Positions 1 to 64,000 of a DNA stretch of 64,000 nt are shown piece by piece. Origin of the DNA: a virus. A model generated the notes under the pieces. That model saw only the letters and a list, made by a program, of their open reading frames with translations, searched no databases and had not been told where the DNA came from. Positions within the stretch are counted from its first letter, which is position 1. Every line of letters begins with the position of its first letter. Where the stretch lies: positions 168,693-232,692 of the IMG/VR virus record IMGVR_UViG_3300020471_000004. One strand, written 5' to 3'. Both the position numbers and the translations under genes were made by a program.

Positions 1-45
1 GTAGAAAGAAATCTTCGTCAAACGATGACTTGATATTAGGTTAAT

Positions 46-903
46 ATGGACGACAATAATCCTTACGGCTACCTACAAGAAGACGGTCCTTTAAAAGACG
101 TTCCGTATAGTGTGATACATCGCTTTATACAGAGTCGTCCTCCTGGGTTCCTTGAAATGAACACTGTTCCTAAAGGCATGGACAATACTGTTTCTTACGT
201 AGATGCATTGCCAGTCATCGTAGAAGACAATGCTGTTGTGTACGTTGACGAACAAAACAAAAAGCTAATAGAAGGCCTCTTAGCAAACAGTACTCCTAAA
301 GAAGACGCTTATCTTAATCTTAATGAGATACGCAGTCGTATAGAGACTCGCAAGTCTACTCACCAAAGATCTAGCATAGCACCTAAGCCTAGTTCTTTGA
401 GGGAGGAGTCACCTAACGACACCGCGGTAGAGAACGTTATACCTATAGAGAAGTCTGACGTTCAAAAAAGCTTTGATGCTACCGAGATACTAAGCAAACA
501 AATGGGAGACCTAAGCGTAGAGCATTTGAACCTTATACTTAGCTTTGACAATGCTTCTAGTTATCTAGAGGCATTTGCTAAGGATGCTTTAGGCATTCAA
601 GGTGAAATAAGCGTAGACGAGCATCCTTTTAATTTCATTAGACAGATGTGTAGTGTGAACCTAGTAAGTTCCTACGCAGATAAACTAGCTATGCCTGATG
701 AATACAAAAAGTACTTTATGGAAAAGACCATAGACTACTTTGCAGGACTAGCTCAACGTGAATCCGATGCTGCTTTAAAGATGGAACTTCTACGCCGCAC
801 AAACAATTCCCAACGGTCTAAAGGTACAGTGAGTTCAGAACGATATGACGATACCGAAACACCTAGTTCCGCACACGGTGCTATTGTAAAGCGTAATAAA
901 TGA
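46..903 (+). CDS. Hypothetical protein preceding the terminase
   Basis: I do not recognise this 285-residue protein. Its N-terminal third is rich in Pro and Val, residues about 95-150 are Ser/Lys-rich and look like a flexible linker, and the C-terminal half reads as helical. There is no signal peptide, membrane segment or clear helix-turn-helix. Its stop overlaps the terminase start as ATGA, so the two are probably translationally coupled. By position alone it could be a terminase accessory or small subunit, but nothing in the sequence proves that. Confidence 0.85.
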   Translation: MDDNNPYGYLQEDGPLKDVPYSVIHRFIQSRPPGFLEMNTVPKGMDNTVSYVDALPVIVEDNAVVYVDEQNKKLIEGLLANSTPKEDAYLNLNEIRSRIETRKSTHQRSSIAPKPSSLREESPNDTAVENVIPIEKSDVQKSFDATEILSKQMGDLSVEHLNLILSFDNASSYLEAFAKDALGIQGEISVDEHPFNFIRQMCSVNLVSSYADKLAMPDEYKKYFMEKTIDYFAGLAQRESDAALKMELLRRTNNSQRSKGTVSSERYDDTETPSSAHGAIVKRNK

Positions 904-3107
904 GAAAGGTACGAACTAAAAAGCCTGCTTCGTCTGGCGAAACCAAGCCGAGACGAAAAATCAAAAGACGTACAAAGAAAACCCTTGCAGAATCTCCTCA
1001 GGCTGCCGATTTCCTAAAAGAACTTATGGATCTTGGCGCTGATTCAGGAGGTCCTGCTGAAAACTTAGATTTTTTAGAAGACAATTCCGACTACAATCCC
1101 TTAAACGATTCTGACGGCGTTGACATTGTAGGTATGGTTGATGAAGCTATAGGTCAAGAAGGGTTAGTAGCTCCTGACTTAAAGATAGATGACTCTAGCT
1201 GCCCAGAGGCACCTAATGTTGTTGACTGGCTTCTTAAAGATGAATTTCTAGGTTGCGAACCTCCCTATTTAGAGCAAGCACTTATATGTGTTAAGCTATT
1301 TGCCGAATACTGTCCTCACTGCTCTGATACCGAGTGGATGGAGACTGAGAACCATGAACCTCAAGAAGGTCTCGGTGCATTACTAGAAAAAGTGACCATG
1401 TTTAATTTTGGTGTGTGTCCTAGTTGCGGTACACACCGCAGTGATGCAATTGCAGAAGGAGATCTAAATTTCTATAACGAGCTTGCGTGTCTTGCAGGTC
1501 AACGTAGTGGTAAATCAATTGTTACCGCTATGGCTTCTACTTATATTACTCACCGAATCCTCAAAATGCAAAAGCCTACCGAAGTATTCCGCGTAGGTAA
1601 AGGTCAGATTCTTCATGGTACATTTGTTGCACTTACTCAAGGACAAGCTAAGGACACTTTGTGGGAACCTTTCTACGGCTATCTTCTTGAAAGCCCTTGG
1701 TTTAAGAAATATCATGCACTTCTTCGCCATTATGAAAAGAAATACCATCAGGAATTTTTCAAACTCAAAGATACATTTGTGCTTTATAGGCATCGTGCTC
1801 TTACTGTGTATCCTGCAGGTCCTGATAAACGTATACTCCGTGGTAGGACTCGTATTTTTGGCGCAATAGATGAAATCGGTTGGTTCGATAACAACAAGGG
1901 AACCAACAAGGTAAAGATAGATGCTAACGGTGTTTATGAAGCAATGGTACGTTCATTGGCTACAGTTCGTTCAAGCGAAGAGCGACTAGTAGCAATGAAG
2001 TACGACCAAGCAATTACTGCCTATATGCTTAACATAAGTTCACCTAGCTCTATTCGCGATAAGATTTGCGAATTGGTTAGGCAGGCTCAAAACAGTGTCA
2101 AGACCTTAGGTGTCCATGCCCCTACTTGGAAGATGAACCCTAATATCACAAGACAAAGCGGCTTCCTGTTAGAAGAATACCGAAAAGATCCTATTACTGC
2201 ACAGCGAGATTACGGTGCAGAACCTCCTCTAAGTGCTAACGCTTTTATCAATAACAAAGATATGATACAAGAAGCACTTAATCCCAAGACTCGAAACCCT
2301 ATCAAGTACAGACTTGAAGAAATCAAGATTGGTAAAGAGAAGTACCGTTATGCGAGTGTTGATAAAATCCGAACATGCGCTCGCGCAAGTATGCTTGCTC
2401 TCGATGCAGGTTTTACTAATAACAGTTTCAGCCTGGTTGTAGGTACACTAGTAGATGGCGTTCCTACTATCGATATATGTGTAGAAGTAATTCCTTTACC
2501 TGGTATACCTCTTCACTATTCAATGATTTACGAAGAACTGATAAAGCCTATTATTGAGGCTCGTAACGTAAAGATTGTACTTGCGGATAGGTGGAACTCT
2601 ATCAAACTACTACAAGACATGGCTTTCGATTACCAGCACGTTGAGCTTGTGACTCGTCAGTACAGTTTGAAATATCACGATTTTTGGTCTGTTAAGGTTG
2701 CCTTTGAACAGTACACCTTTGTTATTCCTAATCTAGATAAAGGTCAAGACCTAGATGAAGTTCTAAAAGATACTCTTGAAGAATATCCTAGATGCTTCGA
2801 GTACAAACCTGTTGCTCACTTTGCTTTGCAGATACTTACTGTACAGGATACAGGTCGTACAGTTACTAAAGGTGAAGGTGATTTGACCGATGATTTGTGG
2901 CGTGCCGCATGTTTGTTCTATTGGGGATCACAAGAAGACGAGTATATAGAGATACTTACCAAGCCTGTAGAAACTCAGCAGAAAACAATAGGCGCATTAG
3001 GTAAAGCACTTTTGGGATCATCAAGTTCAAGTACAGGTGTAACAGGCACAAGTATTTCAAGTTCAAGCACCGGCGGTGTGATAGGTCTTACAATGAGGAG
3101 AAAGTAA
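900..3107 (+). CDS. terL: Terminase large subunit (packaging ATPase and nuclease)
   Basis: This is the motor that pumps phage DNA into the prohead through the portal and cuts the concatemer. A Walker A motif, GQRSGKS, lies at about residues 199-205 and a Walker B motif, IFGAIDEIGW, at about 319-328. The C-terminal RNase H-like nuclease supplies acidic residues in ALDAGFTNN (about 499), VLADRWNS (about 559) and DLTDDLW (about 661). Two Cys pairs, CPHC (about 137) and CPSC (about 173), precede the ATPase and may bind zinc. At 735 residues it is longer than T4 gp17 (about 610), with a basic N-terminus and a Ser/Gly-rich tail. It lies two genes upstream of the portal, as is common in tailed phages. 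Confidence 0.95.
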   Translation: MRKVRTKKPASSGETKPRRKIKRRTKKTLAESPQAADFLKELMDLGADSGGPAENLDFLEDNSDYNPLNDSDGVDIVGMVDEAIGQEGLVAPDLKIDDSSCPEAPNVVDWLLKDEFLGCEPPYLEQALICVKLFAEYCPHCSDTEWMETENHEPQEGLGALLEKVTMFNFGVCPSCGTHRSDAIAEGDLNFYNELACLAGQRSGKSIVTAMASTYITHRILKMQKPTEVFRVGKGQILHGTFVALTQGQAKDTLWEPFYGYLLESPWFKKYHALLRHYEKKYHQEFFKLKDTFVLYRHRALTVYPAGPDKRILRGRTRIFGAIDEIGWFDNNKGTNKVKIDANGVYEAMVRSLATVRSSEERLVAMKYDQAITAYMLNISSPSSIRDKICELVRQAQNSVKTLGVHAPTWKMNPNITRQSGFLLEEYRKDPITAQRDYGAEPPLSANAFINNKDMIQEALNPKTRNPIKYRLEEIKIGKEKYRYASVDKIRTCARASMLALDAGFTNNSFSLVVGTLVDGVPTIDICVEVIPLPGIPLHYSMIYEELIKPIIEARNVKIVLADRWNSIKLLQDMAFDYQHVELVTRQYSLKYHDFWSVKVAFEQYTFVIPNLDKGQDLDEVLKDTLEEYPRCFEYKPVAHFALQILTVQDTGRTVTKGEGDLTDDLWRAACLFYWGSQEDEYIEILTKPVETQQKTIGALGKALLGSSSSSTGVTGTSISSSSTGGVIGLTMRRK

Positions 3108-3736
3108 TGCAAGTATCAAAACACCCTTCTGTAGAAATTGTACCTCAAGAATTGTTTAACAATACTTTAATCAGGTATATGGATTTTGATATTGACGATG
3201 TTGAAACACTTATTGTATTAGCAGAGTCTAATTGGAAATGGGTAGACTCTAAAGGTTGGCACTCCGACAAAAGACCTTTGGAGTATATCTCTCTTATAGC
3301 AAGTGAGGTATACGAAGTATGGACTGCGGTACACAATTATGAAGACAGCGCTCACGAACTAGAGCTGGCAGATATATTTCTAAGAGTTACTGACTTTATT
3401 AAAGAGCTATCTAGTCTTACACAAGGTCAACTTACTCTCAAAGATGCTTTGTTCACAGGTAATGTTTTAGATAACCGCTTTAAGCTTCAACTTAACCAAG
3501 GCGTTACTCTTGACGGACTATTGTTGTGTATGTATCACAAGCTAGCAAGTACTGTAAACTACTTTAGAGACCATAAAATTTCTCCTGACCATTACTTGGA
3601 TATAGAAAGTGCTTTTAACCAAGTTCTGTATCTAACTTTTGTAGCTATGAAACATCTACAGGTCTCCGATGTAATTGAGCCTATAAAGACTAAACTGGAC
3701 ATTAACAGTACCAGAAAAGTCACCAGGCTCAAATGA
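3107..3736 (+). CDS. MazG-like all-alpha NTP pyrophosphohydrolase (probable)
   Basis: A 209-residue, largely helical protein. It contains the ExxE...ExxD signature of the all-alpha NTP pyrophosphohydrolases (MazG/HisE/dimeric dUTPase group): E67-V-Y-E70, 15 residues, then E86-L-A-D89. In that family these acidic residues bind the metal ions used to hydrolyse NTPs to NMP and pyrophosphate. The rest (residues about 120-209) is helical and unassigned. The start overlaps the terminase stop (TAATG). Phage MazG proteins are thought to act on nucleotide pools or (p)ppGpp; which substrate applies here cannot be told. The motif fit is good, but family membership is inferred from one motif. Confidence 0.6.
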   Translation: MQVSKHPSVEIVPQELFNNTLIRYMDFDIDDVETLIVLAESNWKWVDSKGWHSDKRPLEYISLIASEVYEVWTAVHNYEDSAHELELADIFLRVTDFIKELSSLTQGQLTLKDALFTGNVLDNRFKLQLNQGVTLDGLLLCMYHKLASTVNYFRDHKISPDHYLDIESAFNQVLYLTFVAMKHLQVSDVIEPIKTKLDINSTRKVTRLK

Positions 3737-3765
3737 TAATTTAATGAAAAACAAGGAGAACAACT

Positions 3766-3987
3766 ATGTCTAAAGCTTTTTTCAACCCGTTAGACCACGT
3801 AGAAGCTAGTACGGTATCAGCTCCCCAGCAAGGTATAGAGTCTAACTCTAAAGCTATGGTCAATGATGATCCTAGTAAATGTCCCAAATGCAGCGGCGCC
3901 ATGAGTGTAAGTTCTATTTTAGATAGACAGGAATCTGTTTACTACTGTGGTAAATGCCGTGTAACTAACCCTATGTTGGCTGAATAA
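3766..3987 (+). CDS. Small zinc-ribbon protein
   Basis: A 73-residue protein with two Cys pairs, C39-P-K-C42 and C61-G-K-C64, the classic treble-clef/zinc-ribbon spacing. The N-terminal 35 residues look disordered. It has a strong Shine-Dalgarno sequence (AAGGAGAA, about 3751-3758) and its stop overlaps the portal start (TAATG). Function unknown; such ribbons commonly mediate protein or nucleic-acid contacts, and its location suggests a role in packaging or portal assembly. Confidence 0.8.
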   Translation: MSKAFFNPLDHVEASTVSAPQQGIESNSKAMVNDDPSKCPKCSGAMSVSSILDRQESVYYCGKCRVTNPMLAE

Positions 3988-5858
3988 TGATAAGCATTAA
4001 AAACCGTTACAAGTCTACCGAGACTAGACGGCAACTTGTTACCCACGGAAAGCGCAATCATAGACTTAATGAAAGCGAAACTTTTCGAGAGCGTGACATT
4101 GACCGTCTACAGTCTTTGAGCAAGAGTCAAGGTCTGGCGTCTTTATCTGATGCTACACCTAACGTTGCATCGATGCCTTTGGGTATAGATACAGATCCTT
4201 TAATGGACGGAATGGACTACGATCTTCAAGACAAAGTCCTGTTTAACGTGTATCGAGACATGTACTGGCACGACCCTGTGTGCGGTTCTGCTGTAGACAT
4301 GTTTAGTAGTCTGCCGTTCAGCGAGTTCAGCATAGGCGGAGCTAGCGACAAGTACCTAGACCCGTACCGTGAAGCAATCGAAGTGCTTAACTTGCGTAAT
4401 ATATTTCCTGAAATTGCCACTGACTATAAGGTTACAGGCGGCTTTTGTGGATCTCTTTTGCACAACAGAGAAAACAAAAGATTCATTGACCTTATGTGTC
4501 ACAGAATGGATAGTCTTGAAATAAATCCGCTATTCGCCTACGGACAAGACCCTATTCTTATCTTAGAAATGGACAGACAGCTTAAAAGAACTTTAAGCAT
4601 GGACAGTCCTCGAATAGAGCGATTAAAGAAAAGCGTAGGTGAAGATTTCTTTAACAAGCTTCTTACTGAAAAGCTTGAACTGGATCCTATCGGTACTTTG
4701 TACGTTCCTCGAAAGACCTTTTCAAACTCGTTGCCTACCAGTTACTTTAAACGGGTGCTGCCTATATGGCTTATAGAAAAGAACTTGTACCGAGGTACTC
4801 TTGTAGAGTCAGGACGTAGACAGCGCGGTATCATGCACCTTCAATTAGGTGACGGTGATATGTGGGAACCTAGTGAAGATGACTTTAACCAGATAGCTGC
4901 TATGTTTAACAACGCCGATGCAGACCCAATCGGTGCTATAGTTGCAACTCGTTTAGGTGTAGCTGTAGACGAACTCAGACAAGGCGGTGACTTCTGGAAA
5001 GTTACAGACCTTTGGAACGAAACCACATACGTTAAGATGCGAGCGCTAGGTATATCGGAAGCTTTTCTTTCTGGTGACGCCAGCTATGCAAATATGGAAG
5101 GCTCTTTAACAGTATTCGTAGAGTCTATGCGTACTTTCAGAGACAGTCTTACTCGCCGTATATTTTATTCGAAAGTATTTCCACTAGTATCTATGATGCA
5201 AGGTAATACAATCAATAAGCGCGGTAAGATAATTCAAAAGTCTAATCTTATGGACCAAGACTCCGAAGATATTTTGCGTACCATGAATGACGGAAGTAAG
5301 TTGTTTATTCCTACGGTGCACTGGGCTAAACAGTTGAAACCAGAGGCAGACCAGACTTATATGGAAATGCTTCGCCAGCTTCAAGAGCTAGGTGTACCTG
5401 TTCCATTAAGAGCCCTTGCTGCTGCAGGTGGTTTTAACCTCGACTCGTTGATCAACAACCGCGAAGAAGACCTTGCTTTGCAGAAACAGATCAATGACTA
5501 CAATACAGAGTTAGATAAGCTTAAACCTGCAGGTGCAGAAGGTGAAGAAGACGGAGGTTTCGGAGCATTTGCAAGCGCTGACCGACCGAATGGATTCAAG
5601 AGCCGAGTGTTTGACGGTTACAAGCGTAGACCTACTTTAGGCGAACGTGACTTCGGAGAGTCTAGTGAGATATACACTGTGTCTAAATCAGGACGCAAAA
5701 AGCAACACGTATTCCGACAGGCACATGCTAATGAGGTTGCTAACAACAACATTCATAAAGCTATGCGCAGCTTAGACCCTAAGAAACCTACAACTGTTCA
5801 CTTATTTTCTAGCACAAGTACTAGTAAGAAATCCAAGAAGAATGGAAAAACTATTTGA
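3987..5858 (+). CDS. Portal protein
   Basis: The portal is a dodecameric ring at one capsid vertex through which DNA enters and to which the tail joins. This 623-residue protein has the portal-type N-terminal region near residues 75-110, where a phrase like LFNVYRDMYWHDPVCGSAVD leads into the wing domain. A long helical region follows, and then a Gly/Glu-rich stretch and a basic, Ser/Lys-rich C-terminal tail. Size and position shortly after the terminase agree. Assigned on overall pattern and context rather than on a catalytic motif. Confidence 0.85.
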   Translation: MISIKNRYKSTETRRQLVTHGKRNHRLNESETFRERDIDRLQSLSKSQGLASLSDATPNVASMPLGIDTDPLMDGMDYDLQDKVLFNVYRDMYWHDPVCGSAVDMFSSLPFSEFSIGGASDKYLDPYREAIEVLNLRNIFPEIATDYKVTGGFCGSLLHNRENKRFIDLMCHRMDSLEINPLFAYGQDPILILEMDRQLKRTLSMDSPRIERLKKSVGEDFFNKLLTEKLELDPIGTLYVPRKTFSNSLPTSYFKRVLPIWLIEKNLYRGTLVESGRRQRGIMHLQLGDGDMWEPSEDDFNQIAAMFNNADADPIGAIVATRLGVAVDELRQGGDFWKVTDLWNETTYVKMRALGISEAFLSGDASYANMEGSLTVFVESMRTFRDSLTRRIFYSKVFPLVSMMQGNTINKRGKIIQKSNLMDQDSEDILRTMNDGSKLFIPTVHWAKQLKPEADQTYMEMLRQLQELGVPVPLRALAAAGGFNLDSLINNREEDLALQKQINDYNTELDKLKPAGAEGEEDGGFGAFASADRPNGFKSRVFDGYKRRPTLGERDFGESSEIYTVSKSGRKKQHVFRQAHANEVANNNIHKAMRSLDPKKPTTVHLFSSTSTSKKSKKNGKTI

Positions 5859-6783
5859 CGGTATGAAAAGTAGGACAATACTAAAAGAGGTGTTGTCTTA
5901 CTTAATTAAACGCCAGCGTAAACGAATCAAAGATTGGTTTGTTACGTTCAAATCTAATTGGTTCCAAAAGCCTGCAGGAAGTTTAATAATAGCTTACCAC
6001 AGTATAGTAGATAAACTCTATACCAAAATGTATGAACGAGGTTGGCTAAAGCGTCCTCGTGAAAGTCTTGAAGACGAGTTTGATAAGAAGTCGAAAGTCT
6101 GTTTTGAAAAAGAGTTTATGTCTAAAATGAAGGCTATATTTGAAGACAGGCACCAAGGTAATGCTAACTTGTTTGCAATACAAGACGGTCAGCCTATATT
6201 CAGTGCAGTAGGTGCCTACATATACCGAGACCTAATTAATAGGCTAGAGTTTGACATACACCAGTACCCTCACTCTAGAAGTTTTGTAGGCGGTTCAAGT
6301 GTAGGTAGTGCATGGGCAGCAGGTCTTAAATCTAAGTTCAACAGCGAATTCTCTAAGCTATTTTTGAGTTACATGGACATAGACGTTGACTGGACAGTCA
6401 GCCCTTCTTCAAATGCGTATTACTCTCGCGGTCTTATAAATATGAGCGAATGGTTCATAGCCTATTTTCATGCAGGTCAAGAAACCAAGTTCTTTATAAA
6501 ACGCTTTCTGACCAGCTACATGCGTCTTGTTTATCTAGAGCAACGCAAACTTGATGTTAAAACAGAGTACGTAAATAACCTAAAGAAGAAGTGGGAGCAA
6601 GACCTTGTACATGAGTTCACTATAGGCGTTACTTTAATTGGTATCTCTCAATACGCACTTGTGTACAAAAGTTTACCTGCACACATAAACAAAAGAGTAC
6701 CAAGCTATAGAGCGCGTAATACCTACGAAACCCAAGGTACTTACCGTAAACCTACTCAGCTTTTTGCAGAAAGGAAACATTAA
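5842..6783 (+). CDS. Hypothetical protein following the portal
   Basis: A 313-residue protein, not recognised. It is Lys/Arg-rich at the N-terminus and rich in Tyr and Phe throughout, with a Gly/Ser-rich segment (FVGGSSVGSAWAAG, about 149-162). No membrane segment is convincing. It overlaps the end of the portal gene by 17 bases; a later ATG at 5863 is an alternative start. The position suggests a structural or head-assembly protein. Confidence 0.8.
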   Translation: MEKLFDGMKSRTILKEVLSYLIKRQRKRIKDWFVTFKSNWFQKPAGSLIIAYHSIVDKLYTKMYERGWLKRPRESLEDEFDKKSKVCFEKEFMSKMKAIFEDRHQGNANLFAIQDGQPIFSAVGAYIYRDLINRLEFDIHQYPHSRSFVGGSSVGSAWAAGLKSKFNSEFSKLFLSYMDIDVDWTVSPSSNAYYSRGLINMSEWFIAYFHAGQETKFFIKRFLTSYMRLVYLEQRKLDVKTEYVNNLKKKWEQDLVHEFTIGVTLIGISQYALVYKSLPAHINKRVPSYRARNTYETQGTYRKPTQLFAERKH

Positions 6784-7163
6784 TGGAAAACCCTGATGAT
6801 TTTATTTCGTGGTCTGAATCTCAAAAGAGCTTGAATCAAAAAGACGTTGCCCAGTTTGTTATAGGCAATAACCTTGCACCTCAGTATGGTATAATCGTCA
6901 ATGTAGAGTACAAACATGGTAAAGTCGCTTACCAATATGCTGTGTTCTTGGATTCTAACACAGGCGGAAAGTTTGTGGGCACTGATCCGAGTACCTTGAC
7001 CCGAATACACTCTGTTTCCCAAATACCTATCGGGATTCTTAAAGGGCTTGTGCGCTTCGATAGCAGATTCCGAGAGTGGTTAAACGGAGAAGTTTTGTGG
7101 AAAGGCTTGTGCTTTGACAGCAAAGAAGAATTCTGTAAAGAACGAGATAAGGATAATTCGTAA
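6783..7163 (+). CDS. Hypothetical protein
   Basis: A 126-residue protein of mixed strand and helix with no motif I recognise. It is coupled to the preceding gene (TAATG) and to the next one (TAATG), so it belongs to a tight translational chain of small unknown genes running from 5842 to 8788. Confidence 0.8.
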   Translation: MENPDDFISWSESQKSLNQKDVAQFVIGNNLAPQYGIIVNVEYKHGKVAYQYAVFLDSNTGGKFVGTDPSTLTRIHSVSQIPIGILKGLVRFDSRFREWLNGEVLWKGLCFDSKEEFCKERDKDNS

Positions 7164-7459
7164 TGGATTTAGAGAAACGTAAACAGTTAAGTGACTGGTA
7201 CGCTAAAGCATTCGACTTAGACTCTGAAATAGATTGGACTCAAGACACGTATCGAATTAACTTAGACGGTTTTGATCGCCAATCTAAAGTAAAACTAATG
7301 CAAGGTATTGTTAGCAGTGTAGGCGATGCTGTTTACGCTCAACAAAAAATTGCACCAAACGACCCGGAGGTAAGCTATTTGTTTTACTTCCATACACTAA
7401 CTGTACCAAATACCGTGATACTAGAGAACCTATACGCGGTACATTCTGAGGATTTATAA
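7163..7459 (+). CDS. Hypothetical protein
   Basis: A 98-residue acidic protein with Lys/Arg and Asp clusters near the N-terminus, not recognised. Both ends are coupled to neighbours through TAATG junctions. Nothing in the sequence indicates secretion or membrane insertion. Confidence 0.8.
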   Translation: MDLEKRKQLSDWYAKAFDLDSEIDWTQDTYRINLDGFDRQSKVKLMQGIVSSVGDAVYAQQKIAPNDPEVSYLFYFHTLTVPNTVILENLYAVHSEDL

Positions 7460-7920
7460 TGGATACTGAATTATTCCAATCAATCGTTTTGGATGAAGAA
7501 GACAACAACATAATGGTTGTTACTAATAGCTCTCTTGTTGACTTTACTTTCAGTTTGTTTGACCGTTTCGTTTCAGAAGTTCTTGATAACCAAGAAACGA
7601 TTGAAGACGATGACTCGGGCGAAGAGCTAGTTGCATCTGTTATCAGTTATGCCGAAGCTATTATCGATGATGCCTTGGTAGAAGAGCTTACGCCTACTGT
7701 TACGCAAGTTATTCAAGTGGGCAGCACTTTAATCATTGTTGTGGAACTTGATCAAGAAATTATCGAGTACCTTGACGAAGGCTATGCAGATACCGACAGT
7801 GTAGCTGCTGTTATTTTCGGCGATAGTGATTCGGAAGAAGATGAATCTGATGAAGATGACGATGAATCTGACGAAGATGACGATGAAGATGAAGATGAAG
7901 ACGAATGGGACGTAGACTAA
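7459..7920 (+). CDS. Hypothetical protein with a very acidic C-terminal tail
   Basis: A 153-residue protein. Residues 1-115 are a normal, acidic globular-looking segment rich in Val, Ile and Glu. The last 32 or so residues are almost entirely Asp, Glu and Ser, with repeated DES/DEDDD units and a single Trp near the end (DEWDVD). Such tails occur in DNA mimics, histone-chaperone-like proteins and chaperones of basic proteins; none of these can be assigned here. The next gene starts inside this tail, in another frame. Confidence 0.8.
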   Translation: MDTELFQSIVLDEEDNNIMVVTNSSLVDFTFSLFDRFVSEVLDNQETIEDDDSGEELVASVISYAEAIIDDALVEELTPTVTQVIQVGSTLIIVVELDQEIIEYLDEGYADTDSVAAVIFGDSDSEEDESDEDDDESDEDDDEDEDEDEWDVD

Positions 7921-8219
7921 GGTTATACCTAAGCCAAACTCTAAGCGTTCATACTCTTGTCAAACAGACAGACCCTATCGTAATACTGGTTAGAGGTTCT
8001 CAACAAGAAGCCTCTGCCTACAAAGACAAGTTGCTTGCTGATTTTGAACTGTTTTATCCAGGCAAAGAGCTAGCACCTGCTTTAGTGTTTGTTTATACGC
8101 GCAAGACCTTTAGTGATAACCACAAAGATCTGTATGAATGGGTAGAAAGCAAAATAGAATCTGGTGATATAAACCTTAACGATACCGAAAACAATATCTT
8201 CGAGTACGTTGATTTATGA
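7905..8219 (+). CDS. Hypothetical protein
   Basis: A 104-residue protein, not recognised, beginning with a basic run (MGRRLRLYLS). The ATG lies 16 bases inside the previous gene, in a different frame, and no better start exists before residue 55 or so. Its stop overlaps the next start (ATGA). The hydrophobic/charged alternation suggests a small alpha/beta domain. Confidence 0.7.
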   Translation: MGRRLRLYLSQTLSVHTLVKQTDPIVILVRGSQQEASAYKDKLLADFELFYPGKELAPALVFVYTRKTFSDNHKDLYEWVESKIESGDINLNDTENNIFEYVDL

Positions 8220-8788
8220 GTTTATCTGTTACCCCAGCAGTGGCCCGTTGCGGCTGCTGCTTCTTTCGCCCTCAAAAATGTTTAAGACACAATGAACCTT
8301 GTGTAATGTTCGGTAGCGATAGCCGAACGAAACATTCCAAACAAATGCCCTCCTTTAAGTGTTATCACTCTAGCACTTACGCATATCTAAACCATATACG
8401 TTCTTCTAAGTATATGGTTATAGAAAAATTCTCTGAAAAGTACCTACCTTTACTGTCTAATACTTGTAGCATTCTTATTGTTATAGGACACGTACAACCT
8501 AAAGACCGCTCTGTAATCCACTCAGACCAGATAGGCAATACACCTGTATGCACCTATGCGTTTGGTTCAGTGCGCGAACGTTCTGATATGTTCTTCACTG
8601 ACACTTCAAGTTGGGATTCATTTATGGAACACGTAGGTAACAGACAGTTTAGTTGGATCAACTGTACCATGGGAAGCTTTTATAGGTATGCCCAAAATAA
8701 AGTACACACTCGTTTCTTAAACTGCTTTCGCTATATGACAGACGAACGGTTTAGAAATACAGTTCAAGGCAATTACCTTGTAGAGTAA
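8216..8788 (+). CDS. Hypothetical cysteine-rich protein
   Basis: A 190-residue protein with an N-terminal cysteine cluster (C12, C14, C15, C22, C29) that could bind a metal, and several Cys/His residues further on (for example KCYHSS). Not recognised. It closes the tightly coupled run of unknown genes; a 44-base gap with a possible promoter follows. Confidence 0.8.
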   Translation: MSLSVTPAVARCGCCFFRPQKCLRHNEPCVMFGSDSRTKHSKQMPSFKCYHSSTYAYLNHIRSSKYMVIEKFSEKYLPLLSNTCSILIVIGHVQPKDRSVIHSDQIGNTPVCTYAFGSVRERSDMFFTDTSSWDSFMEHVGNRQFSWINCTMGSFYRYAQNKVHTRFLNCFRYMTDERFRNTVQGNYLVE

Positions 8789-8810
8789 AACTGTAAACAT
8801 ACTATATAAG
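8787..8810 (+). promoter_or_regulatory. Possible phage promoter motif
   Basis: AAAACTGTAAACATAC followed by TATATAAG, in the gap before the exonuclease gene. The first 16 bases recur with one change at 46496-46511, in the other major gap that precedes a plus-strand block, also followed by an AT-rich TATA-like box. Function as a promoter is inferred only from this recurrence and position. Confidence 0.4.
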
Positions 8811-8832
8811 CAATAACAGAAGAATGCGTTAA

Positions 8833-9885
8833 ATGATATTCAAGAAAGCTAAAAAACCAGTAGTTCATTTAGTGGACGCAAACAACTGGATTAACAGAGC
8901 GTACCATGCAACGCCAGAAATGCACACATCAGACGGGACACCTACTAATGCGCTTAAAGGTTTCTTTAATATGGTCAATAGTCTGTATAAAAAGATTACT
9001 GCCGCAGGACAAGAGCCTTATATTGTTATTTGCTTTGATATTGCTCGAAGAAAGACTTTTAGAGCCCAAATATTTAATGAATGGAAAAAGCGCGATCCTG
9101 AATTGGTAGACGTACTGTTCCCTGATAAGCAAAAACAGTCTTATAAAGGCAACAGAAAGCAAGACAAAAACAAAAGCGAAGACCTTGGCATTCAGATAGA
9201 GCTTGCTAAAGAAATAATAGACTTAGCAGGCTTTTGTTGGTTCGATGGTAACAAGATAAATCAGCCGGTAGAGGCAGATGACATTATTGGTACTCTTGCT
9301 TTTACGCTAGACCCGAAAAAGTGTTTGTGTTTGATCCAAAGTCGTGATAAAGATTTTAAACAGTTGCTTACTCGCCGCAGAGTTAGGTTGTTTATGCCTG
9401 AACAAGCCAACAGTCCTAGTGATTTATATACTATGGACAACATGTTTGCAAAAGACGGGCTTTATCCGCACCAACAGATTGAATTCTTGATGATGGACGG
9501 GGATAAGGTAGACAATATTGCAGGAGTACCAGGGTGTGGACCTGCTACTGCAATAAAGCTTTTAGATCAATGGGGTTCTATTAAAAACATCATTGAAAAG
9601 GCTCCTAGAATTAAAGGTAGAGAAGCCCGTGCTGCTCGTACATTAGCTGGTTTAGAAGTAGACGTAACTGAATCTATTTGGCATGAAGGCAAGGAGAAGA
9701 AAACCAAAGTTAAACGGGTACTACCTTGTCCTGATTTAACTGTAAATAGAGAACTAGCTACGATACGCACTGACGTACCTGGCTTGCCTACAAAACTAAA
9801 ACAAATTCGTATGCGAGAGCCTAACAATAAAGAGCTTCGCAAAATGCGAGATACTTTAGAATTTTCAAATCTATTATGGGTGTAA
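8833..9885 (+). CDS. 5'-3' exonuclease / flap endonuclease (Pol I N-domain type)
   Basis: A 350-residue member of the FEN/5' nuclease family, like T4 RNase H or the 5' nuclease domain of DNA polymerase I. These enzymes remove RNA primers and 5' flaps using two metal ions. Matching acidic motifs are visible: HLVDANN (D15), EADDIIG (D149, D150), SRDKDF (D172, D174) and MDGDKVDN (D222, D224, D227). The last runs into the helix-hairpin-helix GVPGCGPATA. A 44-base gap with a TATA-like motif precedes it, so it may start a transcription unit. Residues after about 300 are a basic extension. Confidence 0.93.
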   Translation: MIFKKAKKPVVHLVDANNWINRAYHATPEMHTSDGTPTNALKGFFNMVNSLYKKITAAGQEPYIVICFDIARRKTFRAQIFNEWKKRDPELVDVLFPDKQKQSYKGNRKQDKNKSEDLGIQIELAKEIIDLAGFCWFDGNKINQPVEADDIIGTLAFTLDPKKCLCLIQSRDKDFKQLLTRRRVRLFMPEQANSPSDLYTMDNMFAKDGLYPHQQIEFLMMDGDKVDNIAGVPGCGPATAIKLLDQWGSIKNIIEKAPRIKGREARAARTLAGLEVDVTESIWHEGKEKKTKVKRVLPCPDLTVNRELATIRTDVPGLPTKLKQIRMREPNNKELRKMRDTLEFSNLLWV

Positions 9886-9886
9886 C

Positions 9887-10519
9887 ATGGCATTTTTATT
9901 TGATGCAAGCAATTTAAGACAAAACAATTACCTTCACGAACCTGTTGTTTTTGAGAACATTATAAGTCCTGAAATGTGCGATGCTTTGGTTGCTGCCAAG
10001 ACTTCTTTTGAAAAAGAAAATGGTGGAATTCAAGTGGCAGAAGAAGGGCGCAGAGAAGAGTACTTCGAAGATCCTAAAATACGAGTAGTGGACACCTACT
10101 CGTTTGATTGGGAAGATGAAGGCTTACCTGATATAGTTTTTGACCTATATACTGAATTAGAAGCTATCGTAACTAGCGCAAATGAAGATTACGATTTCGA
10201 TTTAGTAGGTATTTGCGAGACTGTAAACTTTCTTCATTACCATACAAACACAGGTATGCGACAAACAGGTCACTATGTAGGTCATACTGATTTCGGCCCT
10301 GAGTTTCTCTCTACTCGTAAGCTTACGACAATTATTCAGCTTACAGACGGTAATGAATATGAAGGGTGTACACTGAACTTACCTGACTGGGGCGATGCTC
10401 CGAGAGAGAAAGGTTCAGCAATAGTTTTTCCTAGTTATATGTACCATAAAGTGTCCCGTATAACTAAAGGTGAACGTCATTGTTTAAATCTATGGTCACA
10501 CGGACCTGCTTTCAGGTAA
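9887..10519 (+). CDS. 2-oxoglutarate/Fe(II)-dependent oxygenase (prolyl-hydroxylase type)
   Basis: A 210-residue enzyme with the double-stranded beta-helix iron triad H133-x-D135 (in GHTDFG) and H187 (in MYHKVS), plus R197 (in GERHCLN) in the position that binds the 2-oxoglutarate carboxylate. The family uses O2 and 2-oxoglutarate to hydroxylate protein side chains or nucleic acids. Such genes are frequent in marine phages; their substrate is generally unknown. It starts one base after the exonuclease stop, so co-expression is likely, but that does not prove a DNA substrate. Confidence 0.88.
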   Translation: MAFLFDASNLRQNNYLHEPVVFENIISPEMCDALVAAKTSFEKENGGIQVAEEGRREEYFEDPKIRVVDTYSFDWEDEGLPDIVFDLYTELEAIVTSANEDYDFDLVGICETVNFLHYHTNTGMRQTGHYVGHTDFGPEFLSTRKLTTIIQLTDGNEYEGCTLNLPDWGDAPREKGSAIVFPSYMYHKVSRITKGERHCLNLWSHGPAFR

Positions 10520-10525
10520 AAGATT

Positions 10526-10792
10526 ATGACAATAAGCAAAAAAGAGCAAATAACAGGACTAGCAGTATTGGTTCTTTTCATCCTAGGGTGCCTAACAACT
10601 TCGGTAACTTGGTTATTCTCTGATTCGTTAGGGTACATGATACTAGGGCCAGTACTAGCAAGTTTAGGAGGGATTCTTTCAGCACAATCAAATAGCAGTA
10701 CAATAAAACGCGTCCAAGATTCTTTTGTCTGGTTATGCATACTAGGCATTGCAGTAGGTATGGCGTATGGACTATTTTTATTAAAACAATAG
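10526..10792 (+). CDS. Small integral membrane protein
   Basis: An 88-residue protein with three hydrophobic stretches, about residues 10-30, 33-50 and 66-84, and a short polar loop between the second and third (QSNSSTIKRVQDS). No family recognised. It could be a host-membrane effector, superinfection-exclusion protein or antiholin; nothing distinguishes these. A short GACTG/CAGTC hairpin follows the stop. Confidence 0.75.
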   Translation: MTISKKEQITGLAVLVLFILGCLTTSVTWLFSDSLGYMILGPVLASLGGILSAQSNSSTIKRVQDSFVWLCILGIAVGMAYGLFLLKQ

Positions 10793-10840
10793 ACTGACCT
10801 GTGTAGCAGTCGAAAACAAAAAGAAACAAAGGAGAATAAA

Positions 10841-11443
10841 ATGGCATCAGTTGAGAAATTAAAGCAGCTGGCAGAAGGTGGCTTTGGTTCAAGAGCGAAC
10901 TACATTGAATACAAAGTAGATAATGCACTTAGCGTATTTACCAAACATTCACGCGCACCCTTCTCTGTTTTAGTGGCTGACATTGGTCCCCATTTTGTAC
11001 CACGTCTAGGGATACAAAAGAATATATTTTCTTGTTTTCCTCAGCTTCACTCTAATCAAAGCGAGCGAGGTACTTGTGTGCCTGTTCCTGTAGAGTTTGA
11101 CGTAGACATTAAACAAAAAGCAGTAGCAGGTAACCCTAATCGCGTTAAAACTATTATTCGAAAAGGTGTTGTAGGCGCACTGGTTATTCACCCTAATGAT
11201 CCTAGCGAAGTTCGCAAGCCTGAGGATCCTACTTTGTACGATTACATGAAACAAAGCTTTACAGAGCTTGTAAAGTACTGTAACCGATCAGGCGCTAACA
11301 TTGGTATGAATCGAATCGGTACCGAAGACAAATGGCCTAACCACGAGTCTATTATAGAGCAAGTGTGTTACGAGCAGAATTTTAAAGGCAAAGTCTTTGT
11401 GTATACCCCTCGTGAAAAACGTAAACCAGCAGGTGGTCAGTGA
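10841..11443 (+). CDS. Possible macro-domain-like protein
   Basis: A 200-residue protein preceded by a strong Shine-Dalgarno sequence (AAAGGAGAA). Its arrangement resembles phage macro domains, which bind or cleave ADP-ribose derivatives: an N-terminal strand followed by VADIGPHFVPRLG with a later phrase FSCFPQLH, and near the C-terminus NIGMNRIGTEDKW...IIEQV followed by a strand KVFVYTP, compared with the usual MPRIGcGlgGg-W...VYVY. The Gly-rich ligand loop is degenerate, so activity is doubtful. An unrelated fold is possible. Confidence 0.45.
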   Translation: MASVEKLKQLAEGGFGSRANYIEYKVDNALSVFTKHSRAPFSVLVADIGPHFVPRLGIQKNIFSCFPQLHSNQSERGTCVPVPVEFDVDIKQKAVAGNPNRVKTIIRKGVVGALVIHPNDPSEVRKPEDPTLYDYMKQSFTELVKYCNRSGANIGMNRIGTEDKWPNHESIIEQVCYEQNFKGKVFVYTPREKRKPAGGQ

Positions 11444-12081
11444 TTACTGACCTTTACCAGGTGCCTAAAGAGTCTGACCTAATGGATTTCATCTTTTTAG
11501 ATGGAACTATAGTAAGCACCCGGCAAAAGTCAGAGCAGCACGGCTACAAGGTAATGGATCTTGAAGATTCAGAAGGTCCTCAAGGTAGAGCTTTTACTAT
11601 CTATACTAGCATAACCAAAGTGGTGGCGACAATATCTAACCCCTTAAACACCGAGACTAATCTTAACATAATAGTGAACTACGTTACCCGATGTGTTAAA
11701 GAATACTCTCCGTTTATGTGGGAAAAGTTAATAGACAGCGAAGCCTCTTTCAAGTCGTTTAAAGACATTGCTTTGCACCACTCTCTTGCAGGTACTATTT
11801 TTCACGAAATAGACGATAGTAAGATCGTTCACTACAACATTACTGCGGTAGAAGATTGCGAACCTGAACCTATAGACCACTGTATTTTTGCAAACGGTGT
11901 GTTTATAGGAATCTCTAACAAACTTTCTCTTAGTGTGATAGAGGTAATAAACAGGTTCTTGTTTAACAAAGAAAAATCTAAAGCAGTAGATATGTATAAG
12001 GCTTTGCGTTACGCAAAAGACGACAACAATCTACCTTTGATTCCAGGTATAGATGATTTAAGCGGAGGAGGCGTTGCATAA
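11440..12081 (+). CDS. Hypothetical protein (GTG start)
   Basis: A 213-residue protein, not recognised. The GTG start overlaps the previous stop (GTGA) and has AGGTGG a few bases upstream; an in-frame ATG at 11482 is the alternative. Asp/Glu-rich, with no membrane segments. Followed immediately by another unknown gene of similar size and composition. Confidence 0.75.
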   Translation: MITDLYQVPKESDLMDFIFLDGTIVSTRQKSEQHGYKVMDLEDSEGPQGRAFTIYTSITKVVATISNPLNTETNLNIIVNYVTRCVKEYSPFMWEKLIDSEASFKSFKDIALHHSLAGTIFHEIDDSKIVHYNITAVEDCEPEPIDHCIFANGVFIGISNKLSLSVIEVINRFLFNKEKSKAVDMYKALRYAKDDNNLPLIPGIDDLSGGGVA

Positions 12082-12686
12082 TGAACCAAGAACTAGAAGT
12101 CAATTGGTCTATTTTAGTTATACCATCTACTACAGAAGGTGAAGTAGATGATGCAGATTTGCTTAGGTACATGGACTTTAACTGTGCTTTAAACAGTAGC
12201 CTGGATACCGTTCACTCGTGTTCGAATTCTTTAAACTTAGTATTCGGAACCGACCGTGAGCTTATCGATATTTGGTACGCAGGTAAGCGTAAAGACGAGT
12301 CTACCGAAGAGTTATACATTCAATGGATTTCAGATGTTATTGAACACCTTGAAAGCCAAGAAGTCGATATTCTATTACGAGTAGAGATAGAAGGCTCTGA
12401 CAAGGTAGACGTACTTCGATACACTGACCTTAGTGTGCAGCTAACCCAATGTCGATTTATCTTGGATGATGATATTGACCTTATAAACATGGGCGCAATG
12501 TTAAAAGGCATGGACCCTATACCTTTTGAAGATAACACCTTTGTTACGCTAACATACGAGTCATCTTACTCAGGTTCGTATAAAGCGTCTTCTCCTGTGT
12601 TGGTAGAAGGATACGAAAATACTTTTGATGTGTTTTCGTTGCTAGAGCAGACTAAAAGAAAGTTTAAAGCAATTTCTAAACTATAA
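12081..12686 (+). CDS. Hypothetical acidic protein
   Basis: A 201-residue, strongly acidic protein, not recognised. A clear Shine-Dalgarno sequence (GGAGGAGG) lies just upstream and the start overlaps the previous stop. The alternation of hydrophobic and acidic residues suggests a beta-rich domain. No catalytic motif seen. Confidence 0.8.
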   Translation: MNQELEVNWSILVIPSTTEGEVDDADLLRYMDFNCALNSSLDTVHSCSNSLNLVFGTDRELIDIWYAGKRKDESTEELYIQWISDVIEHLESQEVDILLRVEIEGSDKVDVLRYTDLSVQLTQCRFILDDDIDLINMGAMLKGMDPIPFEDNTFVTLTYESSYSGSYKASSPVLVEGYENTFDVFSLLEQTKRKFKAISKL

Positions 12687-12694
12687 GAAGCTAT

Positions 12695-13510
12695 ATGAAA
12701 CCGATTAAAGTAATACGATATTTTTATCCAGAATCATTTATTAAAAATACATGGAGTAAGAGTCCTGGCTCTAAAAGTGCAGAAGATCTTTTAATTAGGT
12801 TTCACAAAAAGCACGGATGTGTCCTTCACCTAAATCCTGTTAACTCCAAAGAGTTCGAGTTGAAAGGAATATTCTGTCATGCTAAAGCAGACAGAAAAAA
12901 GTCTGATCCTGTACATGACTTTTTTAGCGCAACAGGAAAGGACACATCCTTTTTAGGGATTCCCTCTACGGTTCACAGCATCAAGAGCCTTAGAGCAGGA
13001 AGCAAGATAGAAAGTTTTCTAAATTCTGAGATACAGCCTGTGTACCCTGTGTGGTCAAGTCTGGCACTAAGTATTCAAGAGCTAAGTACCTCGGAATCTA
13101 TATGTATTCTGCAATTCTTTGTCCACAGAGACCAAGCAATACCTATCGTATGTGTGCTTGATACTATGGACGTTGCAGAAAAAGGCGAGACTCCATTCTT
13201 GCCTTTATTTGAGACTCCTATTGGTTGGCATGAAGTTCCTCGAGGCGTGTTCGAAGATATAGTCAACCTTGATTTAAAAGATGCCGCTAGAGGTATCTTA
13301 CAACGTAAAGGACTTAAACAATATAGACCTGATTGGGTAGTTCTAGAAAACCTTAGCCGAATGTCTAAAGAGTTTGCTAAAGAAGGCAAGAACTGGCCTG
13401 AGTATAAACGTACAGGATACAAAAACCAAATTGATACTTTGGTAGACTTTGCTGAACGTTTAGGTCTTGATGTTTCTAAAGTGCTTGACCGAATTAAGGA
13501 ACAGAAATGA
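12695..13510 (+). CDS. Hypothetical protein
   Basis: A 271-residue protein, not recognised. Basic and aromatic at the N-terminus, a hydrophobic core around residues 110-160, and a Lys-rich helical C-terminus. Its stop overlaps the start of the HslV-like peptidase gene (ATGA), which makes a functional link with that gene possible but unproven. Confidence 0.8.
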   Translation: MKPIKVIRYFYPESFIKNTWSKSPGSKSAEDLLIRFHKKHGCVLHLNPVNSKEFELKGIFCHAKADRKKSDPVHDFFSATGKDTSFLGIPSTVHSIKSLRAGSKIESFLNSEIQPVYPVWSSLALSIQELSTSESICILQFFVHRDQAIPIVCVLDTMDVAEKGETPFLPLFETPIGWHEVPRGVFEDIVNLDLKDAARGILQRKGLKQYRPDWVVLENLSRMSKEFAKEGKNWPEYKRTGYKNQIDTLVDFAERLGLDVSKVLDRIKEQK

Positions 13511-14250
13511 CAACATGTGTAGGCTTTACCCGAAAAAACGCTATGTATATAGTAGCAGATAGGATGACCAACGATGGTCGCTTTCAGGTATCTTGTAGAG
13601 ATGAAAAAATCTACGCTGTAGACAACTGGGCTATCTGTATTGCAGGAAGTGTTAGAGTGAGAGAGATTGCATACGGTATGATTGACCGACTTAGAAACTG
13701 TGCTGAGCCTGATCTTGTGTTGCTTGAAGACGCATGTCCTGCCAAGTATTCTAGAGACCTTATATTGGATCTAGTCAAAGGTAAGGTACCGCAGTCTATC
13801 TCCAGTTGGCCTGGCTATTTTCAGCGTTGCTTAGAAGAGTTTTGGAAACAAGTCCAGAACCTAGTTAAGATGACAGACACCTACGGTCTTAATCTTGCAG
13901 ATGACCCAGATATAGAGACAGAGTGGTTAGTAGTATCTAAAGACCACGGTACTTTCACTATAAGCCGCAATGGTTCTATATCAAAGACACCTTTTGCTGT
14001 AATCGGTTCTGGTCAAAACGCAGTACGTGGCGCTATTACTCTTTTGGCAACTAAAGGTATATCAATGCCTGCTTTAGCTTCAATAGACAAAGACCACGCT
14101 ATTGAGGATTACTTTCTATCACTACACGAAGGTATAAACGGAGATGAAAGTATATTAGATCAACTAAACACCTTAGTGCAAGTGGCAGCAAGTATAGACT
14201 TGACTACCGGTTACGACACTACCCACTTTTATTCGTCTGACAAGGATTAG
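13507..14250 (+). CDS. HslV/proteasome-beta-like N-terminal-threonine hydrolase
   Basis: A 247-residue protein that reads as a phage relative of HslV and the 20S beta subunits, peptidases whose N-terminal Thr is the nucleophile after Met removal. Counting from that Thr, it has T1-T2 (MTTCVGF), D17 (IVADRM) and K33 (RDEKIY), the same three positions as in E. coli HslV. A later phrase VIGSGQNAVRGA matches HslV's IGSGGPYAQAA turn. Strand phrases AICIAGSV and WLVVSKDHG also fit. It is longer than HslV (about 175) through an insertion around residues 65-125. No HslU-like ATPase is in the window, so it would use a host unfoldase, act alone or have lost activity. Confidence 0.8.
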   Translation: MTTCVGFTRKNAMYIVADRMTNDGRFQVSCRDEKIYAVDNWAICIAGSVRVREIAYGMIDRLRNCAEPDLVLLEDACPAKYSRDLILDLVKGKVPQSISSWPGYFQRCLEEFWKQVQNLVKMTDTYGLNLADDPDIETEWLVVSKDHGTFTISRNGSISKTPFAVIGSGQNAVRGAITLLATKGISMPALASIDKDHAIEDYFLSLHEGINGDESILDQLNTLVQVAASIDLTTGYDTTHFYSSDKD

Positions 14251-14252
14251 TT

Positions 14253-14888
14253 ATGGCTATTAATGAAAACCTTATTGAGGTAAATCAGAATATATACAGA
14301 GCTCTAGAAGAACTAGGTCCATACGCGCAAATTAATCCTAGAATAGAGTACTATATCAAAATGCTAGGCATGATGCACAGTGCAGGTGAAGACCTTATTA
14401 GTGAGCTACCTGATGCTATGGCAGAGTTAAGCAACATACCTTGTTCTTTCAGCGATTTACTAGACGATGTTAATTTAATAGTGTCTAAAAGCGAAGGCGT
14501 TGTGGGAGTAGGAGCTATTCGAAAGGAACATGGATTCGACTTTACCAAAGCTGTAACTTACAAAGACAATAACTTCACAAGTGCTTTATTAAAAGTGTAC
14601 GCGTGTTATGCATCGGATTCTCCTACAGAGTGTTGCGCAGGAGAATCTATTCAAGTAGACGGTAAAAAGTTTACATCTCTAGCCTGTTCTGATCTTGTTC
14701 AAGGCAAAGACCCGCGCATCCGCATCTATGAAAAAGAGGCACAGAAAGCAGAGACTGTTTTGTACCTAGACAAAGCCAATCTATCTGTTTCTGATGTGTG
14801 TGATATATGGTTCGACCCTTTCATTGGCAAAGTAGACATAAAGTGGTGTAAGCCTTTTAACGGATCTGTTTTATTGGAGATTTTATGA
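14253..14888 (+). CDS. Hypothetical protein
   Basis: A 211-residue protein, not recognised. The first 95 residues look helical; the rest has strands and several Cys residues (TECCAG, SLACSD). It begins two bases after the HslV-like gene and overlaps the following gene by ATGA, so all three are probably co-translated. Confidence 0.8.
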   Translation: MAINENLIEVNQNIYRALEELGPYAQINPRIEYYIKMLGMMHSAGEDLISELPDAMAELSNIPCSFSDLLDDVNLIVSKSEGVVGVGAIRKEHGFDFTKAVTYKDNNFTSALLKVYACYASDSPTECCAGESIQVDGKKFTSLACSDLVQGKDPRIRIYEKEAQKAETVLYLDKANLSVSDVCDIWFDPFIGKVDIKWCKPFNGSVLLEIL

Positions 14889-15460
14889 AAGTGCCTGACC
14901 AAACTGCTGCATCAATCTGGGAACAACTTATTTCTACGCGCCCTTCTTCGGCAGTTTCTATAATGCGTAAAGGGTGGACCCCTGATCAGATAGACCAGTG
15001 TATTGCAAAGTACTACCTTAAAGAGTTTGAAGATTGCGAAGCCTACGCCAAGTCTTTTTTAATCAAATACGGACTTTATGAGGTGCCTAGCTCTGTAGTA
15101 AGGCTTACTACCGTAGCCCGAGATATTGGAGTACCTCTATACGCAGCTTACCATGCTTCTAAAAAGTTCGGTAACAGCCCAGAGCTAATTGATTGTCTAG
15201 GGCTTAGGTATATAGAAGTGTTTGATACTCATTTCGAAAGAGAGCATTTCTTTAAAACTTTCGGTATAAAAACCGATAAGGCTAAAGCTGACTTTATGGA
15301 CCTTTACTTCACGCACTACGATACTATAAAGGCTTGTGAAAAATACGGCATTGATGTTCGAGCTCGCTATACGCGCATGACTAATGCTACTGAAAAGGCA
15401 TTTAAGGAAGGCGGTAAGCTTAAAAAGAGCGATACGAACGACAAAATTTTTGAGGTGTAA
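14885..15460 (+). CDS. Hypothetical helical protein
   Basis: A 191-residue, mostly helical, Lys- and Tyr-rich protein. Short segments such as MRKGWTPDQIDQCIAKYYL look like a helix-turn-helix, and a weaker repeat may lie further on, so DNA binding is conceivable. Not recognised. It sits directly upstream of the M15 peptidase gene. Confidence 0.75.
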   Translation: MKVPDQTAASIWEQLISTRPSSAVSIMRKGWTPDQIDQCIAKYYLKEFEDCEAYAKSFLIKYGLYEVPSSVVRLTTVARDIGVPLYAAYHASKKFGNSPELIDCLGLRYIEVFDTHFEREHFFKTFGIKTDKAKADFMDLYFTHYDTIKACEKYGIDVRARYTRMTNATEKAFKEGGKLKKSDTNDKIFEV

Positions 15461-15461
15461 T

Positions 15462-16031
15462 ATGATTCGCGATCCAGATTTTAAGGTATCTACTCACTTT
15501 AAGTTCAAAGAAGTTTTCAAAAGTTACGAGGCAGAGCGCCTAGGCATAGACAACGGTTCTTTTATCACAGAAGATATACTTGCCTGTGCAGTAGCTACTG
15601 CTGAAAACATTCTTGAACCTGTTCGTAAGTGGGTCAAACGTCCTATGACTCCTAGCAGTTGGTTCCGTTGTGAAGAATTGGAATTTCTCCTGTGTAGCGA
15701 GTCGTTCTTTAAAAAACTTATGCGTAAAGGCATACCTGGTGTAGATAAAAATACTTACCTCCAGTACCCTACGCTTTATACCCTAGGCGAGCAGTTTATC
15801 GCTGAATGGAAAGAATACTATGAACGCAAGCAACATCCTAAAGGAATGGCCGTCGATTACGAAATCCCCGGACTTTCAAACCAAACTCTCTTCGAGTGGT
15901 CACGCGACAACCTTCGATTCGATCAGCTTATTCTGGAGTTCCATAGACCAGAACTTGGATCTAACTCGGGATGGGTTCATGGAAGCTATAACTCAAAAGG
16001 GCCTAATAGAGGTCAATTGCTTCGATACTGA
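15462..16031 (+). CDS. M15-family metallopeptidase, probable endolysin
   Basis: A 189-residue zinc peptidase of the M15 (D-Ala-D-Ala carboxypeptidase/L-alanyl-D-glutamate peptidase) type, which cleaves peptidoglycan stem peptides. Zinc ligands and catalytic residues are visible: H125 and D132 in HPKGMAVD, E159 in ILEFHR, and H173 in GWVHGS. The ATG at 15462, just after GAGGTG, is the real start; the open frame extends upstream to 15384 but only through the preceding gene. There is an unusual insertion of about 35 residues between the WFRCEEL phrase and the HxxGxAxD motif. The holin and spanin genes lie just beyond, on the opposite strand. Confidence 0.85.
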   Translation: MIRDPDFKVSTHFKFKEVFKSYEAERLGIDNGSFITEDILACAVATAENILEPVRKWVKRPMTPSSWFRCEELEFLLCSESFFKKLMRKGIPGVDKNTYLQYPTLYTLGEQFIAEWKEYYERKQHPKGMAVDYEIPGLSNQTLFEWSRDNLRFDQLILEFHRPELGSNSGWVHGSYNSKGPNRGQLLRY

Positions 16032-16281
16032 TGTATTTACGGTTATTGGGCTTTACTTGAATGCTGACTTCTACAAGGTAAATGGCGTAATAGGTTCTCA
16101 CCTGTTTGACAATTACCAGTACAACACCACTTTTCGTATGGGCAGAGCATACTTTATTAACGGAGTATGTTTCTATCCAGGATATTACGGTACTTGTGCA
16201 AAGGCACAATGGGTGTTTAACGAGCATGAAGCTAACCTAAAGTCCATTAAACGTAAATTTTGTACTGCGCCTTACGTATGA
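15979..16281 (+). CDS. Hypothetical small protein overlapping the endolysin end
   Basis: A 100-residue protein rich in Tyr, Phe, Asn and Cys, not recognised. The frame is open from 15820, but the part upstream of 15979 lies inside the peptidase gene; the ATG at 15979 leaves a 53-base overlap. The protein has no clear membrane segment. The start is uncertain. Confidence 0.55.
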   Translation: MEAITQKGLIEVNCFDTDVFTVIGLYLNADFYKVNGVIGSHLFDNYQYNTTFRMGRAYFINGVCFYPGYYGTCAKAQWVFNEHEANLKSIKRKFCTAPYV

Positions 16282-16394
16282 CAAAACGAAAAATGGGATT
16301 GATAAGCGGCATTGTGTTTATAATTCTTTGCCTCTTGTCTGACTTACCCTCAAATAAAGAGATAACTGATCATGCATGTTTATTCTGCGATTGA
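16278..16394 (+). CDS. Very small membrane protein
   Basis: A 38-residue frame with an ATGA overlap to the preceding stop. It has a basic N-terminus (MTKRK) and one hydrophobic stretch, about residues 7-21, then a short polar tail ending in Cys residues. It could be a tiny lysis or membrane effector. Supported by coupling and the signal-anchor pattern only. Confidence 0.5.
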   Translation: MTKRKMGLISGIVFIILCLLSDLPSNKEITDHACLFCD

Positions 16395-16563
16395 TTGGTT
16401 AAAAGATAATATATCGGAAGTAATTGAAAACTATTTGGTGGGAGACCAGGCAAGCATGTTACTGCTGTCTAGTTTTTCAGAGTGGTGTGTTGATATGAGT
16501 TCAGAGAACTATTGTGACTTACATAATAGTGTAATGTTCTATAAGCAAGCCACATCTCACTAA
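16372..16563 (+). CDS. Hypothetical small protein at convergent junction
   Basis: A 63-residue acidic protein, not recognised, overlapping the tiny membrane frame by 23 bases in another frame. It is the last plus-strand gene before the minus-strand lysis genes; its stop touches the spanin stop, and no clear terminator is visible between them. Confidence 0.55.
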   Translation: MHVYSAIDWLKDNISEVIENYLVGDQASMLLLSSFSEWCVDMSSENYCDLHNSVMFYKQATSH

Positions 16564-17138
16564 ATGGCAACTACTAGGGACAGTACTGCAATAATACGCC
16601 AAGTTATAGAGTCTATTTGGTTTTCTGTAGCTTGGCGTTTCAGTTCATCTTGATAGTACTTGTTAAACTCTTGCATACGCCTAGTATGAGCATACTCTAG
16701 TTTAAGCATCCTAAGTACTTGGTTCCTTTCTTCAACGCTTAGTTCTAGTATACGGTCAAGTTTCTCTACTAACTTGCCGTTTTCCCTTGCAGATATTACT
16801 GCATCTCTTATTTTGAATACGGTTTCTGTATCCAAAAGAATATATAATTCATCTCCGCGTTCTGCTAAAGGCAACTGACCTTTATTCGTATCTTCTGAAC
16901 CTACATGTACCTCTTCGTATAGCTCAAAGTTATGGTCATATCTCTTTCTTACTACACGAGCTGCCTTTATTTTTGCTTCTATATCACTAGGGTATTCTAA
17001 TGCTTCGGTACGAGTATGAGTTAAGTTTTCTAATTGATTAAGCTCTTGGTAGGCTGATGGAGTTTCGATACGCTGCTCTGTAGGAACAGCGCACCCGGCT
17101 ATTGTTATACACAACACCCCTAAAATATTTCTTACCAT
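16560..17138 (-). CDS. Probable unimolecular spanin (lipoprotein with C-terminal membrane anchor)
   Basis: A 192-residue protein starting with a lipoprotein signal peptide whose lipobox, ITIAGC, puts the lipidated Cys at 16. The middle is long, charged and helical (about residues 60-165). The C-terminus ends in a hydrophobic segment, TWRIIAVLSLVVAI. An outer-membrane lipid anchor plus a C-terminal inner-membrane anchor is the u-spanin design of phage T1 gp11, which fuses inner and outer membranes at lysis. It is the last gene of a holin/inner-membrane protein/spanin cluster and overlaps the upstream gene by 7 bases. Assignment rests on architecture, not on sequence similarity. Confidence 0.75.
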   Translation of the reverse strand: MVRNILGVLCITIAGCAVPTEQRIETPSAYQELNQLENLTHTRTEALEYPSDIEAKIKAARVVRKRYDHNFELYEEVHVGSEDTNKGQLPLAERGDELYILLDTETVFKIRDAVISARENGKLVEKLDRILELSVEERNQVLRMLKLEYAHTRRMQEFNKYYQDELKRQATENQIDSITWRIIAVLSLVVAI

Positions 17139-17461
17139 TTTGAACTCTTGAACGATTCTAGGTTTTCTTTGTCACTTTTGGAAGGGTCGTACTTGGGAGC
17201 AGAATCAAGTTTATTGTGTGCTTGCTCTGCTACTTGCCTCAGTTCCTCTTTTTCTTGAGACAAGCTATCAGTAAGCTTTCGGCTTTCTTCAAGCTGTTCT
17301 TTTAGCTCATCTTCGTTAATATCTCTTAACTTCTTTTCAAGTTTCCCTACACGTTTACCTTTAGCGCCTCCTGTTACTGCAAGTGCGATTCCTGCTAGTA
17401 CCATGCCTAAGCCTGCAACAATGGCAAGCCACCATCTTTTATACCAAGGTTCTTGCGTCAT
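17132..17461 (-). CDS. Inner-membrane coiled-coil protein, possible i-spanin-like
   Basis: A 109-residue protein with one N-terminal membrane segment (about residues 10-30, after WYKRWW) followed by a basic patch and a Lys/Glu-rich coiled coil (about 37-85). That is the i-spanin arrangement, but the next gene already looks like a complete u-spanin, so it may instead be a lysis regulator or a spanin partner. It overlaps both neighbours by a few bases. Confidence 0.6.
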   Translation of the reverse strand: MTQEPWYKRWWLAIVAGLGMVLAGIALAVTGGAKGKRVGKLEKKLRDINEDELKEQLEESRKLTDSLSQEKEELRQVAEQAHNKLDSAPKYDPSKSDKENLESFKSSKW

Positions 17462-17808
17462 TTTGTATCATCCTGTCTAAACGCATCGCTAGCTCTTCGT
17501 CTAGGAACTTTGTTGCTAGGAGGGGCCTTATTAAACATGCTATCAATAGCGTAACCTACCGCAATAAAAGTAAGTAAACTAGGATCTGCTTCTGTGTATA
17601 GAATGGTAAAGTAAGAACTAAACACTGCTATTAAGGCAGTGATGGTTTGAGGTTTGTTTTTAGACCAGTAAGTATTCCAGTCTGCTTCTAACTTGATACA
17701 CTTTTTTACATAGTGTATTAATGTGCCTAATATAGTTATCCCGAAACTAAGTAAGATATAGCCCCAGGAGTAGTCTGCAATAGGACCTAATAGGTGTGCG
17801 ACATCCAT
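17458..17808 (-). CDS. Probable holin
   Basis: A 116-residue protein with three predicted membrane segments, about residues 15-33, 54-71 and 77-92, and a charged, Pro/Arg-rich cytoplasmic tail (KVPRRRASDAFRQDD). Size, topology and position at the head of a three-gene lysis cluster fit a holin, which opens the inner membrane to let the endolysin out. No specific holin family is recognised. A 9-base-pair stem-loop just upstream may regulate the cluster. Confidence 0.65.
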   Translation of the reverse strand: MDVAHLLGPIADYSWGYILLSFGITILGTLIHYVKKCIKLEADWNTYWSKNKPQTITALIAVFSSYFTILYTEADPSLLTFIAVGYAIDSMFNKAPPSNKVPRRRASDAFRQDDTK

Positions 17809-17815
17809 AGGTATT

Positions 17816-17842
17816 AGTTGTAGCCCTAAAGAGAGCTACAAC
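17816..17842 (-). promoter_or_regulatory. Stem-loop ahead of the lysis genes
   Basis: AGTTGTAGC pairs perfectly with GCTACAACT around a 9-base loop. It lies between the stop at 17852 and the holin start. No U-run follows on the minus strand, so it is not a standard terminator; a processing, stability or translation-control element is more likely. Confidence 0.5.
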
Positions 17843-17851
17843 TTGATCCCA

Positions 17852-18136
17852 TTATAGACCTGCTTCTGAGGCATCAATTGTGCCGTCATCTACTAACTCT
17901 TGTTTACGTCTAACCCAACGCTTTTTGACTTTATCAAAGAAGCTTTTTATTTCTTCTTCGTTGCCTTCAAAAGGTGATTTGTTAAAACCTTCTTCTGCAA
18001 TCAGTCCGCGAAAGAATTTCTGATACTCTTGCTGTAGTACAGATTGCTCTGCACTTTGAGATTCAAGCTTATCTGCTCTGTTTAAGGCACGGTTGCCTAC
18101 AAGGGTTAAGCCGTTAAGATCAAGTTGCGCTTTCAT
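17852..18136 (-). CDS. Hypothetical protein
   Basis: A 94-residue, charged, helical protein, not recognised. It follows the fibre genes and precedes the lysis genes; a small fibre chaperone or structural accessory would fit the position, but no motif supports this. Confidence 0.75.
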   Translation of the reverse strand: MKAQLDLNGLTLVGNRALNRADKLESQSAEQSVLQQEYQKFFRGLIAEEGFNKSPFEGNEEEIKSFFDKVKKRWVRRKQELVDDGTIDASEAGL

Positions 18137-18143
18137 AGTATAC

Positions 18144-18719
18144 CTAGTCTTTTAGTACTGCTAGTTGCCCAGCAATCGTGATTGAAATTTCTTTAAGGGT
18201 AGCGTCTCTAACTTCAGGTGCTTTTAGAGAAACTATTTCACCGCGTTGAATCAACATGTCACCTGGTGCTATCGCAGAGAATAAGCCTTCTTTTACATTA
18301 GCTTCGAAAACTATTGTTCCTAATTCACGAACTACGTTGCCGTCACGGTCAATGATCCGTAGATTAAAAGTAGCTTGGCTAGTAGCAGCTTCTTGTGCAA
18401 GCGCCAGGCTTTTATCAAAGTCTGCATAAATAGAGGCGGTTCGTACTGCTATATAATTGGCTACGATAGCATTAGGTTTAGGACGACCTATTACTGTCAT
18501 ACCAATATCGTAAGGTTGCTTTTCGTCATCTTCTTGGATTACCCAATCAGACTTCGCTCCGCTATATACGTATATACCAGGTAGCTTATCACTTACAGGT
18601 GCCGTCAATTGAAAAACTTGTGCGTTAGTAGGTTCAGTAGGAAATTCAGTACCACGGTTATCTATAAATTCCCGTGTGATTTCACTATCGTCTATCAAGT
18701 CAATACCGTCTGCCTTCAT
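18144..18719 (-). CDS. Hypothetical tail-associated protein
   Basis: A 191-residue, beta-rich looking protein with regular alternation of hydrophobic residues and no signal peptide. Not recognised. It overlaps the end of the gene at 18716 by ATGA and sits at the distal end of the fibre island, so a virion or fibre-tip role is the best guess. Confidence 0.7.
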   Translation of the reverse strand: MKADGIDLIDDSEITREFIDNRGTEFPTEPTNAQVFQLTAPVSDKLPGIYVYSGAKSDWVIQEDDEKQPYDIGMTVIGRPKPNAIVANYIAVRTASIYADFDKSLALAQEAATSQATFNLRIIDRDGNVVRELGTIVFEANVKEGLFSAIAPGDMLIQRGEIVSLKAPEVRDATLKEISITIAGQLAVLKD

Positions 18720-18952
18720 GACACTCTCACTTTTCCTGTAAACGGGCGCGAGAAAGATATTACCAACGTATTTAGATCTTGATTGACCTGACTCTTAGGT
18801 AATATCTTTTCAAGTTTACCGTCTATACTTACTAGAACATCGCATACAACTTCACGCCCAGAGTTGTGTACCACAGTCCAAGTATCACTAGGTGTGTCTT
18901 GGATGTGGGTATGTCCGTTCTGAATAAAGATTCTTTTACCGTTAATAGGCAT
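18716..18952 (-). CDS. Small protein made of the fibre C-terminal module
   Basis: A 78-residue protein built almost entirely of one beta module: a W-x-V-x-H-N phrase (WTVVHNSG, about 25-32), then a strand ending in a Pro, and a closing phrase FTGKVRVS. The same module ends the proteins at 18962, 19638 and 24157. Here it stands alone after about 20 residues. It is likely a fibre tip or binding accessory; such H-N-x-G modules are common in phage tail fibres. Confidence 0.7.
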   Translation of the reverse strand: MPINGKRIFIQNGHTHIQDTPSDTWTVVHNSGREVVCDVLVSIDGKLEKILPKSQVNQDLNTLVISFSRPFTGKVRVS

Positions 18953-18961
18953 ACAGTCTCC

Positions 18962-19579
18962 TTAGATTGCAATAATCTTACCAGTAGTAGGTGAACTGAA
19001 TTCAACGGTAGCGTTGTTTGTATCTACGTGAAGAATGCTGTGCGGCTGTATTTCATAACCATCAACAATAACACGTATAACAGGTTCATAACCAAGCATG
19101 TGCGGAACATTGACAACAGTTTTGTTATCAAAGGTAACATCAAACCCTATATTAGGTTTAGGAGTCCCGTCAATAGAGCCTAGAAGAACTACAGCTTTAC
19201 CTATCATAGGTGTGTCGTTGAATGAAACAATAGTAGAGTTATTGTCTACTGCTTCAATCTCTGAAGGTATGACAACTTTACCTGTTTCATCAAAACACTG
19301 GACAATAGCGCTGGTGCTGTTCATGTTATGATTAATTGTCCATGTAGCAAGTGCTTCAACCTGTCTGTGTTCATAGGTATAAAGTTCTTGCGTCATAGGA
19401 ATCCAGATAGGCGAATCAGCTAATTCAAGACAAATCATAACACGTTTATCTTTGAATATAAAAGACCCTACTCTAGGTTCTAACGGCCAGTTCTCTACCA
19501 TAGGGAGGGTAACATTGCTTAGGTGGTTACCTAGCAAGTCTAGTCCGCCTAGGTGTTTCGTATTCGAATAATGTCTCAT
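18962..19579 (-). CDS. Tail-fibre-like protein with two H-N-type modules
   Basis: A 205-residue protein. Its N-terminal 45 residues (MRHYSNTKHLGG...PRVGSFIF) match the pattern of the start of the 566-residue fibre next to it, so both probably attach the same way. Two copies of the recurring beta module follow: one from WTINHNM (about residue 78) to IGKAVVL, and a second from VTFDNKTVVNVPHMLG to TGKIIAI. A terminator-like hairpin lies between it and the upstream fibre gene. Likely a short fibre or an alternative receptor-binding tip. Confidence 0.75.
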   Translation of the reverse strand: MRHYSNTKHLGGLDLLGNHLSNVTLPMVENWPLEPRVGSFIFKDKRVMICLELADSPIWIPMTQELYTYEHRQVEALATWTINHNMNSTSAIVQCFDETGKVVIPSEIEAVDNNSTIVSFNDTPMIGKAVVLLGSIDGTPKPNIGFDVTFDNKTVVNVPHMLGYEPVIRVIVDGYEIQPHSILHVDTNNATVEFSSPTTGKIIAI

Positions 19580-19603
19580 GTTTACTCCTACAAGAACGAT
19601 AAA

Positions 19604-19623
19604 GAGGGAACCGAAGTTCCCTC
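19604..19623 (-). terminator. Probable Rho-independent terminator with UUCG loop
   Basis: On the minus strand GAGGGAAC-TTCG-GTTCCCTC forms an 8-base-pair stem closed by a stable cUUCGg tetraloop, followed by a T-rich stretch TTTATCGTTCTT. It sits just after the 566-residue fibre gene and could terminate or attenuate transcription before the distal fibre genes. Confidence 0.65.
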
Positions 19624-19637
19624 AGACCGAATGGCTA

Positions 19638-21338
19638 TTAAGCCGCAGCAGGGGCAACTGCCGTACAGATCACACGAATACCTAGACCTTCAGAAAGGGT
19701 AACCGTTAATTGGTTCGCATCGTCAAATACGATTTCGTCAGGTTGGATAACGTGGTCCTGATCGTCAACGATTGTAACGTTAACGTACTGCTGACCGATG
19801 TTGTGAACAACAGTGTGTGACGCATCTGCTGAACCAGTACCATCGTATACGAAATAGCCTTTAACTACGCGAGCTTCAAGGTCAGAAATTTCGTCTTTAG
19901 CCGCTTGTACCTCAGTATCGACATAAAGCTTAGTAGCAGCTTCAAGGTCAGTAGTAGGTGCACCGTAAAGAACAAGCGCACCAGTCATGGTATCGCCATC
20001 TACGTTGATGTACTTGTTGTCGAAGTAGGTATCGTCTGCCGATACGCCGCTGCTGTCAACAATAATACCAGTACCAGCAGTAACACTTACTGTAACACCG
20101 TCACCACCAGCAAGACCGTTACCTAATGCAGTAGCAGCAAGCTCAACTTCGGTAATACCAGAACCTGCAACTTTAACACCTTGAGCACCTGATGCAAGTG
20201 TACCGCCGTCAAGCAATAGCGCTAGCTGTGCTGCTGTGTCTGTAGATGCAGCAGAACCGTCAACAGTCAGGAATAGACCACCGCCAGTGTAAAGGTCAAT
20301 ACCAACTTCATCAGTAGGTAGTGTACCGATACCAGCACCCATGTTAACATCAATAACGTTACCTGTCTTAGATAGACCGTTACCTGCTGTTAGTCCGTCT
20401 AGACCTGTAAACGGTGCCCATGCGCTGCCGTTGTAACGCATGTAAGTAGAACCGTTAATGTCGTATGCAAGAGTACCTGCAGGAGAAATTGTAGTATCAG
20501 ATACATCGAATTCTACTACGAACTCAGTACCGTCATATTCAACAATGTCGCCGTCTTCAAGACCAGCAATTGTACCGAAGTTAGCGTTAAGGTCAGCACT
20601 GTTAGTAATGATATAACGTGCGCCTGTCGCAGGGCTTGTACCAGGATCAAGAGTCGAGTCTGTCTGGGTATCAAGAACATCGTCTTGCCAGTTAAGAGTC
20701 GAGATAGCTGTATCTAGGTCAACTAGACGAACCGCATCGTTAGGATCAACCGGAGCACCAAGACCTTTAGCTAGATTGCCTGCAAACGCAAGGTTACCAG
20801 CCATTGTGTCACCAGCTTGGTTAACAGGAACATAACCAAGGTCGTCTTGTTTAGAATCGATCTGAGCCTGAATAGGACCAGTAACGCCAGCTACGTAGCC
20901 GATCTCAGCAGAGGTAGTTGCTGATTCAGAAACTTTACCAGACGCATCAGAAACAAGAGCAACAGACGCAGAAAGGTCAGTATCTGTGATTGTAGATGCA
21001 GCACCAGTAATGTTGTCTTGCTTGGTAGCTAGTTCAGTATCTAAATGACCTTTAGATACTGCAACTGTATCGCTAGACGCAGCAGACTGGTCATTAGAGT
21101 TAAGTATTAACTCGCCTGTCATGCCTTCATCTGTACCGTCACGCTTCAAGTACTCTTCTAAGTCACCGCCTTTCGCAAAAGGGAATACTTCTATACCGTC
21201 GTAGAACTTGTACGCTTTTTCTGTGGTGTTGAACCAAATCTGAGAAACTCGAGGACTTACCGGATCGGTCGCCAGGTTTTCGATTACAACGTTTTGTAAC
21301 TCAGCACCGCCGAGTAGTTTAATAGTACCATGTCTCAT
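19638..21338 (-). CDS. Tail fibre protein
   Basis: A 566-residue fibre. The N-terminus (MRHGTIKLLGG...PRVSQIWFNT) is a phage fibre attachment pattern shared with the 205-residue neighbour. Then come fibre phrases such as YLKRDGTDEGMTGELIL and MTGALVLYGAPT near residues 65-80 and 455-470, the usual repeats around which fibres trimerise. The body is Ala, Thr, Gly and Asp-rich, typical of a beta-helical shaft. It ends with the module HTVVHNIGQ... A hairpin terminator follows. Host-receptor binding is inferred from family behaviour. Confidence 0.88.
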   Translation of the reverse strand: MRHGTIKLLGGAELQNVVIENLATDPVSPRVSQIWFNTTEKAYKFYDGIEVFPFAKGGDLEEYLKRDGTDEGMTGELILNSNDQSAASSDTVAVSKGHLDTELATKQDNITGAASTITDTDLSASVALVSDASGKVSESATTSAEIGYVAGVTGPIQAQIDSKQDDLGYVPVNQAGDTMAGNLAFAGNLAKGLGAPVDPNDAVRLVDLDTAISTLNWQDDVLDTQTDSTLDPGTSPATGARYIITNSADLNANFGTIAGLEDGDIVEYDGTEFVVEFDVSDTTISPAGTLAYDINGSTYMRYNGSAWAPFTGLDGLTAGNGLSKTGNVIDVNMGAGIGTLPTDEVGIDLYTGGGLFLTVDGSAASTDTAAQLALLLDGGTLASGAQGVKVAGSGITEVELAATALGNGLAGGDGVTVSVTAGTGIIVDSSGVSADDTYFDNKYINVDGDTMTGALVLYGAPTTDLEAATKLYVDTEVQAAKDEISDLEARVVKGYFVYDGTGSADASHTVVHNIGQQYVNVTIVDDQDHVIQPDEIVFDDANQLTVTLSEGLGIRVICTAVAPAAA

Positions 21339-21378
21339 GGATGGAACTCCTAATAGGATTACATTTAAGCTTAATGTA

Positions 21379-22170
21379 TCACATCACACAGGAAATCCTA
21401 ATGTCATGCAATTCTATGTCAGACAACAATTTTGAAAACAGTTTGAATGTATCGAAATCATTATCTAGAGTCGCTTTATCGAAGTAAGACTTTACTGTCC
21501 AATACGCATCTGGCTTGAGAAGACCAAACGTGTTATAGATTTTAAGCCTGGTTTCAATAAGCGAGATCCTTCTGTCTTTATATAAATTAACATCAACAGC
21601 GTCTAAACCTATAAAAGGATAGAAGGTTTCTGTTTCGGTATGCCTTTCTTTTTTAGCCCAGTAAAGATAGTCAAGCTCATACAGTATATGCAGAAGGTGC
21701 GTTATATACTGTGTGCAAAAAGAAACTACCGAATTAAAACAACTGTTAAAGTCATTGCGTAATAGCCTACGAATTCTGTCTGATATAGGATCTTTATAGC
21801 GTAGAAGTATCTTACCGTACACTTCTACAAACCCTTCATCGAACTGGTCTTCGTGACTGCGCATTACGCTCAAGATACCGTCAAAATACTGGTCAAGAAA
21901 ATCAACCTGTCTTTTGATTTCTTCCTTTAACTCGGCATCTGAGTGTGCGTTGTGCTTAACTGATTTGATACCTTCTTCTAGTCCTATTAACCAGTAACGA
22001 ATCTGGTGCATAGAATACAAAAAGGTTTCCTTACAGCTAGTACTAAATCTATTTTCAGATATAACAAGTTGATTAAGTAAAAATTCCCTTACTTTATAAA
22101 AGTCACTCCATGCGCAAGAAGCCACGAGCTGAAAGTGAACATTGTTAGGTACATAGTTAGTCTTAATCAT
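21379..22170 (-). CDS. Hypothetical helical protein
   Basis: A 263-residue helical protein rich in Tyr, Phe and Leu, with several Cys residues, not recognised. It is coupled to the upstream membrane coiled-coil gene by a one-base overlap and belongs to the membrane/secreted cluster 21379-24164 that interrupts the fibre genes. No signal peptide of its own. Confidence 0.75.
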   Translation of the reverse strand: MIKTNYVPNNVHFQLVASCAWSDFYKVREFLLNQLVISENRFSTSCKETFLYSMHQIRYWLIGLEEGIKSVKHNAHSDAELKEEIKRQVDFLDQYFDGILSVMRSHEDQFDEGFVEVYGKILLRYKDPISDRIRRLLRNDFNSCFNSVVSFCTQYITHLLHILYELDYLYWAKKERHTETETFYPFIGLDAVDVNLYKDRRISLIETRLKIYNTFGLLKPDAYWTVKSYFDKATLDNDFDTFKLFSKLLSDIELHDIRISCVM

Positions 22171-22820
22171 TATTTTATATCCTGCAAGCCTAATCCATTT
22201 TCTTCTGAGAACTTAGAAGCTATCATTCCTCTAATCTGGGCAAGCCCTGACTCTATATTGGCGAGGTTTGTTCCCAGTTGAGATAGGCTGCCTGAACGGT
22301 TATTTATTATTTCCCTAGTTAGGGACTCTACGCTTGAAAGACGTTTCTCCATTTCTGTGAAGTTAGACTCAAGTATTCCATCTAGGTCGCCGATTGCTGA
22401 GATAAGAGTAGCAAGGTGTCTGTCATTCTTACCTGCTATGTCTGCAACTTCACCAAAGCTATTTCGAAGCTTGGTCGTGATAGACTCAATTTCTTTATTA
22501 AGATTAAGAATAACTGTTTCTAATGTTTCTACCTTGCCTATACTGTTCAAGGTAGTCTCTTGTTTCAAGATAGTCTCTTGTTGAGAAGATATTGTAACCT
22601 GCTGAGACTCTATTGTAGCCGTTAATAGATCTATAGTTTTATCTTTATCTTCTGTCAGCTTTTTTATTTCGTCTTTCTTTGTATCAAGCTGGTTTTGCAA
22701 GGAGTCAGCTTCTTTTAATTTAGGTTCTATAAACATCTTGTAAATAAAAAATATAAAAGACAAGATGATTATTATAGTTCCGTAGCCAAGGTTTCCACCT
22801 AACAGCTTTTCAAGATCCAT
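22170..22820 (-). CDS. Membrane-anchored coiled-coil protein
   Basis: A 216-residue protein with one N-terminal membrane segment (GTIIIILSFIFFIYKMFI, about 14-31) and then a long coiled coil (about 35-115) and further helices. The arrangement suggests a membrane-tethered scaffold. The surrounding genes encode a secreted ABC-binding-like protein and another single-span membrane protein, and all overlap or abut, so they probably work together. Confidence 0.75.
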   Translation of the reverse strand: MDLEKLLGGNLGYGTIIIILSFIFFIYKMFIEPKLKEADSLQNQLDTKKDEIKKLTEDKDKTIDLLTATIESQQVTISSQQETILKQETTLNSIGKVETLETVILNLNKEIESITTKLRNSFGEVADIAGKNDRHLATLISAIGDLDGILESNFTEMEKRLSSVESLTREIINNRSGSLSQLGTNLANIESGLAQIRGMIASKFSEENGLGLQDIK

Positions 22821-23221
22821 TATTGTTCACCCACAGTATCGTCTAATTCATCTAGTTGGTCATCAATAGGTAAGCCGGTTGAATCTATCGTTAAAGTAGA
22901 GTTAAATCCACAACTACGATTAGTAGGATTCACGATTAACCTGTACGCATCTTTGATTTGAGGGTCTTCGGTTACTATCATGTGACTTATGGCTGGATTA
23001 GATTCTATACAGCGTGTTTTTGTGCCTTCGATCAAGCACAGGCTACTAATGCAGTAAATATCTTCCTGTTTGACAATACGTTGGTTAACAGTTTCTTTCT
23101 TTACCCAAGTATTATTGAGAGTGATTGCTAGAACTATTAAAAGAGCGCTAATAAGTACCCAGTTAGAGTACTTGTACTTATTTTTCTGATCTTCAGATAG
23201 ATCTGGTTTTTTCTCTGCCAT
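22820..23221 (-). CDS. Single-span membrane protein with cysteine-bearing periplasmic domain
   Basis: A 133-residue protein with a charged N-terminal tail, a membrane segment at about residues 21-37 and a roughly 95-residue outer domain containing four Cys (DIYCISSLC, TRCIES, RSCGFN), plausibly two disulphides if periplasmic. The tail is acidic. Not recognised. It is joined to the coiled-coil gene by a one-base overlap and lies one base from the secreted protein gene. Confidence 0.75.
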   Translation of the reverse strand: MAEKKPDLSEDQKNKYKYSNWVLISALLIVLAITLNNTWVKKETVNQRIVKQEDIYCISSLCLIEGTKTRCIESNPAISHMIVTEDPQIKDAYRLIVNPTNRSCGFNSTLTIDSTGLPIDDQLDELDDTVGEQ

Positions 23222-23222
23222 T

Positions 23223-24164
23223 CTACTCCACTATAACGTCAATTGTTTCATGTGCTGCAATGTAGTTATTCTTGTAACCGAGGCTCCTCATTGCGCCTTT
23301 ATCTACATACAGCTTGAAAGGTAGAGGCCACATATCATCAGGATTCTGTCCTTTATGAAAGAATTCTCTAACGATAGGATAGTAGTCTGTTTGGAAAATA
23401 ACGCATTCATTTTTTGTATCAGGTAAGAAGCTAAAGCCTACTGTTAGGTGTTTTTTATTTCTACGGCGAATAATTTCTTTTATCTCGGCAGCACCTACAT
23501 AAGAACCGAATTCATCGTCTATAAGGGTCATCATGTTATTTATTATGACTCCTCTTTGATTCTTGTTAAGTTCAAGGAGAATATCGTCTAGCTGCTGAGC
23601 CGAGGTAACTTCTATTGCTTTTACTGAACCTGTTATACCCTGTAGTGTTTTACGCAGGTTATAACTATCTCTAGCAGTAAGACCGCTACTGTCATAAAGA
23701 ATATAGTAGGTTTCAGGAAACAGATTCATTTCTGTCATTAGGTCAGTAATACGAAGTCCTAGGTTCTGTACTCTGAATAAACTAGAACGAGGCAGGCCTG
23801 CTGTAGTACTGCGGCTAATAAAATACGATTTGGTTCTATACTTTTCGGGAAGTAACGTCTGCAAGTAACCAGCAGCATCTACTTCATCTATTATCACTAT
23901 CGAAGGGTCTACCCGTTGTATGTCCTCAGATACTGAGTGCATAAGCTGTTCGCTGGAGGTTCCTCCGTCACCGTACCCTAGAGTAATATACATTGCGTAT
24001 ACATCGTTGTGTGTTTGAGTAGCAAGCTGGGCACTAAGAGGATGGCTATAGAAACTACCGAGCGGTCTACTAGATACCAAGTATACTATTTGCTTTTGAT
24101 CTGCTTGCGCCACAGCTATGTTTAATAATATAGCTAATAACACCGCTCGAAATACTTTAACCAT
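23223..24164 (-). CDS. Secreted ABC-type substrate-binding-like protein
   Basis: A 313-residue protein with a cleavable signal peptide (about residues 1-21, ending AVAQA). The mature part has alternating strand-helix units (QIVYLVSS, VYAMYITLG, SIVIIDEVD, YILYDSSG, GVIINNMM, TVGFSFLP), as in two-lobed periplasmic binding proteins of the ABC_sub_bind kind. In bacteria such proteins bind a ligand for an importer or sensor. In a phage it may act in the host periplasm, for example blocking receptors, or be a virion component. The family call is by fold pattern only. Confidence 0.55.
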   Translation of the reverse strand: MVKVFRAVLLAILLNIAVAQADQKQIVYLVSSRPLGSFYSHPLSAQLATQTHNDVYAMYITLGYGDGGTSSEQLMHSVSEDIQRVDPSIVIIDEVDAAGYLQTLLPEKYRTKSYFISRSTTAGLPRSSLFRVQNLGLRITDLMTEMNLFPETYYILYDSSGLTARDSYNLRKTLQGITGSVKAIEVTSAQQLDDILLELNKNQRGVIINNMMTLIDDEFGSYVGAAEIKEIIRRRNKKHLTVGFSFLPDTKNECVIFQTDYYPIVREFFHKGQNPDDMWPLPFKLYVDKGAMRSLGYKNNYIAAHETIDVIVE

Positions 24165-25017
24165 CTGCTTTAACTAGTACTGCCTTGCCTGTAATTGCTT
24201 CTGCAAAAATAACGATACTTGCGTTATTAGACGTTCCTTCAATTGTCTTAGACATAGCTGGCAATACTTGCTCTCCTTCACTATCGAATACTGTATAGAT
24301 TATATTGTCTGTACCGAAGTTGTGGGTTAGTGTCCAAGTATCTGACTCTTGGTCAATAGTGAATACTTTACTTACAACACCGTTACCAGTGTTACCACCG
24401 CCATTTCCAATATCACCAAGTTCATCAAGTCTGCGTTTGTTGTCTTGAGCTAAGGTCTCTACTGCACCTAATCTTCTGTAGATGCCCAGAATGATGTTAT
24501 AGAAACTTTGGGTCTGCTGGTTCTGCTGCTTAACGTGATAATCACGAGGAATAGCTTCATCTAGACCGTACTGCTCTCCCGTAGGTAATGATCTTAGCCC
24601 TAGTGGGCCTACCATCGTGTCCCCGTTTTTATTTATAGCACCTGCTAATATTTCATCTACATCTTCAGGTGTGTAAACAGGTTGAGGATTGTCTTCTGGT
24701 GCATAGTACTGAGGAGGACTAAATACTTCTTCATACGTGTCTATAGACACCCATGTATTTTGTAATCCTCCTGAGGCAGTTTTAGACTCTCTTTTGAACG
24801 CTTCTTGGTAATCGCTGCTACTTGGATCAGCATCAATCCAAGTAACATTTAACGGAAGTATAAGGTAATGAGGCTCAGTATACGCTACGACTATCAACGT
24901 CTCTTCATTAGTGGTCGGTTCCCGAACCTTTAGTGTGATAGGTTTGTCAGCAGATAGACCGCGCCCTTCTGCTATGCCTAAGCACCTAGTAACAAACTCT
25001 TGTAGTTTAAGGCCCAT
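24157..25017 (-). CDS. Tail-fibre-like protein
   Basis: A 286-residue protein. It contains the fibre phrase NKNGDTMVGPLGL (about 131-143), followed by a helical segment that may form a trimeric coiled coil, a Gly/Asn linker (GNGGGNTGNG), and at the end the recurring module beginning TWTLTHNFG and closing with TGKAVLV. The N-terminal 100 residues look like an attachment domain, different from those of the other fibres. Overlaps the secreted binding-protein gene by 8 bases. Confidence 0.8.
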   Translation of the reverse strand: MGLKLQEFVTRCLGIAEGRGLSADKPITLKVREPTTNEETLIVVAYTEPHYLILPLNVTWIDADPSSSDYQEAFKRESKTASGGLQNTWVSIDTYEEVFSPPQYYAPEDNPQPVYTPEDVDEILAGAINKNGDTMVGPLGLRSLPTGEQYGLDEAIPRDYHVKQQNQQTQSFYNIILGIYRRLGAVETLAQDNKRRLDELGDIGNGGGNTGNGVVSKVFTIDQESDTWTLTHNFGTDNIIYTVFDSEGEQVLPAMSKTIEGTSNNASIVIFAEAITGKAVLVKADG

Positions 25018-25511
25018 CAGCTAATCCTATTTTTGTAGAGCTTTGCGCTGTTTTCTTCTCGTCTTGAACTAAATGCTTTAGCTAAAGATAGTACTTCATC
25101 CGGTGAGTGTTCCTTAAACTCCCAACCGTCTTTGTTACACCAAAATTTAGCTTTGTGCTTTTTATCTAAGGCACAGATTCCCAAAGCAAGGTTAAGATTA
25201 GTAATAAACTCTGGCGACACCGGGTAGGTATAACCTTTATGATTTATTGCTTCAAAAAGAGATTTTTTGACTTGTTTGCGCTCTGCGTTTAATGCAAGTT
25301 CTTTACTAAAATTAGCATGTTGCTTGCGTATTGCGACCAGCTTGCCTTGATTTACCTTGAAACTATTAGGGTCTGCTTTCCAAAGCTGGGCCTGCCTTTC
25401 GTCTATTTCTATAACGTTTTCAGTTTCAGTAGGTGCAGTATCCCAGTAACCTCTGATGTTACTGGTGTTCGATTCAGGGTCTTTAGACGGATCGTATTTG
25501 ATAAAAGGCAT
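25017..25511 (-). CDS. Possible tail fibre assembly-type protein (DUF4376-like)
   Basis: A 164-residue protein. The C-terminal 90 residues (a Lys/Arg-rich helix, a YPVSPEFITNLNLALG phrase, a Trp near WEFKEH, then a long helix) resemble the DUF4376 domain common in phage fibre-assembly and fibre-tip proteins. The N-terminal part is Pro/Asp-rich and extended. Lying between fibre genes supports the guess. Confidence 0.5.
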   Translation of the reverse strand: MPFIKYDPSKDPESNTSNIRGYWDTAPTETENVIEIDERQAQLWKADPNSFKVNQGKLVAIRKQHANFSKELALNAERKQVKKSLFEAINHKGYTYPVSPEFITNLNLALGICALDKKHKAKFWCNKDGWEFKEHSPDEVLSLAKAFSSRREENSAKLYKNRIS

Positions 25512-25512
25512 A

Positions 25513-26349
25513 TTAATCTCCTAAGGCTACCCAAGTAAAGTCCCATAAATCAGATAGAGGTAAACTAAATGTACCTTTTACCCCGATTGTAAATCCCCCA
25601 ATATCGCTGTTTATAGTTATGTACTCTCCTATTTCATAGTTTTCTGCTTGGAAACTATAAGGGTCTGTAAAGAACACCAGCACTGCGGTAACTCTGTTCT
25701 TAAATGTTTCACTGAATAGTACAGACACTTCTTCTGTACCTGCATCTGATATGAAACGTCCCCATTCAATCATGGCACCGCTACGTACCATTCTTATGTA
25801 AGGGGAACGACCTTGTGTAGTGTTACCTTGAGCGTCTGTTTCTGTGAAGTTGTGCGAACCATCATCGGAGCGAACACCTGCAAAGTACTCAGGCTCTGAT
25901 CCATCTAGTCCTGCGTTACCTGTAGGTCCAGTAGGTCCAGTAGGTCCCACAGGTCCTATAACTCCTTGTATGCCTCGTTCACCAGTAGCGCCTGTAGAAC
26001 CCCGCGGACCTCTATCACCTTTAGGGCCGTCACAGCCTTGGTCACCTTTAGCCCCGTCTCTACCATTGCGTCCAGCTGTACCTGCTTTACCTGTTTTGCC
26101 TCTAGGGCCTGTAGCGCCTGTAGCAAGATTAGTTTCGGTAGGCAGACCTGGTATTCGGATAGTGTGGTCATTGATTGTTATAATCAACATACCTGTTTGT
26201 TTATCATAGTCACCTTTGAATGTGTCTATTAAGGCAGCATCTGATTCACTAGCTTTTTGAGGGGCTAGCCCCTCAGGTGTTTGGCGAACTACGTCACCTT
26301 CTTCACCTTCTGAGCGAATCATTTTTAAGCTTGGTTGTGTTAATGACAT
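25513..26349 (-). CDS. Collagen-like tail fibre with gp53-like C-terminal domain
   Basis: A 278-residue fibre. An N-terminal domain of about 77 residues, shared in pattern with three other collagen-like proteins here, is followed by Gly-X-Y repeats at about 78-150 with a single Cys at 106 (GCDGPK). The C-terminal 120 residues contain IEWGRF, a strand-rich middle and an ending FTWVALGD, as in the gp53-like tip domain of phage fibres. Bacterial and phage collagen regions form triple helices without hydroxyproline. Likely a trimeric receptor-binding fibre. Confidence 0.85.
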   Translation of the reverse strand: MSLTQPSLKMIRSEGEEGDVVRQTPEGLAPQKASESDAALIDTFKGDYDKQTGMLIITINDHTIRIPGLPTETNLATGATGPRGKTGKAGTAGRNGRDGAKGDQGCDGPKGDRGPRGSTGATGERGIQGVIGPVGPTGPTGPTGNAGLDGSEPEYFAGVRSDDGSHNFTETDAQGNTTQGRSPYIRMVRSGAMIEWGRFISDAGTEEVSVLFSETFKNRVTAVLVFFTDPYSFQAENYEIGEYITINSDIGGFTIGVKGTFSLPLSDLWDFTWVALGD

Positions 26350-26603
26350 TATTCTTCCTTACTAACAGGCTCAAGCCATAGAGGATAATTAGGATCGTCT
26401 TCTGCATGAGTATCAGGGTCATGCTCAGGGTTTCTTATTCGCGTATTTTCAGGACCCATTATATACCATCGGGTATTGTCTGGACTTCTAACTTTCCAGC
26501 CTAGGTCTTGAAAATTGTCTACGCTGCCCCAAGGGTTAGACACATTAAGTCTGTCCCTAACCCGTAGAAGTATCTTTTTAGGAGAGCTTGGCATAGAACT
26601 CAT
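26349..26603 (-). CDS. Hypothetical small protein
   Basis: An 84-residue Pro-, Arg- and Asp-rich protein, not recognised, with a short basic N-terminus and an acidic tail (DPDTHAEDDP). It overlaps the upstream gene by ATGA and the downstream collagen gene by one base, so it belongs to the adhesin operon. Confidence 0.7.
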   Translation of the reverse strand: MSSMPSSPKKILLRVRDRLNVSNPWGSVDNFQDLGWKVRSPDNTRWYIMGPENTRIRNPEHDPDTHAEDDPNYPLWLEPVSKEE

Positions 26604-27079
26604 ATTGAGATACCTATTTTTAAATTTCTTTGGTCTATATTTTCAATAGCGATCCAATCCGTTGTTTCTAAAACAATTGTTTCTGGTTGTCCGTTTCCGT
26701 ACACGTAATTGTTTTGGCTATCAAGTATCATAAACCCTGTAGGTTCAGGAATATCCAGAGTTATTTTACCTACGTGCTTTATACCTAGGGCAGACCATTT
26801 AGGTATCAAATGATATCCTGACTCAGTAACCCACTCTCTACGTGTAGTAGAAATAACATAAGGTGTATCTGATTCACATTCAAGACCAATATTTGCCTGA
26901 GTATCAAAGCAGTAAGACTCTGCTTTAATTAAATTAGTGTTGTAAGTTAGCTTGCTGGCAACAGGTTTGTTAAAACAGACAGAACCGAACATGCTTTGCT
27001 CGGTTGCCTCTAGTTCAAAGGTACGCTTTAATGGCGTAGGTACCAGTCGGGTGTTGTATTGTAATATTCTATATGCCAT
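26600..27079 (-). CDS. Hypothetical beta-rich protein of the adhesin cluster
   Basis: A 159-residue, strand-rich protein with several Cys residues, not recognised. No signal peptide. Its position immediately after the 867-residue adhesin suggests a partner, chaperone or capping subunit. Confidence 0.7.
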   Translation of the reverse strand: MAYRILQYNTRLVPTPLKRTFELEATEQSMFGSVCFNKPVASKLTYNTNLIKAESYCFDTQANIGLECESDTPYVISTTRREWVTESGYHLIPKWSALGIKHVGKITLDIPEPTGFMILDSQNNYVYGNGQPETIVLETTDWIAIENIDQRNLKIGISI

Positions 27080-27080
27080 A

Positions 27081-29684
27081 TTAACCGTCCGGGCAGTTTA
27101 GAACTGCTTGTGCTTTGGTACGTGCTTCGTCTTCATCCGCAGCCTGCACTTGTACCTTATCGTTAGGATCCTTTGCGCACCATGCGTCATAAGTGTTAAG
27201 GACTGCCTCTGCAATACGGTCATTAAGTACGCTGTCCTCACCTGTAGTGTAACTGCTAAAGGTTTCAAAACTAGCTTGTGTGACAGCAGAAGGTGCTGTG
27301 GTTAAGATACCATTAAATCCGTCTTCTGCAACTGCCGTGTTATTTGGGTTTCCGCTATTTCTAGAGTCTTCCGCAGCATCTATGCTAGACTGAGGTAACA
27401 GCCTCACTACTGTAATTTTTAGCTCTTCTATATGGGAAGGCAGTGTGCCTATTGTAGAAGACCAAGTACTTCCCTCTTGTGCTACTACAGCGGTAGCGGC
27501 AGGAGTAGCTGCATACTGAGTGCCTGTTACATTACCGTGCGATTCTATAAGCGGATGATTATCGCTGGCACTATTGTATCCAATCAAATTGGGAGCGCCT
27601 GTTCCGTAACCGTCTTCTGCATCTGTTACAAACAAGATACTCACTTTCTTTTGAGCAGTAGGTAAGTTGTCTAATACCCATCTAACATAAGAAGTAAAGA
27701 ACGTAACAGATGCACCTGCTGAACCTACAACGTTTGAACTAGGAATCAAAAAGTCATTAAGAATCTGTACAGCAATATTATCCCTAGTTGCTGATATGTC
27801 GCCATTCAGATTCATATTTTGTCCTAACATAGATCCGCTGATGTCCCGATAAATATACACCTGGAAACTTTCACCTTCAGACGCCAAAGATACTTGAGTA
27901 TCGTTAGGTGAATCGTCAACTATAGTACCGGTACCAGTACTTCTGGTGATGGTACCTATGCTCGGATTTGAAATGGTGACCGTAAACGTTTCGTTGTGTT
28001 CGGGAATATCATCGCACTTGATTGTTATATCAATATCTTTGGACGTGTCGCCTTCTTCAAAAGTTAACGTTCCCGAAGCATTGACATAATCTGATCCAGC
28101 GTCTGCGCTACCTGCATTTGCTGACCAGTCTACAGTGCGAGCGTCACCAACAACCGCTTCATTTGCAGATACGGTGAACCTAGCTGTGGTATCTTGCATA
28201 GATCCTGTACACTCTGGAACGCTAACATCGTTTATACGAAATTCTGTAGTGTTGTTTACCATCAAACAAGGCAGCTCGAAAGTTAATGTTGCGGTGTCGG
28301 TATCTTGAACGCCTGCTTCTTGGTAATCGTTGTCGCTGACTGTAACCGAAATGTCGTACTGTTTAACGGCACGATCATCGTCTTCACCCATAGTATGACG
28401 TAGTTGGAAAATCCCTATTCTTCCATCTGCTTCGGTACCTTTTAGTTTTAAACTACGGTCAGTAGACTTCCAAGCGTAGCTATATTTCCGAAGTTCCCAA
28501 TCAGGCGGGTCTATGAAGTTTACTTCTACTCTAGCTTCTGCGCTAAAAGTTTCTCCTAATGCTAAACACCTATCTTCGCAAGGCACAAGCGGGTCTGGCT
28601 CAGGTTCTGGCTCAGGTTCTGGTTCTGGTTCTGGTTCAGGATCAGGCTCAACATACTCGTACATCTTAGGGCGTTGGTATATCTGTATGCCGTCACCGTT
28701 TTTGAAATCTAGTGTCCAGAAACTTGAAGTAGGCAATCCGTATATGGCAAACCAGTGGTCTCTACCTCCTGTAACTGCAAATCCTCTATCCCTACCTTGG
28801 CTATCTGAGTATTGAAGTAAGTCTACGTCCAAGAAAGCTTGTCCTTGAATACACAGCTCATCGCTACCTTTGTGGTCAAGGGTCGCAAACATATATTCCT
28901 CTTCGGGAGGCATAATCGCCTTGGATATGTTCGTCTTGGCTTTAACCATTGACGAAAACTTACTTACAGTAGTAAAGGTATTATAGAACCCTTTATTAGG
29001 GTCTTCCTCTATCCTTCTACGATAGATTTTATGCATTTGATGGCTACGAGGCCCTTTGAATGTAGTAGAAGTATTTACACCTGTACCACTTAATCTGAAC
29101 CAGTTATCCCAACCAGGCATACCGCTGTAAAATACCATGCGGCTATGGATTTTACTTGAGAACCTGTATGGATCTGCATGGTTTAAGAAAGGCACAGCAC
29201 TGTACCATTTCTCAGAGCTGGAGTCATCATTCTGTACTACAAAAAGGTATTCATAGCCTGTTTCAAAGTTCAGCGTAAGGGATCTGCCTTTCGTAGTGTT
29301 CCATTCTTGAAACGCATAGGTGTCATCGTTAGGATCTAATGACCAATTGTTCGGATCAGGACTTAGCTCTCTTTCACGTATACTCAAGATATAACAAGCA
29401 CTAGAGCTAGACCTAACTATCTCTAGTTTCTTGTAACCGTATTGGGTAACAGTTGCTGCCATAACTTGGTCAAGCCCTGTCGCTCGCCACCCTATAGTAC
29501 CTGAAGTAGGCTGACCTATATCCATATCAGGAATCTTAATGACTCCGTGACCTACTTCATCGTCTTTTCGGGCTTCAACTACGTGAACCATATACTCTCT
29601 ATTTGGTTGCCAGTCATGCCCGAACCAAGTTCTTTTTGAACCGGAGTGCCGGTATATTTCATTCCATGGATTTATCTGTGCCAT
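27081..29684 (-). CDS. Large adhesin with Calx-beta and von Willebrand A-like domains
   Basis: An 867-residue protein. The N-terminal 330 residues are strand-rich and Trp/Tyr-rich. A Pro-Glu repeat hinge follows (about 347-366), then a PKD/Ig-like region (YSYAWKSTDRS), a Calx-beta domain (about 490-595, with FTVSANEAV, GTLTFEEGD and GTGTIVDD), and a von Willebrand A-like domain. The last begins VYIYRDISGSM, giving the MIDAS motif D-x-S-x-S at about 613-617, with a second phrase FVTDAEDGY at about 680. In other proteins these domains bind metal-dependent ligands. Located among fibre genes, it is inferred to be a virion adhesin. Confidence 0.75.
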   Translation of the reverse strand: MAQINPWNEIYRHSGSKRTWFGHDWQPNREYMVHVVEARKDDEVGHGVIKIPDMDIGQPTSGTIGWRATGLDQVMAATVTQYGYKKLEIVRSSSSACYILSIRERELSPDPNNWSLDPNDDTYAFQEWNTTKGRSLTLNFETGYEYLFVVQNDDSSSEKWYSAVPFLNHADPYRFSSKIHSRMVFYSGMPGWDNWFRLSGTGVNTSTTFKGPRSHQMHKIYRRRIEEDPNKGFYNTFTTVSKFSSMVKAKTNISKAIMPPEEEYMFATLDHKGSDELCIQGQAFLDVDLLQYSDSQGRDRGFAVTGGRDHWFAIYGLPTSSFWTLDFKNGDGIQIYQRPKMYEYVEPDPEPEPEPEPEPEPEPDPLVPCEDRCLALGETFSAEARVEVNFIDPPDWELRKYSYAWKSTDRSLKLKGTEADGRIGIFQLRHTMGEDDDRAVKQYDISVTVSDNDYQEAGVQDTDTATLTFELPCLMVNNTTEFRINDVSVPECTGSMQDTTARFTVSANEAVVGDARTVDWSANAGSADAGSDYVNASGTLTFEEGDTSKDIDITIKCDDIPEHNETFTVTISNPSIGTITRSTGTGTIVDDSPNDTQVSLASEGESFQVYIYRDISGSMLGQNMNLNGDISATRDNIAVQILNDFLIPSSNVVGSAGASVTFFTSYVRWVLDNLPTAQKKVSILFVTDAEDGYGTGAPNLIGYNSASDNHPLIESHGNVTGTQYAATPAATAVVAQEGSTWSSTIGTLPSHIEELKITVVRLLPQSSIDAAEDSRNSGNPNNTAVAEDGFNGILTTAPSAVTQASFETFSSYTTGEDSVLNDRIAEAVLNTYDAWCAKDPNDKVQVQAADEDEARTKAQAVLNCPDG
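28591..28650 (-). repeat. Pro-Glu dipeptide repeat in the 867-residue adhesin
   Basis: About ten tandem six-base units encode alternating Pro and Glu in a rigid extended hinge between the N-terminal domain and the Ig-like/Calx-beta part. Tandem six-base repeats of this kind can change length by slippage, altering hinge length without breaking the frame. Confidence 0.8.
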
Positions 29685-29687
29685 GTT

Positions 29688-32600
29688 TTAGTTTTTCCTA
29701 TAAAAGCTATCGGTGTTATGTATTAATATAGGATTCTTACCTACATAGTAGCTGTCGTTTTCTTCTATATCTATTATAACAACGTCAATAGGATCTTTAA
29801 CACGTTCAAGAGTTCCTACGTACACTTCACGACCTTGCATATTCCACAAGTAGTCACCGATTTGAATATCTCTTACATCCATCCAATGCCAAGTGTCTTT
29901 ACGCTTTACAAAGATCTCATGCTCTTGTGTTATCTCTACATCGCCGTTTATGACCCAGTACTCTCTGAACCAATCGTGTTTAATACTTGTAACAGTACTG
30001 ATTACCTGACGGTTGCCTTCGGTGCTGGTTGTAGTCCATTCTTGCCAACCAGGAGTATTTTCGTCTATCATACCTGGGAACCAAGTAGATACAACTCTAT
30101 CTCCTACGCGAAGACGCTCTGCGTTGATAGTAGAACCGTCTTCTAGATGGACTAGTGTGCCGAAAGATACGCAGCCTCCACCGCCACCTCCAGAGTATAC
30201 CTGTGCTTTCTGCTGGATAGATACGGGTATAGGGGCACTCTTTTGTACTCCGCCTAAATCGTCTTTGACAAATATCTCTACTTCAAGGCTTGCTGTACCT
30301 GCAAGAGACGAATTGGATACTTCACGCTCGAACTGAATACTTAGGTTCAAGTTGTCAGGACTATAGACGTTATAATTAGATGACCTAGGGTCAGGTTCGT
30401 TATTTACATCGAATGCACAAAAGTTTTTGGTGCTTATTCTAGAACCAGGTATTGTGTTGTTGACAACCGTAACGTTCCACTTGTAGGTATATGTACGATT
30501 AGGGTCAAACTCAAACTGAGCAAGTAAGTTAGTAGAGTGTGCTACACCTGCTGCTTTATCATCGACACCAACCGTAGCGCTATCGGCAGTTTTACGCATA
30601 GTGAATACACTAACGTCACCGGGGCTTTCGGTATACGCGGGAGTACCTTCTCCTAGATCACCGTCTGTGGGCCAAGTCATCTCTAACTTGCTTGCATTTA
30701 TTCTAAACGCCAATATAGTTTCAGGGTGCGCGTACTTTGTAGCAGTCACCTTAGCAGTACCAATACTGGTTATAGCAGAAGTATAAACTATATTCATGTC
30801 ACCGCTAGTAGGAGCGCTAGACTCTACTATTGTTGCGATACCTTCACTGTCTAAAATTTCTCCAGCACTAGGATTAGATATAATAACCTTGAACTGCTCG
30901 TTCGGATCCTTGATGCTGTCTGAATATGTGTTAACGCTTATTGTTCCACTACCTGCACCTGCTGGTATTATTAACGTACCTGATTTAGCTTGGTAGTCTG
31001 CTTCGGTAGTAGGTATGCCTACGTTACCATCGCTGACTGTTTTAACTACCAGATTTGTCATACGAGCCGCATTTGACTGAACAGGGAGTCTAGAGTTAGC
31101 AGTATTCATTCCTGCAAATAAATAACTATCTCCTGCTTTATCAATAATAGCCTGAACACTAATACTATCAATGTTGCTTATACCTGAAACATTTGAAGTT
31201 TCGTTTACTATATTAACAACTGCCTTTAAACCAAACGCATTGATTAGGTCTTTGGCGTTAGCATTCATGTATTTGTATGGACTGCTGTACGTTTTGGTAT
31301 CTAGTGCTGCGGTCTGTACCACAACTACAGGTTCGTTGGACTTTTGTGCTGCCCTAGAAACTGCAATTGCCCAAGCAGTCGCCTGCTCTTTACCAAATAC
31401 TTTGGTACTAAAATCAGTAGCACTTGAAATATCAGAGTTTTCAGCCGCGTGTTGTCTCCACTCTCCCCACTGGTCAATGATAACAATATCGTATCGGTCA
31501 ACAATATCTTTAGGCGTGCTATAAGTACTTGACCCTGTTGTAAAGCCGTTATCTCTAGTTTCACCGTGGTCGCCAAAGTTATTTACAAAGTGAACGTCTA
31601 CTTGAATACCAAATATCTTATTCATGCTAGATACTAAGTGATCCATTCCTTTAGTAGCATGGTAAGCGACTTCATACTCTCTTTCATCTACTCTCGGATC
31701 AGGGTCATAAGGTGTTGCGTATTCAAGTATTCTTTGGTGAGATACAATAAGCATCTTGGTAGAACTTGAAAGTGTGCCTAATCTATTTTCGAAAATATTA
31801 GCAAGCATTTGGAAGTAAGGAGGTAACTCAGAGCGGTTGCTAACACTGTGATCAGTATTGCCTGAGTTATAGTTAGAGGCGTTGTAGTACCCTTGCATGT
31901 AATCAAAGTCATCTAGATCGTATAAACGACTAGGATCTGCCTCAAGAACAAGAGTATAGTTTTGGTTCTCGTCATCGTACACTACCGAACTCACAATCCC
32001 GTCTTGTCTAAACAAAGGATAAGGATTAGTAGAACCTGCAACATCACCTGCGGTACTCAGCGCTGTAATATCTTGTGTGGTGTAGTCAACACTTATGTCC
32101 TGGTCAGTAGGGTAGTTTAAGGCAACTGTGAACTTTGCAGTACTACCTTCGTTAACTCGGATAGAGTTAATGGCGATTTGAACATCAGGACACAACGGTA
32201 CTAACTGGTCATCTATTTCTATATTAAGAATAGGTACGTAACAGCCTACCCAATAAGTCCAGCTAGAATCAAGAGGGCTATCGATTCGGACACTAACGTC
32301 CTCTAAGTCATCAAAGTTAGAGGATTCTTTTAGTCTAAACCACTGTAAGAATGATGTGCCTCTACTTTTCTTGGCTGTTACAAGTTCACCGTTTTTATCA
32401 AACACACTTGCGGTATAGGTAAAATCGCCATAACCTGTTATCTTAATAGACGCAACACCGTCACCGTCAAGGGTATTCATTCGGTAATGGTCTTCGGTAC
32501 TGTAGTGACCTGCACTAGATATGCCAGCTTCTGGCATTTCACAAGGGAATCTGTTCTCTTTGTAGCCTGCTGTGTTAGGGTCGTAAAGCATATACTCCTG

Positions 32601-33797
32601 GCTAGACATATCTGCAAGGTATTCACGCTCTTGTGCCATCACTTTAACAACAATATCAGGAACAGGTGTAGCAAATCTCCAAGGGTCAAACACTATTCGG
32701 AGCAGTCCGTCGGTATTTTTGTTGCCCATTGTAGATGCAATACGTTCACCGCCGTGGTATACTTCTACCCAATCAGCATTTTCCCACGTTTCATAGTTAA
32801 GGTGTAGCACATACGGTCCCGCAGCCGGATTAACTAGACCTACTGTGTGTACGTATTCTTGCCACCACTGACCTTCTTTGAATCGGTCACTCATATAAGC
32901 CACACGGCTATGTGCAGGTGCAGGGAAAATACTGGTACCTACGTATTCCATGTTTCTTATTTGTGCTAGGTGTCTGTTGTTGCCAGGTTCAAATACAGGT
33001 AATGCCAGAACAGCTTTGGGCCCTACAACACTGTATTGCCAACGAGTCTTGTCTTCGCCTCTAACCCTGATCATTACGCGAGATTCACCAGCACCTATGT
33101 TAGGGTTAGCACCGAACTCTAGTTTACCTCTACCGAATACTCTGCCACAAGTAGAAGCAATCAAAGCTCCTAGGTAGTACACGTCAATAGAAATTCCAGT
33201 TTCAGCATAACTTGCGTAAAGTATTTCGAACTGACCTGCGGTATCTCCAGTTTCGTATATGGTTTCCGTTACCGCGCTGCCTGTGCTAAAGGTATGGGTA
33301 GACACAAAGCTAGGGTTTTCGTAGGTTCCCCTTCCGTAAAAAGAGTTGATACCTGAATTATCGTAGGTATCTTTTAGATTGTCTATACCCGGTCTATTGA
33401 TAACTTTACCTTCGTATGTACCAAAAGACTTTTCTAAACCAAAGCCTACTTGTCCTGCATCTGGTAAGTCGTAACCTGCAGGATACCCTTCAAGTATATC
33501 AAATTCTGCACCGCCTGAACCTAGACCGTTACCTGAGCCTGCATCTGTTATACTTACTGTATCGGGACAAGCTATTGAATTAAGCTGGGCTAAGTTGGCA
33601 CAGGGATCGTCAAGTGCAGGATCAAACGTACAATCTACGTCTAACCACTTGCTATTGCCAGAGTCCCTTACTTTTGTTTGAGCTGGATAAAACCTTACCC
33701 AGCTGGCATTAAAAGCATCCCGAAAATAGAATTCACTATTACATTGGTCTAACCATTGGTTATTCAAGATGTTTCTTACTGTTACGCGAACACTCAT
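29688..33797 (-). CDS. Giant adhesin with interrupted Calx-beta domain and C-terminal Hint domain
   Basis: A 1369-residue protein. Residues 1-530 are strand-rich, with repeated short N-terminal Trp motifs. A Calx-beta domain starts at about 539 (IRVNEGSTAKFTV) and is broken by about 340 residues of an alpha/beta domain (SSSTKMLIVSHQ, DIVIIDQWG, PVVVVQTAAL); the rest of the Calx-beta fold resumes at about 926 (ADYQAKSGTLIIPAG). An Ig-like part leads to six Gly and then a Hint domain: Cys1209, GTLVHLEDGS, the block-B motif TQEH, and ILIHN with N1361, followed by T1362 and seven residues. All elements needed for intein-type cleavage or splicing are present. Likely a self-processing virion adhesin. 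Confidence 0.8.
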   Translation of the reverse strand: MSVRVTVRNILNNQWLDQCNSEFYFRDAFNASWVRFYPAQTKVRDSGNSKWLDVDCTFDPALDDPCANLAQLNSIACPDTVSITDAGSGNGLGSGGAEFDILEGYPAGYDLPDAGQVGFGLEKSFGTYEGKVINRPGIDNLKDTYDNSGINSFYGRGTYENPSFVSTHTFSTGSAVTETIYETGDTAGQFEILYASYAETGISIDVYYLGALIASTCGRVFGRGKLEFGANPNIGAGESRVMIRVRGEDKTRWQYSVVGPKAVLALPVFEPGNNRHLAQIRNMEYVGTSIFPAPAHSRVAYMSDRFKEGQWWQEYVHTVGLVNPAAGPYVLHLNYETWENADWVEVYHGGERIASTMGNKNTDGLLRIVFDPWRFATPVPDIVVKVMAQEREYLADMSSQEYMLYDPNTAGYKENRFPCEMPEAGISSAGHYSTEDHYRMNTLDGDGVASIKITGYGDFTYTASVFDKNGELVTAKKSRGTSFLQWFRLKESSNFDDLEDVSVRIDSPLDSSWTYWVGCYVPILNIEIDDQLVPLCPDVQIAINSIRVNEGSTAKFTVALNYPTDQDISVDYTTQDITALSTAGDVAGSTNPYPLFRQDGIVSSVVYDDENQNYTLVLEADPSRLYDLDDFDYMQGYYNASNYNSGNTDHSVSNRSELPPYFQMLANIFENRLGTLSSSTKMLIVSHQRILEYATPYDPDPRVDEREYEVAYHATKGMDHLVSSMNKIFGIQVDVHFVNNFGDHGETRDNGFTTGSSTYSTPKDIVDRYDIVIIDQWGEWRQHAAENSDISSATDFSTKVFGKEQATAWAIAVSRAAQKSNEPVVVVQTAALDTKTYSSPYKYMNANAKDLINAFGLKAVVNIVNETSNVSGISNIDSISVQAIIDKAGDSYLFAGMNTANSRLPVQSNAARMTNLVVKTVSDGNVGIPTTEADYQAKSGTLIIPAGAGSGTISVNTYSDSIKDPNEQFKVIISNPSAGEILDSEGIATIVESSAPTSGDMNIVYTSAITSIGTAKVTATKYAHPETILAFRINASKLEMTWPTDGDLGEGTPAYTESPGDVSVFTMRKTADSATVGVDDKAAGVAHSTNLLAQFEFDPNRTYTYKWNVTVVNNTIPGSRISTKNFCAFDVNNEPDPRSSNYNVYSPDNLNLSIQFEREVSNSSLAGTASLEVEIFVKDDLGGVQKSAPIPVSIQQKAQVYSGGGGGGCVSFGTLVHLEDGSTINAERLRVGDRVVSTWFPGMIDENTPGWQEWTTTSTEGNRQVISTVTSIKHDWFREYWVINGDVEITQEHEIFVKRKDTWHWMDVRDIQIGDYLWNMQGREVYVGTLERVKDPIDVVIIDIEENDSYYVGKNPILIHNTDSFYRKN

Positions 33798-33806
33798 TAG
33801 AATACC

Positions 33807-34301
33807 TTAACTAGGTTTAATCCATAGCGCACCTGAGCCTACAGGGCCTGGGTCTTCGTTATTTATATAGATAGCAACTTTGCCGTCTAGTCCAGATATA
33901 CCTTGAGGACCTGTAGGTCCCATAGGGCCTTGTTCTCCTTGCTTACCTTCAGGTCCTCTGACTCCTCGTTCACCTACTGGACCTCTCGGACCTCTACAGC
34001 CGCGTTCACCTTGTGTGCCGCTTTCACCTATGATACCGTCTGTACCTGACGTGCCTGATACACCCTGAGGTCCTTCTTTGCCTGTACCTACATCGCTTTG
34101 TGTCATAAAGTTAGATATAGTAAGTACAGGGTAACCAGGTATGCTAAGTGTTAAAGTACCACTTATGTTATCGAATGTTCCTGAAAGTTCGGTTGCTTGT
34201 GTTTCTTCGGTAGTTACCACAAGCCCTTTGCCTGTGTTAGACACGTTGCCTGAGCTACTTCCACCATCAATCATGTTTAAAAAAGGTTTAACGATACTCA
34301 T
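33807..34301 (-). CDS. Short collagen-like fibre
   Basis: A 164-residue protein: shared N-terminal domain (about 1-73, ending ISNFMTQ), Gly-X-Y repeats at about 74-140 with a Cys at 102 (GCRGPRG), and a short end, IYINNEDPG...GALWIKPS, like the end of the 212-residue neighbour. No large tip domain, so it may be a spacer, a decoy or an accessory fibre. Confidence 0.85.
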   Translation of the reverse strand: MSIVKPFLNMIDGGSSSGNVSNTGKGLVVTTEETQATELSGTFDNISGTLTLSIPGYPVLTISNFMTQSDVGTGKEGPQGVSGTSGTDGIIGESGTQGERGCRGPRGPVGERGVRGPEGKQGEQGPMGPTGPQGISGLDGKVAIYINNEDPGPVGSGALWIKPS

Positions 34302-34309
34302 ACTCTACC

Positions 34310-34948
34310 TCATACGAATTGATCTGTGTCATCTTCATATTGACCTATTGCAGGGTTAACCCATATAGCACCTGGGCCTATTCCAGAACCAGGATCAGTT
34401 TCAGATATGACAATATTAATATTTCCAGCTGGGCCTTGAGGACCAATAGGGCCAGTAGGGCCTGTATCTCCAGTCGGGCCTGTAGGTCCTGTTTCACCTT
34501 TGGGACCTTGCTCTCCTTGAGGACCTCTTTCTCCCATAGGTCCTGCACATCCTGCAGGGCCCGGAGGGCCTACTTGTCCTGGTCTACCGTTTTGACCGTC
34601 TTCACCTTTAGGGCCTGTAGGTCCGATAGGGCCTGCGCACCCTTCGTCTCCTACTTCACCGTCACGACCGTCACGACCATCTTGTCCGTCTTCACCTGGG
34701 TCACCTTGTGGTCCTTGCTGCCCTTCTGGTATACTATCAAATGTAGGAAATCCTGAAATAACAACTTCTTGACCATTAGCGAAACTTAAGGTAAGTACTC
34801 CGCTACCTATGTCATACGAGCCGCCTTCGATTTCACTTACATTTGAGGACACTTCGCTAGAAGTAGCAAGCTTACCTGATTCTACTACTACGGTATTCCC
34901 GTTAGAACCGGCTGCTTTTACCATGTTTAGTGAGGGTTTAGTTAACAT
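34310..34948 (-). CDS. Collagen-like fibre
   Basis: A 212-residue paralogue of the previous protein: N-terminal domain to about 75, collagen repeats at about 76-175 with Cys at 104 (GCAGPIG) and 134, then VISETDPG...GAIWVNP and a short acidic tail. Close tandem placement and shared ends indicate duplication. Likely trimeric. Confidence 0.85.
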   Translation of the reverse strand: MLTKPSLNMVKAAGSNGNTVVVESGKLATSSEVSSNVSEIEGGSYDIGSGVLTLSFANGQEVVISGFPTFDSIPEGQQGPQGDPGEDGQDGRDGRDGEVGDEGCAGPIGPTGPKGEDGQNGRPGQVGPPGPAGCAGPMGERGPQGEQGPKGETGPTGPTGDTGPTGPIGPQGPAGNINIVISETDPGSGIGPGAIWVNPAIGQYEDDTDQFV

Positions 34949-34955
34949 ATTTTCC

Positions 34956-35417
34956 TCAGCTTATCTTGTTATGTACAAGTACGTTGTTCAAAAAGAACGT
35001 GTCGTACAGGTCAACTGTTACTTCGTAAGTCTGACAATTAGCTTCTATAAAAAGGTTAGACTCGACTTGTATTACCGAGTCTTTGCCGAATAGTTTATCC
35101 CCAGTCACTATTTGATGCGGAAACTTCCACTGCCAGTACCCAGCTCTTTGAGTAAGGATAGGTTGGTCTTTTACAAAGTGCATAGTATTAATTTTGTAGT
35201 AGCCTGTTCTGATAAACGTTTCTTTTAAAACAACTTCAACGTCTACTACTTTACCAGCGATATTACGTGTTGCCCAATCTATCGCAAATTCTTCGTTTCC
35301 GAATCGAGAGCTTGGCATAGCACTGATACGCAAACCTGTTATTTTGTCACCCACAGATATGTCAATGGCATTTCGGGGATGAAAGTCGGAACCTATATAA
35401 GCTATTTGCTTTATCAT
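34956..35417 (-). CDS. Free-standing degenerate Hint-like protein
   Basis: A 153-residue protein that resembles the Hint domains ending its neighbours: GDKITGLRISA corresponds to the early GD-V strand, YWQW matches their Trp phrase, VTGDKLFG the second GD turn, and it ends LVHN-KIS with His149-Asn150 near the C-terminus as in intein C-termini. It lacks the N-terminal Cys and the T-x-x-H motif (VKDQPIL instead), so N-terminal cleavage is not expected, though Asn-dependent C-terminal cleavage might be. It abuts the 505-residue Hint fibre gene. Homology is inferred from pattern. Confidence 0.65.
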   Translation of the reverse strand: MIKQIAYIGSDFHPRNAIDISVGDKITGLRISAMPSSRFGNEEFAIDWATRNIAGKVVDVEVVLKETFIRTGYYKINTMHFVKDQPILTQRAGYWQWKFPHQIVTGDKLFGKDSVIQVESNLFIEANCQTYEVTVDLYDTFFLNNVLVHNKIS

Positions 35418-36934
35418 TAGTATTTAACCGTTTGCGTTGTGTTATGAACAACTATAGGAGTCTGTCCTGCAAAATAGTTATCGTTAGGCTCTGCATCAAG
35501 AACAACTACGTTTACAGGACCTTCGTTGAATACAATGCTGCTGACTTCGACTTCTCTATCTACTCCCATAAGTAAATCACCTTCTTTCAATTCAGATGCA
35601 TCTAACCATTGCCACTGTGTGCCTTGTTTGGCAAAAACAGGGTGCTTGTCGGTAATTACTACATCGTTGTTGATAGTCCAAGATTTTGAATAAGATGCCT
35701 TAAATGCTACTTTAATTCGAGTAGCTGCGACCTTTCCGTTTTTAAGTTCAGTAGTTTTCCAATCTTGCCAACCTTGTTCTGATTCATCTAACAGACCGTC
35801 ACAAGTATAGCTTTGAACCGAATCTCCTACTCTAACGTATTTGGCTTTTTTGGTAGTACCGTCCCACATAAGAACAGGAGTGTCTTCGTGCAAGCAACCA
35901 CCTCCGCCTACTACAACACCTCCGCCGCCTCCGCCTACAGGGCCTGTATCGACTCTTCGGTTAAAGCCTGAAAACGAAAATATAATATTATCTATTACTT
36001 TACGTTCAGTACTGTTCTTATCAGTGATTGTTACTTTCATTTTGCCTTTGTATTCGTAAGTATCTTGAGGCGCAATGGTTCGCAACATACTCAAACGAAT
36101 AGAGTTTGCGGTTGTTTGGCTTTCTACTACCAGACCAGGTACATCCCAGCTTCCATCGATAGGTTCCCATTTGTATGTAAAGGGCCCGACACCGCCACTC
36201 AGGTTTCTAACAACCAGTGTAGCAATACCGCTAAAAGAATCGTTTACCATTTCGGCAAGTTCGATATGTTGATTGTTAACACTAGCTGTAAGTTCTTCGA
36301 TTTCTTGCTCTTCAGGAACGTCTACAGCGACACCTGCAGGAGCAGCCCACAAAAAGAAACTTGAGTCAGGAGTAGAAGTGCCGTAATACACAGACTCTTT
36401 AGGAGTTTCACCTGTAGGCCCTTGAGGTCCTACAATACAGCTAGGTCCTTGCGGGCCCATAGGCCCTTGGTCTCCGACTTGACCTCGTATGCCTGTATCA
36501 CCACGAGGTCCTACTCCTCCCGGGCATCCATACTTACCTATGACACCTATCTTTCCGTCTTCGCCTTCTAGTCCTGCTATACCTTGTTCACCTGTAGGCC
36601 CTATAGGTCCTTCACATCCAGTTTTACCTTTCTTACCGTCACGACCTACTCTTCCGTTCTTGCCGTTACGACCTCGAGGGCCTTTTATTCCCCGAGGTCC
36701 CTCACCAAAGAAAGTCTGAGTCATGAAGCCTGATATAGAAACTATTTCACCGTTAGCTCTAACAAGGTTAAGCGAGCCTAGCTTTTTATTAAAGCCTACT
36801 TGAACCACAAGCCTTTTGCTGATAGGTTCTTCTGCACTATACTCGATAGAGCGGTTTATTTCGTTTGCTTTTAAGCTTGTGCCTTCTTGATTTGCATTGG
36901 GTACAAAGCTTTTGATACTAGCTTCTTGTGCCAT
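35417..36934 (-). CDS. Collagen-like fibre with PKD-like and C-terminal Hint domains
   Basis: A 505-residue fibre. Order: shared N-terminal domain (1-76); collagen repeats (77-176) with Cys at 107, 137 and 166; a short WAAP-type end; a PKD/Ig-like domain (about 215-320, FTYKWEPIDGSW); a Gly-rich hinge; and a Hint domain from Cys347 (CLHEDTPVLMWDGT) through TDKH (block B) to VVHN, with H497, N498 and then T499. The complete Cys/T-x-x-H/HN set predicts protein self-cleavage or splicing. It has the same hinge and extein length (about 7-8 residues) as the giant adhesin, so both probably undergo the same processing. Confidence 0.85.
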   Translation of the reverse strand: MAQEASIKSFVPNANQEGTSLKANEINRSIEYSAEEPISKRLVVQVGFNKKLGSLNLVRANGEIVSISGFMTQTFFGEGPRGIKGPRGRNGKNGRVGRDGKKGKTGCEGPIGPTGEQGIAGLEGEDGKIGVIGKYGCPGGVGPRGDTGIRGQVGDQGPMGPQGPSCIVGPQGPTGETPKESVYYGTSTPDSSFFLWAAPAGVAVDVPEEQEIEELTASVNNQHIELAEMVNDSFSGIATLVVRNLSGGVGPFTYKWEPIDGSWDVPGLVVESQTTANSIRLSMLRTIAPQDTYEYKGKMKVTITDKNSTERKVIDNIIFSFSGFNRRVDTGPVGGGGGGVVVGGGGCLHEDTPVLMWDGTTKKAKYVRVGDSVQSYTCDGLLDESEQGWQDWKTTELKNGKVAATRIKVAFKASYSKSWTINNDVVITDKHPVFAKQGTQWQWLDASELKEGDLLMGVDREVEVSSIVFNEGPVNVVVLDAEPNDNYFAGQTPIVVHNTTQTVKY

Positions 36935-36937
36935 ACC

Positions 36938-39355
36938 TTACCTCAATTTAGGATTCACTTCAATATTAAGGTTAACAGTCAGGTCACTACCATAGTCACT
37001 TATTCTGCCGTTGCGTACACGCATCTTGGCAACAACGTCAATAAATCCGCTGGGGTTGTTGGCTTTTATAACTGACCAACCTTGGGTTATTGATTTGTCT
37101 GCATACGCATAAGTACCTTGACGGGTAGGATCTGTTACGTTAAACCCTGCTGAACCTGTACCCTTTATGTTGCGCCCGTATTCAGGTTCATTAACACTAT
37201 GGGTTTTATAACCTAAAACAAAGTCAATGTTTTCTAGTCCGTCCTCTGATGCGAAACCTGGACCTAATCTAGCAGAAAAATCTGCGGTAGCTTTTACTAA
37301 CACGTCACCTTTGAAATTTATACGCTGGGTATAAATGATTTCTTCGGTGTTCTTTTGTCTGCTTTGGTTGTTGAAGATTTGAGGACTGTCTTTTGCTATT
37401 TGTTGGCTTAATGTGCTGCTAACTGTATAGTCAGGGAACGTACCTGTAACTTTAATACCGTCTCCTGATTCTATATTGAATCGGGGAACAGGCATGATTA
37501 TAGGCTCGGCATTGTGACGGATAAGCTTTATGCTTTTGGATGTAACAATGCTATCTGTTATTACGCCGCTTATAGAGTTATCTGGCGTACCTTGTGACAA
37601 AACATTTCGGAATATCTGTACTTCGATAGAGTGATCAGGGTCAATGTCACGTTTGAATATAAGTCGGTTATCAACAACATCGAATAGAGAGCGATTAACA
37701 TGCATACCTTGTTCAGAAACAAACACTAAACCTTTTTCTTGAGGAGCAAAAGGTAACTGTAATACCTTCGTTAGGTCCCTAGTCAAATAGTTTTGAGTAT
37801 GGATGTGTGTTGCGTATCCTTGTACCTCTTGAGTAACGAAAGCATTTATTTCAACACGTAGACCTTGAATAGGCGGTGTAGTAAACACAATCTTTTGACG
37901 TTCAGTATCTACAGTGTACGTGTTAATAGACTGCATAAAGCTATCTATGTAAACAATGAGGTCACTAGAAAGAGAAACAGTCTCTTCCCCTTGTACAGGT
38001 ATATCGAACTCTGTTTGCGAACCGTCTGCAACTGTTTCAGCATATCGAATATTCAAGTATGCACCAGTGCTAGGTGTAAGAGAAAACAAACGAGCATCTA
38101 CTTGCACTTCACTAGGTAAGTCTTCTGCAAACTCTATTTGGTTTTCTTTTATTTCAAATGCTTCACGATGCTGAGTAATACCACTAAGCGCAACCATTGA
38201 GTAGTTGTCGTTAGAAGTATGGGAATAATGATGTATTTGAGATTTTTGAGAAGTTGCCTGTGATAAATCTTTTTGGTACAGCACGAAAGTTCTTATGCCT
38301 GCACTGTCTTCAGGTGCAATAACATAAGCATTCATTTTCAAAGTACCAGGCGGGTGATAAAGAACACTGCCGTTACCGTTAGCTTTTAAAGGAGGTACCC
38401 AGCGCGGATATTCTATTCCTCTTTCTAGAACATAGTTGCTAGGTACCCCGTCAAGGCCCGGCAGACCAGCAGCACCAAGATTACCGTGGCGAGGGTACCA
38501 GATATTTATAACGCTGGTATCGCTTAGGTCGCTGAATGCGCTAGCGGTAGCAATATAAGCAATGTTATCGCCGTTCTGGGTAGCGGTAAAGCGTCGCGTC
38601 TCTCCCGCCCCCGTACCGCTTACTACTTGGACAATAACAACATCGCCAGCTTCAACATCAGCCGTCTCGGTAGCCTCAGGCTGCTTAAACTCAGAAGGGT
38701 CATACACATTCTCGAAACCTACTTCACCGTTGAATATTCGAGTATGTCCGCTGAAAGACCACTGAGCTCCGCCGGGCCCAAACTTCTGAACAATACCAGG
38801 TGAATTGCTATTGTCCAGGTTTGTTTCCAAATCTTGTACTGCAATCGCGTTAGCAATAGCTGTAACAGGACTTGGTAAATCTTCAATACTCATAACAGCA
38901 GGTATTGAACCGTATTCTGAATGAGTAACATCAATATTTTGTGCGTTGCCTTCTTTTATGTGAAGACTTGCATCTATACGCATGCCTTCACCGTTACGTT
39001 TGGTAAAAGGTTGCGCATAAACACAATGACCAATTACGGTATTGTCTTCTAGCATAATAACAAGTTCGCCGATAGCTACGCTAGAGCCTTCGGTAGCAGG
39101 AACACTAGTCGGTATGTCAAACGTAAACCGCACAGTGTTTTCAGAAAGAACCTGAATGTATTGAATCTTTCCTTGGTGAACAGTAGTTGAAACCAAGTTT
39201 TCAGGAATGCCTTCTTGTTCGTAAAAATCTTCTACGTCGGAAACTTCTAGGTTACCTACTTTGAAATATTTAGGTGCTACTAGAATTCCACCGCTATCTG
39301 CATTTAGCAAAGCTTGAGAGCCTGCTGGTGTTAGATGTATAATATCAGGTGTCAT
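36938..39355 (-). CDS. Tail-collar-type fibre / baseplate-attached fibre protein
   Basis: An 805-residue protein. The N-terminus (HLTPAGSQALLNAD, then a VGN phrase) matches the tail-collar fibre N-terminal domain that plugs fibres into baseplates. The rest is strand-rich, with a small collagen-like piece (GAAGLPGLDGVP, about 300) and a repeated carbohydrate-binding-like texture. It is the first fibre gene after the baseplate genes, which suits a proximal fibre segment or adaptor to which the collagen fibres attach. Confidence 0.75.
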   Translation of the reverse strand: MTPDIIHLTPAGSQALLNADSGGILVAPKYFKVGNLEVSDVEDFYEQEGIPENLVSTTVHQGKIQYIQVLSENTVRFTFDIPTSVPATEGSSVAIGELVIMLEDNTVIGHCVYAQPFTKRNGEGMRIDASLHIKEGNAQNIDVTHSEYGSIPAVMSIEDLPSPVTAIANAIAVQDLETNLDNSNSPGIVQKFGPGGAQWSFSGHTRIFNGEVGFENVYDPSEFKQPEATETADVEAGDVVIVQVVSGTGAGETRRFTATQNGDNIAYIATASAFSDLSDTSVINIWYPRHGNLGAAGLPGLDGVPSNYVLERGIEYPRWVPPLKANGNGSVLYHPPGTLKMNAYVIAPEDSAGIRTFVLYQKDLSQATSQKSQIHHYSHTSNDNYSMVALSGITQHREAFEIKENQIEFAEDLPSEVQVDARLFSLTPSTGAYLNIRYAETVADGSQTEFDIPVQGEETVSLSSDLIVYIDSFMQSINTYTVDTERQKIVFTTPPIQGLRVEINAFVTQEVQGYATHIHTQNYLTRDLTKVLQLPFAPQEKGLVFVSEQGMHVNRSLFDVVDNRLIFKRDIDPDHSIEVQIFRNVLSQGTPDNSISGVITDSIVTSKSIKLIRHNAEPIIMPVPRFNIESGDGIKVTGTFPDYTVSSTLSQQIAKDSPQIFNNQSRQKNTEEIIYTQRINFKGDVLVKATADFSARLGPGFASEDGLENIDFVLGYKTHSVNEPEYGRNIKGTGSAGFNVTDPTRQGTYAYADKSITQGWSVIKANNPSGFIDVVAKMRVRNGRISDYGSDLTVNLNIEVNPKLR

Positions 39356-39390
39356 CGTATACTTCCGTATCTGTTTCTATAAAATTATAG

Positions 39391-42300
39391 TTATTCTTGA
39401 TCGTAGCGAACTGCGAATCTCCCTCTGCTGAACCCTCTAAGTTGAGTTCTGTACAGATACCAAGTTTCGGTCAAACCATCTTCGTAAACGCGAGTTACTT
39501 CGATAGGTCCTGTAGTACTACCGTTGCCTTCTCTATCGCGTTCTGCACCGTCCCAGTTTCCATATAAAGATACAGCACTGTTATTCTCAGGTATATAAGT
39601 AAAACGCGCTCTACCTAAAGATTTAGGGTGTGCAAAATAACCAAACTGATTACTATTAGGATTAACTTCGAATGTACCGGCAGTTCGACTAGTCAAGGTA
39701 CTAAAGTTATCTAGGTAACTGTTGAACGTAGCAGAGTCTGTAATGCCTTCCAAGTAAGCACCGAATATAGGATAGCTAGAATACACTCTAACTTCTCGGG
39801 TTTGTTCAAAGCTAGGGTAATCTTTAGACCTAATAGTTATCTCTATTGTTTTAGACTCGGCAATAGGACTAACCACAAGAGTATTTTCTTCAAGAGATGC
39901 GTCAGACTCGTTGTAATCAAAATAATAAAAACAACTGTCTGATGCGTCCTGTGTATCTTGACCGCTTTGGGTAGTACCTATTAGTGTAGCACCTAGTTCG
40001 TACTCGGCAGCATCAATGATAGCATCTTGTACAGGACTTGATATAATAAGGTCTATGCTTTGCGGAACAAACTGCATAATCAAACTGTACTCAAACTCTC
40101 GGCTTATTGTCTGAGTACCTTCTTGCGCTACAGCCTTCAAAACCATTGCGGTGTTTTGTGTAAGCTTAGGTATTATAAATCCGTCTCGTTCTTGATCGTA
40201 AACTAACCCTACAGGCCCGCTTACTGTATACCACGTTACCATATCTGACGGGTTTGCTACAAGCGTTCCGTCTCTTCTGGTAATAGATACAGTAGGAACA
40301 AATACACTATCTGGGTCATCGTACACATAGGTCTGACCTGTGCGGGATATAACATCAATAGCTTTTGAACTTTCTATTATTACCCTTACACTAGATGCAA
40401 CTGTTTCAACTCTGTCTTGGGAAGCAGCAGGGTTAGAACTATCTACAGCATCGGTACTTCTGGGAAACTCTTCGGTATACACAGCCTTTATTGTTACCAG
40501 CGTGTCTGACTCTAAGGGACTTACCAACAAACCAATTACGTTTCGGTTAGGTTGTGCAAGAGATACTTTACTTGAAGAGGTCTCTAGTGACCATTCTACT
40601 ACCTCTGGGTCATAGAACGTGCCTTGGTCATCTGTTCTTTCTACTTTTGCTCTAAACTGATAGTACAGTCTTTGACTTACAGGGTCTATCTGAGCAAAAC
40701 TATCAGGATTGCCTGGTAGTACAGGAACATCAGGCAAACGTATAACTTTGTTAGCACCTGAGGTGTCATTAGGCAAAGTATTGGTGTTACGTTCAAAACT
40801 TCCATCGTTGGTAATGTTGTTGAGGTACATGCCTACCAGTACTGCATTTGTGCTTTTCATATAAACACTAAGCTGTTCGGTAAACTGGGTTCTAAAATCA
40901 TCATAGTCAGCATAGACTATAAGTTGAGCATTTATGTTGATTCTAGGGTACAGGTAACCTTCGTTATCTATTTCTGCAACTTGGATGTTTTCAAAAACCT
41001 CTGAAAGTTGTTCTTCGGTCAATTCGGCAGCCGTATAGATGCTTAGGTCTGCTTTGGTTGGTAACAGACTTTGGTAGCTGTCATTGGTCAATAGCAGAGC
41101 TTCAAGTACTTCACGCTTGTTGGCTACTTCCACTCTCCAATTATTAGACACCATGTAAGACTCACCACCATCTTCATAGTCTATAACCAGACCATACGAA
41201 AAGTCTAAGGTGTTGTCTGCGTATATTTCACCAGGGCCTTCAATACGACTAGAGTTAATTGTGTTTATTATTTTTAACTCGTCTGCGTTGTTGGTTATAG
41301 TAACTGTTTCTTCCTGTTGGAAGTAACGAGCAGTTACAGTAAAACTTTGTTGCACACCATCTTCCAGCGGACGTGTTTGAATAACGGCTCTCGGGTATTC
41401 TTTACCCCAGTTAGCATCGATAACGTTTCGAACACTCTGTGTCCAGTCAGCCTGAGTTTCTTCTGCTAGGGACTTAAATACTATTTCACCGTCAATAAGT
41501 TTACTGACCTGCTGTTCAGTAAGGGTATTAGAATCTAACCACTCTCGGTCAACTCCAATAAGAATTTCCACAATTCGGTCTAGCGTGTACATACCTTGAG
41601 ACAAGTCAGCTTCTATTTCCTGTCCGTCAAAGCTTGGGCTTATAGTCCAAACAGCTCTAGCTTGCTCTATCTCTCCGTTCTCATAAGTTACCATAGCTGC
41701 AAGCATTACACGGCTAGACTCTGCCATATCAGGTACATAGACAATCTCTAGTTCTGTACTCAGATAGATTTTAGGTGCTACGCTTATGCTCATAGAGTAA
41801 GAAGTAACAGGAACATCTGTAGTATCTAAAGTTTCAGAGTCAAGAACAATTCCTTCCTCTGGCAAGTCAAGGGGGTTGATATAATACACATGGATATTTA
41901 CCAAGCCTGATATGTTACGCAAAGTACTTTCAGAGTCATAAGGCAAGTAATCTATTTGAAACTGTTGGTGCTCTATACCGTCATCTTCGGCTTCAAACAA
42001 GTCTGGTGCTAGTGAAAGAATAACAGGAACGCCTTCAGTATGTTCAAAAGTACCTGTATTTCCGTCACGCACAAAAACACTTAATGTCTCTTGGTTTTGC
42101 TTTAGTTCAATACGGTAAGGAACCAATTGTGTTGTAGAGCTGTCATTCCAGTCTGCGTAGAAACGAACTCGGTTAGTATTACCTTGATTGAGGTTCTGAG
42201 GAGTAACTACTTCTATACGGTCAAGTTCACGGCGCAAAGTATTAACGGTTACTGTCTTGCTGGCGCTAAGGGTAATAACTGATTCGTTATCCTCAGTGTC

Positions 42301-44238
42301 GTAACGATAAACACTAATACGGGCATTGATGTTAACTTGTTCTGAATAAACTCCTAGGTCTTGTGCTACCAACAAACCGTTTTCTATGTTACCAGCCTTG
42401 GCTGTAGCTGTTTGACTACCAAACCAATCTGCTTCCACTACAGTCTGCATACCGTTAGACCAGGTTGCTAGCAGTTGGTAAACAGTTCGGGTATTTTCTA
42501 TTACGGTATCTGGCCCAATGATTTGAATGTCTTCTATCACAAGTCTAGGCTTTTTAAAGTGTACTGCAACAGAGCCTTTTATCATTCTTTCGGATTCAGG
42601 ATCCTGATACACTACCGTAAATTCTGCATCGAAGTCTCGGTATACAATAGGTATATCGAACTCACCTGTTTCTTTTATTGCAGAAGCACTGGTAGAACTT
42701 TCCCATAGGCCTAATTCAAGATCAGTGCTACCTGCTCTCATTTGTGCAGGTACGCTGTACAGTTCTTTGGTAGAACCATCGGTGTAGTCTACCTGTGCTG
42801 TCAAGTAAACTCCTGCCATGCCTTGTATAATATCTTTTTGAGGGTCTAACTCTATCCAGTTTCCGTCAATGTCTTGCTCGAGGATAATTCGTACACGTTT
42901 GGGAATATTGTTGGTTGCAGCAGGAACTAGAGTAACTGCCATAGACTGTGTGCTTTGAGTTCCGTCAACATTTCGGTGTACAACACTTACTGTGGCAGGT
43001 ACTGGTTCAAATATTTCAGTCACATGCAAAACATTTTGGTCAAAGCTGGCTACGTCACTGTCAATATGCCAAGTAATACGGTCAGGGTCACCGAACTCTC
43101 TTACGTTATCATGGCGAGTGATAAGTTTGTAAACGTTCTTTTGGTCCTGTTTAGGATCAACAGGACCTACTATCTGCAAACTATCAGGAATAAAAGGAGT
43201 TCCAATAGGATAAAGCTGTACCGATACTGTACTGGTTTTACCTCTTAGTGTATAGGTAAACTCTATATCTTCTACAAAGTCTATGTCTTTAAACTCTACG
43301 CTTTTGCCGTCAAAGCTTTTTATGTAAGAACCTTGAACGTCAGTAGGGTATTCTGATACTTGTGTCCCATCACTCAAGGTAACCAAAACATGCGCTGGGT
43401 ATTGCCTGAATCCTTGCACCATTGAAGGTATAACAAATCTTTCATCAATAACTACAGGTTCAGATGCATTGACATAGATTTTAGGTTTGATTATGCTAGA
43501 GCCAAACATTTCAATTGTCATCTGTGCAGGTAGCACCAGATAAACAGAACGCACTACTTTTTCAATAGGTGCAAACTGGTAGTATACTTCTATAACTCGC
43601 CATTCTATAAGCGCACGAACAATTCTAGGGTCATCCCTAGATGGATCGATTGTACGGTTTCGGTGACTGTCAATAAGGCTGTCTATTGCGGCTCTTCCTG
43701 CCTCGTTTTGGTCTGAGTACCCTAATGCTTGGCGCAAGTAACTGGTATCTTTGTTTGATATTACCAATTCAAGTGCCTGTTCTAAACCGCGACCGTCAAT
43801 TGATAGATCAACGTGACTAGAAGAGTACCAATCTCCTCCGTCAGGCAAAAGCGTACCATGCTGGTGGTACAAGTCAACATCATCATTGGTGTACAGAACT
43901 TGTTCATCAAAATCTCTGCCTAGCAAAAACTTAATGAATTTAGGATAGTCAGGGTTACCGTCTACTTCCCAGAACTTTATCAACTGGTAAAAAGAACGTG
44001 TAAGTTTTTCACGGTTCTGTTCAAAGAAGTCGTGTGTAAGGTTAAGACCTGCTTGGCGTATAGCTCTTTCGACAAACACGGAGTCAGTATCTTGGTCAAT
44101 GTTTCTTATATTTGCAAATTCTTTTAAAGGATTTCCAATATTTCTATCGAAGACACGCTGAGCAATATCAGCAAAGGTAGACCACAATTCATTTTCTTTT
44201 AATACGTCTACCAATAGGTCTGATCCAGTTTTAGACAT
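39391..44238 (-). CDS. Very large baseplate protein with Ig-like repeats
   Basis: A 1615-residue protein. The first 250 residues have a baseplate-wedge character (a helical region, FYQLIKFWEVDGNPDYPKF, then a LLPDGGDWY phrase) reminiscent of gp7- or P2 I-type proteins. The remainder is a string of bacterial Ig-like modules, recognisable by openings such as DIQIIGPDTVIE and SSRIEGPGEIYA and repeating W-x-V-ended strands; I count at least eight. It lies next to the gp6/J-like gene, in baseplate order. Long Ig arrays in phages often bind host surface sugars weakly. Which T4 protein it matches is not certain. Confidence 0.7.
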   Translation of the reverse strand: MSKTGSDLLVDVLKENELWSTFADIAQRVFDRNIGNPLKEFANIRNIDQDTDSVFVERAIRQAGLNLTHDFFEQNREKLTRSFYQLIKFWEVDGNPDYPKFIKFLLGRDFDEQVLYTNDDVDLYHQHGTLLPDGGDWYSSSHVDLSIDGRGLEQALELVISNKDTSYLRQALGYSDQNEAGRAAIDSLIDSHRNRTIDPSRDDPRIVRALIEWRVIEVYYQFAPIEKVVRSVYLVLPAQMTIEMFGSSIIKPKIYVNASEPVVIDERFVIPSMVQGFRQYPAHVLVTLSDGTQVSEYPTDVQGSYIKSFDGKSVEFKDIDFVEDIEFTYTLRGKTSTVSVQLYPIGTPFIPDSLQIVGPVDPKQDQKNVYKLITRHDNVREFGDPDRITWHIDSDVASFDQNVLHVTEIFEPVPATVSVVHRNVDGTQSTQSMAVTLVPAATNNIPKRVRIILEQDIDGNWIELDPQKDIIQGMAGVYLTAQVDYTDGSTKELYSVPAQMRAGSTDLELGLWESSTSASAIKETGEFDIPIVYRDFDAEFTVVYQDPESERMIKGSVAVHFKKPRLVIEDIQIIGPDTVIENTRTVYQLLATWSNGMQTVVEADWFGSQTATAKAGNIENGLLVAQDLGVYSEQVNINARISVYRYDTEDNESVITLSASKTVTVNTLRRELDRIEVVTPQNLNQGNTNRVRFYADWNDSSTTQLVPYRIELKQNQETLSVFVRDGNTGTFEHTEGVPVILSLAPDLFEAEDDGIEHQQFQIDYLPYDSESTLRNISGLVNIHVYYINPLDLPEEGIVLDSETLDTTDVPVTSYSMSISVAPKIYLSTELEIVYVPDMAESSRVMLAAMVTYENGEIEQARAVWTISPSFDGQEIEADLSQGMYTLDRIVEILIGVDREWLDSNTLTEQQVSKLIDGEIVFKSLAEETQADWTQSVRNVIDANWGKEYPRAVIQTRPLEDGVQQSFTVTARYFQQEETVTITNNADELKIINTINSSRIEGPGEIYADNTLDFSYGLVIDYEDGGESYMVSNNWRVEVANKREVLEALLLTNDSYQSLLPTKADLSIYTAAELTEEQLSEVFENIQVAEIDNEGYLYPRININAQLIVYADYDDFRTQFTEQLSVYMKSTNAVLVGMYLNNITNDGSFERNTNTLPNDTSGANKVIRLPDVPVLPGNPDSFAQIDPVSQRLYYQFRAKVERTDDQGTFYDPEVVEWSLETSSSKVSLAQPNRNVIGLLVSPLESDTLVTIKAVYTEEFPRSTDAVDSSNPAASQDRVETVASSVRVIIESSKAIDVISRTGQTYVYDDPDSVFVPTVSITRRDGTLVANPSDMVTWYTVSGPVGLVYDQERDGFIIPKLTQNTAMVLKAVAQEGTQTISREFEYSLIMQFVPQSIDLIISSPVQDAIIDAAEYELGATLIGTTQSGQDTQDASDSCFYYFDYNESDASLEENTLVVSPIAESKTIEITIRSKDYPSFEQTREVRVYSSYPIFGAYLEGITDSATFNSYLDNFSTLTSRTAGTFEVNPNSNQFGYFAHPKSLGRARFTYIPENNSAVSLYGNWDGAERDREGNGSTTGPIEVTRVYEDGLTETWYLYRTQLRGFSRGRFAVRYDQE

Positions 44239-45698
44239 TATCTGCCCTCACGCTCGGTATACTTTAGAACTATGTTAAGCGAATTGAGAGTAACATAGTC
44301 AAGTTTAGATTCAGGTTCAAGGTCGTTTTTAGGAGAAATAACTTCTACGTAGTCTACTCCCTCTCGGCGGCTATCTTGGTCTTGTATGAACTTGCATACG
44401 TCTACCACATCACTTTTACTAAAACGTTTTCCCAACATGCCTGGTTTGCGTTTAAATAAATCAATGATTGCCTGCCTTAGTGTAGCTTTCATTTCTTGTA
44501 GGTTAACCCAAGACTCTACGGATACTTCAACAACTAGGTCAATAAGAATCTTTCTAGGGTTGTAAGTCTGTATTGTGATATGGTTACCTATACGTTCTTG
44601 TGCGTAGGCTACAAAATCATTCCAGTTTGCACTTCTAGGATTAGGATTGTCTCCTCCCCAAGTAGCCGAGTTTGAAGGCAATACACAAACCCGAACAACA
44701 TTTCGCCAACTAGGGTCATTAGGTGCTACATCTCTCTGTGATTGTATCTCGCAATCAGCTACGCCAGGGTATGCCATTATGTTTGCTTTCCAGCTAGAGG
44801 GTCTTACCCAAGTATTCTTAGATTGGTAAATATGAGGTGCATACTTTTTGTAGTAAGAAGCGCTTTTGGGATAAGTACCGCCTGTTATAGATTCTATAGA
44901 AGTTCCTGTAACAAGAGGTTCTGATACAACTGTTGCGCGTGTACCTGTAGTTCCTGTATTGCCGTTCTCACCTTGGGTAACAACGTACTGAACAATCAAT
45001 CGCTCTCTGCTGGTTAGTTGTCTGCCGAAAGTTCCGTCACCAAACAGTAAGCTTGCACGACCGTCACCTGTTGTTGTTTCAAAATACTTGGCATCAGTAC
45101 TGGTTAAATCTGTTAGCGATTCGTCATGCTCCTGCCAAAGAGTATATTCGCCTGTATCTTTGTTCTGGGTATAAACCAACAGGTCGTGAGTTGCTACAAC
45201 AAAGCCTGGTTCATTGAGTTTGAATTCAGGCATAACAAGGTTATAAAGAGCCAAATCAAATTCTTGTCGGCGAACTGTTCCTTCATACAGAACAAATTGT
45301 TTGGTCTCTCTGACCTCTAGTATGATAGCTACAGGGCTATAGAAGCTGCGACCGCTTACATTTATCTGAGCATAAGGGGCAATACTTACTTTTTGTGCTG
45401 AGTTATTTGTAAGGTTAAAAGTAGCCTTTGCGCTTGTGCGGCGATTAAGCTTTACACCTAACATTCGAGTGCAGGCGAATATGCTTGTGTCTCTACGTGC
45501 AGTAGTAAGGAAAGCCTCTAACTGGGCAACGTCAATACCTGTTTGCGCATTAGAGTAAAGCCCTGCCATAACGTCTACCAGAAACGTATTTAGGCTAGAA
45601 GTCTGTTTGTCCTGCCAGGGGTATTCTGAAACAAATTCGTTTTGAATTTCAGTAACTAGATTGTTGAATCCAACAACTGTGTTTGCTAGTGTGGTCAT
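44238..45698 (-). CDS. Baseplate wedge protein, gp6/J family
   Basis: A 486-residue protein with the baseplate-J pattern: N-terminal helix, FGDGTFGRQL (about residue 212), a Gly/Thr-rich turn, and a C-terminal block with IDLVVEVSVESW and YVEVISP. In contractile-tail phages this protein forms the ring of the wedges around the hub. Immediately downstream of the gp25-like gene with a 4-base overlap, the usual order. The first 60 residues are a helical extension. Confidence 0.88.
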   Translation of the reverse strand: MTTLANTVVGFNNLVTEIQNEFVSEYPWQDKQTSSLNTFLVDVMAGLYSNAQTGIDVAQLEAFLTTARRDTSIFACTRMLGVKLNRRTSAKATFNLTNNSAQKVSIAPYAQINVSGRSFYSPVAIILEVRETKQFVLYEGTVRRQEFDLALYNLVMPEFKLNEPGFVVATHDLLVYTQNKDTGEYTLWQEHDESLTDLTSTDAKYFETTTGDGRASLLFGDGTFGRQLTSRERLIVQYVVTQGENGNTGTTGTRATVVSEPLVTGTSIESITGGTYPKSASYYKKYAPHIYQSKNTWVRPSSWKANIMAYPGVADCEIQSQRDVAPNDPSWRNVVRVCVLPSNSATWGGDNPNPRSANWNDFVAYAQERIGNHITIQTYNPRKILIDLVVEVSVESWVNLQEMKATLRQAIIDLFKRKPGMLGKRFSKSDVVDVCKFIQDQDSRREGVDYVEVISPKNDLEPESKLDYVTLNSLNIVLKYTEREGR

Positions 45699-46195
45699 AG
45701 CTTGCGTAATCCTATTTCTACTTTTTCGTGTACTAGTCCCAAGGACGGAACATCAATATAAATAGCCACATAATACTGACCGTTTGTGTAGTCAGGTTCA
45801 ACCTCTAGGTCTTTCACCACAATGCGGCTGTCATTTCTTTGTGTAATAAGAGCATTTATTAAAGCGCTTCTGATTTCGTTAGAAGTAATTTTATCTAGAG
45901 GCTGGAATAAGAGTCTTTCTATGTCTACACCGAACTCAGGTCTGTACCATCTGCTGCGTAAATTCGTGCCTATGATCATCATTAGGCTTTGAATAACGCT
46001 GTCTTGGTCTCGGACTTGGTCTTGTGCTTTGTTGCCTGCCTGTAGCGATATGTCACTATACTTGTACTGGCGTTGTGCTTGTACAGGCTGAACAACGGAT
46101 GCAAGTGCTTTGGTTTGCGGTGTAGGGTCATTGCTAGATAAATCTACAACACTGTGCTTTTCTGAATAAGAGAGATTTGAAGGGGCGCGTGACAT
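45695..46195 (-). CDS. Baseplate wedge protein, gp25/W family
   Basis: A 166-residue protein. Its C-terminal 110 residues show the gp25-like signature: SLMMIIGTNLRSRWYRPEFG, then LLFQPLD, a helix, and paired strands ending VHEKVEIGLRKL. gp25 starts sheath and wedge assembly. The N-terminal 55 residues are a polar extension. It sits between the PAAR tip and the gp6/J-like gene. Confidence 0.9.
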   Translation of the reverse strand: MSRAPSNLSYSEKHSVVDLSSNDPTPQTKALASVVQPVQAQRQYKYSDISLQAGNKAQDQVRDQDSVIQSLMMIIGTNLRSRWYRPEFGVDIERLLFQPLDKITSNEIRSALINALITQRNDSRIVVKDLEVEPDYTNGQYYVAIYIDVPSLGLVHEKVEIGLRKL

Positions 46196-46197
46196 TA

Positions 46198-46479
46198 TTA
46201 TCCTGCCTTAACGTTAGTACTGCCTGGTCCTGCTGTGTCTCCGCAAGACAATTTCATACCGGTAGTATGAACACCTTTACCGTTAACTTTGACACTAGAA
46301 CCAGACACTGCTTTTCCTTGGTGACAGCTTCCGCTAAGGCAATGAACTGCGTAACTGTCGCCGTTTCGGACAGCACCCTTGCCGTTAACTTTTACATTGG
46401 TGCTTGCCTGTATACTAGGAACTGGAGGGTAACCATGTCCTACAGATTTATCGCCCAAGCGCATAACTGACTGTCCCAT
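46198..46479 (-). CDS. PAAR-repeat spike tip protein
   Basis: A 93-residue PAAR protein, the metal-bound point that caps the central spike and pierces the outer membrane. GHGYPPV (H15), YAVHCLSG (H46, C47), SCHQG (C52, H53) and SCGDTAG (C79) supply the zinc ligands; Gly-x-Gly turns (VNGKGAV, VNGKGV) form the cone strands. It starts the minus-strand tail operon, with a clear GGAG Shine-Dalgarno sequence upstream. Confidence 0.92.
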   Translation of the reverse strand: MGQSVMRLGDKSVGHGYPPVPSIQASTNVKVNGKGAVRNGDSYAVHCLSGSCHQGKAVSGSSVKVNGKGVHTTGMKLSCGDTAGPGSTNVKAG

Positions 46480-46495
46480 AGAAAGTCTCCTGTCT

Positions 46496-46520
46496 AAAAC
46501 TGTAAATATACGTATAAATT
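46496..46520 (+). promoter_or_regulatory. Possible promoter in the divergent gap
   Basis: AAAACTGTAAATATAC, then TATAAATT (46513-46520). The first 16 bases equal 8787-8802 except for one base; TATAAATT is one base from the T4-type late box TATAAATA. It lies in the 76-base gap between divergent gene blocks. Minus-strand promoter elements for the tail operon must also be near here but I cannot place them. Confidence 0.4.
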
Positions 46521-46555
46521 AGCAAATGCTACCTGATTAAAAAACGAGGTAAACC

Positions 46556-47086
46556 ATGAACCGCCTAGACTTTGAACGCGACTACCCTGCTACGGTGCTT
46601 GATTGCAGATGGTTTGTTAGCGTAGGTAAAATACTTAGTCGTGACCCTTTCTTTGAGGTCCTGCGCAAAGTAAACTCCATTCAAGACGAAAAAGATTCTG
46701 TTGCGTTTGTTCTTAAACCTGCAGGCATTCAGATAGTGATAGACCAACTGGATCCTGTAGCAGCCGAAATTGTGGTAAAGTGTGCTGGTACCGCAGCTAA
46801 TTTTTGGGATAAAGAACAAGAGTTTATTCAAGCTAGAGACCAGTATGAAGAACTGCTAAATAATGAAACAGTCGTTCAAGCAGATGACCTAGCTAAAGTG
46901 TTTAACCGTGCAAATCAAAAGTATTTTGAACGAACAGGTAAATCAGCACTTGTTCTAATAATGCAACAACTACTGGGTTTCGCAAACTACCTAGAGACTT
47001 ACGGTATTAAGTTCGTAGATTGGGACAGCCTAGTACAACAAAACAACCAAGAAGCCTACGTTGAACAGATAAACGTAGACCATTAA
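46556..47086 (+). CDS. Hypothetical protein
   Basis: A 176-residue helical protein, not recognised. Begins the second plus-strand block after the divergent gap, with a GAGG Shine-Dalgarno sequence. Without membrane segments or cysteine clusters; role unknown. Confidence 0.8.
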   Translation: MNRLDFERDYPATVLDCRWFVSVGKILSRDPFFEVLRKVNSIQDEKDSVAFVLKPAGIQIVIDQLDPVAAEIVVKCAGTAANFWDKEQEFIQARDQYEELLNNETVVQADDLAKVFNRANQKYFERTGKSALVLIMQQLLGFANYLETYGIKFVDWDSLVQQNNQEAYVEQINVDH

Positions 47087-47110
47087 CCATAGCCGAAGTT
47101 TGGAACTATT

Positions 47111-47515
47111 ATGAATTTTCTTTTTATTACAGAGCGTGAAACAACGATTGCTGGCGAAGTCTGCCCTACTCTTTCAGGTGTTGACCTAGAGTCCTTCGAG
47201 ACAGAGATGCCTATTACGGTAAAGCAGCTTAAAGCCGAATACGCACACCCTTTTGATTTGCGACTAGAGCAATTTGAAACGTTCAGTACCTTGTCTTTCC
47301 CACTATTCGGTAGCGATGAAGATTTCGTTAAGTGTTTTGAACAAGTCAAAAAGAACGGTATGATGTTTAGCCATATCTTTCTTGATGTGCGCAATCCTCA
47401 ATACGCTTGGGCTGCCACAGAGTCTTACCGAAAGTGTGTTAATCGTAACGAGCGTGTTTTCAACGCATTTATAAAACACCCTGTATTTCACAACTGGGTA
47501 CCAACAGCAGGATAG
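47111..47515 (+). CDS. Hypothetical protein
   Basis: A 134-residue protein, not recognised. Rich in Phe, Glu and Thr, with mixed strands and helices. Small gap to each neighbour; part of the plus-strand operon. Confidence 0.75.
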   Translation: MNFLFITERETTIAGEVCPTLSGVDLESFETEMPITVKQLKAEYAHPFDLRLEQFETFSTLSFPLFGSDEDFVKCFEQVKKNGMMFSHIFLDVRNPQYAWAATESYRKCVNRNERVFNAFIKHPVFHNWVPTAG

Positions 47516-47518
47516 CTT

Positions 47519-47629
47519 ATGCCTAGTGAAAACTTGTCTCAACAAATGCATGTGACCCGAACCAAAAGCATTTTAGAGAAGCTTGAGGCAGGCGGTCATC
47601 CTAACAAATCTTTACTTATTAACCCTTAA
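47519..47629 (+). CDS. Very small protein
   Basis: A 36-residue frame beginning MPSENLSQQM, lying in the gap between two genes and ending just before the next Shine-Dalgarno sequence. Polar and probably helical. Supported only by fit to the gap, so it may be spurious. Confidence 0.4.
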   Translation: MPSENLSQQMHVTRTKSILEKLEAGGHPNKSLLINP

Positions 47630-47640
47630 GGAAAAAAACC

Positions 47641-48192
47641 ATGAGCAAAAAAGATATTGCAACAATCGAAGAACGTACTCGCGACCGTGTTCGTGAAGTC
47701 TTTGCAGGTCTTCTTACTGACCAAGAGCTGGACGAGCTGGTAAAGAAAGCATACAATAAGTTCTTTAATGAACCTAGCGAGACTGTGATTATTCAAAAGC
47801 AAGTCAGGGACAGCGGATTCGGACAACCTCACAGAAAAGTTCTTGAAACAACTGGGGTAAAAGCAAGTCCGTTCGAGGTAATATGTTTCGATTTCTTTGC
47901 GCTTGAGGTAAACAAAAAGCTTACCGAGTTGTTCCAAAGTCCAGAAATGCAGGCTTCTATAGAACACCATTGGGTAACAGGTGACTTTGAAGCACAGGGA
48001 GGCAGCAGGTTTCACAACAATGCTACAATAACCCGACTGGGTGATGAGCTACAAAAGCGCAGTGAACAAATGGCAAAGGACAATGCGCACCTTTTCTTCC
48101 AACAGATGTTTGCAAACTACTTGAGCATGTCTCGTAATGAGCTTATCAATGACGTACACAACGTACTTAATGATCCGAACAGGAATTACTGA
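47641..48192 (+). CDS. Hypothetical helical protein
   Basis: A 183-residue, Lys/Glu-rich helical protein, not recognised. The Shine-Dalgarno sequence is AAGGA just upstream. Overlaps the next gene by one base. Confidence 0.8.
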   Translation: MSKKDIATIEERTRDRVREVFAGLLTDQELDELVKKAYNKFFNEPSETVIIQKQVRDSGFGQPHRKVLETTGVKASPFEVICFDFFALEVNKKLTELFQSPEMQASIEHHWVTGDFEAQGGSRFHNNATITRLGDELQKRSEQMAKDNAHLFFQQMFANYLSMSRNELINDVHNVLNDPNRNY

Positions 48193-48782
48193 TGAGATTA
48201 TACAGAGCGATACCTAGTATGGTAGACGATAAAGTAATGTACCACAACAAGGAAGGACTCTTTTTCGGACATTACCGTAAACTTTGGTTTAAGATAGAAA
48301 CTTCGGATATTGAAATTGACGTACCTGTTAAACCTATCCCTAAGAACAACTGGCCTGTTATCAAAATAGATTCTAGTTGGGACCTAAGCTGTTTTAACGA
48401 AGATGATGTGATGGAAGCAAACATATACCGTTTTCGATGGGCAAATAGCAAAATGGTTCTTACTAAGCCTGATAACTTACAAGAAGTTTCCATTGTAGAC
48501 CTAGAAGGCAAAAATATAGAATCGGATGTTATTGCCTTAATGCGGTATTTCTTTTGCAAAGATAACCTAAGAAACGGATTGCTGTCTTTGTCAGGAACAA
48601 CAATAGCAAAAGGCGGTGTATCTCTTGCACTAAAGCATTATTTAAAAATATTGTCCCAAAGAAAAGAACTTGATGAACCGTATACGTTTGAACACATAGA
48701 ACTTACTTACGGTAAACTAGGTCTAGTTCTACACGTTTGGTTAAATGTACCTAATCCGCAACACTTCTCTATTACGCTATAA
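48192..48782 (+). CDS. Hypothetical protein
   Basis: A 196-residue protein, not recognised, with alternating Trp/Phe-rich strands in the first half and a helical second half. It ends right at an intrinsic terminator, so it closes a transcription unit. Confidence 0.8.
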   Translation: MRLYRAIPSMVDDKVMYHNKEGLFFGHYRKLWFKIETSDIEIDVPVKPIPKNNWPVIKIDSSWDLSCFNEDDVMEANIYRFRWANSKMVLTKPDNLQEVSIVDLEGKNIESDVIALMRYFFCKDNLRNGLLSLSGTTIAKGGVSLALKHYLKILSQRKELDEPYTFEHIELTYGKLGLVLHVWLNVPNPQHFSITL

Positions 48783-48810
48783 AAAATCGGGGGCTTGTCT
48801 CCCGATTTTT
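48782..48810 (+). terminator. Rho-independent terminator
   Basis: AAAAATCGGG pairs perfectly with CCCGATTTTT (10 base pairs) around a 9-base loop containing CTTGTC; the stem's own T-run forms the tail. The mirror-image A/T ends mean it may work in both directions. The same CTTGTC core loop recurs in the terminator after thymidylate synthase. Confidence 0.88.
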
Positions 48811-48826
48811 GTATCTCCTTCATAAC

Positions 48827-48832
48827 TATAAT
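48827..48832 (+). promoter_or_regulatory. Possible -10 box TATAAT
   Basis: A perfect TATAAT lies just downstream of the terminator and 27 bases before the next start. The region 17 bases upstream is within the terminator and is not TTGACA-like. Only position and the -10 match support it. Confidence 0.35.
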
Positions 48833-48853
48833 TTAAAATCAGTAGGAGGGCAC

Positions 48854-49765
48854 TTGGAAATAGAGCACTATCTTAAAGATGAACTAGGTTTCGAACCTCG
48901 ACCTAGCAACAAAAAAGAACCACCTACACTTCCTTTTCTACCTAACGGTCCCTATCAAGAATTTTTAAGAGGCAAGTGGTCAATCAAATTACTTGACCAC
49001 TTTCTTTTAGAAGAAAGAGTTAAAGTCGGAATAATACTACAGGTAACCATCCGAAAAGAGCCTGTAACACTGTTCAAAGGCTTTATAAACAAAAGCGATA
49101 GTGTTAACCAGCTAAAGCGATTGTTGTTAAGCTGTACTGACCTTCTCTCTGTTTCTGAAATAGATTATCCGTGCGAAAGAGTCAATATAAAATATACAGG
49201 ATCAAATTTTCACGAAAGAGGTTTCATACAGCAGTACTATCTGTGGGATTTCGAAGATTTGCTATCTAGTACGGTACCGCCGGGATTCAATGTATTGGTT
49301 CCAGAGGACATACCTGTAGATGAATGTATAGATTTTATAAACAACTATCTTTTGAATATAGGTAGCCCTAGTGTAGGAAAAGAAAATACTGGACGTATTA
49401 GGACTTTTAACAAAAGCTATATATCCCATTTTAACAGTGTCGGCGTAAACGTTTTGGATATTGATTCTCAAGGCAGAATGTTTATACAAGAAGGTCACGT
49501 AAAAGACACTCGGTACGGACTAAAGGACTCAAGGTCTGTTTATATCGTAAGACAAGCCCTTCTTTCGATAAAGGAAAACCGACAACAGGACACTATAAAC
49601 TTTTTTAAAGAAACAGGACTGGTACGAGACATGATCATAGGGCGTACTATTCACGATGATGTACGCATTTCTTTCTTAGGCACAAACGGTTTCGAAAGCA
49701 CAGAAGTAAATGGGCAGTTAGAAAATCTCGTCAGGTACTTTCGGAGAAAATTCGGAAATTTATGA
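48854..49765 (+). CDS. Hypothetical protein (TTG start)
   Basis: A 303-residue protein, not recognised. I choose the TTG at 48854 because a strong Shine-Dalgarno sequence AGGAGG (48844-48849) lies four bases upstream; the frame is open back to a TTG at 48809 inside the terminator, which is unlikely to be used. The protein is rich in Asn, Arg and Phe, with mixed strand and helix. Its stop overlaps the first ACP-like gene start. Confidence 0.75.
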   Translation: MEIEHYLKDELGFEPRPSNKKEPPTLPFLPNGPYQEFLRGKWSIKLLDHFLLEERVKVGIILQVTIRKEPVTLFKGFINKSDSVNQLKRLLLSCTDLLSVSEIDYPCERVNIKYTGSNFHERGFIQQYYLWDFEDLLSSTVPPGFNVLVPEDIPVDECIDFINNYLLNIGSPSVGKENTGRIRTFNKSYISHFNSVGVNVLDIDSQGRMFIQEGHVKDTRYGLKDSRSVYIVRQALLSIKENRQQDTINFFKETGLVRDMIIGRTIHDDVRISFLGTNGFESTEVNGQLENLVRYFRRKFGNL

Positions 49766-49992
49766 AAACTACTATAGACAGTTGTATTTACCAACAGCTG
49801 GATATAAATACAATAGATGAAACAAAAAGTCTTCAAGAGCTAGGCGCAGATGAACTTGATTGCGTAGAAATAGCTATGCGGATAGAGATTGCGTTTGGTA
49901 TAGATATATTTGACGAGGACTTTGAGCAATTAAAAACTGTAAACGAACTGTATACCTACGTACAGGACTTAATTGAACGTAAGGAAAAATAA
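49762..49992 (+). CDS. Acyl-carrier-protein-like protein lacking the attachment serine
   Basis: A 76-residue, acidic, four-helix protein with the ACP pattern LGADELDCVEIAMRIE. In true ACPs the motif is DSL, and Ser carries phosphopantetheine; here the codon GAA gives Glu31 at that place (D30-E31-L32-D33). It cannot be modified in the normal way. It may imitate ACP to bind a host ACP partner. Start overlaps the previous stop and it is followed by a tiny membrane protein frame. Confidence 0.8.
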   Translation: MKTTIDSCIYQQLDINTIDETKSLQELGADELDCVEIAMRIEIAFGIDIFDEDFEQLKTVNELYTYVQDLIERKEK

Positions 49993-50126
49993 TGAAAAGT
50001 CCCAAAGTAATTATAGCTATCTTTATATTGATTCTTGTATTACTTTGGGAATTTTTAACAATAAAAATTCGAATGTTTAAGGAACGTAAAAATGAAAACC
50101 GTAACAGGACTAAACAGACTAATTGA
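49992..50126 (+). CDS. Tiny single-span membrane protein
   Basis: A 44-residue frame coupled to the ACP-like gene by TAATG. It has a membrane segment at about residues 6-24 (VIIAIFILILVLLWEFL) and a basic, Asn/Arg-rich tail. Its end overlaps the dCMP deaminase gene by 35 bases in another frame. The signal-anchor pattern plus coupling support a real gene. Confidence 0.6.
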   Translation: MKSPKVIIAIFILILVLLWEFLTIKIRMFKERKNENRNRTKQTN

Positions 50127-50916
50127 GTACAGAGAACTTGCCGTAAGTCAGATGGTACAAGCGTTTGCGATGGCTGCTCTGAGTCCTGCTAGACGCCGAA
50201 AGACAGGCGCGGTTATTATAAAACAGATTGAAGGCAAGGAATGGGTACCTCTTAGTCAAGGTTACAACGGAACTCGAACAGGTGACTCTAACCTGTGTGA
50301 AGATATTTACGGTAAGACTTTACCTAATGTAATTCATGCAGAGAAAAACACTTTTATCAAAATGATTACACAAGGCATTGCTACACAAGGCAGTACCTTA
50401 GTAGTTACCTTTATTCCTTGTGCAAACTGCGTACAAGACATAATAGATGCTCGCGTAGCAGAGGTAATATATTGCCAAACAAGCGAAAGAAAGGCAGGAG
50501 GTCTAAAAGAGCTATCTAAAGCTGGAGTTCTTGTAAGTAGAATATCTGAAAAAGAAGTTAGTGAGTTTACTGCAAGCATAAACAAAGGTCTAGAACAAGA
50601 CAAGTTTATGGCAGAAGTCACTGATTCTAATCCTATAAAAGATTGGTTAGACCGTAACCCTGGTATAGAACCTATGGACGTAGTACGCAGGTTCATGGAC
50701 AACATTGCTCCTAGGGAAAGTTTCCAAACGCTCCAGGTCTTTTCTATATTGCCTATCTTAGGTGCACACAAAGACCCTGATGGTACTTTGAGCCTAAAAG
50801 GTTTCGAGGACTGGGTGAACCTGACGTTTATTGAGTATAACAAGTACCTACACTATTCAAAGCATTCTAGCATAAGCCCTGAAAACTTTATAAAGCTTTT
50901 TGAGGAAAAGAAATGA
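50092..50916 (+). CDS. dCMP deaminase
   Basis: Makes dUMP from dCMP, feeding thymidylate synthase. The zinc site is visible: H82-A-E84 (HAEKN) and C110-A-N-C113 (PCANC). At 274 residues it is longer than T4 dCMP deaminase (193), with about 130 extra residues after the catalytic domain, of unknown role. Thymidylate synthase lies five genes downstream on the same strand, completing the pathway. Confidence 0.9.
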   Translation: MKTVTGLNRLIEYRELAVSQMVQAFAMAALSPARRRKTGAVIIKQIEGKEWVPLSQGYNGTRTGDSNLCEDIYGKTLPNVIHAEKNTFIKMITQGIATQGSTLVVTFIPCANCVQDIIDARVAEVIYCQTSERKAGGLKELSKAGVLVSRISEKEVSEFTASINKGLEQDKFMAEVTDSNPIKDWLDRNPGIEPMDVVRRFMDNIAPRESFQTLQVFSILPILGAHKDPDGTLSLKGFEDWVNLTFIEYNKYLHYSKHSSISPENFIKLFEEKK

Positions 50917-51245
50917 CAACTATAAATCTCAAAACCAAGTTTAACCCTGATCTGATAGTGCAAGAGCTAGAGCAGGACACACCTGACTTAGTGCAGCAGA
51001 AAGTTTATGATATTATCAATCTCAAAGAGCAAGGTGTAAGAGACGCATTGCGCAAGCTAGGTTATAGAGAGCCTGATTCTCAAGACAACACAGTAAACCC
51101 TGTAGTTATTGACCATGCCTTGTCTACAATATTGACCGAAAGTCTAAGTCGAGTAGGAGTATCTGCAAACAAAATGCAAATAGACTATGCCTTAAATGCT
51201 CTAGTAGGTTACTTGGCTTCTACACATTGCGTGGTAATAAAATGA
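50913..51245 (+). CDS. Hypothetical protein
   Basis: A 110-residue helical protein, not recognised, linked by ATGA overlaps to the dCMP deaminase upstream and the second ACP-like gene downstream. It has no special motif. Confidence 0.75.
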   Translation: MTTINLKTKFNPDLIVQELEQDTPDLVQQKVYDIINLKEQGVRDALRKLGYREPDSQDNTVNPVVIDHALSTILTESLSRVGVSANKMQIDYALNALVGYLASTHCVVIK

Positions 51246-51499
51246 ATAGCATTGAACAAGTGGAAGCCTGTGCCCGAAAGCTACTTTCACAAATGTATAA
51301 TTGCCGAGAGTCTAGTTTAACAGACGGTACAGCTATCGAATCAGAATTCGGAATGGACAGCCTGAGCTTTTTTGAGCTGTTGGTGCAGATGGAAGACTGC
51401 CTTGATATAGAGATAGACGAAAACCGTCTACCCTCTGATTTTATCAGTAAGACTTTTAGAGAACAGATTAATGGAATTGCAAGCAGCATCAGAGTATGA
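51242..51499 (+). CDS. Acyl-carrier-protein-like protein with attachment serine
   Basis: An 85-residue, acidic ACP-like protein with the motif GMDSLSFFELLVQME; Ser40 in DSL is at the phosphopantetheine site. It therefore could be modified by host AcpS. I take the ATG at 51242 (ATGA overlap with the previous stop) rather than the TTG at 51227. It lies 1.2 kb from the Ser-less ACP-like protein. In phages an ACP could tap or bind host lipid-synthesis or other partners. Confidence 0.82.
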   Translation: MNSIEQVEACARKLLSQMYNCRESSLTDGTAIESEFGMDSLSFFELLVQMEDCLDIEIDENRLPSDFISKTFREQINGIASSIRV

Positions 51500-51755
51500 C
51501 ACTCGTATCTCTGTATTTTTAGCCCTAAGGACCTTTAGACAGTACCAAGGTATCGAAAAAGGCGAGTACTTTATCACTATAGGTAACCACACCCGTAGAG
51601 TAGAACACGTTTATGACCTAGACCGCTCTAAGTTTTTATTAGACACTACTATGGATGTTGATGTTACTCGCGTACAAAAAGTGTATGTCAAAAGCGTTGT
51701 GGTAACAGTCAAAGATACTCCACTAGGGCCTCTAACTACTGCCAAATCAAAATAA
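51471..51755 (+). CDS. Hypothetical small protein
   Basis: A 94-residue, strand-rich protein, not recognised. Starts 29 bases inside the ACP-like gene in another frame. Rich in Val and Thr toward the end. Confidence 0.65.
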   Translation: MELQAASEYDTRISVFLALRTFRQYQGIEKGEYFITIGNHTRRVEHVYDLDRSKFLLDTTMDVDVTRVQKVYVKSVVVTVKDTPLGPLTTAKSK

Positions 51756-51799
51756 TACTTCTGACCTGAACAAAAACACACCTATTATAAGGAAGATCT

Positions 51800-52207
51800 A
51801 TGCCTCCTCTTAAACCGTATTTGGTAAACGCTACCTGGAGAAACATCACAGACTGCGGTCACACTCCTCATATCCATATACACATTGATGAAAGGTGCAT
51901 CGTGCCTACTGAATTCGCTAAACAAGTTGAGCATCCAGACGGCGCCTTTCTAGGAATTACACTAAGTATTTCTCTTACAGCCGCTCCTGATTTGATAATG
52001 AATGACCAAGAAACTGATTTACATTTTAGTAGCAGATTCGGCGGCAAGCATGTAAGATGCTTGGTTCCTTACGACTGTATAGTTGCTATTTACGCAAAAG
52101 AAGACCTAGAACTAGGGCTTGCTTTTGAGTACCAACCGCCGAAAGAACCTGTAGAACAAGAGGCTCCTGTTAGAACCGAAAAACCTGTACTTCAAGTAGT
52201 CAAGTAG
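51800..52207 (+). CDS. sspB: SspB-like ClpXP adaptor protein
   Basis: A 135-residue homologue of SspB, the adaptor that delivers ssrA-tagged and other substrates to the ClpXP protease. Recognisable SspB phrases in order: PYLVNATW (start), TPHIHIHID, the VP turn, SSRFGGK, and VAIYAKED. It ends KPVLQVVK, nearly the same as the E. coli SspB C-terminal tail (RPALRVVK), the XB motif that docks on the ClpX N-domain. A Pro/Glu-rich linker joins the two parts but is shorter than in E. coli. Thus both substrate-binding body and ClpX-binding tail are present. It lies between the ACP-like genes and thymidylate synthase. Confidence 0.9.
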   Translation: MPPLKPYLVNATWRNITDCGHTPHIHIHIDERCIVPTEFAKQVEHPDGAFLGITLSISLTAAPDLIMNDQETDLHFSSRFGGKHVRCLVPYDCIVAIYAKEDLELGLAFEYQPPKEPVEQEAPVRTEKPVLQVVK

Positions 52208-52228
52208 ACAACAAAAGGAAAAGCAAGA

Positions 52229-53638
52229 ATGCAATATAAAGTGCCGCGCGTAGTATGTGATGACTTTACAAATGTAGAGTTAAAAAATTCAGACAGAGCT
52301 TACTCAGGCTTTGTTATAAGTTTCTTCAATGTAGGTGAGGACCTGCCGTTTAGTAAAAATCAGACCTTAGCTGGCTTGCGTGTAGAAATGCGAAACGGTG
52401 AAATCTATAGCAACACAAGCCAACCTGTTCGGGTAATGTCTGTAGAAAAAAGCTCTAACACCAATTCTTATCTAGCCGAGTTTGCGTATATTGCCGAACC
52501 GTCTACGAACAGTGCTGATACCCAATATCTGTATTGGGCTAACAAGATACTTGAAGAAGGTGCGCATTCAGGTAACCGTACTGATACAGATACAATCAAG
52601 CTGTTTGGTGATGCACAAATGAAATTTGACCTTCGCGAAGGTCTCCCTGTTCTTACAACAAAGCAAGTTAACATAAGTGCTTTAAAGAAAGAGCTTTGCT
52701 GGTTCATGCGTGGTGAAACCAACATAAAGACTTTAGGTAGCGCAATATGGAACGCATGGTCAACTGAATCTGGTGAACTAGGTCCAGTATACGGCGAACA
52801 GTGGAGAGGCTGGTTATCGTGGCACGAAGTTCACGAGTCTCAATCTGAAAAAATAAAATTCTTAGAAGAACGAGGGTATACCAAAGGTTATCAAGTCGGT
52901 TGTTTTCTTCTATACCACAAGCGTATCGACCAAATTGCAAATCTAGTAAACGAACTAAAGACAAACCCTAATACCCGCCGTATGATCGTTACTGCCTGGA
53001 ATCCTGGTGTAGACCCAGATACCAAGCTTTCGCCTAACAAAAATGCTGAACTAGGTATGCAAGCTCTTCCTCCTTGTCACACTATTTGGCAAGTGGGCTG
53101 TACTCAGATTCCTACCCAAACAGAACGCGAAGCAGAGTGGTTACGATTACAAGCTATAAAGACCATGCATGAAATGGACGTAAGCTTTGACGAAGGCTAT
53201 GTGTTAAGTCATAACCTCTGGGCACTTCATGTTTCTGATACTGCGAAAGCAATGGACGAAACCTCAGAAGAAGTAGTCTTAAAATCTGCTCTAGACCAAG
53301 TAAATGCTCCTGAGTATTACTTAGACCTTAAGCTTTACCAACGTAGTGCTGATTGGTTCCTTGGTGTGCCCTTTAATATAGCCAGCTACGCTATGCTTGC
53401 AGAAATACTGGCAGCACACACAGGACATGTTGCGCGTAACTTCTACCACACGTTCGGCGATTTCCACATTTACGAAAACCATGTAGCGCAGATCAAGATG
53501 CAGATGCAACAAGAACACAGAGCACTGCCCCGCTGTTACATTAAACCTAAGCAAGATATAGCTTACTACACCCATGAAGATATTCATGTATTAGGTTATC
53601 AAGGCGGTATCAAGCTTACAGGTGCAGTAGCAGTATAG
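52229..53638 (+). CDS. thyA: Thymidylate synthase (ThyA type) with extension and insertion
   Basis: Methylates dUMP to dTMP using methylene-tetrahydrofolate. Diagnostic phrases: GPVYGEQWRGW, the catalytic Cys283 in ALPPCHTIWQ, LYQRSADWFLGVPFNIASYAML and FGDFHIYENH. The protein is 469 residues, against about 264 in E. coli. The extra parts are an N-terminal domain of about 85 residues of unknown fold and an insertion of about 60-70 residues (around 291-360) between CHTIWQVG and LKLYQRSAD, so the nucleotide site is split in sequence. A terminator follows. Confidence 0.93.
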   Translation: MQYKVPRVVCDDFTNVELKNSDRAYSGFVISFFNVGEDLPFSKNQTLAGLRVEMRNGEIYSNTSQPVRVMSVEKSSNTNSYLAEFAYIAEPSTNSADTQYLYWANKILEEGAHSGNRTDTDTIKLFGDAQMKFDLREGLPVLTTKQVNISALKKELCWFMRGETNIKTLGSAIWNAWSTESGELGPVYGEQWRGWLSWHEVHESQSEKIKFLEERGYTKGYQVGCFLLYHKRIDQIANLVNELKTNPNTRRMIVTAWNPGVDPDTKLSPNKNAELGMQALPPCHTIWQVGCTQIPTQTEREAEWLRLQAIKTMHEMDVSFDEGYVLSHNLWALHVSDTAKAMDETSEEVVLKSALDQVNAPEYYLDLKLYQRSADWFLGVPFNIASYAMLAEILAAHTGHVARNFYHTFGDFHIYENHVAQIKMQMQQEHRALPRCYIKPKQDIAYYTHEDIHVLGYQGGIKLTGAVAV

Positions 53639-53643
53639 AACTT

Positions 53644-53668
53644 AGCGGGCTTGTCCCGCTTATTTTTT
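53644..53668 (+). terminator. Rho-independent terminator after thymidylate synthase
   Basis: AGCGGG-CTTGT-CCCGCT stem-loop (6 base pairs) followed by TATTTTTT. A standard intrinsic terminator in the 40-base gap; its loop carries the CTTGTC core seen in the terminator at 48782. Confidence 0.88.
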
Positions 53669-53678
53669 AGGAAGCACA

Positions 53679-54740
53679 ATGAATATAAAAAGTAGATCAG
53701 AGGCAATACCTCCAACATATACCCAAAGATACAGCTCTACACTAGGTTACATTGACCTACAAGAACCTACGAATACAGGCAAGTACGTTATAATGTACCA
53801 TGCCGGTTGCAATGACGGACTAGTTGGTGCAGGTATAGTGTACAAATACCTCACCTCAAACAAACGAATAGACTTAGACTATGTTAAATGCATACCTGTG
53901 TCTTACGGCAAACCAATACCTGAAATAGATGCAGAAACAGTATTGGTTTATATAGTAGACTTTGCTTATGGCCCGCAAGAGCTTTTTGAATACGCAAAAG
54001 CCAGGCCCGACACAGACTTTCTTACAATAGACCACCATGCAAGTGCCTCAGAAAAGTGGGACGGTGTTACAAACACTCCGAACAATGTGTGTACCTACAT
54101 CGATTCTAGCGGAGAATTTAGCGGTGCAGGCTTAGCGTGGGATATTCTTTATCCTGAAAAAGAAGCACCTGACTTGGTCAAAGACGTACAAGACCGAGAT
54201 TTGTGGAAGTTCAAAAGGTCAAACAGTAAAGAAGTACACCAGTATTTGCTAATGTTAACCAAAGACGACCAGTACATTCCTGAATACGTAGCTAACAAGT
54301 TTCTCAGTCCTAGACTAGAACACAGAGCGTATACTCATGCAGTCTCTCAGGGTATTCCTCTAAAGGCACAGTTCGATACCTTTATTAAAATGTCTGCCCA
54401 AAACGCTTTTGTAAGAGTTCTTACTTTGAGAAATAAAGAGTATTTGGTGGTTATGGTAAACTGCTCTATATACTCTTTTATAAGTGATACTTGTGATTAC
54501 ATTTTGGAAAACGCTGATGAATTTGGCATAAACGAAAATGACACTACTGTTATTGCTTTTAATCAATCTGACTTCGACAAAGTGAATCTTAGTTTTAGAA
54601 GCAAAAACAAAACAGCCAAAGTATTAGCAGAGCATTTTGGAGGTGGAGGTCATCCTAATGCCGCAGGTGCTAAAATAAAATATTTTGAATGGCAAATGGT
54701 AGGAAACTTATTAGACAAAGTACCTAATAAGGAGTCTTGA
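53679..54740 (+). CDS. DHH-family phosphoesterase
   Basis: A 353-residue member of the DHH/DHHA1 superfamily, which includes NrnA-type oligoribonucleases, RecJ and cyclic-dinucleotide phosphodiesterases. Metal-binding motifs: H41-x-x-C44-N-D46-G (usual DHDxDG, first Asp replaced by His/Cys context), VDFAYG, D118-H-H120 in TIDHHAS, and the DHHA1 phrase FGGGGHPNAAGA (about 319-330). It may degrade short RNA/DNA oligonucleotides or cyclic-dinucleotide signals; the substrate cannot be fixed from sequence. The gene follows a terminator and starts a new unit. Confidence 0.85.
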   Translation: MNIKSRSEAIPPTYTQRYSSTLGYIDLQEPTNTGKYVIMYHAGCNDGLVGAGIVYKYLTSNKRIDLDYVKCIPVSYGKPIPEIDAETVLVYIVDFAYGPQELFEYAKARPDTDFLTIDHHASASEKWDGVTNTPNNVCTYIDSSGEFSGAGLAWDILYPEKEAPDLVKDVQDRDLWKFKRSNSKEVHQYLLMLTKDDQYIPEYVANKFLSPRLEHRAYTHAVSQGIPLKAQFDTFIKMSAQNAFVRVLTLRNKEYLVVMVNCSIYSFISDTCDYILENADEFGINENDTTVIAFNQSDFDKVNLSFRSKNKTAKVLAEHFGGGGHPNAAGAKIKYFEWQMVGNLLDKVPNKES

Positions 54741-54744
54741 CATA

Positions 54745-54912
54745 TTGTTTAAAAGTTTAGCAGGGGCATGGTTAATAATTTACTTTATTATTTGTCCCTT
54801 AGCGTCATTATTAGTTATAGCAGGAATTGCCCCAAGCTATTCATTATTAATTTCGTTAGGAGTAGTAATACTAACTATTATCAGAATAGACAAATCACTA
54901 AGCAAGGGCTAG
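54745..54912 (+). CDS. Tiny two-span membrane protein (TTG start)
   Basis: A 55-residue frame with AAGGAG about ten bases upstream of a TTG start. It has two hydrophobic stretches (AGAWLIIYFIICPLASLLVI and YSLLISLGVVILTII) and a basic tail (DKSLSKG). No ATG is available in frame. Gene content is supported by gap fit and membrane pattern. Confidence 0.5.
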   Translation: MFKSLAGAWLIIYFIICPLASLLVIAGIAPSYSLLISLGVVILTIIRIDKSLSKG

Positions 54913-54928
54913 CGTACTGTTAGCCCTT
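54904..54928 (+). promoter_or_regulatory. Stem-loop upstream of a Shine-Dalgarno site
   Basis: AAGGGCTA and TAGCCCTT pair perfectly (8 base pairs) around GCGTACTGT; AAGGAG begins one base later, upstream of the 54942 start. There is no T-run, so it is more likely a translation or mRNA-stability element than a terminator. Confidence 0.5.
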
Positions 54929-54941
54929 AAGGAGAATCCGG

Positions 54942-55376
54942 ATGTTAGATCTAACGGTAGAGGAAATTACCGCAAATGCTTATCAATTATTCGGACCTGA
55001 CGTAGATCCCTCTATAGTAGAGAGATATGTTCAGTCTGTCCAATCCCTAGACTTTGAAAACAAAGTTCCTTCTATTCTAAGACTTAACTCTTACGCAAAC
55101 GCCAAACAGGTGTATCAATATGCGCGACTTGATTACAATACTAAAGTAAGAGAGTTGCAAAAGATGAGCGGGGAAATACTTCATGCAGAACCAGACAAGC
55201 CTTATAGTTCCCAGTCTCAACTTCTTGACCACATAAAAAATCTTTTAAATCAAATCAAAATCGTAAACAGCAAACTTGAAACCGCTCATAGGCTTGTAGT
55301 GCCAGGACAAGACCCAAAGGTCGACCAGATAAACTCAGAGCTTGAAGAAATTTACCCTATTGTTCCCAGCGTATAG
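54942..55376 (+). CDS. Hypothetical helical protein
   Basis: A 144-residue helical protein, not recognised. The Shine-Dalgarno sequence AAGGAG overlaps a hairpin. It is the last gene before the non-coding RNA. Confidence 0.75.
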   Translation: MLDLTVEEITANAYQLFGPDVDPSIVERYVQSVQSLDFENKVPSILRLNSYANAKQVYQYARLDYNTKVRELQKMSGEILHAEPDKPYSSQSQLLDHIKNLLNQIKIVNSKLETAHRLVVPGQDPKVDQINSELEEIYPIVPSV

Positions 55377-55384
55377 CTATAAAT

Positions 55385-55413
55385 CTGACAATACTAATTT
55401 ACATTTGTAATAC
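55385..55413 (+). promoter_or_regulatory. Possible sigma-70-type promoter of the non-coding RNA
   Basis: CTGACA (55385-55390), a 17-base spacer, and TAATAC (55408-55413), with a TG just upstream; an alternative reading of the -10 is TGTAAT at 55406-55411. Correct spacing and position directly before the folded, gene-free stretch support it. The -10 match is moderate. Confidence 0.5.
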
Positions 55414-55419
55414 GTTAAG

Positions 55420-55689
55420 TACTACACCGGCTGTAAACCGATTAGGAATGTCTCGGTTTGTAAGACATTATCCAGGTCAGTATTAACACATGTGCTAGGA
55501 GAGGAATAATTCAGGAGAGGGCCTGACCGCGAGATAGCATAACTTTACTGGGCAGGGATCGAACAAGAAGACATTACAAGGAACGTGAGTCTAAAGCGTA
55601 TAGATAATGCTTGCTACGTATTTAATACACAGACGCTCATCTGTCGGACGCTATACGTTTTCCAATATTGTGTTTATTGGTCTTGTTTT
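55420..55689 (+). ncRNA. Candidate structured non-coding RNA, about 270 nt
   Basis: No frame of useful length covers this stretch, yet it contains extended complementarity. TGTAAACCG (55432-55440) pairs with CGGTTTGTA (55454-55462), which is itself the loop of AATGTCT/AGACATT (55447-55453 with 55463-55469), giving a pseudoknot or switch. GGTCAG (55475-55480) pairs with CTGACC (55523-55528). AAAGCGTATAG (55593-55603) pairs over 11 bases with CTATACGTTTT (55651-55661), enclosing two small hairpins (GTAT-ATAC and ACAGA-TCTGT) in a three-way junction. A promoter-like sequence precedes and a terminator-like hairpin ends it. It is not tmRNA, RNase P RNA or a tRNA by inspection. Function unknown. 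Confidence 0.65.
55662..55689 (+). terminator. Probable Rho-independent terminator of the non-coding RNA
   Basis: CCAATA (55662-55667) pairs with TATTGG (55675-55680) around a 7-base loop, followed by TCTTGTTTT. Short AT-containing stem, but correctly followed by a T-rich tail. Confidence 0.6.
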
Positions 55690-55721
55690 AACCTGCACTC
55701 TTTTCTTTGAGGGAAGATAGA

Positions 55722-56498
55722 ATGGATATACTTAATAGCTCTAATATGTTTAGTGAGATGCCTTCTTCACCGATCAAAGGTTTCACTTCTGAGTTGACCA
55801 ATTTCTTGGCATACACAGGAGAGAGAGGCTTCCATAGACTAGAGCTAGACAAAATAGAAATTATCTCTAACGGAATGCTTACAGGCATAATAGGGACAAG
55901 TGCTGTAGTACAAGGCACTCGTCAACTAGCTGTAGTAAGTATTGCGATAGATTTCGCACGTTTATTTCAATTGATATTCGACAAAGATCTTGTTAAAGGA
56001 ACTGCCGAAGATCCTTGCGTTATCACATTGGCTTGGTTCAAACATCACCGTGACTCCTACCTACAAAGCTTCCGAAGTCCTATCTGTTGGAACTTATCTT
56101 TATACCGAGGTGCTAGTTTAGCTAGAACAGGTACTCATGTAAACAATGCACTTAACAAAGGCATTGACCCTTCTCCTAATATCGATGACGTATTCAATCG
56201 TTACCGCAAAGGTATCGATAATCTCGGTAAAAACTGCAAAGACTACAGTGAAAAAGAATACTGTAAACTTCATAGTATGTTAGCAATGTTGTTAGAGTGC
56301 ACCAGCTTAGACTATTCTAAAATTGGTATGCACATAAACAATCTTCAATTCCTCTCTACGTTGAAAAATCAGTTATGCCAAGTCAAAGAAGGTCACGCAC
56401 CTATTCATCAGTTTGACCCCGGTCGGATTCTAAAGGTATTTAAAAAATCTTTTGATGAAAAATCATTTGAATATATTGTAGATAGTTTAAAGTTGTAA
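55722..56498 (+). CDS. Hypothetical protein
   Basis: A 258-residue helical protein, not recognised. The ATG at 55722 follows GAGGGAAG, so it is preferred to the upstream TTG at 55707. It has scattered Cys residues and a helical Lys-rich C-terminus. Its gene follows the non-coding RNA on the same strand, so read-through or co-regulation is possible. Confidence 0.78.
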   Translation: MDILNSSNMFSEMPSSPIKGFTSELTNFLAYTGERGFHRLELDKIEIISNGMLTGIIGTSAVVQGTRQLAVVSIAIDFARLFQLIFDKDLVKGTAEDPCVITLAWFKHHRDSYLQSFRSPICWNLSLYRGASLARTGTHVNNALNKGIDPSPNIDDVFNRYRKGIDNLGKNCKDYSEKEYCKLHSMLAMLLECTSLDYSKIGMHINNLQFLSTLKNQLCQVKEGHAPIHQFDPGRILKVFKKSFDEKSFEYIVDSLKL

Positions 56499-56510
56499 AA
56501 TCGGAGATAT

Positions 56511-56792
56511 ATGGGTTGGGAAAAAGACAAAAACCAACCTGGCTTTCTTGTTAACTCGGGCTTTTCTAATAGCAACCCGATTGACCTAAGTAAGATAACA
56601 CCAGGTAAAACAAAAGTAGGCTTACATCCGCCTAAAGGATGTTGTGGTAATACTCTTTGTATGGCAGAATATACAGTGATGGGAGTAGGAAGGTATGCAG
56701 ATAAACAAGGTGCTAAAACTATCTTGTTTAGACTGGAAGGCGGATTGTTTATAGAACACACGCAAATCAATTATATACTGACTCCTGAATAA
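56511..56792 (+). CDS. Hypothetical small protein
   Basis: A 93-residue protein, not recognised, with a Cys cluster KGCCGNTLC (about 42-50) that could bind metal. A GGAG Shine-Dalgarno sequence precedes it. It is the last gene of the plus-strand block. Confidence 0.75.
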   Translation: MGWEKDKNQPGFLVNSGFSNSNPIDLSKITPGKTKVGLHPPKGCCGNTLCMAEYTVMGVGRYADKQGAKTILFRLEGGLFIEHTQINYILTPE

Positions 56793-56796
56793 AAAT

Positions 56797-56834
56797 AAAG
56801 CCGGTCGCATCGTAAAAGATGGCCGGCTTTTTTT
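56797..56834. terminator. Bidirectional terminator between convergent genes
   Basis: AAAGCCGG pairs with CCGGCTTT, with an inner CATC/GATG helix; T-runs follow on both strands (TTTTTTT on plus; the mirror of AAAAATAAA on minus). It separates the plus-strand block from the minus-strand block. Confidence 0.9.
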
Positions 56835-56842
56835 GTGGTTCT

Positions 56843-59221
56843 TTAAAAGATTTGTACGTCACCGTCTAAGCTATATAAGTTAGTAGCTCTTTGGCTTCCT
56901 GCTCCGCGTCTTCCTCGAACAAGTCTATAAAGAATCTCACCGTTCTCGACATCTATGCCTGTTACTTCAACAGGAACAAATGCACGACCTTGCTTTATAG
57001 TATAAATAGGAGTCTGAATAAGTAACGTATTTCGTTTAGAGTATTCACGACTTAGCCTGTTTAGTTGGTTACGCTTTTGAGTAACCAGTGCAGCCTTACC
57101 TGTACTCCTTTCCAGTTCACGTAGTTCTTCAATAAGGCTAGATACCTTTGAAGTTATCGCAGACTTAACTTCAATGTTTTGGCTTATCTTTTTCAAAGCA
57201 TGGCAACGCGCTGTCTTTTCCTTAGGATAAGGTTTCATACGTGTTGCAATAGTAACGCTAATTCTAGGAGCAGAGGTTTCTGCCATGAGATCCATCTTAG
57301 CACCTAAAGCGTTACCGTAAAGCCTTTCCAGTCTACGTGTAAAGTTCTCAGCCTCTTCTATGAACTTCTTGTTCACTGTATCAGTAACCAGAACAAACGC
57401 TGCTTTGCCTGATTTAGTTTTACCAATACGTTGGTCTAACTTGGCAGTTTCTTTGGTGAATATACCTGTTAATGCTTTGTCTACCACAATTGCTTTGCGA
57501 AGCTCTTTCATTATAGAGGTTTCATTGCCAGGGTATACAAAAGCACTAGGTTCCCAATCGTCTTTGTATGCAGGAACTTCCACCGTTTCATCGTATAAAG
57601 TAACACCTTTAGGTAAGTACCCGTCTTTTACTTTACGACCTTCTTTACGTACTGCTGTAACTACAGGTCCTACCAGATAGCCTAGATTGTTCTTGTTAGA
57701 TTTCTCTAAGAAAGAAGCCTTATCACTTGAGTACTTAACAATAGTAGCAGAGCTTGCTAGGTTTGCAAATCTAGGCATAAAACGGTCTAGACGTTGACGT
57801 AGATCTTTTTCAGTAGTGTCCCACATAAACGCATATTTAGGATCGTTTGCATCGTGTCTAAAGAAAGCTACGAATACTGGATCTTTTGTGCGCTTAGTAG
57901 ATGTTTTAGGCTTAACTTCAACAGTTTCGGTGCGCATCTGAGTCAGGCTTTTAACTCCGCGTCTAACTACTTGGTCAATAGCACCATTACCCTTCAGAAG
58001 CTTAACACCTGCTCTGCGTCCTGCAAAACCTTTACTGTTCTTGATCAAAAGCTGTGCTTCTCTTTCTGAAAGAACAAACTCTTCACCATCGTGGTCTTCT
58101 ACCAAGTGTACGCCGTCTTTGTCTAGACGGATACCGAATATTTCACCTGTAGAAATAGTAGTTTCGAATTCAGGATGGTGGTCACGGTAACGTCTGTTGG
58201 TCTTGCCTACATACTTGTACCATGCATATTTGGTATAAACCAATTTCTTGGCGCTTTCTGACAGTAGACCTGTGGTGTGTTTTTGAGGAAATATTTCGCT
58301 GCTGCTTACACTCTCTGCAAAATGGATAGCGGCTTGGCGGGCCTCAGTTTGGTCAGAGATAGTGTATACACCTTGACCTTTAGGAACTTCTTCTACAAAG
58401 TTAAGTTCAGGGCGGTAGTGTCCTGTTTGGTCATGCTGAGGAGAAGTAATAATAAGCTTAAAGCCTTTATCATTCTCTGAGTCTAGGCGAACTTTGTATT
58501 CACGGTCTTCACTGCTATAAAAATTTCGCGCTTGGTCGATAGCTTCTTGTGCGTTAGATGGTCTAAAACCGCAATCGCCTTGTTTTACAGACTGACCTGG
58601 TTTGAAGCCGAACATTGCACGATGCGACCACCCGTACCATTTATTGTCCTTAGAAGAAAAACCTATGCTACAAACACGGCTATTTTCTGAAATAGGCATA
58701 GGTAGTATACCCATATTCTCGCAGATATGTTTAGCATCTTCTGGTGTACCGATATAAACACCTTCAGGGTTATACGCACTGCTCATTGTAAAAGGTTTAC
58801 CTAGTTGCAGGTTTTCGCCTACTTCAACGTATTCTTCTACAGTAGTGTAGTAGCCTTGCTTTAAAGTTGATGTATCTTGTGCTACCGTACGCTTGTACAT
58901 ATTAGGATATTCGGTAGATTCATACCCTTCCAGTTGAGCGGCAAAATCATTTGCAAAATTTTGATGTAGATTCGTAGTTTCGTTAGGTCCTGTTTCATCG
59001 TCCCATTCACTTGTGATGTTGCGACTAGGTTCCCACTGCCAGTTACCTCCAGGCTTACTAGGTATCTTTGTTTCGTTACCGATAGGCTGTAGGTTTTGAG
59101 GATCAAACATTTTATCTTCGCGCTCGATTGTAGATACTTCGCTGTGCGAAATAAATGCTTGCTGTGTTTGGAAATCGAAAAAGTATTGCTTGGTGTTCAT
59201 GCCTGACTCAGACAAAAACAT
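56843..59221 (-). CDS. Large hypothetical protein
   Basis: A protein of about 792 residues, not recognised. The frame is open to a TTG at 59341, but that codon is inside a strong hairpin; I use the ATG at 59221 (MFLSES), with ATGs at 59200 and 59107 as alternatives. The first 130 residues are polar; the middle is strand/helix mixed, Trp/Tyr-rich near residues 230-260, and the C-terminal 250 residues are basic and helical. No enzyme motif is visible. Its size and place beside replication-linked genes might suit an injected virion protein, but this is a guess. Confidence 0.75.
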   Translation of the reverse strand: MFLSESGMNTKQYFFDFQTQQAFISHSEVSTIEREDKMFDPQNLQPIGNETKIPSKPGGNWQWEPSRNITSEWDDETGPNETTNLHQNFANDFAAQLEGYESTEYPNMYKRTVAQDTSTLKQGYYTTVEEYVEVGENLQLGKPFTMSSAYNPEGVYIGTPEDAKHICENMGILPMPISENSRVCSIGFSSKDNKWYGWSHRAMFGFKPGQSVKQGDCGFRPSNAQEAIDQARNFYSSEDREYKVRLDSENDKGFKLIITSPQHDQTGHYRPELNFVEEVPKGQGVYTISDQTEARQAAIHFAESVSSSEIFPQKHTTGLLSESAKKLVYTKYAWYKYVGKTNRRYRDHHPEFETTISTGEIFGIRLDKDGVHLVEDHDGEEFVLSEREAQLLIKNSKGFAGRRAGVKLLKGNGAIDQVVRRGVKSLTQMRTETVEVKPKTSTKRTKDPVFVAFFRHDANDPKYAFMWDTTEKDLRQRLDRFMPRFANLASSATIVKYSSDKASFLEKSNKNNLGYLVGPVVTAVRKEGRKVKDGYLPKGVTLYDETVEVPAYKDDWEPSAFVYPGNETSIMKELRKAIVVDKALTGIFTKETAKLDQRIGKTKSGKAAFVLVTDTVNKKFIEEAENFTRRLERLYGNALGAKMDLMAETSAPRISVTIATRMKPYPKEKTARCHALKKISQNIEVKSAITSKVSSLIEELRELERSTGKAALVTQKRNQLNRLSREYSKRNTLLIQTPIYTIKQGRAFVPVEVTGIDVENGEILYRLVRGRRGAGSQRATNLYSLDGDVQIF

Positions 59222-59310
59222 TTCATTTTCAATTAAAGTAAATATATGGTGCATACAAAGTCCATTAATCAGTTGGTACAGGCGGATTGCCTTAGTAGTC
59301 AGGCCCGAGT

Positions 59311-59344
59311 AGCTTGCAAGTAAACTTCTAAAGTATTGCAAGCT
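59311..59344 (-). promoter_or_regulatory. Stem-loop in the leader of the large protein gene
   Basis: AGCTTGCAA and TTGCAAGCT pair perfectly (9 base pairs) across a 16-base loop. On the minus strand it lies upstream of the likely start at 59221 and sequesters a potential TTG start. It may control translation or protect the 5' end of the message. Confidence 0.5.
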
Positions 59345-59419
59345 TTTAATATTTGTTCGGTGATTATTTCACCTTTTTACCGTAGAGTGCATTTTAACAT
59401 TACCGAATACGCGCACAAG

Positions 59420-59905
59420 CTAGTCCTCTTTTGTAGGGACGTCAAACAGCGCTCTTTCGCTATGCTCCATTATGTATGCAAGTCTACTGAATTCAGCAAT
59501 GTATTTGTTTTTAAGTAAATCTTTTTCAGGCACTCTCATACCTATGTAGTAAGACTTAGGCTTCCAGTCTACGTTACACCATTCGTGTACTCTTCCTTTG
59601 TGTACATTAAAGCTATGCTGCATAAGGTCCCAACGTCCTTTAGAGTCTTTGAATACATAGTATCCGATATAAACGTCTTGACCTGCGGCTTTGTGAACAG
59701 TGGTAGCGTATTTGGTAGTATCTGTAGCAGGATATTTAGCTACTCTTTTACCTTTAGGTATAATAGGTAACTTGTAAAGTCGCGCACGGATATCCTGCAT
59801 GTGGCTGTAACGTTTTTCTAAACTATCAATAACGTCCGCAGGTAAAGCAAGCGGCTTAGGATGCTTAGATACACTTTCGCTTATTAAGTCTAGAATAATT
59901 TCCAT
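59420..59905 (-). CDS. Hypothetical protein
   Basis: A 161-residue protein starting MEIILDLISES. I take the ATG at 59905, which overlaps the thymidylate kinase stop (TAATG); the frame is open to a TTG at 59929. It is rich in Lys, Tyr and His with Trp in the second half, and unrecognised. Its N-terminus resembles those of three other proteins nearby (61275, 60579, 63282). Confidence 0.78.
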   Translation of the reverse strand: MEIILDLISESVSKHPKPLALPADVIDSLEKRYSHMQDIRARLYKLPIIPKGKRVAKYPATDTTKYATTVHKAAGQDVYIGYYVFKDSKGRWDLMQHSFNVHKGRVHEWCNVDWKPKSYYIGMRVPEKDLLKNKYIAEFSRLAYIMEHSERALFDVPTKED

Positions 59906-60579
59906 TAGCGTACCTTTGTTAGAACCCAATTAAGTACGGTAGCAGTTACTTCATCAGGTTCTTTATCAGAAGTATCAACATACAAGTGGTTAGACTCTGT
60001 TATCAGCTCCCTCACCTTAAAGCTAGACAAAGCAGTTCGGTATGCCTCTGAAAGTCGGTCACCGTCATCAAAAGCTTTTTCGATTTGGTCATCTGTGCTG
60101 TCTTGTGCCTGCCTTTCATTGTTAGCAATAGCGAGTTGTTTACGCTTGTGTGCGTTTTGACCGTCTACATCTAGAATGATGTAGTTTACCTGGATGCCTG
60201 CCTGTTTAAATCTATTAAACAAATATTTGCGAGAAGCAAAGAAGAGTTCGTAAAGATCACTCTTGGTATAAATGCACTGGTAAGCATAGGTAGATAAATC
60301 AAACCTGTCTGTTACCCAAACCCGGCTAGAGTCTTGGCTTGACTGTACCATGCGATCAACAAGCAGCGCTCTAGAAAACCACATACCAAAGAACATGCTA
60401 GTGTTATCTACAGGATTGGTTTTTAGAAAAGTTCTAACCTGCTCTCCGAATTCTGTTCCGCCAGGCTCCCGAAACATTGCTGTGTTGTACTTTAAGCCAG
60501 TCAGAGTCTGGTGTATCGCCTCTGCGCATCCTGATTTACCTGAATATTCAGGTCCTTCTACTACAAAAATCTGTTTCAT
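59905..60579 (-). CDS. tmk: Thymidylate kinase
   Basis: Phosphorylates dTMP to dTDP, continuing from thymidylate synthase. Signature: P-loop GPEYSGKSG (residues 9-17, Lys15), REPGGTEFGE (about 38-47), the DRFDLSTYAYQ dTMP-binding phrase (about 91-101), and an Arg/Lys-rich lid region. 224 residues, normal for the family. It makes up with thymidylate synthase and dCMP deaminase a full dTTP-supply set, but on the opposite strand. Confidence 0.92.
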   Translation of the reverse strand: MKQIFVVEGPEYSGKSGCAEAIHQTLTGLKYNTAMFREPGGTEFGEQVRTFLKTNPVDNTSMFFGMWFSRALLVDRMVQSSQDSSRVWVTDRFDLSTYAYQCIYTKSDLYELFFASRKYLFNRFKQAGIQVNYIILDVDGQNAHKRKQLAIANNERQAQDSTDDQIEKAFDDGDRLSEAYRTALSSFKVRELITESNHLYVDTSDKEPDEVTATVLNWVLTKVR

Positions 60580-61241
60580 TATTCAAACCACGCATGTTCT
60601 GCACTGATAGTACGCTCAGGGCCTAGCTTTTTAGTATTAGGATCCTCTATACGTACTTTTATTTTCTTACCGCTGAAGTCAACACCAATAAGCATACCTT
60701 GATATTGCTTATTAGGGCCTATTAAAATTGTTTTGTTAAAGTTCGACTGTGCCGAGCGAGTCTTTTTAGGATTGAAGTAAATAGACTTCAAATTCTCTGC
60801 ACGTTTAATATGTGCAATACACCATTCGCGAGCCTGTTTGACAAAATCATCAGGTATGCGGTAAATGTCTAGGTTACAAAGAAAAGCCTGAATAGCAGGT
60901 TCTTTATCTTCAAACATATAACTCATAGGTTCTGCAAGTTTAGGGCTTGAACGGGTCACCATGTAACGACTTGAGCCTAATCGGTTTAAAGTAGTAACAC
61001 TATTAGAAAGTTTGCTCTTGTACGTCAATCGATACAGTTTGTTAGCATCTGAACCTGTGTCATTAGAGTCTAGCAACCAAGAAAGGCTTACATTACCAAA
61101 CTGAGTGTTGTCTATAGGTATAGGACTACCTTCACGCTGCGCTCTCTTTTTTCCGAAAGTTCTTACATAGCTGCTCTTTGGTCTTATCGCTGAACTAGAT
61201 GCAAGCTCTTTGGCTTTAGATAAGTTTATAAATATTCGCAT
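60579..61241 (-). CDS. Hypothetical basic protein
   Basis: A 220-residue, Lys/Arg-rich protein, not recognised. N-terminus MRIFINLSKAKEL is shared in style with other short proteins in this block. The C-terminal part has strand phrases (ILIGPN, LIGVDFSGKKIKVRI) suggesting a small beta domain. Abuts the thymidylate kinase gene. An AACTG/CAGTT complementarity brackets the Shine-Dalgarno region upstream. Confidence 0.75.
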   Translation of the reverse strand: MRIFINLSKAKELASSSAIRPKSSYVRTFGKKRAQREGSPIPIDNTQFGNVSLSWLLDSNDTGSDANKLYRLTYKSKLSNSVTTLNRLGSSRYMVTRSSPKLAEPMSYMFEDKEPAIQAFLCNLDIYRIPDDFVKQAREWCIAHIKRAENLKSIYFNPKKTRSAQSNFNKTILIGPNKQYQGMLIGVDFSGKKIKVRIEDPNTKKLGPERTISAEHAWFE

Positions 61242-61274
61242 AACTGTACCTTATATTGCTATGCAGTTAAATTA

Positions 61275-61625
61275 TTACCACAGATCTTTTAGCGCCCAAT
61301 AGGCTGCTTGAAACTTGTCTTTATAAGCCGGTGTTCCATCTTTCTTTAGGATAGCTTTGTGGCGTTTATGATATCTGTCTCTACGATCTTTATCCTTGTG
61401 CGTAGTGTAATCTTCGTAGTCTTTGTTACCATACTTTACAAGTTTGAATCGATTACCTTTCTTAGCAAGCACACAACGCTTGTGTTTAGAGCCAGTAGGA
61501 TTGTCTATTGGTTTATTCCAAGCTGTAAACTTCATTCCTTTATACTCTAACTTCTTACCGTTTTTTGTAACCTTATCTAAGGGTTGCCCTTCGGAATCTC
61601 CGCTTAGACTTAGGAATATTTTCAT
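61275..61625 (-). CDS. Small basic phage protein
   Basis: A 116-residue, highly basic protein (KHKRCVLAKKGNRFKLVKYG, many Lys/Arg/Asp, then a Trp-rich end AAYWALKDLW). It resembles a recurrent phage small-protein family with a KKG-x-K-LI-RFG phrase and a closing YW motif, function unknown; I am not certain of the family. N-terminus MKIFLSLSGDSEG is of the shared type. It overlaps the end of the MmcB-like gene. Confidence 0.7.
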   Translation of the reverse strand: MKIFLSLSGDSEGQPLDKVTKNGKKLEYKGMKFTAWNKPIDNPTGSKHKRCVLAKKGNRFKLVKYGNKDYEDYTTHKDKDRRDRYHKRHKAILKKDGTPAYKDKFQAAYWALKDLW

Positions 61626-62388
61626 AAAGTTGCTCTCTATTTCGTTTCTTTTGAATAGACATTTGCACAGCAGGATCCTTTAGGCGTTGTTTGTAGCTGC
61701 TTGAAGGAAACTTTTTCAAGTACTCTGCTTGCTGGTGTGCATCAAAGGTATAAAGAAAAGTATTTTCATCAACACTTGCGTCAAACTTGTAATCGTCTCT
61801 AAGTACGATTCCGCCTTTATGCGGGTTAAGGTTAGCAACACACAGACCGCCTCGCCAGGCAAGTTTGGTAATTAACCATCTGCGTTTATCCCCTGCAACT
61901 TTACGTCTTCGGGCACTTACCTTATTGTTTAACCAAACTTTAAGTTCTTTCTTGCCGTCCACTACTTGAATAGTAGGCTCTACTTTGTTGTTGCTGTCTA
62001 GACTTGTATATTTATAGGTCAGTACTAACAGTCCAACTTTGTGTTCCTTGCATTGGTCTACAATGAATTGACCTTTATCAGATTCATAAAGCCATTCAGG
62101 AATACAAAAATACATTTTGTTGCAGTAATCTAAATAGCTAGTCCATTTGGAATCTGAGGCGAAGTCTGCCCAGCAGCTTTTTACTTCCGTGAATATTATT
62201 TCACCTTTCATGTTGATAGCAACAAGGTCAGCCCTTGCACCTTTAACTTTTGATACGCCAACTTCTTGGTAAACTGAAAAATTCTTGGCAGCAAAGTAGC
62301 GTACACATGCTTCTGTACTCTTTGCTGTTATTTCTTTTCGTCCGAATATCTTTTGGATATTAACAGACTTGTTCTTTTTATCTGTCAT
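61573..62388 (-). CDS. MmcB-like nuclease-fold protein
   Basis: A 271-residue protein. Its N-terminal 125 residues match the MmcB/DUF1052 pattern of PD-(D/E)XK fold proteins: ARADLVAI (D54), then TEVKSC (E68-V-K70), followed by a conserved Asp/Lys/Trp phrase (DFASDSKW) and a Cys/aromatic phrase (YCNKMYFCIPEW). These are the metal-binding and catalytic positions of restriction-enzyme-like nucleases. The C-terminal half is basic. Role in phage DNA repair or processing is inferred. Confidence 0.75.
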   Translation of the reverse strand: MTDKKNKSVNIQKIFGRKEITAKSTEACVRYFAAKNFSVYQEVGVSKVKGARADLVAINMKGEIIFTEVKSCWADFASDSKWTSYLDYCNKMYFCIPEWLYESDKGQFIVDQCKEHKVGLLVLTYKYTSLDSNNKVEPTIQVVDGKKELKVWLNNKVSARRRKVAGDKRRWLITKLAWRGGLCVANLNPHKGGIVLRDDYKFDASVDENTFLYTFDAHQQAEYLKKFPSSSYKQRLKDPAVQMSIQKKRNREQLYENIPKSKRRFRRATLR

Positions 62389-62407
62389 ACATACAAATTA
62401 GCGTAGG

Positions 62408-62821
62408 CTAACCTGCACGAACAACGTAGACTATTCGAACATCGTTCGTGACTTGATCAAGAGGGAGATAGCCGATAGCGCCTTCATAAGAAGTGACATA
62501 ATCTACTAACTCGCTAGGTCGATCGGCTACGTAAGGGCTTCGGTGAGAATCGATATACAAAATTTTAGACCATATACTTAGCAGTTGCGAGGCTTCTAGC
62601 TCAAGAACTTGAGTATTGAACCTATTAAATACCAGAGGGTCACCAAGTACTGCAACCTTAACAGGAAGATCTATAGTTCTGTAGGTAAGAAGTTCCCCTT
62701 TAAATATTCTAGATATATCCTTTTTAGATATTCGAGAATAGTTCTTTATATTTACGATAACCGCTATGTCTGAGGCAAAACAAGGAACGCACATAAACAA
62801 AAGTATAAACAGAAACTTCAT
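62408..62821 (-). CDS. Secreted PstS-like short periplasmic protein
   Basis: A 137-residue protein with a signal peptide (about 1-17, ending CFA-S). The mature part is a half-size phosphate-binding-protein-like domain: a VNIKNYSRISKKDISRIFKGE phrase, an RF motif (FNRF), and GAIGYLPLD near the end, which in PstS forms part of the phosphate pocket. Small proteins like this are common in marine gammaproteobacteria. In a phage, it might aid phosphate binding in phosphate-poor water, but this is not shown. Confidence 0.72.
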   Translation of the reverse strand: MKFLFILLFMCVPCFASDIAVIVNIKNYSRISKKDISRIFKGELLTYRTIDLPVKVAVLGDPLVFNRFNTQVLELEASQLLSIWSKILYIDSHRSPYVADRPSELVDYVTSYEGAIGYLPLDQVTNDVRIVYVVRAG

Positions 62822-62829
62822 AAGTATCC

Positions 62830-63282
62830 TTAATTACGAATAGGCTCTACGTACTCTCCGGAAACTTCAATCTTTTGCCCTACTATATCTTTCAATCTCA
62901 TAAAGTTTCGCTCTTCTTGTGCGCTAGGTTGGTACTTGATAGAAACGTGAGGCTCGAAGGTAGGGTAGCTGTGATTGAAACCGAAGGTTTTCTTTATTGC
63001 GGCGTGTCTGCGCGTCAGTTGAGGACAGTGTAACTTTAGAACAAGGGCTCTCCATTTATCGCCTGGCTTTCCGAATACATCTATTCCTGATACAGTAGCC
63101 TTGTAAGTACGGTCAGGGCGGCAGCAGCTTTTATACCTATGAATAAGGTCGTTGTCTTTGTCATACATCAAAGTCAGGTGCATATCAGGAATCAAGTTAT
63201 CAAAATAACCGTTGTAGAAGTCTGTTAGTCGCTGTACGCTAAAAGGTTGTACGCGAAGTCCTATGTAGGTGCCAAGTTCCAT
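62830..63282 (-). CDS. acb1: 2H phosphoesterase, probable Acb1-like anti-CBASS protein
   Basis: A 150-residue protein with the two His-x-Thr/Ser motifs of 2H phosphoesterases: H35-L-T37 (MHLTLMY) and H112-V-S114 (EPHVSIKY). The order and phrases between them (ALVLKLHCPQL, SYPTFEPH, EVSGEY) resemble the phage T4 anti-CBASS enzyme Acb1, which cleaves the cyclic oligonucleotides that activate CBASS effectors. The ATG at 63282 is used, overlapping the stop of the next gene (TGATG), rather than a TTG at 63285. LigT-type RNA phosphodiesterase is the alternative. Confidence 0.72.
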   Translation of the reverse strand: MELGTYIGLRVQPFSVQRLTDFYNGYFDNLIPDMHLTLMYDKDNDLIHRYKSCCRPDRTYKATVSGIDVFGKPGDKWRALVLKLHCPQLTRRHAAIKKTFGFNHSYPTFEPHVSIKYQPSAQEERNFMRLKDIVGQKIEVSGEYVEPIRN

Positions 63283-63659
63283 CAAAAGTCCTCAAATTTG
63301 CCGACATGTATTGTTTCTAGTTCAATATCTATATGACCAGGTCTATACAGAATTCTTTCAGGTGTAGGTTTACCTGATTGTTTGTGCTGTAAAGAATCGT
63401 AAAGAACTTCTGTTCCGCTCGGATCAAGTACTACCATGTGAGTAGGGCTTTTGTCTTTAATTCTGCTAGGTTTCAAGAGAGCATATTTTAGTTTCTTGCT
63501 AGGATACTTCTTTGCAAAGTTAATTGCATTAGAGTAGCAACTGTTTTTGGCTACTTCTTTTCCGTTCCAAACATCCTGTAACCACAGAATTCTGTCAATA
63601 GGTTTCATGTAAGACTCTGAAATAAGAGCAGAATCTTTACAAGATATTAATATTCGCAT
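63282..63659 (-). CDS. Hypothetical protein, possible papain-like fold
   Basis: A 125-residue protein starting MRILISCKDS. It has C41, H74 and D79 in the order NSCYSNAINF...PTHMVVLDPSG, the Cys-His-Asp order of papain/NlpC-like enzymes, and ends with a short strand phrase. Similar C-Y-x-N-A proteins occur in phages without known function. Coupled to the Acb1-like gene by a one-base overlap. Confidence 0.6.
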   Translation of the reverse strand: MRILISCKDSALISESYMKPIDRILWLQDVWNGKEVAKNSCYSNAINFAKKYPSKKLKYALLKPSRIKDKSPTHMVVLDPSGTEVLYDSLQHKQSGKPTPERILYRPGHIDIELETIHVGKFEDF

Positions 63660-63673
63660 AATTTTACCAAGGT

Positions 63674-63691
63674 AGCGGGGTTTCCCCCGCT
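63674..63691 (-). promoter_or_regulatory. GC-rich stem-loop between genes
   Basis: AGCGGGG pairs with CCCCGCT around a short loop, in the gap between the last two genes. No T-run follows on the minus strand, so it may be a weak terminator or a processing signal. Confidence 0.45.
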
Positions 63692-63701
63692 GGTCAAGAG
63701 T

Positions 63702-63998
63702 TTACGAAAAAGCTACGTCTAAATCAGTAGTAGAGTATTCGCGAGAATCAACAAAACCGCCAAGTAGTTTCATATCAGCGTCTGACTCTTCATCGCCTAC
63801 AGTACCTAAATACGATACGTTGGATATTTCTGCTAGAGTAGGTAAGTCTGATTCTGTAACAACATTAGAACCTATATTTCTGTCTAATACCAAGAAAGCA
63901 AACCAAGTAGGCGTGCCTTCATCTATTTGTCTGAACAGTTCTAAACTTTCGCTTAGAGGCCACTGAACAAAGTTATAGTTCGGGAATCGAGGCTGCAT
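63702..63998 (-). CDS. Hypothetical protein at window edge
   Basis: A 98-residue, acidic protein, not recognised, starting at an ATG two bases from the window end. Because the window stops there, its upstream region and true start cannot be checked. It contains strand phrases (FAFLVLDRNIG) and an acidic loop (GDEESDADMKLLG). Confidence 0.65.
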   Translation of the reverse strand: MQPRFPNYNFVQWPLSESLELFRQIDEGTPTWFAFLVLDRNIGSNVVTESDLPTLAEISNVSYLGTVGDEESDADMKLLGGFVDSREYSTTDLDVAFS

Positions 63999-64000
63999 AC

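Follow-up and report, generated by a model that had tools for sequence, protein, structure and literature searches.

Autoprocessing by HINT domains has been studied in detail in inteins, hedgehog proteins and bacterial surface proteins. BIL domains lack a +1 nucleophile and yield mostly cleavage products, and type A BIL domains keep the terminal His-Asn pair and can splice to some extent (PMC4031507, PMC7664689); the roles of the HINT catalytic residues have also been described (PMC4031507). In phages, self-removal of an end domain is known from tail fibres and tail spikes, whose S74 autopeptidase uses Ser/Lys chemistry (PMC7824862). Phage NCTB, one of a group of jumbo myophages (PMC7412058), carries three genes (BN7874_132, _135 and _136; LT598654) that are already annotated as intein domain proteins, so the recognition of these domains is not new. 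No description of the function of the three NCTB proteins was found in searchable papers, and the openly licensed literature yielded no paper that treats Hint domains at the C-terminus as something conserved among phage fibres.

The stretch of DNA analysed here (the window; 64,000 nucleotides) comes from a phage contig of 232,692 bases that is related to Phage NCTB, and the source of the Hint-ended fibres is a giant bacterial virus. Orthologs of the three NCTB genes are found in the window in the same order. What is new, as far as could be checked, is the conserved catalytic set combined with a variable +1 residue, a tail that doubles as a putative ribosome-binding site, and an ortholog without the Hint.

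Organization of the Hint-ended fibre genes

The adhesin consists, from N- to C-terminus, of a shared N-terminal region (phrog_26008) common to about 60 related phage records, Calx-beta, a PKD/Ig-like region, the Gly6 hinge and the Hint domain (Table 1). The collagen fibre contains a fibre N-terminal region, collagen repeats, a PKD/Ig-like domain, a Gly-rich hinge beginning at residue 334, and the Hint domain. The Gly-rich hinge, Cys, TxxH motif and HN-Thr with a short tail that had been proposed for both proteins were located, the domains spanning residues 1209–1361 and 347–498, respectively.

Table 1. Features of the fibre gene cluster, with positions in the window.
Feature	Position	Strand	Basis
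Adhesin, 1369 aa	29688-33797	-	ORF list and domain matches
Adhesin C-terminal tail TDSFYRKN; codons include AGGAA	29691-29714	-	
Hint domain A (adhesin): Cys1209, T1290/H1293 (TxxH), H1360-N1361	29715-30173	-	
Gly6 hinge, adhesin residues 1203-1208, directly ahead of Cys1209	30174-30191	-	
Stand-alone degenerate Hint-like protein, 153 aa, terminal HN-KIS	34956-35417	-	
Collagen fibre, 505 aa	35417-36934	-	ORF list and domain matches
Collagen fibre C-terminal tail TTQTVKY; next stop overlaps start of third Hint gene (TAATG)	35420-35440	-	
Hint domain B (collagen fibre): Cys347, T428/H431, H497-N498	35441-35896	-	

An insert of some 350 residues apparently interrupts Calx-beta of the adhesin, and the Pfam match covers the second half of this domain only (931–981). 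The adjoining 867-aa protein (27081-29684) contains Calx-beta followed by DISGS, which, judged by eye only, resembles a vWA MIDAS. The annotated start of the NCTB adhesin BN7874_132 (L001 17983-22128) is an internal TTG; its open frame runs about 230 bases further upstream and there matches the N-terminus of the window adhesin.

Assignment to the HINT superfamily

A test profile was built from five Hint domains of Erwinia, Yersinia and Alcaligenes phages, none of them from the window; one of the five is nearly identical in Dickeya phage AD1. Among the 237 window ORFs, it matched the adhesin, the collagen fibre and the 153-aa protein (E 1.9e-25, 5.6e-18 and 1.8e-17) and none of the other 234, nor did it match reversed sequences. 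A search of the whole contig gave no Hint matches beyond the same three ORFs. The match of these ORFs is well above chance. PT-HINT (PF07591) is the best curated profile for the relatives, with matches to 10 of 13 members; the three window proteins score 16.6, 17.2 and 15.6 bits with it, and the adhesin Hint stretch by itself 23.4 bits, all below the cut-off of 27.7. With TIGR01443 the collagen fibre reaches 14.3 against a threshold of 15.6. The Hint assignment of the original prediction is borne out for all three ORFs by the relatives-only profile, while both curated profiles stay sub-threshold.

A ten-domain profile was found to match the BIL domain 2lwy (E 6e-13), Tetrahymena BIL2 and the gp41-1 intein. 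AlphaFold2 modelled the adhesin Hint with a pLDDT of 87.3 and a pTM of 0.83, confidence being low at the hinge and tail only, and the first Foldseek match of this model is again 2lwy (E 3e-9, TM 0.83 by target length), followed by BIL2, several inteins and hedgehog 1at0. Because of these profile and fold matches, and not because of PT-HINT, whose cut-off is missed, the C-terminal ends of the adhesin and the collagen fibre are classified, on sequence and predicted structure, as BIL-like members of the HINT superfamily. They combine the HINT fold with Cys1, TxxH, the block-F Asp and the block-G His-Asn.

Conservation of the catalytic residues

Thirteen domains from three phage lineages were aligned, including those of the phage contigs L036 and L038, whose host proteins are otherwise different; both contigs show the same order of linker, GC, Hint, HN and short tail. 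All 13 share Cys1, the Thr and His of TxxH, the block-F Asp and the terminal His-Asn without exception (alignment columns C14, T95, H98, D148, H165 and N166), with most domains 24–37% identical to the window domain. At the collagen-fibre loci, Cys1, the Gly at –1 and His-Asn are kept in 18 of 18, with synonymous sites near saturation, and pN/pS of the Hint (0.19) is similar to that of the rest of the fibre. Judged from these ratios, the Hint is under purifying selection, as is the rest of the collagen fibre.

Scanning viral contigs for the THEHP motif returned mostly the same phage group, plus intein-like insertions, and matches in a search of genome contigs were limited to distant archaeal BIL-like domains. 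In Nanoarchaeota/Woesearchaeota (L061, L063, L064 and L065), proteins that are Thr-rich or surface-like carry BIL-like domains whose His-Asn is followed by Gly, Ala or Lys.

Orthologs lacking the Hint domain

The Dickeya phages JA29, JA13, JA11 and JA33 possess the PKD-like domain of the fibre and gave no match in Hint searches. The collagen-fibre ortholog of JA29 has 324 residues and stops at '...VRITARNPK*'; at this position the Hint-bearing ortholog of SNUABM_33 reads '...LTVVARNPTSSTSG|CIVFGS'. The JA29 fibre ends just ahead of the Gly|Cys junction of its relatives and has neither Hint, Gly hinge nor tail, and a search of the rest of JA29 and of PaBG revealed no Hint elsewhere. Adhesin homologs without the Hint are found in SNUABM_33, SNUABM_5, fHe-Yen9-02 and PaBG. 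These orthologs indicate that the Hint is a detachable module, and since fibres work without it in the Dickeya JA phages and PaBG, it is not essential. Removal of the Hint would give a product close to the one that JA29 makes directly, as a "pre-cut" version of the fibre. The module occurs in cultured Erwinia, Dickeya and Yersinia phages and is hence directly testable, with the Hint-less Dickeya orthologs as a natural control.

Several annotations in this phage group are of separate interest. The label "putative large intein domain protein" is attached to KY448244.1 63128-64672 (Yoloswag) and L006 7619-8845 (Afa-NA1). The Afa-NA1 protein so labelled (408 aa) contains no Hint; in Yoloswag the label sits on a homolog of the adhesin N-terminal region, the name having probably been carried over from NCTB. 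Afa-NA1 (L006) and Sen-NF (L007), whose records are attributed to Alcaligenes and Salmonella hosts, respectively, have identical 476-aa fibre proteins, and the Afa-NA1 adhesin looks truncated; both records may deserve a check.

A proposed self-removing fibre end

The conserved catalytic set, together with a phage group that does without the Hint, points to self-trimming fibre ends. The adhesin and the collagen fibre would be precursors whose C-terminal HINT domain removes itself, with conservation of cleavage rather than splicing; we put the probability of this reading at about 0.6. Cys1 would convert the peptide bond between Gly and Cys into a thioester, assisted by TxxH and the block-F Asp, and hydrolysis of the thioester, or attack by some nucleophile, would free the fibre with a Gly-rich C-terminus. 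The His-Asn pair could also cut off the short tail. By analogy with the S74 chaperone domains, the Hint would most likely act at the C-terminus as a transient aid to folding or assembly and then be discarded.

Attachment of the fibre to another molecule, also offered in the original prediction, would follow if an outside nucleophile (Lys, a lipid or a sugar amine) attacked the Gly-Cys thioester in a hedgehog-like reaction, leaving the fibre C-terminus covalently linked to another fibre, the virion or the host surface. All of the N-side chemistry is conserved, a flexible hinge ending in Gly lends itself to such an attack, the fold matches include hedgehog 1at0, and hedgehog cholesterol transfer uses the N-S shift only (PMC7664689). 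However, neither an acceptor gene nor a sterol-binding region was found, such a reaction does not need the conserved His-Asn, and the JA29 fibre, having neither Hint nor Gly hinge, argues for plain removal. We therefore consider ligation unlikely.

The third copy and the history of the family

The degenerate third copy that had been noticed between the adhesin and the collagen fibre proved to be a separate gene, its ATG overlapping the stop codon of the collagen fibre gene. The protein lacks Cys1 and has VKDQ at the TxxH position, so that the block-B His is replaced by Gln; the terminal His-Asn is kept. Cys1 and the block-B His, which an active Hint would carry, are absent alike from the third copies of the window, NCTB and the phage contig L013, and the third copy is probably inactive at the N-side. 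Its model has a pLDDT of 64, a low confidence at which the fold matches, to inteins and BIL domains, support family membership only. It comes from the same family as the other two domains, has probably lost the N-side chemistry, and may bind its sister domains.

The same copy is an argument for a chemically inert Hint, a folded C-terminal knob that lends stability or serves binding: it keeps the family sequence but neither Cys1 nor the block-B His, and three phages retain it. The terminal Hint of L008 points the same way, having Cys1 and HN with Gln in place of the block-B His, so that some terminal Hints may be inactive. Against this reading, the full catalytic set is invariant across the 13 diverged domains of three lineages, and we regard an inactive adhesin or fibre Hint as quite unlikely.

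In the tree, a single group (95/96) holds the adhesin and fibre Hints of the window, NCTB and L013, the fibre Hints of these three phages form a clade of their own (100/100), and the third copies form another group (100/100) on a long branch. From this grouping, the duplication that gave the adhesin and fibre Hints is likely older than the split of the three phages. A mobile or decaying intein was rejected as an explanation, given the absence of a homing endonuclease, the terminal position and the presence of both paralogs in all three phages.

The +1 residue and the C-terminal tail

In splicing, the Hint would excise itself and join the Gly hinge to the tail of 7–8 residues. This is chemically possible in the window phage given the +1 Thr of both domains, and +1 Thr is found in 17 of the 18 collagen-fibre loci. 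Among the nearest orthologs, however, +1 of the adhesin is Thr in the window, Ala in NCTB and Val in L013, and that of the collagen fibre is Thr, Ala and Thr, respectively; elsewhere it is Val in fHe-Yen9-02, Met in Afa-NA1 and Sen-NF, and Lys, Val or Leu in distant relatives. A +1 Cys, Ser or Thr, conserved in inteins, is accordingly not kept across the orthologs of either protein, and since the residue varies among orthologs, conserved splicing is unlikely and cleavage is favoured. Of the claim that these ends allow cleavage or splicing, the Hint identity and the conserved residues on the N- and C-sides stand, whereas splicing as a conserved outcome is weakened by Ala, Val and Met at +1.

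The tail also argues against splicing: its sequence is not kept between NCTB and the window, and the Hint-less JA29 fibre has none. In the Erwinia/Dickeya group (17 sequences), the tail codons GCG GAG AAA (AEK) are identical or nearly identical even at synonymous sites, unlike the neighbouring Hint codons, most of which vary freely. The last 10 codons of the collagen-Hint genes of loci L004-L035 contain a near-invariant, Shine-Dalgarno-like GCGGAGAAA, at which synonymous variation falls almost to zero, so that conservation there is largely at the DNA level. GGAGA lies about 13 bases ahead of the end of the collagen-Hint gene, and the next fibre gene usually begins at an overlapping TAATG; in the window, the AGGAA of the adhesin tail codons is likewise Shine-Dalgarno-like and lies upstream of the ATG of the adjoining 867-aa protein gene. 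We read the tail codons as, at least partly, a putative ribosome-binding site of the next gene, which would account for at least part of the tail conservation with no need to invoke a function of the peptide. The tail earlier described as fixed is thus in part better seen as such a site, and the case for a functional tail peptide is weakened. Taken over both lines of evidence, splicing is distinctly improbable.

Intein-like insertions of another kind were seen in LR756508, an uncultured 484-kb phage: they lie inside its portal, polymerase and methylase genes, with Ser or Thr as the residue that follows. The portal-like protein (LR756508.1 142500-149500; L081) apparently has three, and further ones lie in the DNA polymerase and methylase (L082 and L083).

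Regulated covalent anchoring, in which the Gly-thioester would join the fibres to a virion or cell-surface molecule while the dead 153-aa copy, by binding to the active domains, sets the timing or course of the reaction, is very improbable.

Comparison with known systems

How do these domains relate to the described families? The type A BIL domain of Clostridium thermocellum (2lwy) is the best profile and fold match, sharing Cys1, TxxH, the block-F Asp and His-Asn; as there, the phage Hints have no homing endonuclease, and phage orthologs often lack a +1 nucleophile. They differ in lying at the very C-terminus of fibre proteins, followed by a tail of 2–16 residues, and in the +1 Thr of the window domains. 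Type A BIL domains are defined by His-Asn without a +1 nucleophile (PMC4031507): His-Asn is present throughout and the Ala, Val and Met orthologs fit this definition, but both window domains, with +1 Thr, do not and are filed as BIL-like only. Class 1 inteins share the fold and the splice-junction residues. The phage Hints have no functional C-extein, conserved +1 residue or homing endonuclease and are not found in a conserved enzyme; an intein is inserted in a host protein and its exteins are joined, whereas here 7–8 residues follow the domain and JA29 has no corresponding C-extein. The window proteins are also not filed under PT-HINT, since they score below its cut-off and have no toxin domain after the Hint.

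Hedgehog Hog/Hint (1at0) is likewise a C-terminal autoprocessing domain, and the phage Hints would similarly release the N-terminal part at Gly|Cys; unlike Hog, they keep His-Asn and have no identified sterol-recognition region, the proteins ending 7–8 residues past HN. The closest relatives, the NCTB proteins, differ from those of the window in having Ala at +1 in both active-type copies. As a separate lead only, phage Y3, described as a "hairy Myovirus" in the title of its report, carries a Hint fibre, which may hint at a link to tail whiskers. Self-processing of a phage fibre, termed unusual in the original prediction, is uncommon but has a precedent in the S74 intramolecular chaperone autopeptidase, also a self-removed domain at the fibre end. 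The likeness is a functional analogy only, as the chemistry of the phage Hints would be that of Cys, His and Asn of the HINT type. If active, they would add to the S74 autopeptidase a second route of fibre-end maturation in phages, one based on different chemistry.
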